A stretch of DNA of 64,000 nucleotides from Datnioides undecimradiatus (Eukaryota; Chordata; Actinopteri; Lobotiformes; Datnioididae), in assembly GCA_008933995.1 (NCBI GenBank), contig WARS01000012.1, positions 4,526,001 through 4,590,000 on the forward strand. The letters are read 5' to 3'. Numbering within the stretch: position 1 is the first letter of the stretch; every line of letters begins with the position of its first letter. Shown in pieces: positions 1 through 64,000 of the stretch. The notes beneath the pieces are model-generated. The model worked only from the letters and a program-made list of their open reading frames with translations. It made no database searches and was not told the origin of the DNA. The translations under genes and the position numbers were made by a program.

Positions 1-2749
1 CCGATCGACACTTGCACCTGACTACTACTTTCTATAAAACAAATATATCTGATAAGACCAGACACGAGATGAGAGTCCGTCACTGAAGACAGTCGTATCC
101 CCAGTAAAAGTGAAATTTACGCTGCGTGGTTTCCGCTGTGTGAGCTGCGCTCAACAAGTGACCTGAGTCAAGGTAGATGCGTTCAAAACTTTATTTCCGG
201 TTTGTAATTTCACAATAAAACAGTCCAATATGTCAGCGTTTTCTCGTTTATTTTGTCCTGTAATAATATTTATGGAGGAAAAAAAAACTTAAAATCTGAT
301 TAATTGAGTCCATGATAAATAAGATGAATTTGTAGAGACATCTGGTCGCTAATAAAAGAAAAAACAACATCATTGTTTTCAAAATCAGTCACAGTGATGC
401 CATGAGGTCTGGAGGTCAAAGGTATATACTTTTGAACAATAAATTTGAGAAGGAATCAGATTTTATGGCACTTTTCAGCAAACTTGATCGTGTATTACAA
501 CAATAAAGCTTCTGTAAGGCCTTATTTGCTGCATTCAGTCTTTACAGTGTGGGTTTGCACTGTTTCCAAACATCACTAATGTTAATCTAAATTTTAAATA
601 TTGCGAACTAAATGATTTATGTACTCACTGTTCATTGTGAATAAGATTTCAGTTACAAACGCCGATTTGATTTTACAACTTGAAAAAGCTTTTATATAAA
701 CTCCAAATCTTTCAACTTCCGGTGATTTTCTAGCCGTTTGTGAGTTGCTTGCTACAGTTTACAAAAAGTGACCGATCCGTTTTGTTGGCCAACTATGAGT
801 CAGAGAGCTGCGGAGAGCTTCAAACCACGGAAACTGGAGCTCTGCGCGGATGACATGGGATTGTTTGGCGTCACAGCTGGAGGAAACACATGCAGGCCGC
901 AGCTGCGCTCCCTCCTGATATCCAGGAGTTAACGTAAAACTATGCTAATCTCAACACATTTTTACAGTTGTTGAAACATCATAAAGGTGTCACTGCTGTT
1001 TTGAGGTAAAAATCTCTATATAAATGTGTATTGAATCAATTTTGTTAACTGACTCAAAGAGGAAGGTCAACCCTAATATCCTCATTAAGGTTTGTAATGT
1101 TTATTAGTTTGTGATGAAAAATTAACCACACTCTCTCCGAAAACGAAATGCATGACTTCTATTTTAGAATGAAAGTCACAGATTTCTATAAAGTGACACT
1201 GTAATCCATTATTCTAACAGACAAAGAAAGAAAATACTGACATATTAAAGGCCTTCACTGTCTGTAGCCTTCCTTCTGACACAACCGGACAATTGTTATT
1301 AGGAGCCACTCAAGTCAAAGATTGACAGCTTTTATAATGGCAATTACTGGTTCCAGTCAAACATGTACCCACACACAGGCAGTGTGCGAGTCTTTACAGA
1401 TTCCTACACCTAAATAGAGCTGCTTAGTTAGCATGTAATACAGGATGTGATGTAATGGTGTTTTTAATAGGGCAGGAGATGTCTTTTTTCATCCAAAGAC
1501 ACACATAAGACCAAAGGTTGTAGCTTTACAGCTCTTTTCCCCTGTTCAAGCCCAGAGGAAACGCTCACTGAGACTCTGCACGGATATACACACAACACAC
1601 AGGCATCAGCTAATGCACACACATACAGTACACACACTCATCACATAGCTTCTACAAACATGGTGTCATCTGGGTCAGAGGGGTATTGTGGTGAGTGGTG
1701 TCAGATGCTATGTTTTCCTAGGAGGGGACTCATTTTAGTTGCATAATGAGTATTTCTACTTTGATATTCTAAGAGCATGTTATTCATTATATATGCGTTT
1801 ACTTTGGTAATATTTTGATCATAGGACAATGTTATAGTTAAGTATTTCCAGTATTTTTATTTTCTACCTGTGCTTGAGAGTAGGATCTAAAAGAGAAATA
1901 TAAATATGGTAACTGTATTATTATTACTATTACTGCTGACACTGCCAAAAAAAGTTAAATTAAAAGAATATTTCACTACCAATTTACTTTTCATTTTACA
2001 CACAGTACTGCTGAAAGATTAAATTAAACATATAAATATACTGCTTCATTTAAACCAGGAGATGGAGCCAAACACTTGTTAGAAGTTACCTCCTGAGGAA
2101 GCACTGAAGCAGCTCTATGATCATATCTTGAAATCAAGTGAATGATGCCATAAAATGAGAAAATTAAGCATGAGAAACTCGTTACATGTATTAAAGATAG
2201 ATGATTAGCCTGTTGTACCTAGTGACACTTGGGTCTTATGGGTAATAATAAACCACTTAAAATATACTCTTCTGGAATTTCAAAAAGGTTTCACTACAAT
2301 GAAAACACGTCAAAATTTCCTCTAATATATTATTTTTTGCTCGTTATGATTTAGGATGACTCACAGAAGATGAGTGATGTATTTGCACAGAGTGCTGAAG
2401 TGAGTAATATGAAAAGATTTAGTCACAATTCACCAAGTAAGCCACAGGAAGACCGGAAGTACGAGGATTTCGACTTCAAAGTAAAAAAGAAAAAATGATC
2501 ATGATGATAATAATTCTACTACTACTACTAATAATAATAATAATAATTATTATTATTATTCCTCTACTCCTTATTATTCCTCTATTCCTCTACTCCTCTA
2601 CTCCTACTAATTTGGTTGAAATATGTTGAAAGCTTTTTTAAATAACATAAGATAATGAATTTAGCTCCCGTCTAATACGCAGCCCACGCAGAGGGTGTCT
2701 CCATCCATGTTGAAACATTTACAGAAATGTTCCTACTTCCTGTGCTTTT
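1..2749. other. Upstream flank of RND2, no gene recognised
   Basis: No convincing coding exon was found on either strand. The stretch is AT-rich, apart from a CpG-containing pocket at about 715-935 that includes a CTTCCGG (ETS-like) motif and a 44-codon reading frame starting at 795 with no recognisable similarity. In mammals the gene next to RND2 on this side is VAT1, transcribed away from it. The pocket or the first 200 bases could belong to the promoter of such a neighbour, but no VAT1 coding sequence is visible, so this is only a possibility. Confidence 0.5.
2515..2609. repeat. Compound trinucleotide microsatellite
   Basis: Runs of CTA, then TAA, then TTA units are followed by a degenerate CTCCTCTA/TTCCT pyrimidine stretch. 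It lies about 440 bp upstream of the RND2 start codon, so length changes here would sit in or near the promoter. Confidence 0.85.
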
Positions 2750-3545
2750 ATTTTTGAAAGATTCTACGGGAAACGAGTGCTCGGAGACGCTCCTTCACAG
2801 GTGTTGTCTCATCGCACTTATACCGCGGGAGCACGGGAGCACGGGAGCTCAGAATTGCGCGGAGCATGTAGCCGAAACTACACCAGACTGTGGAGGTGAA
2901 GTTTGCGTCTGTGTTGGACCTGAGCTGACTTCTTCTTCAGGAGGAACGTTTACAACATTTAGAGCGGCTCTTTGACACTCAACTTGTCTGGAGCTAAATG
3001 ACAAGTAGGCAGCGGCACAGAGCCACTCAGTGATACTAGGGGCACGATGGAGAGCAAAGGATTACTCCGCTGTAAGATTGTGGTGGTCGGCGATGCGCAA
3101 TGTGGCAAAACGGCTCTCCTTCATGTTTTTGCCAAAGACTCGTACCCAGAGGTAAGAGACAGTGTTTCACACACATGAGTGATGACTGCAGCACAGGTAC
3201 GTAAAGTAGAACCACGGGGCGCGACAAAGTCTCCATCCAGCCTGACATTTCCAGAAACTTTAAAGCCTTCTTACATCATCGATATGATAGCAACAGATCA
3301 TATTTATTTAACTGAATGGGGTTTCTTATTGACATCCTGAAAATTGGTGATTTCTTTTGACAGTTACGTCTTTATCATCCAGTTTGGCTCGATCTGTTTT
3401 GGCTCATTTTAATGTAAAATCTGGATTAAGTAAAGATCCTTTCAGTCTTCAGACTTGTACGCATTCAGTGCCCAACTGCCGCAGAAATCTGGGCTCTGTG
3501 CGCTTTTGCGCATCGCGCGCATCAGCGGCTGTTACCTGCGGTCTG
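2750..3545 (+). promoter_or_regulatory. RND2: CpG-rich promoter and 5' region of RND2 (approximate)
   Basis: CpG dinucleotides are clearly denser here than in the surrounding AT-rich DNA. They cluster at 2760-2930, in exon 1 (3047-3151) and again at 3470-3545 in intron 1. The stretch covers the 5' leader, the start codon and the first intron start, as expected of a vertebrate CpG-associated promoter. No TATA box is evident and the transcription start cannot be fixed. An 82-codon open frame (2727-2975) lies wholly upstream of the start and would be an upstream ORF if transcription begins before 2727. Confidence 0.45.
3047..3151 (+). CDS. RND2: RND2 coding exon 1 (P-loop)
   Basis: The exon runs from the start codon to the donor GAG|GTAAGA and codes for 35 residues, including the nucleotide-binding loop GDAQCGKT followed by [13 protein letters not shown]. 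The start is the first ATG in frame with the P-loop. It gives an N-terminus of the length typical for RND2, about eight residues before CKIVVVG. It ends in phase 0. Confidence 0.94.
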
Positions 3546-6500
3546 TGAAGGAGCAGCCTGGTGTGTTTATACAGAAACGTCTCTGATTTGTTCACAGCGG
3601 CAGCCAGTGAGCTGAACTGCCTCTGAGCAACACACTGTATCACCACCTGTCACTCTACATTTTGTGTCTATTACTCACAGTTTCAATGTTTTCATGTGAC
3701 TAAAAACTCTGAATGTGTAATGAGATGAATCAGTGTAGAACAATTCACAAAATAATCTGCCAAACTAGTACATTTTAAAGATTTACACCACAAAAATAAC
3801 AACACTGTAGCCAATCAATCTGAAGATGTCAGATCAATAAAGGATTCAACACCTCATCCCTGATATATAGTAAGTTTTCAGATATTGTACTGAAAATATG
3901 AAAAATACAGGAAACGGCAGATGAAACGCAGCTCTGATGGGCTGAAATATTCTCTGTACTTGTAGTTCATTTTCTGATTGAAAGCCTTGAAGTGTTGACG
4001 ATAATGAAATCAAAGCTTGTTGACCTAAATTTCTGAATTTGGAAATAGGTCAAAGCTCAGAATTGGCCTCATCTACTTTACACACACACACACACACACA
4101 CACAATCTTGTGCCTCTGATGTTCAAGAGTGCACTATCATCTGCACCACAGCCGACTGAAATAATGAAGATTTACTTTCCTACCTCACATTATCTTGACT
4201 TAAATCAGATCTCACAATGTACACAACGCCTCCTCTGAGCTCTCATCTAATTGTAGCCGCTCGCGTCTCATTTCAGAATTATGTCCCCACCGTGTTTGAG
4301 AATTACACAGCCAGCTTCGAGATCGACAAACAGAGGATCGAGCTCAACATGTGGGACACTTCAGGTAAGACGTGCTTGGGGGGGGGGGGTTTCATCCATC
4401 CGTGTGGCATTATCATTTTCATGCCAATGTGATGAGAGGAGCGTCATCCCGCCGTCAGGCCATGACAGGGTAACTGTAACAGGCCCTGCATATTGGCAAA
4501 CAGCTGACTCCTTGGAGCGTTCTACAACATCCAGGCTGTGGGCCAAAAAACACACGAGCAAACCACAGCTAGAGTGTGCCTGGATAATCTGCTGGGAGCA
4601 CTACTGTTTGTTTTTAACTTCTGTTGAAGATGTGGAATCAGCGTCAACAGACACAGAGCTTCAATCCTGTCACCACCTTTAGAGCTAATTCGACAAGTGT
4701 GGTTAGTTTTGTGTTATATCAGTCTTGTGAGAGTATAAACAACATGTCATTCAACACTTGCCTGCTCCAAGTACAAAGCTGTCACAGTATAATCATCAAC
4801 TCATGAACACTAAAACTGTCTGCATGTAGTTACACTCAGGCACTGTTGCCATGTTCATTCAACAGGGTAGGTTTTCCCAATGTTAAAATTGCCGATTTTG
4901 TTACTTTGAGTTAGTGAATGTTGATCACAGAGTTGTTTGTCCCCTCGTAGCACTGATGTAGCTTTGTGGGTGGCTGTTCCAAACTGTAAATTTAAGTGTA
5001 ATATGGCCAAACTCATGATGTTAATTATTTTGGTCTCAAGAAGTTTGTGTTTCACAGCTTAGAGTCATTTCACATTTTTCTGACAAGACTCAAACAGACG
5101 AGAGTTTGTGGAACAGTCAGACTCTTTCAGTCGAACTTTCTCCCTTTGTCAGCCTTCAGGGCCTTTTGCATTTCATTTCCCCTTACATAACAACCACCGA
5201 AAAACTTGTTCTCACACCACCATGGAGAGCAGCTTCAGTGTGCAGCGTTCCATTAACCTCCACCCATGCAGACTCAGAGAAAGACCAGCTAGACAAGCTG
5301 GAGTTTAAGAGCTGCAGCTGCCGAGGCTGGTGTTGCCTGTTGGTTTGCAATGGGTGAGGCCACTCGACTGTGTTTAAACAACACCCTCTGAAATTGCTGG
5401 TTGTTTCACACACTCATACACACACACGCACACACACACACACACACACCTTTCTTTTACTGGGCTGCAATTACACCAAGGAAAGGCTTCAACAGTAATT
5501 TTAGACTCCACCAAACAAAAATATTCAATTCATCTTTTTATGTAAAGCATTTGCCATTCATTACTTTATCGTGTCACATTAATGGCATCTCCTTGCAGAC
5601 AATAGAGGCTAAACATAGTGGACATAGCGCTCCCAGGTGTGAATGTGCAAACCTCTATGAGTAAGATCTAAGTTCTCTCACCAAGGCTTCGCTAAACCTT
5701 TTCCATAAATAAATTTAGCAAAATCTATTTCTATCTGTGCGTGTGCTACTGTGAAAGAAAAATAGGTATTACTTTTTAATAAGGAATACTTTAAAAGGGG
5801 TTTATGGGAGGATACACACGAGCCAAAGGGGACTTTTACAACTTGGCAGCCCAAATACTGAATTTATTGATGGCTGTATTACTGATTCATCAAGCAATAA
5901 TAACTGATTTATTAGTAATTATGTAACCTTTTGCTTTAACTTAGAAAGAATCCCAAATTGGACTGAACGTTGTAGAGATAAAAGTGAAATAAGCACATTG
6001 GTGGTATAAACCGAACAAACAAGATGTGCCGTATTATTAAGTAAGCTTTATTGTATGTTCTCAAGATGTGTTTGCTCGAGCATCAACTTAAGCAACAGAT
6101 TCAAGCAAATCCGAGGGCTTCAGTCCTAAATATCAAACATGCTTAAAATTGTTGGGGTGGTTCTGATGAGTGAAGATTGGATCTTGCCTCACATTACACC
6201 ATAACCTGAGTCGAACATGGTTCTCACCACAGTACCAGATCTTCTGTTTCTCGCTCCAGTTGCCACGAAGAGTGAATCATGGTAAAATCTGTGTGAAGCT
6301 TCTGTCTGAGCCAGGCATGAGGGTTTAGTGGTGACGCTTTCCTAAGTGGTGCCTGTTTGGGGTGATTGGGAAATTTGCACAAATGACAGGAGGTGTTTGT
6401 TTTCGATCTCAACACATCTTGGGAAAAGCTGAAAGCTGGGTATTTTCATTTAAATACGAAGACATAGAAGACGAAGCCAGGCTAGCAGCCTTTTAGCCTT

Positions 6501-9500
6501 GTATAAATGTACAAATGTGTGAATTATATCAAGCTATAGCACAACAATAAGCGTCTTTCCCAAAACTTTTTCTGCAGTATTATTAATTGGATTTCTGTCA
6601 AAAAGCAGACATGATTTAGATTATGGCTGGTGATCTGTGTCTGACCTGAGTTGGCTTTCTTCATCTCTCCATAAGCTGCTGAGAGGAGACAAGTTGCGTT
6701 GCCTTGCAGCGTCCCTGCAAGCTATTCTGGGTTTGTCTCAGAGGACAGGCGCATCAGCACCGACATCAGTATTACTACAACCCCCCCGGTACCTGCTTCT
6801 TCTTACTAATGACTGAATAGGGAGGATTACAGTTACCTGCCGTGCATACAAGGGTGTGTGTGCTGCTGTAACTGTGGTTGTAATACCCTTGAGTTTTTTG
6901 TTAACTTTGTTCTTACTTACATTTGCCATTTCTTATGCAATCGCAGTTTTGTTTGAGTATGTAGATACTGCCGGTGTGTATTCACAGGCTTGTGCAGGCA
7001 TGCGTAAGAGACAGCCGGGCAAATGTGTGTTAGCATTCGGTTCGTCTGCATATATGCTGGTGTGTGTGTATGCCAGTGTGTGCAGTTTGCATGACAGCAG
7101 TAAGCAGTGGGAGTGAGGCCGTGCCTGAAACTCAGACAGTGAGCAAGTTTTATAGAAAAATCTGCTGTGTTTTCACCACCACGTGTCAAAACGGTTTAAT
7201 TTCAAGTGTTTGAAATGACTGTAGCTGGGGGAGAAGACAGGGTATGGAACCTCAATAACAGACTAAATACAGTTTAAAGTTTTAGACATGCATAATTAAA
7301 TGACTTAAACTGAGAGTGTTGGATTCATACTGCAGGTAAAATGATACCAACAGAGTTCAATTCATTCAGAGGGTGCCTTTATGAAAGAGCTTCAAGAGCA
7401 CTAAAGGATGCAAATCAAACAATGAAAGAGTACAAACGCTATAGGATATAAGGCCAAATGAGAAGATAAGGAAAGAAGGAGCAGGATGAGTTTTGTTCAG
7501 GTTCACAGAGAGGAGCGAGTGTGAGGAAAGGTGCCAGAACGAGCCTCCGAGCTGCCCTCTCATTGTGCAGAAACAAACAGTGGATTTAATTAATCAAGCA
7601 CTTGCTGTGTGACCAAACACTTGCCCCCTGTCTCCTTCATTCTTCATCTTGCCACACCACCCACTGCCTCTTCAACCTCCTGCGTCTTTCCTCCACATCC
7701 TCGCACACTTGTTTTCAGACTCCCTGCCAAACTAAATCCCCCCATCCTCCTGATCTATTCTGTGTACATCTCTGTTAGCCTTCATGCTTCCCTCAATCTT
7801 TCCACCATCTTAATCTCTTTCCTTTTCTGTCTTTCATGCTGCGTTGCGACACAGAGTCAAGATTAAGATCAGAATGATCTGAGTCAAATTGAGATTCAAA
7901 GTGCATCCTCGGCCTTGGAAACAGCAGTTGACAACCCCCCCTGCCCTCCTCAAGGTCTATTTAGAGGCTGCTCTGGAGCTTTTGATTATATCGCATGATC
8001 TTCCTCAGCAGACAGAGTTTACACAGCTGTCACAGAATAGCACATGTTTAAATGTTCACCTCTCAGAGCACTTTAAGGGTGTCTTCATCCAGGCTGTCTT
8101 AAAACTTGAGATTCAGGTCGGTCGAAGACAATTACAGTGACTGTGCTGGTCTACCATTGAACCAAGAGGTTGAAATCCTACAGGGCCACAACAGCCAGCT
8201 AAAAGCAGCAAAAAAATGAACTTTGGGGATCAGTTGACCTACTCCATTTGTGTTGTGTATTCATTAGTAAGCAATTAGCAACTGGTGGTAATTTCATTAA
8301 ACTCTTAGAATGTAGGAATATCATCATGTAAGAGTTAATCTAAAGGTGAATCTCCTCAGATCATGGGGCAGATGCCTGCATTGTCCCATTGGTACTCAAG
8401 CCTTGAAGTGACACTCTGTCCAGGCCGGATAATCAGACTAAATTGCCTTTTTGTCTCGCTTCATTATTCAGTCTGACATCGTGTTCACGTTAGCCAGTTC
8501 TGTTTGGGAGGTTGCCATAACCAATCAGTAGCAAGCAACATATCCGTCCTCCCAGTGTCCTTTTAGGTTGACACTGAAACACTGATATATTGCAGGAACT
8601 GGGTACTCCAAGGTGGTGCCCTTCTATTTAGATTAAAATTGCTCAGTTAGTTTATCGGCCAAAAAAAAACTTTTGTCACTTCCTGGTTTTCTTCTTTACC
8701 TGTGCATGTTTTTTTCTTCTCTCCACTGATGTCAGTTTTGGCTAACAGGGAAGCTCTAGCACCTAAACTTTCGGACGAAGATCAGACACACGCTGACTTA
8801 AGAGTCTCTATAGCTACATCTTGCTAGCTACTTCATGTTTATTGCCCAGCTGGTTCAAGAAGATAATGTCTCCAAATCCAGTCCACTCTTATCTGCTCTG
8901 TTGAATTAAAAAAAGGAAATCAGGGTCCATCAACCAGACATTCAGCCTGTTTACCTTTTTTTGTATTTGCATATGAGTTTTAATTTTTCTGTGTTGCATT
9001 GTGGTAGTGTTGGGGGGAAAAAAAATCGAAAGCCTATTGGGGAAACACTTGAACAAAATGAAAATTATTTCTGCTCAGAACAAATTGCTGAAGTAATAAG
9101 TCAAATTCTCTTTTGTAAAGAGCTTCTACACCAGGGTGTAATGTGCAATGGACCTTGTGGAGTCATCAAAAGGAAATTATTAGCTCAGATTTCTATAAAA
9201 AACAAAAAAACAAATTAGTCTCAAATCACAAGTATTTCTGGTTTTGATGACACAGCAGATGTGTTGCAAAGGGATGTTTGGTCTCCAAATTAATAAAATA
9301 ACAAGACAGAGAACTTAAAATATGATCCCAGCTGACCTCACGTGCTGTAACTATACAAGCTAAAAGATTTTATGTCCGGATTCACTTTCTGCACTTTCCT
9401 CCTCCTCTTTTCTTTAATTTAAATCATTCGTCCACTCTGGGTACCTCGCTAGTTTTTTCCTCTTCTCTCTTTCCAACCACCCAAGGTCAGGAGCCCCACT

Positions 9501-12500
9501 GTATTGGGGCACTGCCCTCTCAGCACTCTTGCACTCAATTAGCTTACCTTGCGTTTTCTTTGTCCGTCCCTCTATCTGTCTTTAAGTCTCTCCTGCACTC
9601 CTCACTCAATCCCTTTCCTCATTTCCTGTGTGAAAAAAGAAAAAACAAGAAAAAGACTTGGTGCTGAGTCTAATTTCACCATTGATTGATCTGTTTCTAG
9701 CTGACCGTCCTGCAACAGAGCAACAAATGATCTTTATCCAGCATGAGCTCATGTGAGGTGGTTTGCGGTCGACTGCGTGCCACTGGTTCTGTTAGGTCTC
9801 CCAGCGTGATTTTCAGTTTATTTATTTATTTGTTTTTACCATATGCCTTTCCTCCTGCCTTTCCTCCCCCCTGTGTGTCAGAGTCTGAGCTGCTCCAACT
9901 TGAGCTCAAGAATTTTGCGGTTCTCAAGCATCTGCTCAATTATCAGCCAATTTGCCGATGTAAGGCTTAAAAAGGTCATAAATAAGATTAATTTGTAGAC
10001 TCCAGGGGTGACCTTTATATTCTTAATTAATCATCTGGAGCTAATTATGAATATGCCCTAAAAACACTTCTTTTTCTAGAATCCTCTGTAATTACATATC
10101 ATATAATAATATAAAACCTGGCATTAAAGCACACTCTGTCCTCGTTCACCTTCTAACTTTATGAGTGCACATGTGAATGACTTGTCAAGCATGAAAGTGT
10201 AGAAGTGGTATATCAAGTTTTTTTTCCCATTGCTCAATAAAAGGGTCGAGCATATTTAAAATGTGGTGAAAGGGAGCCATAGGGAGGTTATTTCCAAATG
10301 GATGACACGTAGGTGGGTATAGTGTAACTTCCATCCCACCCACAAGTGGAGTTGTGAAAGACAGTAGATTTTTAATGGTAGATTTGACCATAATGGAGCA
10401 TTTAGCAGCTAAGGAGCCACTTATTTTTCTCAGGAGAGCAGAATAGAGCTAAAGGAGAGTGAATGTTGGTAAAAACCGCTTCAAGCAGATGCTAATGTTC
10501 CTCTGTCTGCCAAATTTGCACACTGGCAGCTGTGATATATTTTACGTAACAGCTTAAGGTGGAATATATCAGCGGTGTGTTTATAGTTTGTTCCTACTGT
10601 CTCCAAGTAGTCACAAAGTCTGTTACAGCAGGTTTAAATGTGCTACAAACATAATTCACAATTTAAATAATCGTCACATAGCAACAGTGAAGAATAATTA
10701 GCAACTTTTCACAACATGTTTTGTTCATAATGCGGTAAGACAGAAATACAGGTTTGAAGTCTAGTTTTCTTGTCCACATTTGTTAAAATCCAGCACATTT
10801 TGTTGGTTGAATTCTGGGTTTATTTTCCTCTGCGGCTGGCTGACGACAAAAAGACAACAAAAAAAAAAAGTTGTTGATGCCTACAGGGTAAAACACAAGC
10901 CTCCAAAGCATGCAGGTTTCACAGCTGAGCATGTGAAAGTGCGAGGTTAAAGTCGATAAAACAACTGGCTCAACCAGCAGCGTCACACACCTCAAAACAG
11001 TGAGAGACAAAGGAACACATTGAACTTTGCTGCCTTGAACTCTGGGCAGCTTCCTTGTTCTCAGGCGTGAAACCGGAATTGTGTGATACTTCCTTGAGGG
11101 CCTGACAAGTCAAGAAGAACATCTCTGTTGTTAAACATACACACTCACTATACACATCTGTGCTCTCCATCACATACTGTGCAAACACTGCCGAGACCGT
11201 GAGCCCTTTAAAGACCCTGTTGCATCCATCCATCCATCCATCCCAGTTTGACAGAGTCCGTGGCTGAGATTGCCTTAACAATCCATCATTCATTCATGAG
11301 CAGCTTTTATGACCCCAATTACATGCTGGCTCCTTGAAAGCACTACCCAGATGTGCTCTGAGAGAGAGCATCTGTGTGTGAGTGGCACCTGGCTCCATGA
11401 CAGAAATGAGTGGAGAAAATAGCTTGATGTGTCAACGCGCTTCAGAGGCTTTTTGGATAGGAGTGCAGAAACCAGGAGTGGGGGGAGGGAGCGAGTGAGT
11501 TCTTAGTCCAAGTGCTGTTGAGCGTATTTTCTCCTGTAAACATGTGCAGGAGTGTGTATGTTTGCGTGTATGACTGTGAGTATGAGGTAAGTGCTCTGAG
11601 AGATTAGAGAAGTGGGAAAATAAAATAGAAACAGTGAAGAGACGGAGGGACATAGTGTCAGAGTGGAGTGCTGAGTTTTGAGTGCGCAGAGTCACATATA
11701 GGGGAAAGCGTGCTGAGTGCTGACTAAATGAATGTCAGTAGGTTTTCATGATGCGAGCCCGTGCCCCAGTCATCCTGGTCTGATTCTCTTCTGCCCATGC
11801 AGCCCATTAGACCACCGAGGGTACATTGAAAATCAATGTCCTCGATGCGTCTCCACTCTCATTCCCAGGGGACGACCGGTCTGTCTCTCAGCTGCTGCGT
11901 TGCCTGTGTAACTGAGCAGTCCTTCGAAGACAGACAGACAGCTAGTCAGAACCCATTGACACAAACTTTTAGGTATGACTTTCAGAGACTCTTTGGCATT
12001 AACCCAATACAGACTTGTATGTTTATTTTTAAACTTCTGTTTTAGCACCCATTGGTGAAATATACTTATTTGCTGAAAATCCACCTGGCAGCCTGAGTAT
12101 AGAGTCTTTTGTATGCATCTATATAGGCCTTGCCAATAGTTAATTTTTTCCAATATAATCTAATTAACTATATACTTTTACAATTATACAGAAACAGTCT
12201 TTTTGCTGTATTTTCCCATTCAGACTGCTGTTTTACTCAAAAATGGAGAGGTGATCAGGCACCATATTTGCTTTGGCTCTACCCTCTCAAGTTGTTTTCA
12301 AAAAAAATTAAAAAATCTGCGCTCCTCAGTGAGTGACAGGTGCATCGGAGGACAGTGCACCTGGAAAACAATGAGAAGAAACCCTGCACATTGTACATCC
12401 CTTACTGCTGAAATATTTATTACAAAGCATATCTTTCCAAGTTATCTTTGTTTTAAGAAACATCTCTTCTCAAACAAAAGTGGATCAACACAGATGAACA

Positions 12501-15500
12501 TATTACATCTTTGTATGAAAAACACCAGCGAAAACTGCTGAGGAAGATTATGTGATGTGACTGAAAAGGAAAACCAAAAAAAAGCTGTTCATGGTTGCCA
12601 AGAAGCTTCCCCAGCCAGCATCAGCTCAACTGCAAACGTGGACATTTGTGATAAAAAAAGACATCGAGATGGACATCGACCTGAAAACCACATGGAACAG
12701 AAACAGGCATTTGAAATGGTATCAGGCCACAGAGATGCACCGAGTGTGTTGTTTTACGCTCTTAGAGAGTGTTTTAAAACCACAGTGGCTCTGTCGCTAC
12801 ACTCTGTTACTGGAAAAATAGTAATTAGATTTTCTAGTGCACTTTGCTTCAACACGAAAACACACACAGAGGCCACTCAAGGGGTCTATCCATCCACTTA
12901 AGACCCTCTCCATCCCTTATCTATAATGCAAGACGTAGCTATGACCTCTCCATTCAACCCCCAACACCTCAGCCATTACTGAGGCGGCTGAATGGAGCTG
13001 ACCCTATTTCTGCTGCATCGCTATGTACTGTGATTTTGACTGTACTATATCAGTGTTTCCTGGCTTTATGTTTCAATATAAATGTTTTTTTTAATTTTTA
13101 GTGTGGCTTCGAGTCATCACAGTATAAAATGCGTATCTGCTTGTTCCAGGTTTAGAGTGAACATACAGAAATACCACATTTGCAATATTCTGTGAAACTG
13201 AAACATTATAATTACTGGTTCACAAATGTATTCAACAGGGGTGCAGTAAATGTTGCTTTAACTTTTTGTCAAGTGATTTTCTTTTTATTCTATTTTCACT
13301 GGCTGTAATGCCACTACTGTGCTGCAGGATGTATGGATCATGTATTGTCTGGGTTTAAAGCTCAGAATCAGGGCTGCACACAGGAACATAAGGCTGCTCA
13401 GATAGCATATCAAATCACAACAGGAGCTGGGGAGTTTAATGTGAAGGGGAGATGCCCAGATGTCAGTCTCTTCCCTCTGTCATTAATTTTAAGGAATCCT
13501 GCAGGATTACTGCTGATTTCAGGCAAAACTCTGCTCTCTGGCAGAGCTCTCCCCCTGTGCCCACTGTATTAGAAACATCACATATAACTTTTCACAGAAA
13601 TCCAGGCGGGTTTTCCTTTACTAGTCGTACACCTAATGAAAAAAAGTTTGAAATGTAAGTCAAATTTAAGTAATTTCTTTAGCTAACTTGATGGCAGCAA
13701 ACACGCAGTAAACATATGTCACTACCAGTTTATTAAATGGTTAAACAACTATTTAAATCCCAGAAGAATCCCAGCGAAGACCTCTCCAAAGATTTCAGTG
13801 AGCCATATAGAAATCACACATATACCAGCACACGTGTGGTATGGAAAAATCAAAATCTGTCGTCACATTCTAGACAAGCACATTGTGCAAAGACCGTTCG
13901 CCTCTTGATATGACTGGCAGCTCCAGCACTCATTCCTCCACGCTGCCTTTCAGACTATTGTTTGGCACTCAAGCAGAGGAGTGAGCATGACAACAAGCAC
14001 AGTGCACTCCAGTTATATGAATCTGTGATGTATGTACAGCTAAAACTGATCATGTTGAAAAGTGTAATATATGACATTCAGCATTCAAGGGTAATTTCAG
14101 TGTAACAACATGGACCCTATTTTCCCATGTGTTTAGTGTCTGATGACTACTGGGAATAAAGTTGGCGTACCACTGGGTGAACTATTAGCCAGGAAATAGG
14201 CTACAATGTACAATATAGGGCAATTGCACCCTATACCCGAGTTATTATTTGAGGTTCTCTGTTCTGTGTTTTGATAGCAGGGGCGGTTGCATGTTCCACT
14301 GAGAACAAAACACGTTTGTTTGGCTTGTTGCAATCACTTGACAGCAAATTAAGGGGATGGACACATGAGACATAACACCCTCATGGTTAAAATTACCTGA
14401 TATTTAAATGCAATTCTGTGCACTGAGGGAGATACAGCAAAGTGTTTGTGCTCTTCAGGGTGTCTTCAAGTATTTACAGTTAGTGATTATTCATGCAGAG
14501 CCTGAGTGTGTGTGTGTGTGTGTCCACTCTAAAAACACACACAAACACATTGTATGATAATCATCTGGACATACAGGCTGATTTTTATGACTAGGCTGTC
14601 ATATTGTTCCCACATTTCACCCAGTGTGTTGCACTAATGCTTAATCTCTGTGGGCGGCTTCACTTATACGTTCAGGTGGTGAAAGAAAAATACACTAATC
14701 AATATCATTGAATTGTACTGCCATTTCCTCTCATAGTGTATTTCAGGAATACAGACCTGGCACTATTTCTTCAGAAGGGCATGACTGGAACAAACAGGAT
14801 TGTAAAATGAATGAACATCACTGTTTCGTAATGGAAGTTGGCAGACAAAAATGTCCTAAGAGAGGATTAATGATGATTTTCTGTGCAAACATCTCAAGGT
14901 GTGTCTGTGTTCCTTCTGAATCACGCAGAGCCATGAATACTGAAAGATGCGACGTGCAGTCTGATTGTCTCTTATCAGTCACTTTACAGCTTGGAGCTCG
15001 ACTAACCAAAGAAATTTCTGAAAATACAACAGCTGATGTTTAATAATGAGTTTTTACAAGTTACAGGCAAAATGGGGGGAAAAGGAGATATCTCCAGAGC
15101 GTTAAAAAAATCACTAACAAGATTTACCATATTTAATGTAGACGAGATAAAACGCCTCCCTTCATTTCATAATTAAGAAACTTGCCCAGTGGGGTTCATT
15201 AAAGGTCGTTTATAAAGAAACTTCAGAAAAAAGCTCTGAGCTGAACTCACGGTGCAGTCAGGATTATACAGACTGGTGACAAATTAAAGAATAAGCCTGA
15301 GTAAATGAGTGGAGAGACATATGAAATGCAGATGCTTTGCAAGCACACAAGCCGTGAGATGTCAGTGAAAGGTTTGAAGAGAACAATGTGAAACAAATGC
15401 AGAGCTTCACGGTAATCAGATCTGAACCAAACTGAACACCGATGGAAGATTATACAGGGAAATGTTCTTCTGTTTATCTCTTCCCAGGTTATTTTTGTCT

Positions 15501-18500
15501 CAAGGTTATGATGAGCACCCATTCAGAGCTGAATGATCATTTTCTTTTGCAATGTACAGAATGTGATCATGTAAGAGAATCTGTTTGCCAGGAACGAATT
15601 CAAAAAAAAAAAAATGGTGGTTGAATTGTTGCGTGTTAAAATTCACTTTAGCCTGGAAAATAATTACTACAACTAATACAGAATTTCTCTTTTTTATAAA
15701 CATACAGCACAGTGCTTGTTAGTGATTTATGCAGCTGAACATGTGACTGAAAAATATTAATATTAGGTACACTAATATTAATTGACATTGGTTGTCTTTA
15801 TTGTTGGATTCTTCACAATGTGATTGAGGACGTATGTGCTGCATACACCCAACTGTACTCTACATTAGCAAGAACATAGCAACAGCAGCAAGGAGTCAAG
15901 GTTAAAAGCTCTGGCCATTTTCACTGGACTTTAAAAGCTAGTTAGATGTCCTTAGTTGTTGTTGCTATTCACCCCACAAATAGCACAGTACAACAATTCA
16001 TCAGCATATTTCACATTTCCCAGCATCACAGCATCACGTCAAGTCGCCTGTTCAACTGAAATAATTCAATTTTTTTCAAGCAAAAATGCAAAAAGTTCTA
16101 TAGTTTCAACTTCATATGTAAGGATCTATTCCCTCTCTTACATATTTAGCTGAAGCATTCTGTTGTTTTTAGTTGGTCAAACAATTTAATTTAATGTAAT
16201 TTATGTTATTTTCAGGGAAGGAAAATTTTGATGATTTAAATAGTCATGAGTTGCAGCCCTTCTCCCCCAAAAAGCAGCAATTTTGTGCATTTCCTGGATT
16301 GGTATAGCAGCCCACTGTACCTTGAGAAGTAGCACTAAGGGCGTCAATTGATGTCAAAAGACACGACTTGTGGGTGAAAAATTAGAGGATCTCACTTGCG
16401 GGATCATATGTTACAGACAGGATGCAGCTTGCAGTCATTAAAGGTGGATTACACACCAGCTGCTGCGCATTTACATTGTGAAAGCATGTGGTTACATGTG
16501 GCCTTATGTGTCATATTAAAGTAAGAAACTTGTGTGTGTTTCTCCTTAAAAGAATACATAAATTAGGCATGGGCTGCATGTGTTTACCAGTGGGTTACAA
16601 GAGACAAAAGGAAACAGCTTTTTGTAAACATCAAAACATCAAATCATGACAACCCCATGTGGAGTCACAGCGTTGTGTTGCCAAATGTTGTACAGCAGCC
16701 ACACATCCTACACACTTCTGACAGTTTTTTGGCTTCTTTTAAGTAAAATTTAATCACGTTTACCTGTATGTGGTCTGTTACATTCTGCAGTTTACATTTG
16801 CAGAAACCTAAAGTCAGGATATTTCAATTTTAAGCTCTCAGAACCATTTTTCCATGTAAATAGTTCAAAAACTCAAGTAAATGAGCTGTAAGGCACTTTA
16901 AATGACTGTTATTGTCCTCTGAGACAGCTGAATACATGCAGTGCTCTGGTGGCTGAATGTCTTTCCGAGTTTGTTCTTGATCAGAGCGTTTTAGACAGAG
17001 ACAGATGGGCTGACGTTTCTTTGTGCTGCTGCTGCCTCAACAGCGGGAATCTTCCCATGAGGGGCATCATACTACAGGTCCCACAGAGGGTCAAAAAAGC
17101 TCTCAGATCAATACACATTAGCTGCTGCTCGAGTGCTGAACATGGATTAGTTGACATCATGGAACCTTGAGGCTTGCAGTCTGCGTGTGTGTGTATGTGT
17201 GTGTGTATGTGTGTGTCAGCAAGAATTTGATTGTATTATGAAGAGTCAAGTACATAAGCCCTGCCATTATCACAGATTATGCTAATACCATTTCTCTGAG
17301 AAACAGTGCAGCTGAATTCATTTATGAGCATGATTGATTTCTAGATTTTCTACACTTAATGATAATGAATGTGAATTAAAGCTCAGACTCATTTCCCAGA
17401 CTCTCTATTTGTAGTGGAATTAAAATGATGATCACTTGTTATATGCTGCATATGATAGACCTATAGTTAAATAATATTTCAACACTTTGAAATACACAAA
17501 TTAACTTTCTTTCCAAGAGATAATTGAGAATATTTACATGTATACTCATTTATATAAGTGTACAGTAAGACCAAAAGGGCACTTAGCTTAGTTTAACACA
17601 AAGACTGGGAGCTAAACCTGTTCAACAATATGTCTACCAGTACATCTAAAGCTTTACAGCTACACATTGTACACACTGTTCCCTGTTTGTTTAACCTAAG
17701 AAATACTTTTGTTTACATTTAGTGTGGTGTTAGTTGCCACCAAATGAATTTGAGGGCCAGCACTCACACTTGTTTATGTTATTCTAATTTTGGTCCAACA
17801 AACTTCTGTCTCTTTAGCTGCTAAGGTCTCCACTTTGTTCGCCAGCTAGTTACTAATTTTGTCAACACATTGATGAGCAAGTAGCATACAATGGGGTCTA
17901 ATCAGGACCTCGTGCGGTTCAGAAAAGAGCTAAGACACTAAAAAACTCTGTAGAGGTGGGGAAAACAGTAGGGTAAGCTGATAATGCATGAACATGTGAT
18001 ATAGTGACAAAGACATTGATTAAAGCAGCTTTAGCTATCATGGGAAAAAGAAGGAAAAAGGCCTATTTTTCCCAAATCTACGTGAAACTATTCCTTTAAG
18101 ATTAATATTTGTAACATCTGTATAAGTTCCTGTATGTTTGTCAAGTTGGTTGATGACACAAACCAAAAGGCTTTGACAGCTTAATTTAATGAGTCTTTTA
18201 TTTAAAGCTAGCTTTGGAAAGCTATGTGTTTTTGGATCCACTGATGAGAGGAGCAGAAGGATTCAAGTGCATACGACTTGAATCTCAGGAGAGTCTTGAT
18301 GCTTGTTTATTCTGGCAGGGGTAGGTAGACTGAACAGAGGATGTATTGGCAGAACAACAAACAACTATATTGCTGCTTAAGGAGCGCCGACTAACTGAAT
18401 ATGCCAAAGAAAAGCAATCTGTTAAACTTGATAGACAGGCTGCTAAATAAACAGCTCACGTTCGTCGTAATGGGCAGCCGGTTAGAAGATAAAGTGAAGA

Positions 18501-21500
18501 GCAGGTTCCTCACAGCTGCATTACCTAACACTGGGAGATATTCCCGTCGATTAGTCTGAGCCCTCGTTACCTGCCTGCAGGCGATTACGTTCCCTTGATG
18601 CAGGGATAGCTGGAGTGTGTGCCCCATGATCAACCCCCTGGACAGTTTTTCTAAATGCGTTTATTTGAAAACATTCATGATCTCATTTAGCAGCCATGTA
18701 GTTGTCTAACTCTGTGATCTGGCTTAACTTTTATAATGGAGAATAGATTTCCACCTCCATTACTTCTGCTTGAAAACATGCGGAAGGGTAGAATGAGGTT
18801 GTGTAAAATGCCTTTTTAAAATTACATTAAAGCATAATGGAGCTTCATTGTGTTATTACTGACTGGATCTGAGGTCTTATATCAAGAACACTGAAATAAC
18901 TGATGAAAAACTGGCAAACACATCCTAGTTAAATCATGTTTTATCCTCATTTAAGTTATTTTTCAGTCTTTTCTCTTCAAAGAAATATTCAAAGTGTCAT
19001 CAAAATGTTCCCTGATGGCTTCTATAACAAACAAAAGCCATCCCTGATTTAAATTTGATGGCAAATCCTGTCAAAGTTGTCACCCTGTGTTTTCTTGTGT
19101 GGAAAATAAATTGTAAATTTCATAAATTTAAAGGTACTCTCTGCAGTTTTTTTCAACCACTATCAGCTACATGGAGCAATATTGTTATGTGCGGGCTTCC
19201 TGTTGAGTTTTGTAGACCTCACCTCTGGTGAGAAACACTGAACATAAACTCAGCCTTACATCAATATTAATATTTTTGGATTTAAAAAAAATCAGCTAAT
19301 GGTATATCGGCCAATCATTTTATTTTAAATGATCATATAACATAAAAATTTTTTGTTGAGGTTTCTATAAAAAAGAGACAATTATTCAATTACAAGTAAA
19401 AAAAAGTGTTTTGAAAAAAATACTAATATCTTCTGTTGGTTGCCTTTGTACATGTAATAACTGTATGTGTTTGGGGAAATACTTCACTTGTTAAAGTATT
19501 TTGCAATAGTCGGCATGAGTTCTAATGATAGCAGCTGACCAAAAGACATTACTCTGCATAGCTGTAGCCCATATAGGCCTGGAGTACTTGCAAAAGTGCT
19601 TACAAAGCAGCTCTGCAAATGACTTCTTTTACAGCGTCCCATCCGATTGCCCAGATTAGGCCAGCAGTATTTCATAAATACAGTTTGCTTCAGGTGGGCT
19701 TAGACGAAGGGCTCTTGTTATTTTACACAAAGGCAGGAACACAGACTTTAAGGAAAAGCTTTAACTGTAGGCCCAAACTTATTCTGACATTAAATATGAT
19801 TGAATATGAAGTATTTTTTTCCCGTATGTCTGCAACAAACAAATGAAAAAAACACTAAGATTTAAAAAGAAATGTCTGAAAAGGCTTTTTGTGAACCATC
19901 TAGTGGGGGAACGACTGCAGTTGATTTTTACTGACACAAAAACTTCTTAGCAACACGGCTGATCACAGCTGCCATCTGATGCAGAGTTGGAGCTGACTGT
20001 GTAAAGCTGAGCTGCAGCTGTCAGCTCACTGATGGAGACCTACGGGTGGTTTATGAGGACTGTCGGGATACACTTCCTCTCACCCCTGCTCCCTTCGCCT
20101 TTAATATGATTAATCATCCTCGTTTTCTGTGAACTTGATCTCCTATAAAATGCTAAAAGGGAAAGTGAAACTGTGTCGGGAATTAGTCAGAGACAGGAAA
20201 AATGGTTGTGGCCTTTACCATTTTTGACCAAAGCACGAACACGTGTACACATACGTGTTCTGCTTTGAAGTCGAGCACAAATGGACATGTAGATGTAGAT
20301 CACACACAGTCGGAAATGGAAAAGTTTAGACATTAATACGCATGCCTGCAAATGAATCCGTTAACTACCTACCTACTACGTCTCACACGCTTATGGTCAA
20401 GTGTGGATTTGATTAGCTACATTAACTATACATCTCTGAGTGCAGGATGAGTCATTTAAAATATACATGTGTTTTACAGGAAAGGGAGGTACCTGGTGTA
20501 AGAAATACTTTTTTTGACATTAACTTGACATCTATATTTGGAATTAACAGAACAGTTAAGCCAGAGACATTGGGTGAAATAACAGAACATATTTTGTAGT
20601 CTTCTTTATTTTTTGTGGGGTGTTTTTATGTTGGTGCTATGTTGGCAGCCACTCAGATTCAGTCGAGTTCTATGGGAATTTTCTGTCAAACACGTTTTTT
20701 GTGAAGTTGCCAGAGCCCTGTGTATGGTGACAAAAGCGCGTAGTGTTGGAGACAATGAGGGAAACAGAAGAGGGAATGTTGTCCCCTCTGGATCGGAATG
20801 TGTCCCCTTGCCCAGGTCACAATGCTCAATTCAGTCCGGGCCTCCAGCGAAAAAACATGCCATTCTGAAATACCAGGTGACGCTTTGTGTGAGCCATTCA
20901 TTATATCACTGTCACACGTCTGTCTGTTGGCTTATTCAAGACTGTCAGATGCACAGACCAGGGGTTGTGGACGAGGCCCCTCTGTTCGTTTCGAAAAGCA
21001 ATGAATCACACCCACTCATTGTCATCTGCAGAGTGGCTTAGTTCATGGTAATTACATTTAATCATAGTTATTACTGCTGAAGGTGCTCTGTAATGACTCA
21101 CTTTGTGATAAAAAAGTTAACTCTTCAGCAAAGTAACTAAATTACATATAATCTACCTGAAAACGTTGGTCGTGTCTGTGTGTATGTCTTTCCCCTGCAG
21201 GTTCACCCTACTACGACAACGTGCGGCCATTGGCTTACCCTGACTCAGATGCTGTGCTCATCTGCTTTGACATCAGTCGTCCAGAAACACTGGACAGCGT
21301 ACTGAAAAAGGTCAGTATCACATTAACAGAAGTGTGAACGTGTCTTGTTTAAGTGGGGTTTTTTCCAACGTAGCTGAGACATTTTTTAATGTACATTTTG
21401 TCTCTAATCATGACAGAAGACACGTAAATATTAAGAAATGGGGTGTAAAATCCACAATCCTTGTTTTGTTTTTTGTTTTTTAAAATGCCACAACAGACAA

Positions 21501-24500
21501 CAGACATATCCTCATCTTCACACTTGATATGGTGAACTTATATAATCAATATAATCATTGACTTTAAGCTGTATTTCTGGCCCCCTGGCTAATGCTATGT
21601 CTGATATTCACTGGTTTTTACTGTTGCAAACAACTCCTGAGGAAAATAACTGGCGCTTTAGCTGCATAAGACTCCACAGTGTTCACCAGCCAGTTGCCAA
21701 CTCGTTTGGTCTGTTGTTTGGTGTGGAGTAGGTAGTGCACAGTGGATTTTTAAAGTGGCTGTATTTATTTGGCTCAAAGGCAGCCGCTTAAGCCAAAGCT
21801 AGCATGAACCTGCAGCAGTGTTTGTTAGGCAAATTAAGTCAAAGTATCTTGATCCTCTTAGCGTAGCCCACCACTGAAGCTCCACACTGTTAATGATGGC
21901 ACAAATATGCAATTATGTACTAAACAGACTAACTATAGGGAATATTGAATCACCTTGGCTAACTTAGACACCTGAAGCCTTAAACTAGCTTTGACTAAAC
22001 ATTTGAGGCCATTTTTGCATAAACAAGGACAGTGGATTTTGGCCTGTAGTCGGGCACCAAAATGCCAGTACGAAGACAGCAGCTAATAACTTTATTATAT
22101 TAAGATAAACCTGGGAAGAGCTGAACCTTTCCATTCAGGCTGTTGTTTTCTCATAACCACTGAAAAACCCTTGTAAGTGTTCATTAATTTCATCTGCATT
22201 GATCAAAACTGTTATTCAAGATTTGTATCTAAAGTAGTTGGATCTTAAATCCTAATTTTTCCTGCTAATGCTGATGTAGCCTTTGACCTCCCAATCCACT
22301 GACATTCCTGCATTCGGCAACATCACTCATCGATGACATCATCTATACAAGACAAAACACTTCATCTTTTATGCTGAACAATTTCTCACATCTACAGGGG
22401 GTCCACTTGAAAGCTAACTTGAACTTTGACCTTATTAGATGACCTTAGTTTCCCTTAGTGATAGTAGTGAATGAACTGATCTCACAATGCATGCATGGGA
22501 TGCCAAAGTGACATGTTGAGGAGTAACTCTATTCAAGTTTTAGTGACAAAGCACTTCCACAAACGTATGGTTATCCTATCTAACTGAAGTGCTCAAGTGT
22601 GGCAATGTGCCATCACGTTTTGTTTCCATTTACTTTAGAATGTTTTTTAGCAGATTATCTATCTGTGAGCTTCTGTCTTAAAATAACGCCCTTGTAGTAT
22701 GCAGCATTTTTCTTCTGTCATTTCTGACAGCCTTCTGCCTAACCAATTCTTGCGCCCTCCAATTTTCCTTGCAGAGGGACTATTCTTTTTCAGCATTGCT
22801 AAGCTGCAAAAATACCCCTTGATTCCTTATCGCTTCCCTTTTTCCTTTTTTTTGTATCCTTTGTTCTCTTCAGTCCAATCTCTTTTCAAATGCTCAATCA
22901 AACCTCCTATGTTAGAGCATTACCCAACCTAAGATGTTATCACAGTCTCAATCTGGCTATCACTTTTTTTTAACAACCCTTGGTTTGCAGCTGGCAACAA
23001 TTTCTCACCTTTTTTTTCTTAACTTTTGGAAAAAACAGCTTGCCAGCATGATTGCATCTGCGGCTTTATATCTTTTTTTCTTTATTTTCTAACTTCCTGG
23101 TAGCGTAGATTGAAGTATCAAGTTACGCGTGTAACTGTATGTTGGAGGTTACGAAAGCTGTGGCAAGGCCATCTCTCCATTCGACCCCCAAGGCTTAAAC
23201 CTAGAAGCTTCACACAAAAAAAAAAAAACCCCAACCGAAATCAGTTGTAGAGGGTAAAAGACACACACAAACTCAAAATAACAGTGCTGGCTGATGAGGT
23301 TCTATAATTGTAAATACAGGTTTAACCGTCTACGGCATTAGCGTAGCTGAATAAAGCACCCCGGGGTCAATCAGTATAAGTACAATAGATTAATAACATT
23401 TGTGCACAACAGGAATCAAACACGCAAGTTACTCAGGGGCTCTGTGGCAGAGCTGCAGGCAGTATTTCAGAAATAAGTTCAAACTCTCTCCCAGAACAAT
23501 TTAATTCACCTCAGACAATTTTGACGAGCTACCACAAAAAACTGAATTCAAACAAAATTTTCAGAGAACAAAATTTCACAGTAACTCTTTTAACTGTTGA
23601 ATTACATTTTCAGTCTAGATGTTTCAAAACCTCCTCCACACCACCCTGTACAGTTTATTTTATTACAGTGGAAAAGATGGCTAAATCTACCAGTTTAATA
23701 TTTGCCCTATAGCAATCCCATTTTAAAAAAGCTTCATCAAAGAGTTTACAGCTATTCTCTCTGTGAGGCTGGATCACAGATTTACTTTGATCTCAAAGCT
23801 CAAGCACCATGCATATATCCTCAGAATGATAATGCTAATAGGCTGATGTTTAGTGCAATAATGTTTGCAGGTGTCCAGAATCTCACATTTTCTAATATTA
23901 TATCATGTCATTCTAGTGGAAACTGAATGAAATGTCATGGTAATCTGATTACAAAGACAGTTAAAGCCACAAATGTGCACCTCGTACTGGTACTGGTGGA
24001 AGTTAGGCGATCACTAAAGCTCATCCACGAGTTGTTGTGATATTTCACTCTGAACCAAAATAATGGACTGACAGAGAAGTTGCTGTCACTGGAGCGATGC
24101 TGCTAGCATGGCTAAAAATAACAGATTCAGCCTTAAAAACCCAACATGTGTAATGTGTGTGTCATCATATAATGTTCTTCCTTAGGCCATTAAACTCCCC
24201 TTGAATTCCCATAAAGCTAACTGAGGACATGGCTTCAGTGATTGCTAGCACATTTGATGGTAGTTTTGATGATTAAGTGTAGTTTAAAAGTGCAGTTGCC
24301 CGAGTTGTTAAACTGTCAGCTAAAGTTTTCAAAAATAAGCAGCCTCCATTTTCCTCCTTTGATAAACCAGACTCTCTGCTCCGACAGCTCGCATTCTGCT
24401 CTTTATCCCGGACGATAACTCTCAACAATTCTTAACATTAACACAAACAATGAGCCGCTCTTCCTATGGGGCCTTTGTGACTCATCTAAATTGCCACTAT

Positions 24501-27500
24501 TCACCAGTTGCACACAGTTCATTGGAAGGGCCTATTGAAAGGCAACAGCTCACTCTGCACAACAGCACAACACACTGGAGCCCGTAACAGCAGCGACACA
24601 GACATCCAGGAGAAAAGATCTCTTTGTAAGGGAGAACAAATGGAGCAACTGTGCAAAGTGGTTGCCTGTGCCATGGTGTGAGGAGATAATGACTGGAGTC
24701 GCAGAGAGAAAGACAACGATGGAGAAAAAGAATTTAATAGTTTGAGTCATGTCTGCGGTCTGTAATGAGTATTGCCTGCCCCTGTCTCTCTGTCTTCTTC
24801 CAACATTTATGATCATGAGCACCATGCTGTTGTGAGCTCATGTTAACATGGTAACAAAACAGCACTTTATTGTTTTCAGTATTTATTTCTCATCTGTCCT
24901 CCTGTGGTCTATTCAGGACGATTTTCATTTGTCGAAAGATTGTTAATGCAAATTACCATTTTTTGATGTAACGTGATACAAGTTCAGTGTCACAGTGTCC
25001 TGGTGTATACCTGAGCATCAATGCAGCAAGGTGAGAGGTCAGCAAAAACAAGCTCTTCAGCAGGTTGCCTGTTTTACTCTCTAGCATTACTCTAATGTGA
25101 GATATTAAATAAATATAGATTGTGACCTCTACACTATTTCTAAAATGGGAAATTGTGGGTATGCGTACCCCGAGGGGTATTCTGAGGTACTGCAAGGAAT
25201 CAAAAAATGTGCAAGGAATGTTTTCCTGTATAAAATATCAGTAATGCATAATTTCTAAAATATTATTATTGCATGGTTGGTGGTATGGATTAATTTGAAT
25301 CATGTGGAATACAGTATATTAGTGTATATATGGGTGCTTTTTAGTTGAAGCTGATGACGCACATATTTTTACAGGTTCTTGTCTACTAATAAGGTATTGC
25401 ACTGCTCACAGGGCACTCTGCTGAGAAAATATTACAAAGTGGGTACAAAAGTTTTGTTTCCACTGCTCTACATTATATGTTGAGAAATATGGACATGCAG
25501 GGATCTGACTGGGGTTTATTTTTCAGCATTTACACTAGGCATAAAGGGAAATCTATAACCTGCAATGAAATTTAAGAATAAAGTTGTGCAAGCATCACTT
25601 TGAGCAGGATTTCCCCAAAATTAGTGTGAGAGAGAACCTGACTAGCCTGCTTAAAGCCCTGAATTTGAACACATCAAGTATTTTTAAATAAAACCCGAAA
25701 AGCAACCTCAAGTCTAGTCCCCCAGACATCAGCGGCTGACCACACTAATGCTCTTGTGGCTGAATGGGAACAAATCTCTGCAGCCAGGTACCAAATTCTT
25801 GTGAAAAGCCTGTCCCAGGCTATAATGACAGAGACATTAAAGAGAATGTAATGCTCAGGTGAACATATACTTTTGGCCAGACAGTGTATTACCTGACCCG
25901 TGCACTCATATGCACTGTATTTGTCTGCTGATCCACAGTGGCAGGGTGAGACGCAGGAGTTCTGTCCCAATGCCAAAGTGGTGCTGGTCGGCTGCAAGTT
26001 GGACATGAGGACGGACCTCAACGTCATGAGAGAGCTCTCCAAACACAGACTCATTCCTGTCACCCACGAACAGGTGAGGAGTGCAGAGAAAACGCCACTC
26101 ACTGTATCAGCTTGTTTGCATTATTTTTCATGAAAGCCCAGCCAGTGTCAGTCAGCATCAACTGCATCAATCTTAGCTTGAAATGAACCGCTGTTCCTGC
26201 TGCTGTAGCCGAAGGATGCAACAGTTACTTTGCACGTGTAAAGAACTGAATTGTTTCATTTATTTATCATTACATTTGGCACATGCATGACATACGGTTT
26301 TTAACTGCACGGCCCTCAGTAATTTTCCACTGCAGTGATTTTCATTTGCCTATAGTAACTGATTTATGTACAAATTTAATAGTATCATCCCAGACAAATG
26401 ACACCCATTACTTTGTTCCCTTGTGCACATAAACAAAACTTCTGAAAATGAATTCAGAGGGTGACATTTGCTTCAGATCATAACTTCCGCAAATATAGAA
26501 ACACAAGAAGTATAAAAGAGCCAGGCCTGAACAAAGAAGGAGACAAACAGCAGGATGTGCGATAATACAATTGTTTTTCTTTGTGTCTCGGAGCAATGAA
26601 CAGTGGCATGCATGAATTTTAATAGCCTATTTTCATGTAAATTTGAATTCCCACTTCTTGGCAGCCTTTTGTCAACACATTAATATTTTCTCATAACTCC
26701 AACAAAGCAAAGGTAACCACCCTCATTTCCCTGTCAGTAATGGCATCAAAATTGGTCCATCATGATCTCAGATAAGTTTCTCTGCATAAAATGATTTAAC
26801 TCAGAATTAACAGAAACCCCCGATCACATCAAATGTTTTCCTGAAACTGCACTGGCAATGATTTTCAACTTTCAAACTATACCTCTCCTTCCTATCCGCT
26901 TTGACTTAAGTCCTGTCCAGTTCTATGTAGTCCTAATTACAAAACACTTTAAAAATACAGTGCTCATCTTGTTTAGTATGCTGTCATCTTTGTCCCTTTA
27001 ACCGTGTGGAAACCATAATTTTACATAATTTTAACAATCCATTTTGGCCAAAATATGAACAATCAACAGTAAAAAATACTTTGGGTGCATCAGAGGTTGA
27101 ATTGTGTGTCTATTGTTATTATGATATTGTACATGAGAGCCTCAAAAAAGACATAGTACAGCACAGTACTCCTATGGTCAAACAGTTGAAAACACTGTGG
27201 TCAGATTTTAATGCAAATAATTCAAAAAAGGTTGAAAATGGCTCCAGTTGTACTGCAACCACTGAGCTTTCTTTACGTGCAGCATTCGAAGGACTGCACT
27301 GCGAACCGGGACCTTTACATTTCAGCCACTTGACCAACTGATGTGATGCCCTGGGGGAAATGCATCCACCAGAATGAACCACGCTTGAACTGTGTGCTGT
27401 AATCGGCTTATGGGCATCAAGATGGAGACTTAACGTGTCGGAACATTTCTATTAATGCAAAAATAATGCAGCCTCCCTGCTAGCACAGCTGAAGCCTTTA

Positions 27501-29170
27501 ATATTTCTCATAGAGGAGGAATGGTATCACCAACATCCTGCTGTGCGACACTCCCTCAATACAGAACGTCTCTAACACTGATGGCTGAACACCTACGCTG
27601 TCACACTGAGTCGATGTTTCGTTGCCAAAGAAGTTGATGAATCCGATTGATGACACACTCCAAAAAGAAAGAATGAAATAAAGTGACAGGAGATAGTTGG
27701 AACGCGTCAGAGCAGAAGTGTTATTTATAGCAACTTAAGAAGGATTGATTAAAGCAATACAAAATCTAGGTTATGACAAGATACAGCCAAGCAGTGTCAG
27801 TGCTGTAGGAGAACAGGTAAGCACCATGTACATTTAAGTTCAACCAGTCTGGATTTAAGATGGTGCCAGCCACTACTGGGAATAAGCCGAGCTCTTACGC
27901 TCAAGTTTTACAGTTGCACAGATAGGTCTTGAATATTTCATGGTTCTGTGGAGGATCTTAGCTTTCGGTACGCCCCAGCTAGCTATTATGCCTCTGATGG
28001 CATGGGCTTTTTATTAAGTGGGTAGACTTTACAGTACAGGACCAAGGAAAGGATAGGGTAGGGATAATATGACAGCATGTAACAAATGGTGATAATAATA
28101 AACTTCTAGAGAACATTTTAAGAGAGTTGTCCACTGTTTGTACTCTATGGCTACCACTATGTGATGTTGTGTAAATGCTTCACTTTGGCTTTTTATTCCA
28201 GCAGTTCAACACTACACAGAAGAATACAAAATGCATCATTTCCACCACATGACCTCTCTGTCTCTCTCACACAATTTCTGTGCCACAGCTATAAGTACAC
28301 ACTCTCAGCAGCTCTCTACATGAGTCACCTGCTTTTGGACCACAAACAAACACAAACTGAAGCATAAAAAAGCATGAATTTTACAGCCACACTAATTTTT
28401 ATAGTAACAACTGAAAACATAAACAGAATCCGGGAGTGCAGTTTCCCTCTCTGTGGAGCATTTTAGTATCATTAAGCGAATAGTTTTGGTTTTACAACCC
28501 ACAAATTTACTGTTGTGGTCCATCTCAGTATTCTCATCAGACCTTTTCCAGCGGCAGCAGGCAGCTACACGCTACCTGCCCTAAGGCAACTGGCACACAG
28601 ACAAAAGTTAGCAACTAGCTGGCAAACATAAAAGAGCATTTAGAAACTAAAGAGACAGATATTTCCCCAAAGAAATGGTGGAGACCATAAATAGAGCTAA
28701 AAAGGCGAGAAAATATTCGACTTCAACTCATCATGTGTCCAGAAACACAGCTCTAAATGAAATGTTTACTGCCTATAAATGGTCATAATTTGTCATTGTT
28801 TACAGCTTGATCCACTGCTTCCATGCCACCAGAAGAAATGTTTCATTCAGATTTAAGTCATCACTGTTGGTTTTTGCTCTTTACAGATCCATATTCTCTG
28901 TTTTACTGTTTTCAGGGCACTAATTTGGCGAGGCAGATCGGTGCTGTTGCCTACGCAGAGTGCACCTCAAAATATTCGGAGAACAGCGTTCGCGACGTTT
29001 TCCACGTCACCACCCTGTCGTCTGTGTCTCGAATCCATCGTCCTCAGCTCAAACGTACTGGGTCACGACGCGGCCTCAAGAGGGTCTCCCAGCAACCGCC
29101 CCGGACTGAGATTCATGAGCACCCACCCGCCATTAGAAAGGACCGGGCCAAAAGCTGTGTGCTCATGTAA
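3047..29170 (+). CDS. RND2: RND2, atypical constitutively GTP-bound Rho GTPase (gene span, 5 coding exons)
   Basis: Joined exons are 3047-3151, 4277-4364, 21201-21310, 25939-26073 and 28916-29170. They total 693 nt, coding for 230 residues (human RND2 has 227). The P-loop GDAQCGKT (residues 15-22) has Ala17 where Rho GTPases have the Gly12-equivalent. Switch II reads DTSGS (62-66), with Ser66 replacing the catalytic Gln. The base-recognition motif is GCKLD instead of GNKxD. All three changes are hallmarks of Rnd proteins, which bind GTP but do not hydrolyse it. The C-terminus is CVLM, a farnesylation-type CaaX box. The sequence matches RND2 better than RND1 or RND3 ([20 protein letters not shown] in exon 4; no long N-terminal extension as in RND3). 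Known role of the family: it antagonises RhoA signalling and controls neuronal migration and neurite form at endosomes and membranes. All introns are GT-AG. Its tail faces BRCA1. Confidence 0.96.
3152..4276 (+). other. RND2: RND2 intron 1
   Basis: GT-AG intron of 1125 bp. Its first 400 bp are CpG-rich, and a CA microsatellite lies at 4080-4104. No other gene is visible. Confidence 0.85.
4080..4104. repeat. (CA)n microsatellite
   Basis: An uninterrupted run of about 12 CA units in RND2 intron 1, roughly 170 bp upstream of exon 2. Confidence 0.9.
4277..4364 (+). CDS. RND2: RND2 coding exon 2 (switch I / effector loop)
   Basis: The acceptor TTTCAG precedes AAT TAT GTC and the donor is TCAG|GTAAGA. 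The 88 nt code for residues 36-64, from [10 protein letters not shown] through the effector loop to the start of switch II (WDTS). It ends in phase 1 and the next exon completes the Gly codon. A longer overlapping open frame (4281-4682) is out of frame and runs into the intron. Confidence 0.95.
5407..5450. repeat. CA-rich microsatellite
   Basis: CA dinucleotide run with a few interruptions, in RND2 intron 2. Confidence 0.85.
11222..11243. repeat. (ATCC)n microsatellite
   Basis: About five ATCC units in RND2 intron 2. Confidence 0.8.
14505..14523. repeat. (TG)n microsatellite
   Basis: Short TG run, followed within 15 bp by a CA-rich run that could pair with it as a hairpin. RND2 intron 2. 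Confidence 0.8.
17184..17217. repeat. TG-rich microsatellite with TA interruptions
   Basis: TGTGTGTA-type units in RND2 intron 2. Confidence 0.8.
17581..17660 (+). repeat. Dispersed repeat family A, fragment
   Basis: The segment around ACTTAGCTTAGTTTAACAC and the later ACCAGTACATCTAAAGCT aligns by eye to the longer copies at about 41340-41545 and 49610-49815. They share the order: TTAGCTTAGC, AAGACTG or a variant, a gap, then CTACCAGCACCTC-like. Degenerate. Confidence 0.45.
17790..17960 (+). repeat. Dispersed repeat family B, copy 1
   Basis: Contains CTTTAGCTGCTAAGGTCTCC, then a segment reading roughly GTTCGCCAGCTAGTTACTAA. The same order recurs at 21615-21750 on this strand and inverted at 28555-28705. 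The pattern resembles an interspersed repeat I recall as common in teleosts; I cannot give it a database name. Confidence 0.5.
21201..21310 (+). CDS. RND2: RND2 coding exon 3 (switch II and following strand)
   Basis: The acceptor CCCCTGCAG and donor AAG|GTCAGT define 110 nt coding for the end of the split Gly65 codon and then [19 protein letters not shown] through SVLKK. It is nearly identical to mammalian RND2 in this region. Ser66 replaces the catalytic Gln of active GTPases. It ends in phase 0. Confidence 0.95.
21615..21750 (+). repeat. Dispersed repeat family B, copy 2
   Basis: Contains GCGCTTTAGCTGCATAAGAC, then GTTCACCAGCCAGTTGCCAA and AGGTAGTGCACAGTGGA, matching the order of the copy at 17790-17960 with substitutions. 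Confidence 0.5.
23925..24122 (+). repeat. Dispersed repeat family C, distal part
   Basis: Degenerate segment with AATGTCATGGTAATC, GAGTTGTTGTGATATTTCAC, TCTGAACCAAAATAATGGAC and GCTGCTAGCATGGCTAAAAA in order. This order resembles a widespread teleost interspersed repeat known to me only as a recurring sequence, not by name. Confidence 0.5.
25700..25890 (+). mobile_element. Decayed 3' end of a Tc1/mariner-type DNA transposon
   Basis: Reading the + strand gives a conceptual fragment with [15 protein letters not shown] and YQILVKSL. This resembles the C-terminal tail of Tc1-like transposases found in many fish repeats ([12 protein letters not shown]...LVESLP). It is followed about 80 bp later by ATACTTTTGGCCAGACAGTG, close to the terminal inverted repeat end of such elements. 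No catalytic core and no opposite terminal repeat are visible nearby, so this is a truncated, inactive relic. It ends only about 50 bp before the exon 4 acceptor. Confidence 0.6.
25939..26073 (+). CDS. RND2: RND2 coding exon 4 (base-recognition motif)
   Basis: The acceptor GATCCACAG and donor CAG|GTGAGG define 135 nt coding for residues 102-146, from WQGETQEF to VTHEQ. The guanine-recognition motif is GCKLD (119-123), with the Cys that is typical of Rnd proteins in place of Asn. It starts and ends in phase 0. Confidence 0.95.
26074..28915 (+). other. RND2: RND2 intron 4
   Basis: GT-AG intron of 2842 bp with no recognisable gene. It holds an inverted family B repeat at 28555-28705, about 210 bp upstream of exon 5. 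Confidence 0.8.
28555..28705 (-). repeat. Dispersed repeat family B, copy 3 (inverted)
   Basis: The reverse complement reads CTCTTTAGTTTCTAAATGCTC and then GCCAGCTAGTTGCTAAC, and ends in an AGGTAGCGTGTAGC-type segment. It matches the two forward copies at 17790 and 21615. Confidence 0.5.
28916..29170 (+). CDS. RND2: RND2 coding exon 5 (C-terminal region, CaaX box)
   Basis: The acceptor TTTTCAG precedes GGC ACT AAT. The exon codes for residues 147-230: [33 protein letters not shown], then the Rnd-type basic, serine-rich tail ([12 protein letters not shown]) and [11 protein letters not shown] before the TAA stop. CVLM predicts farnesylation. The tail is a little longer than the human one. Confidence 0.95.
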
Positions 29171-29869
29171 GGACCAGAGTCTACCAGCATCCTGACCTGC
29201 GTGTGCTGAGGGATATGAAACCATACTGCACATGAACTTTATTTATTGGTGAATTCTTGTCAGATCTTTGCACTGCAAGGACATTACAATGAAAACAAGA
29301 CTGAATGCTATTCTGTGGCATTTCTTTGAGGAGTTTGTCCATCTTTAGCAAAACTCTCCTTGTTATTTTTCTCTGTGGCCGTGTTCTCATCATGGGAGAT
29401 TATTGTGGTGGCAAATGCTATTTTTCTTCAATGCTTTTGCTTGAAAAATAGTCATGGACACAGACAGGCTGGTAAGGAAAAAAGTGATAACGAAGATTAA
29501 AATGAAAAAAAAAAACAACAGTAATTTGAAAGATCACCTTGCAGGAACCAGCAGTAACAGTGCTGGTCTTGACCTCTGTTATGTCGTTTCCTGTTTTGAA
29601 ATGCTATTCTGTCTTTTAAGTGTTTAAGTAAATGAAGCACAATACGATGCACGCAAACTGTTCAGTAAATGCCAGGCAGTGAACTCTGTTCCACTTCATA
29701 TGACAAGTTGAAAAGAAAATCTGGACAGACAAAATTAAAAAAAAAAAAAAAAAACAACTCGTGGGCTGAGATGACACTAATTTTCTTAAACCACAAGTGC
29801 TTTTAATCTTGAAATCTGAATAATCACTCACCACATGATACTGAAGTGTTGTGAAATTAATATTGTTCT

Positions 29870-29875
29870 AATAAA
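29870..29875 (+). terminator. RND2: Possible upstream poly(A) signal AATAAA
   Basis: AATAAA hexamer in the RND2 3'UTR, 65 bp before the stronger candidate. Confidence 0.4.
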
Positions 29876-29934
29876 CCACACTGGGAGGGTGCAGAGAGGG
29901 TGACTGTTACAGTATGTTGTATATGTGAAAATGA

Positions 29935-29940
29935 AATAAA
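29935..29940 (+). terminator. RND2: Poly(A) signal AATAAA of RND2
   Basis: AATAAA is followed within 20-60 bp by GT-rich DNA (TGTGTTGG, then a TGTATGTGTGTGTG-type run near 29990). That is the usual layout of a vertebrate cleavage and polyadenylation site. It gives a 3'UTR of about 0.8 kb. Confidence 0.75.
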
Positions 29941-30544
29941 AAACTTGACCTGCAATGTGTTGGTACGTCTTTTATGTGTGACAAGTGATTTGTATGTGTG
30001 TGTGTTGGCCATGGTCCTTAATGATTATGCTCAGGAAAGTTGAATGAATGAGTGGGAAGTCACTGATTCTTTCTACTTTTGTCTTGACCAGAATGTTTTT
30101 TCACACAGTTCATTGGAGCAGAGAGCACAGCGGTTTCCCCCTCTGAACATTTTATCTTAGAAAGACAAGAACATTTTTCTTTGAAAGAGCTTCTTCTGCT
30201 GGGGATGATTTCACTTCTCACTTGAAGAGGTTTGCATATCTACAGCACAGAAGCGGCAACAGCAAATAAATTTGCTAAAATAAAAATGCACAAAGTCAGA
30301 GATCTACATTACACACAAGTCGGCACATTTGCACCAACTTAAGATATTAATATATAATCAGAAGTGAATTAAAGGCAAATAGCAATACATACTTGATAAC
30401 TCGTGAAGAATACATGTACATGATTAGCTGAGCTAGCTGCTCAGTCAGATTGGACTTAGGCACAGTTGTGCTTTTTGCTAAATGACAGCATTGGCAAGCA
30501 CAATGTTTATCATTTTCACCATCTTCACAAGGTACTGCTAAAGT

Positions 30545-30665
30545 TGAGTATTCCAGGTATTTGGTCATAAACTGGCATGTGGGTTAAGTGAAGGTTGACC
30601 TGATGATACTGCTGGATGAAACATTAAGGTATCACCAAAGTTAAAGCAACTCGTCTTCTGCAGAC
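30545..30665 (+). repeat. Dispersed repeat family C, middle part
   Basis: AGGTATTTGGTCATAAAC, then TTGACCTGATGATACTGCT, GGATGAAACATTAAGG and ATCACCAAAGTTAAAG in order. The first piece is shared with the copy near 47480. Degenerate. Confidence 0.45.
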
Positions 30666-31665
30666 CACTGATGTCTTTTCCAAATTAAAGGCAACCTATC
30701 CAATTGCTGTTGGGAAATTTTAGTGTGGATCAAAGTGGATCAAACAACCAGCCAACAGAGTGAAGGATAAAACAGCTTTGTGATTCTTTAGTGTGGCTCA
30801 TAAAATAAAGATTAGAAAAAAAATGCTAATAAATGCAAGTTACGTTTGCAACAGAAGTTATGAATTTCAATTTCAAATCCTAGCTCCTCACTGCTCAATG
30901 TGAATGCCAAGAAATGCCTTAACCTTTAACTATTTCTATTATTTTACACTATTAAATCCCTCATCTCTCTCCTCAGTTATAAAAATGACTGCTTATCATC
31001 TCTTATACTCCTGAGATTGTCATGGCAACTCATTGCCACATCAAGCAGTTTAGAAATGTTCGAGTAATAATCAGTTTATGTCTCAATATGTCTATTCAGT
31101 CACCATCCATCACTGAATGGGATAACACAATGGTGAGTTAATGAATTGGCCACTCACTGATAAAAGCATATGAAAACATGAATATTTGTTGTCATTGGCG
31201 ACATCCCAGAAAAAAAATATTATGCAAAATCCTACCCCTGCAGCTTCACACTGACAGCAATAAACTTTTACCATAAAGCCACAACAGGAAATGGAACGTG
31301 TCACTGACTGCTTCAATAAAAATGCTTCTACAAAACAACACAACAGTCATTTTTTGCATTTTTTTAGATGGCAAAATCATTTTGAAATATTGTAAAGTAA
31401 TTTCAGTAATTTCAGAAGTCTCATTTTCAAGCTGTACTTTTCACCTCTGTCCTCTGTATGGAATACAATGCAATGCTGTAGCTAGCAGCGTATTGCATAT
31501 GAGTCATCTGTCCTGACCTATTCTCTTTCACAGTTGAAAGGATCATCGTTTAATTTGTGTCTTCGTGTCTTTAAAGCAGATGAAACTGCTAGCATTTGTT
31601 AGTACTGGCATCAAAAGGAATATTCATCGTTCCATTATCATCATCATATTTGAAACATCTTCGTC

Positions 31666-31725
31666 ATACACACACACACACACATATATATATAATATAT
31701 ATATAATATTTAAATATAAATATTT
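31666..31725. repeat. (CA)n then AT-rich microsatellite at left edge of the duplicated block
   Basis: A CA run passes into TATATATAATATATATATAA. The second copy of the 3 kb block starts inside this same array, right after the N at 34705. Confidence 0.85.
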
Positions 31726-34704
31726 AAAAGAAGTTGTTGTGGACCGTATTCATGAGCTTTGTAGTCTGACCTTTAACTGTGACTTTTGTTCCATTTGTTT
31801 CCCACCACCATGGATAAGGCCCTGCAGCAACTTGCTGCCTGCCTCTGTGAGCAACGGCAAAGTGACATTTCACAGCATCGCTGCCATGTTGCCATGCAGG
31901 GAGCGCGAGGTCGCACCACATGCCCGAGGTGAGAGTGAGGCAGGCCTCTAGTCAGGGGAGAGAGGACGTCCACACAGACGGAGCAGCAACAGTCCTGCAA
32001 ACCTATAGTATATGACAACATCTGAATAGTAATTTAATCACAAGTGCTAGTGGTGGTTAATAATAGCTAGTCTGACTCGTGGTTAACGATCCTCAGCAGT
32101 GTGAGGTCATTTTGAATATAGTGCATGAAAGAGTAGTTTATTATCCACATACAAAGTCTTGTTCTCTATTATCATCATCATCAAAAGAACAAGCCTCCTG
32201 GCAAGCTGTGCTGACATAATAGGACCTAATTAGACTTGAATTCAAATTTAAAACTCTTCATACTCTGACATGTTACTTCTGCATACCAGTTGCAGCTCTG
32301 TGAACGACCAGTGAGATCAAGTTAGGGGAGAAACATGCAGACGAGTGCAACCTCAGCCTTAGGCACTGGGTCAGCCTCTGCTTTGGTGGAAGAAATGTTT
32401 GTTGATGCGACAGAAAATGTGAAAGACGTCACTTTGTGGCCTCTTTGGCCTCCGGCTGAAGTGAGCAAACATATTTGGCAAACACTCATCCCTCTTGTCC
32501 TTGCAACCCCACCTGGCTCGATGGCATTCCGCTCGACAGTTAAGTAATACTGCGGAGCAACTGCAGTGCACGCTGTGGCTAAAGCTTTCGAGTGTATTAA
32601 TGGCAACAATTTTTCAGCAGATGTCAGATGCTTCCCATTTTGTCGAGGGGATTTGTGTGAGAAAAGCAGCCGAAATAAGTAGGTAGGTGGAAAAATGAAC
32701 TTCAAATGGGCCAGAAGGCATAAGATGTAAGACCACAGAGAGAAAAAGACCATTAGACTCCCACATGGAAAATGTTCTAATATCTTTTCCATTTTTATTT
32801 CATCTCCAACGACCACAGAAAGACCACTGGATTTACATTTAATCTTTATGTGAACAGGTAATGTATTGTCATATTGGTGTTACAACCAGAGTACAGCCTA
32901 AATGTATTCAACGTTACAGTGGTCAGTTTAAATAAAATGGAAGAAGCTATAGTGTTTTTCACATTTAGCTGACACTCCTAGCCAGAGGCACTTAGCAATA
33001 AGTAGAATATGATGGAGTTCTTGGCATAAAAGCAACCATTGGTGAGTCCTCGGTGAAGCGGAGATGCAAAATGGATTCAATAGAAAAGCAAACAGCGGAG
33101 GAAGATAAGAGAGAGAGCAAGGTACAACTCTAAAGAAGCTGATTTGATTTTTAAGTTTTAAAGTCAAAAGATTTTTAAGTTTTCAAGTCGAAAGAAGGAG
33201 ATGGATGAGCGACATCATGTCTAAAGTGAGAAAATGTGTTTTTATCTGACAGAAGGGTGAAGATGCTGTTGTGAAGATAAACCACTGTAAGCAGCCCACA
33301 ATGGCAGAGTAATGAGCAGCGGCTGGCGCATGACCTGGGGATACTGGGTAGAAGTTTTTAGCTTCAGTTTGGCTTTTTGACAATAAGGTTGGTCAGTCCA
33401 CCACTTTGGTCCACAAAAAATACATGAAAGGAAATAATTACATTTTGTTCATATGTTCGGGGTTCCCAGAGGATGAATCTCAATATGACTTTTGAAGTTT
33501 AATTTTAATTTGTCTGAAACTTTAGTTTATAACCAAAAACCTCCAGAAAGAATGACATTCCCATCAGTCTCAGCTATACTTGGTTGAAATATTACACTAA
33601 AAACCAGCGATGCTGCTGAAGGGAAAGCCAGTGGATCCTTAGAGTCAGTGTGCTTCATCTTTGCAAAACAAAAAAAAAAAGCCTGCATGGCCGACATTTG
33701 TGGAGCCTAAAAAAATCTGCTGTCTTCAGGTGAGACTTAGTTTGAGGCAGCATGCTGACATTTTACTGAAAATATCAGCTAGGCAAGGAGAGATACATGC
33801 CTCAGTCTGAATGAACAGGGGGCGAAAAATAAAAGGTTTGGTTGAGTCTCAACGGGCAACACTAATGGGTTGTGTGATTTGCTGTAGTTGTGCTCATAAA
33901 TCGAAGTAATCAAAAAAACAAGAACCTGAATATGAGACCTAAAAGGTATCTCACTGGAGACAAGGCAAAAACAGAATAAACAGAAGGGAAGCCAGTGGTT
34001 AATATACAATATATCAGAGACGGAGAGATCAGATTAAAGTATTTAAGAACTGAAGATTATTTTCATAGAGATGTCACACCAACAAAAACACCTAAACAAG
34101 CTGGTGTCCCAGGTGTCCCATGAAAGTTATATAACAGTCTGTATACATGCAGCTAATCCTCTGTAACTGTGCGCAAAATTTGCAGCATCATCTTTACAGC
34201 AAAGCCACTGGAATGCACCTAAATAATTTATACTTATGTTTGTCTGTAGTCTGGACATAGACTAGGACTTAATAAGCTTTCTCTACTTCTGTAGGTCAGC
34301 TTCATCGGGACTGAAACAGGTGGGCAGGACGAAGCCAGTGTCCTCAGTCTTGTTCCTCAGGATTCAAAGCCCTGCTGCTTTTCAATCTAACCACCTAATT
34401 GCAGAGCATTTACCTGGAATGTGAAATACGTTGTTTCAGAGCAGCAACAATCACCTCAAACAAACAACTTTCAGGGTTCAAATTCAGTCTCTGACCTGCA
34501 TTATAAGTCCCTTGTGAGATGAGTCAGCCACATGTAAATTATTGTGAAGTCACATGTGGTCATGTGAAAAGTTCACATGTAATTATGGTAATTCTGACAT
34601 CTAAAATTCATTATGGCTTTTCAGCAAAGGAAGGAAGTTTGTTCATGCACTTTTTTGTGTGAGACAGGAATCTTTCTAGATGTATTGCTTTTCTTGCATT
34701 ATTA
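31679..34704. repeat. 3026-bp direct repeat, copy 1
   Basis: Matches 34706-37731 at a constant offset of 3027 bp. Every open frame in one copy recurs with the same translation in the other. Line-by-line checks at several places, including an 11-A homopolymer, found no difference. Copy 1 ends in CATTATTA immediately before a single N. The block has no recognisable gene; the largest open frame (32322-32816, - strand, 164 codons) has no known motif. Most likely an assembly overlap counted twice. Confidence 0.95.
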
Positions 34705-34705
34705 N
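34705..34705. other. Single ambiguous base (N) at the repeat junction
   Basis: The only non-ACGT base noticed in the window. It sits exactly between the two identical 3 kb copies, so it is probably a contig-join placeholder. Confidence 0.9.
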
Positions 34706-37700
34706 CACACATATATATATAATATATATATAATATTTAAATATAAATATTTAAAAGAAGTTGTTGTGGACCGTATTCATGAGCTTTGTAGTCTGACCTT
34801 TAACTGTGACTTTTGTTCCATTTGTTTCCCACCACCATGGATAAGGCCCTGCAGCAACTTGCTGCCTGCCTCTGTGAGCAACGGCAAAGTGACATTTCAC
34901 AGCATCGCTGCCATGTTGCCATGCAGGGAGCGCGAGGTCGCACCACATGCCCGAGGTGAGAGTGAGGCAGGCCTCTAGTCAGGGGAGAGAGGACGTCCAC
35001 ACAGACGGAGCAGCAACAGTCCTGCAAACCTATAGTATATGACAACATCTGAATAGTAATTTAATCACAAGTGCTAGTGGTGGTTAATAATAGCTAGTCT
35101 GACTCGTGGTTAACGATCCTCAGCAGTGTGAGGTCATTTTGAATATAGTGCATGAAAGAGTAGTTTATTATCCACATACAAAGTCTTGTTCTCTATTATC
35201 ATCATCATCAAAAGAACAAGCCTCCTGGCAAGCTGTGCTGACATAATAGGACCTAATTAGACTTGAATTCAAATTTAAAACTCTTCATACTCTGACATGT
35301 TACTTCTGCATACCAGTTGCAGCTCTGTGAACGACCAGTGAGATCAAGTTAGGGGAGAAACATGCAGACGAGTGCAACCTCAGCCTTAGGCACTGGGTCA
35401 GCCTCTGCTTTGGTGGAAGAAATGTTTGTTGATGCGACAGAAAATGTGAAAGACGTCACTTTGTGGCCTCTTTGGCCTCCGGCTGAAGTGAGCAAACATA
35501 TTTGGCAAACACTCATCCCTCTTGTCCTTGCAACCCCACCTGGCTCGATGGCATTCCGCTCGACAGTTAAGTAATACTGCGGAGCAACTGCAGTGCACGC
35601 TGTGGCTAAAGCTTTCGAGTGTATTAATGGCAACAATTTTTCAGCAGATGTCAGATGCTTCCCATTTTGTCGAGGGGATTTGTGTGAGAAAAGCAGCCGA
35701 AATAAGTAGGTAGGTGGAAAAATGAACTTCAAATGGGCCAGAAGGCATAAGATGTAAGACCACAGAGAGAAAAAGACCATTAGACTCCCACATGGAAAAT
35801 GTTCTAATATCTTTTCCATTTTTATTTCATCTCCAACGACCACAGAAAGACCACTGGATTTACATTTAATCTTTATGTGAACAGGTAATGTATTGTCATA
35901 TTGGTGTTACAACCAGAGTACAGCCTAAATGTATTCAACGTTACAGTGGTCAGTTTAAATAAAATGGAAGAAGCTATAGTGTTTTTCACATTTAGCTGAC
36001 ACTCCTAGCCAGAGGCACTTAGCAATAAGTAGAATATGATGGAGTTCTTGGCATAAAAGCAACCATTGGTGAGTCCTCGGTGAAGCGGAGATGCAAAATG
36101 GATTCAATAGAAAAGCAAACAGCGGAGGAAGATAAGAGAGAGAGCAAGGTACAACTCTAAAGAAGCTGATTTGATTTTTAAGTTTTAAAGTCAAAAGATT
36201 TTTAAGTTTTCAAGTCGAAAGAAGGAGATGGATGAGCGACATCATGTCTAAAGTGAGAAAATGTGTTTTTATCTGACAGAAGGGTGAAGATGCTGTTGTG
36301 AAGATAAACCACTGTAAGCAGCCCACAATGGCAGAGTAATGAGCAGCGGCTGGCGCATGACCTGGGGATACTGGGTAGAAGTTTTTAGCTTCAGTTTGGC
36401 TTTTTGACAATAAGGTTGGTCAGTCCACCACTTTGGTCCACAAAAAATACATGAAAGGAAATAATTACATTTTGTTCATATGTTCGGGGTTCCCAGAGGA
36501 TGAATCTCAATATGACTTTTGAAGTTTAATTTTAATTTGTCTGAAACTTTAGTTTATAACCAAAAACCTCCAGAAAGAATGACATTCCCATCAGTCTCAG
36601 CTATACTTGGTTGAAATATTACACTAAAAACCAGCGATGCTGCTGAAGGGAAAGCCAGTGGATCCTTAGAGTCAGTGTGCTTCATCTTTGCAAAACAAAA
36701 AAAAAAAGCCTGCATGGCCGACATTTGTGGAGCCTAAAAAAATCTGCTGTCTTCAGGTGAGACTTAGTTTGAGGCAGCATGCTGACATTTTACTGAAAAT
36801 ATCAGCTAGGCAAGGAGAGATACATGCCTCAGTCTGAATGAACAGGGGGCGAAAAATAAAAGGTTTGGTTGAGTCTCAACGGGCAACACTAATGGGTTGT
36901 GTGATTTGCTGTAGTTGTGCTCATAAATCGAAGTAATCAAAAAAACAAGAACCTGAATATGAGACCTAAAAGGTATCTCACTGGAGACAAGGCAAAAACA
37001 GAATAAACAGAAGGGAAGCCAGTGGTTAATATACAATATATCAGAGACGGAGAGATCAGATTAAAGTATTTAAGAACTGAAGATTATTTTCATAGAGATG
37101 TCACACCAACAAAAACACCTAAACAAGCTGGTGTCCCAGGTGTCCCATGAAAGTTATATAACAGTCTGTATACATGCAGCTAATCCTCTGTAACTGTGCG
37201 CAAAATTTGCAGCATCATCTTTACAGCAAAGCCACTGGAATGCACCTAAATAATTTATACTTATGTTTGTCTGTAGTCTGGACATAGACTAGGACTTAAT
37301 AAGCTTTCTCTACTTCTGTAGGTCAGCTTCATCGGGACTGAAACAGGTGGGCAGGACGAAGCCAGTGTCCTCAGTCTTGTTCCTCAGGATTCAAAGCCCT
37401 GCTGCTTTTCAATCTAACCACCTAATTGCAGAGCATTTACCTGGAATGTGAAATACGTTGTTTCAGAGCAGCAACAATCACCTCAAACAAACAACTTTCA
37501 GGGTTCAAATTCAGTCTCTGACCTGCATTATAAGTCCCTTGTGAGATGAGTCAGCCACATGTAAATTATTGTGAAGTCACATGTGGTCATGTGAAAAGTT
37601 CACATGTAATTATGGTAATTCTGACATCTAAAATTCATTATGGCTTTTCAGCAAAGGAAGGAAGTTTGTTCATGCACTTTTTTGTGTGAGACAGGAATCT

Positions 37701-37731
37701 TTCTAGATGTATTGCTTTTCTTGCATTATTA
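34706..37731. repeat. 3026-bp direct repeat, copy 2
   Basis: Counterpart of 31679-34704. It begins inside the CA/AT microsatellite and at its right end continues into unique sequence (ATTATTATGTGAACC), where copy 1 stops at the N. Confidence 0.95.
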
Positions 37732-39138
37732 TTATGTGAACCATTATCTTAATACAAACACACTCAGCAGGGGGTCCATTTTTCATTTTAATTCTGCCAT
37801 AAAGTAGCACTGATCAGTGACCACCGAGGCTCAACCCTTCTGCATCTTTAATGCCCTTCCTGCTTGCACAGTGTCAGTAGCCATAAAACTACACCCTAAT
37901 GCTCTGAGGGTGGAAGATGGCTGACAGCGCTGCTCTATTATCACTTCAGTTTTACTCAAATCCCCACTTTAACATCACAAGGAAAGGGAATTAGGTGAAA
38001 TAAGCCTGGCAACAAGCATCAACCACCAAATACAAGCAACACAATAGCAATGTCAGGATAATGGTTGCCGTGTCAGTGGGAGAGAGTGAGTCATTAAAAA
38101 TGCAGGACCCATTTAAACAGTATGTAAAATTGAGCAGATTAAAAATATATGTGCCCTGTGTCCATGAGGGCTAAGGCTTCTCCTTCTGTTCTCTCTGCGC
38201 AACAATGAAGGCGGCAAATCTGTGGAGGCAAGACGAGGGAAAGCACGTACGCGAAACAAAATGCAAGTGCACACAGAAGCATGCACACGACATGGACACA
38301 CCGGCAAAATAAAAAAGGGTGATGTTTCAGAAATTGCATTTTTACAATGGTGGAACTCTTGCAAATTTAACAAGCAGCAAACAGGGCTGGAATTGGAGAG
38401 CCAAGCTTGATAACAAAACCAGCTTGCTCCAACTGTGTAAATTCATTGCACCCCTTTGTACGAGGGAGAAAGTTTTAGACATAGCTTTGACTTGCTAAAC
38501 TGATTTGCTTTCTAGATAGTTTCAATGTTCATGACCCGGCTTTAAGGACTTTGTTGAAGAGACACTTGTAGACAGTGTTTGGGTTGCAGCCAAAGGGTGT
38601 GACCAAAATACTGTTAAAATACTTCAGGAGGCTTCAGGCCAGCAACTAATGAGGATCACAGCAGCAAAGTGTGAGAGCAGCCAGGGTCATCATGGACAAG
38701 TGCACTCATTATTCACAGCAACTTGACTACAGAGAGCTGACGTGGACGCGTATGTAATGAGCACACAAAGATAATTGCAATATGTGAAATAGCCGAGTTA
38801 TAGTGATTAACTGGATCTGAACTCAAGCTTGACTCAGTCAATTATTTTTTCAGGGACTTGATTTGGTCAGAAACTAGTGAAAAATGATGATCAGAGTCCA
38901 AACTGATGTCTTTGCTTGTTTGCCAGAGTGTCTGAAAAATGGTCCAAAACTCAAAGATATTCAGTTTCTAGTCATTAAGGATAAAGAAACTCATTAAAAA
39001 TGGTGTGAAGAGTCTGCAGCCACGCAGTTTGCTCAGTCGTGCTGCATTAGGATACAGCATTGACTTAAATATCAGTGTAATGTAATCTTAATAACATGAT
39101 CACGTTTATCTGTAACGTTTACCTGTGCATTTTATTTC

Positions 39139-39235
39139 AGGGTGTTAGCATGTTAACTAACCTGCTAAATAGCATTAACAAATAACTGAGGTTAATGGGT
39201 TTGCTATCAGTTTTGCAAGTATTGTAAAGTACTGA
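39139..39235 (+). repeat. Dispersed repeat family C, proximal part (degenerate)
   Basis: GGTGTTAGCATGTTAACTAAC, then AACTGAGGTTAATGG and ATCAGTTTTGCAAGTATT, in the same order as the copy at 47385-47510. Confidence 0.4.
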
Positions 39236-41339
39236 ACAGTTTAAAAATTCATTGATGACGCTACATTAAAAGTTATTACAATAAAGTTTCATTTCGTTAA
39301 AAGTTGTTAAGTTATTTTGGTGTAGACCAAATGTTTGGACTGAAAGGCCAGCATTGCCAAACCTCAAGCTACACTGGGAATGTGGCTAAAAATGACTTAC
39401 ACAGTGATGTGATTATCAAAGTTGCTGCAAGCTTATTTTCTGTCGAACAGATTTATTATTTCAGTTTTATTGGAAGGATTATGCTAGGAGGGGGAATGAC
39501 AACACAACATCTGGAACTTCTAGTGGTTTTGCTCTTTCTTTCATCAGAACAATCCCAAACCAACACATATTCTTGTGTCACTGTAAATAAAAAACCTGCG
39601 TATGCCAAATTTGTCCAGGGGGTAAATCACTGCCCTCAGGTGTTTGAATGAAATGCCAATCTGCTTGTACATGTTTGCATACACGTACACAGATGTGCAG
39701 CTTCACAAACAAGCTCACTGAAATGTTCCAGATGGCCAAGCAGATTGTTTAGCGCTAATTTCCCCAGTGAAACGTTTGAACAGAAATATCATCCACGGTG
39801 GGATACCCCAGTCCTCGCTGAGGCATTAAGACTCAACAACTGCAGACATCTAACAAGTAACCTACTTTTACACAAAGATCTACAGAGGATGCAGCTAACT
39901 CAGTAACTGAGTTACTGCTGAGGAAGCTCCAACACAGATTTGTCTTTACGGAGGAAGCACACCTTGTGACCCATAAATTAAATTGGTTAGTCCCAGTTCT
40001 GTAAATAACCTCAGCGCTTAATGACAAATTGACACTTTTTTGAAACATTTCTGATGCTAATCTTATGAATTTGTCAGGCGGCTGTAATGTGTCAGAGTAT
40101 TGCTTTTACTTATACTTCTGTTAACAGAAGTCTGATTTTCAGCAAAATATCAGTTACATACACTGCTACACATGAGCTCAGGCTATCACTGATTTAAAAA
40201 AAACCCTTTTTGCCATCAGGGTTGAATTCTCCAAGGGATGCCAACCCTTCCCTAAAAAACTAACAAATCACTAACAAGCCTAAAAGCACTTCATTTAGTT
40301 AACTATTCAGTAAAATAAAGCAAACAGTGTTGCATTGTGAGCCTCTCCTCCGTGTCATGCTGTAACCCCAGCACCCATACAGAGTAACTGAGCTGAATGT
40401 GCACTCAGCAGCTCAGCACTGAAAAATCAGCTGACTGGAGGAAAGCAGCGTCCTGGCACTATGGCATCTGGTATCGCACATCTGGCATTCAAAAGGCCTC
40501 GGAGCAAATGTGCTGACATTCCGGTTTCATGTGGGCTCTTTCTCTATTTTCAGGCACCTGCTTTTTGAATCTGTTGTTGTCATAGCAATGAAAGACTACT
40601 TGTCCAGCAACCAAATGCCACTGACACAAAAGACAAAACAGCTACGGTTATTAATTTGTAGGAAAAAAAAAAGATATTTTCAGTTCAAATGAATAAAAAC
40701 TGCCGTTAACAACTGAGACTAGAAAATAATGGTGTTCATGTGTCTGGAGGCACATTATCACCATGCAAAGTACCCTTCTTCAGCAGATGAATTCAAAATG
40801 ACCAACCAACCCAACACTAAAATCACTCTATAACAAAACATAAGAGGTTACAATCACCACTTCGGCCTCTGGGCCAACATATGTAGGGTTGATATAGGGT
40901 GCAGTCGTTCAAGTTGACTCATGTCCTTGAGGCATAATTGTTCCAAGCTCATTCTGCGAGAAAAGTTGAGAGTGGCTGCAGGACCAATTTGTTTTTCTGC
41001 AACAACTCTGCCCTTCATATACTCACTTCACTCATTTCCACATTGTTTCAGTTGGGTATGGTTTTGCAGATGTGTCTTCCCCACAGCATTAGTTCTGGTT
41101 ATTGAATAGATTATAATCACCGCTGTGCAGACCACCAACACATTCTGAGGGAGCATGCTATAAATAGAAACATCCATTATTAAGATGGTATGTTTTTCCA
41201 TATGCGAGGAAACATTGTCTACGCAGTGTAAGTGGTCTTATTTTTCATGAATGTGAGAGAGAAAACCTCAAGTCATGAATGAATCTCAGTGTCAGCTGGA
41301 GAATTCTGAAATTCATGGGAACAGTGTGAGATTTTGAGA

Positions 41340-41545
41340 AATGCGCTTATTGACTTTCTTGTCGAGAGCTTGATGAGAAGATCAATGCCACTTTCAGTAT
41401 CTGCCTACTTAAAATAAAGCTTGGAGCCAGTTAGCTTAGCAGAGCACGAAGATAATGAACAGGGGGAAATGGTTAGCTTTGCTCAGTCCAGAGGTAACAA
41501 TACACATCTACAAGCACCTCTTAAGTTTAGTAATTAGCTTCTAAC
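41340..41545 (+). repeat. Dispersed repeat family A, copy
   Basis: GAGCTTGATGAGAAGATCAA, AGCCAGTTAGCTTAGCAGAG, AACAGGGGGAAATGGTTAGC, TCAGTCCAGAGGTAACAA and ACAAGCACCTCTTAAG occur in this order. The same order recurs at 49610-49815 and, inverted, at 57115-57240. It matches a repeat pattern I recall as common in spiny-rayed fish. Confidence 0.6.
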
Positions 41546-43367
41546 ACAATTTTTATTTTTTAAACAAAAAATAGTCTTAGTGATATTAGGTTCCCCTGCT
41601 CATGCAGTATGAGGCTGTGATTCGCTGACAAAACCTCACAGAGAGCTTCAGTCTCCAATGTTAAGTTACTCTGAATCTTGCCCCTGGTAAATGAACATCC
41701 AATAAAATATAGAAGATAGAAGGGGGATAGGAGCTGGTGAGGCAAGAGTGAAAGTTGTGAGCAATGGAAGAGGCAGTGAAAGTTACACAATCTGGGTTTA
41801 CAATGGAAAGAGGTGTGAAAGACTGCTATGTTCAGCATTTCATTACAGCAAAATGGACATTTTTGGTGAAATAAATAAATAGACAGCACCATAAAACAGC
41901 ATTACATTCATTATTTTTGCATATATATGTTTGCTTTCATTTCACTCTTAACGTAATTGCTAGCCATTAACTTCTCACTAAAAAAGTTATTGTATGTTAA
42001 TTACAGCAGGCATGTAATGAAGGTGACATGTTATTTTTGTTTCCTTCCCCAAAACTGAAATCCACACTTTGTTATGAGCACGGAAGTTATGAAAATATAC
42101 GTTTTGTAAAAGTACTTTGCTGTTCCTAACATTGTGACAACAGCCTGACAGTACTTAGAGTGGGTGGGTTTCGGACGGATTTTGGGTCCCAGTCTTTGCA
42201 TAAATGTTGTGGCTACTGTAAAAATGAACAAAAAAAAATGCTGCCTATAAAATGTCATCTGTACCCATTAACACTCATTGGTGAATTAGTGGCACCATGC
42301 AATTGTGTCATTTCATTTGCAATGAAAACAAGGCCGGTAGTTCTTCAGTGACAAATGGAGATGTAACGCTGTGTGTTGTACTGAAAAGCAGAGGGGCAAA
42401 TTAACAGGTAATAACGTGATTTGTAAAATGAGGTCAGACAAAGAGGTTTAACTTACTGCTGCGCTGACATTTAGTTTTGTGCAACTGAGTACAACAGGGA
42501 TGCACTTAATGTTGTTAGTAAGTCAGGTCTGGTGCAGAATTGTCAACTTTGACTTCTGAATAGATGTGACATTTTTGCTATGACATGCAAAACTGACTAG
42601 ATTTGTGTCATCTTATTGCCACTCAGATATAGTGTGAGGTTGTTGCAAGTGTTTCTTTTACAGACGATGTCTCTGGGGTAAAATAGATGGCATATTTTGT
42701 GTCTGGACTTGTCTGGACACTGTCTACACGTGTCGGCCATGACTGATTTAATTTAACTTTAGACACTGCAAACACATCAGCTACATGTTTTGACCACAGG
42801 AGAACCACACTGTGTAACTGGTGCAGATTTCTGCTTAAAATGTCAACTAGTCTGAAACAATTAGCTGAAGATAGTAAACAGACACTGACAACCAATAATT
42901 CATCACTATGTTGACTCAAACTTGACAAATATTACTTAATTCAGCCGATGAGCTATGAGGATTGGCTGATTTCCTGCATAATATGGATGGCAGCTGAATA
43001 TCTTTGAGTTTGAGGCTGTTGGTGGGATAAACCAGCAAATTGAAGACATCCGGTCGAGCTTTAGGCAGATTTTTTCTCATATCGTTTGACATTTTGTTGA
43101 CCACACTCTTAATCAGTATCGAAAATAATCAGTCTGCGGATTTAACTTCAATACAATCAGTCAGGAAGAGAGATTTCAACCTATTTTACCAAATAGAAAA
43201 TGTATCAATTTTACCTACAAATTGCTGCAAACAAGCACTATTTTAACGCCGCCTAATCTTAGATGTACATTTTATCCTTTTTTAAGGTTACATGAAAGCC
43301 TATATACTGCACACAGTGGGCTCATTTTTATGCCAGCATAATGCCCATTCCTGTAAATCTCCCTCAT

Positions 43368-43373
43368 TTTATT
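43368..43373 (-). terminator. BRCA1: Candidate poly(A) signal AATAAA of BRCA1
   Basis: TTTATT on the + strand is AATAAA on the - strand. It is the nearest canonical hexamer I found downstream of the BRCA1 stop (about 920 bp). A non-canonical signal closer to the stop cannot be excluded. Confidence 0.35.
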
Positions 43374-44294
43374 TCCACACAATGGCTGATCAATAATTCA
43401 AGAAATCTCTGTGCAGAGCATGTTGCAGCATAGAGGCCATGTTCAGGAAAGCTACAGGCCTTTTCCGCTGTGACCAGAAATCTGCCATACACCGGGGATT
43501 TGCAAAACAACAGCCGCAGAACCATGACACAGGAGTGGGAACATTGGAGACCAAGGATGACAAGAGCTTATTACAATACACTAAACCTGACATGAGGAAT
43601 TAGGCACCAAATACTGCAAATGTTCTTTCTAAATCCCCAAGGATGACATTGAGCTTATTGAGAAGGTCTCCTGCAGTTTAACATTTCCTTAGCCTGGTCT
43701 GCAAAGCACACACCCCCCCCGACAGCTTTAAATATCATGTTAAAGTCTGTCACAGATAACATCATAATGTAAATGGAAAGGTTCCATTTGGAGTCATGTT
43801 GTTGTAATTGGATGATTACAGGTTTACATGCTGTATTTCTAGATAGGTACGATTTTTTACGTGATTTTAAAATTGTTATTTTAGTTTTCAACGTGTGTGT
43901 GCGTGTGTGTTTCATCATGTTTTTCCGATCCCAGGCCCATTACATTTAAATATAAGATTCCATCCAATAAATATTACAGTATACCAAATGTCAGTCACAC
44001 ACAGCTACATTTTTTTTCTTGGTCAATTAACAATCAATTTGGTCTCTTATCAACAGATTTATCTCTATGGGCATAATATGTTCTTTCATTTACATATATA
44101 TAGTTAATGTAGGTAACAAAAACAAAATCAAGACTAACATCAAGCATCTTCTTCTGATTAAACTTTATATACATCATGTCATACATACACACACAATACA
44201 AATAGATTTAAGATATGAACAAAACAGATGGATGACAGTTTGGTTCCAGTGGTGGACATTAAAAACAGATGCCGATGCATGGCTGTGGGCCAGC
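43374..44294 (-). other. BRCA1: Probable BRCA1 3' untranslated region
   Basis: Non-coding sequence following the BRCA1 stop on the - strand. Its extent depends on the uncertain poly(A) site at 43368. Confidence 0.4.
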
Positions 44295-63368
<19,074 letters not shown>

Positions 63369-63383
63369 TGTGATGTACAAAAG

Positions 63384-64000
63384 CTGCAAATGAAAAATCA
63401 CAGCTAACACTCAGACGACAAACTACACATAACCCTCTAAATGAACTACTACATTAGACATTTCAAGTGTCTTCACAGTTTTTAAAATATATATATTGCT
63501 CAGCCCTATGTCTGTGTTAACAAAACAATATTTGCGTAAATTTAGTAACACTTCCATTATCGCAAGTGGTACTCTAAAGTGACAGGACAATGGTCTTTAC
63601 ACACCTGAAAGGATGCTAAAACATTAGAACATCAATATAGTTCTTTTAATATGAGTATTTTATTACTTGTATGGCTTTGAAATACCCTATTGTTCGGCAA
63701 AACTCAGTCTACACTTGCCTGTGGTTATAACAAATCAGCTCTGCTCCAGGTAAGTCATGAATTGCATAGTTTTGTGAACTTTGCTCATGTCACTTTTACT
63801 GTACATATAGATAGTATTGTTATTCAGGTAGCCACCTGTATTGTGTGATCTAAAGCGTAGGTCACAAAGTCAACTACAGTATATAGGTTAGCTTATTATA
63901 CACATGCTCATATACTGGTGTACAGCAAATACACCTATCTGATGTACTGTGTACTTAATGTGTACAACACTATAACACTCAAAGGGAGCAGATCATTTGC
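63384..64000 (-). other. BRCA1: BRCA1 upstream intron or flank
   Basis: AT-rich, with no CpG-rich promoter visible. An acceptor directly before 63383 means this is intron, so the non-coding first exon and promoter are probably beyond the window or unrecognised in it. Confidence 0.6.

Follow-up and report, generated by a model that had tools for sequence, protein, structure and literature searches.

We find that the 3-kb repeat lying between RND2 and BRCA1 is very probably a false duplication, i.e. an ordinary assembly artefact, and that the real genome most likely carries the segment once. The stretch of DNA analysed (64,000 nt, referred to here as the window) is C465:4526001-4590000 of an assembly of 581,297,614 bases in 497 contigs, all of which was searched. 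On direct base comparison in this window, copy 1 (31679..34704, 3026 bp, read as the end of the left contig) and copy 2 (34706..37731, 3026 bp, read as the start of the right contig), to neither of which a strand applies, are equal at 3026 of 3026 bases with an offset of 3027, as the original prediction had claimed in describing two blocks that match at a constant 3027-bp offset with no difference seen where they were compared. From 0 differences in 3026 bases, the 95% upper bound on the divergence between the copies is 0.1%. The maximal exact run at this offset is also of 3026 bases, and the inner end of each copy abuts a single N at 34705, which sits exactly at the junction as predicted and is the sole non-ACGT letter in the window. 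The AT microsatellites and the homopolymer are equal in both copies. The run of 11 A (33670-33680 in copy 1) and the 185-aa open frames (32322-32879 in copy 1 and 35349-35906 in copy 2) had been described as the same in both copies, and they are indeed identical.

The layout of the two blocks is a dovetail: the left contig ends in the sequence with which the right contig begins, and each of the two ends breaks off within low-complexity sequence. At the left edge, a (CA)8 tract (31669..31684) is followed by an AT-rich microsatellite, given as an AT-rich array at 31684-31727 in the repeat listing. The right contig begins 3 CA units before the end of the (CA)8 tract, and copy 2 keeps just these 3 units together with the AT tract that follows. 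It had been proposed that copy 2 starts inside the CA/AT microsatellite with which copy 1 begins; the start within the microsatellite holds, whereas the exact match begins inside (CA)8 and not at its start. At the other edge copy 1 breaks off with ATTATTA (34698-34704) within an ATT run that copy 2 passes through, going on as ATTATTATTAT (37725..37735), in agreement with what had been noted for this run. These tracts, like the N, have no strand assigned.

Such an arrangement matches the class of mis-assembled DOCs ('duplicated overlapping contigs') named by Kelley and Salzberg 2010 (PMC2864568), as over 3026/3026 bases the left contig's suffix matches the right contig's prefix and both copies are on one scaffold (C465) with a gap between them, the N being read as the contig end. 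In the available text of that paper, the DOCs judged to be errors are given for chicken (5,698 of 5,947), chimpanzee (13,159 of 13,571), cow (1,094 of 1,366) and dog (8 of 22), and for the first three species the error share is 80-97%. It may be noted that the cases in the portions seen of PMC2864568 are mostly divergent haplotypes judged by mate pairs, whereas here the identity is 100% and the judgement is made on the sequence alone. Ko et al. 2022 (PMC9516828), in the accessible sections, count a gap that separates copies on the same scaffold among the primary characteristics of a false duplication. The homotype false duplication as it appears in those sections shares with our case the adjacent copies on one scaffold, the assembly gap and the lack of haplotype differences, but the class was set there by read depth and k-mers and here from the bases only.

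The assembler would have closed one contig at 34704 and opened the next at the base that is now 34706, with one contig end broken in the CA/AT microsatellite and the other in the ATT run, and 3026 bp of one genomic stretch would be common to both contigs. The scaffolder, via linking data, would then have placed the contigs as neighbours, left the overlap unmerged and inserted one N. The identity of the copies, their layout, the place of the N and the number of copies in the assembly are direct observations; from them we infer a single locus behind both copies, a contig boundary at the N and the failure of the step proposed here. A single n as the mark of a contig overlap is used by SSAKE and SSPACE. 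The same mark is described for the LINKS scaffolder in the part seen of PMC4524009, where one n is written if contigs overlap and N-pads of estimated length are written elsewhere. The junction at 34705 resembles the LINKS mark of that text in having one n at a putative contig overlap. The single-n rule is not stated in the available portions of PMC5368935, PMC3158087, PMC4177539, PMC6733440 and PMC8110574. The software behind this assembly presumably follows the rule. An unmerged overlap is thus supported by the dovetail, the zero differences, the one-base gap at the junction, the lack of a third copy or twin contig, and the single-n rule as far as the seen text of PMC4524009 gives it. These points also bear out the earlier suggestion of overlapping contig ends left unmerged at a low-complexity edge, which we keep as an interpretation.

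In 356,396 bases of the assembly, the window included, we found two N runs, of which one is a gap of 74 N and the other is the single N. No other ambiguity codes or isolated Ns are present in these bases, making the N at 34705 the only isolated one, which we read as the scaffolder's overlap mark by the convention in the available text of PMC4524009. A stray ambiguous base was considered as the source of the N and rejected, as no other IUPAC code or isolated N is seen in the 356,396 bases. The 74-N gap is at C465:4432540, within a region of 264 kb made up of the 200 kb to the left and the window, and no N occurs in the 50 kb directly to the right of the window. The 8-kb flanks of the 74-N gap share no match; therefore, not all gaps here carry an overlap. 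Taken together, the 74-N gap and the single N would be consistent with the scheme of a single n or an N-pad. In a direct-repeat screen of the same 264 contiguous kb (40-base seeds occurring at fewer than 20 places) the 3026-bp repeat is followed in length by a single further exact direct repeat, of 66 bp, and hence the 3026-bp match is not due to chance.

When the 3026-bp sequence was used as a query, 17 matches were obtained across the assembly, of which two are full-length (both at this locus) and 15 are partial. The sequence to the left of copy 1 (2,079 bases) is matched in full at one place, with four partial matches at 68-85%, and the sequence to the right of copy 2 (2,001 bases) is likewise matched in full at one place, with a single partial match, of 46 bases. 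Since each flank has one full place in the assembly, the flanks are single-copy and no twin contig extends over the locus; also no third copy of the segment is found in the assembly. We further looked for a second exact pair on one contig (copies at most 20 kb apart with equal query range, score and E-value) and found none among the matches listed for kinases (at least 155 matches, with 120 of 1,722 candidates scored) and homeodomains (at least 150 matches, with 150 of 453 candidates scored), both listings being read by eye and covering a small part of the genome.

A very different reading of the same layout is that the sequenced animal carries a true and very recent tandem duplication, or a copy-number variant, of about 3 kb, whose junction the assembler did not close. 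The order of left flank, segment, segment and right flank would be the same, and an N at the junction does not by itself decide between the two. Also the left flank and the segment have their last base (A) in common, which is no more than expected by chance. However, contiguous sequence through the junction is not present, the junction being the N. The 0 differences in 3026 bp also stand against a true duplication, which would need to be very young because of the 95% divergence bound of 0.1%, and a comparable exact repeat is absent from the 264 kb. Assemblers more often collapse exact true repeats than lay them out in full twice, and by this general assembly reasoning too a true duplication is disfavoured. 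A one-base gap is moreover the mark for overlapping contigs of a published scaffolder, going by the available text of PMC4524009. On this evidence we regard a true duplication as highly improbable.

The unmerged overlap could also have arisen from two haplotypes of this stretch being placed one after the other, i.e. as a heterotype false duplication. It would then be a sub-case of the overlap explanation, with its probability counted within that of the latter, and we consider it conceivable though rather unlikely. The assembly appears to retain both haplotypes in places. Contigs C473 and C474 have 0 differences in a sample of 5,000 bases; along 2.06 Mb their offset ranges from 1272 to 3716 bp, drifting up as well as down and without a single jump. 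These offsets are from 19 of 20 probes and one further pair, the probe at 1.0 Mb being dropped for a partial C474 match (90%) in a repeated stretch. Contigs C471 and C472 are 99.6% identical over about 4 kb (4 mismatches and 2 gap openings). Both pairs look like two haplotypes. The members of each of these pairs are also of nearly equal length. More pairs are hinted at by the kinase and homeodomain matches, where among the matches listed C15/C230 and C422/C423 are equal and C215/C218 and C205/C207 nearly equal. Between the two copies at our locus no heterozygous differences are present, with 0 in 3026 bp, and this counts against two haplotypes only weakly, the twin stretches sampled having 0 or few differences as well. 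A homozygous stretch is possible, given that one twin stretch showed 0 differences (5,000 bases) and the other 4 mismatches with 2 gap openings (about 4,000 bases). In the available text of PMC2864568, false duplications driven by haplotypes have a median identity of 98.1% with few above 99.5%, and perfect identity is therefore atypical of such a cause; it speaks for a single haplotype or for homozygosity over the stretch.

As regards the contents of the unit, a Pfam search with the 185-aa open frame gave no match at E 0.001, and an Rfam search over 31000-38500 gave none at gathering scores. A gene inside the copy was thus rejected, as neither database gave a match and two weak matches of the BRCT query inside the copies (E 2.8, with stops) are taken as chance. 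A transposable element as the cause was likewise rejected, since apart from the two full copies the matches are 15 partial places at 76-86% identity, so that the unit of 3 kb does not qualify as a dispersed repeat. On dividing these places by position, 14 of the 15 fall in 33499-33581 and one at 33396-33484, each of at most 89 bases. The approximately 80 bases at 33499-33581 (and 36526-36608), with 14 other places in the assembly, are probably a remnant of an old dispersed repeat. A 24-base unit in about 2 repeats with 92% matches is also seen at 33146-33195 (and 36173-36222).

The genes on either side were located by tblastn with human RND2 and a human BRCT segment as queries, together with sequence motifs. 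RND2 exon matches run on the + strand from 3068 to 29167, and the last coding exon (28913..29170, +, E 4e-23), with the stop codon at 29168-29170, forms the left border of the spacer. For BRCA1, the BRCT exon matches are on the - strand and span 53412 to 44304. The right border is the BRCA1 coding end in the second BRCT repeat (44295..44375, -, E 0.003), with the stop codon at 44295-44297, and four further exon matches upstream of it were obtained with the BRCT segment (E 2e-8, 3e-8, 3e-4 and 0.06). Judged by where it lies and by its strand, an 872-aa frame at 59598-62216, which has no Pfam match, is taken to be the large BRCA1 exon. The exon matches and stop codons agree with the RND2-BRCA1 context given in the original prediction, and all coding exons found for RND2 and BRCA1 are outside the copies. 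From stop to stop the two genes are 15,124 bp apart, and 3,027 bp of these (20%) are in question. These roughly 3,027 bp of spacer are probably spurious, in line with the earlier estimate of a spacer about 3.0 kb too long, and the real stop-to-stop stretch is most likely about 12.1 kb, not 15.1 kb. The finding is a point of data quality only, in that it would be wrong to treat the segment as a segmental duplication, or to add it to the spacer length, in this assembly, and it suggests a simple screen for single-N gaps with exact dovetail flanks.
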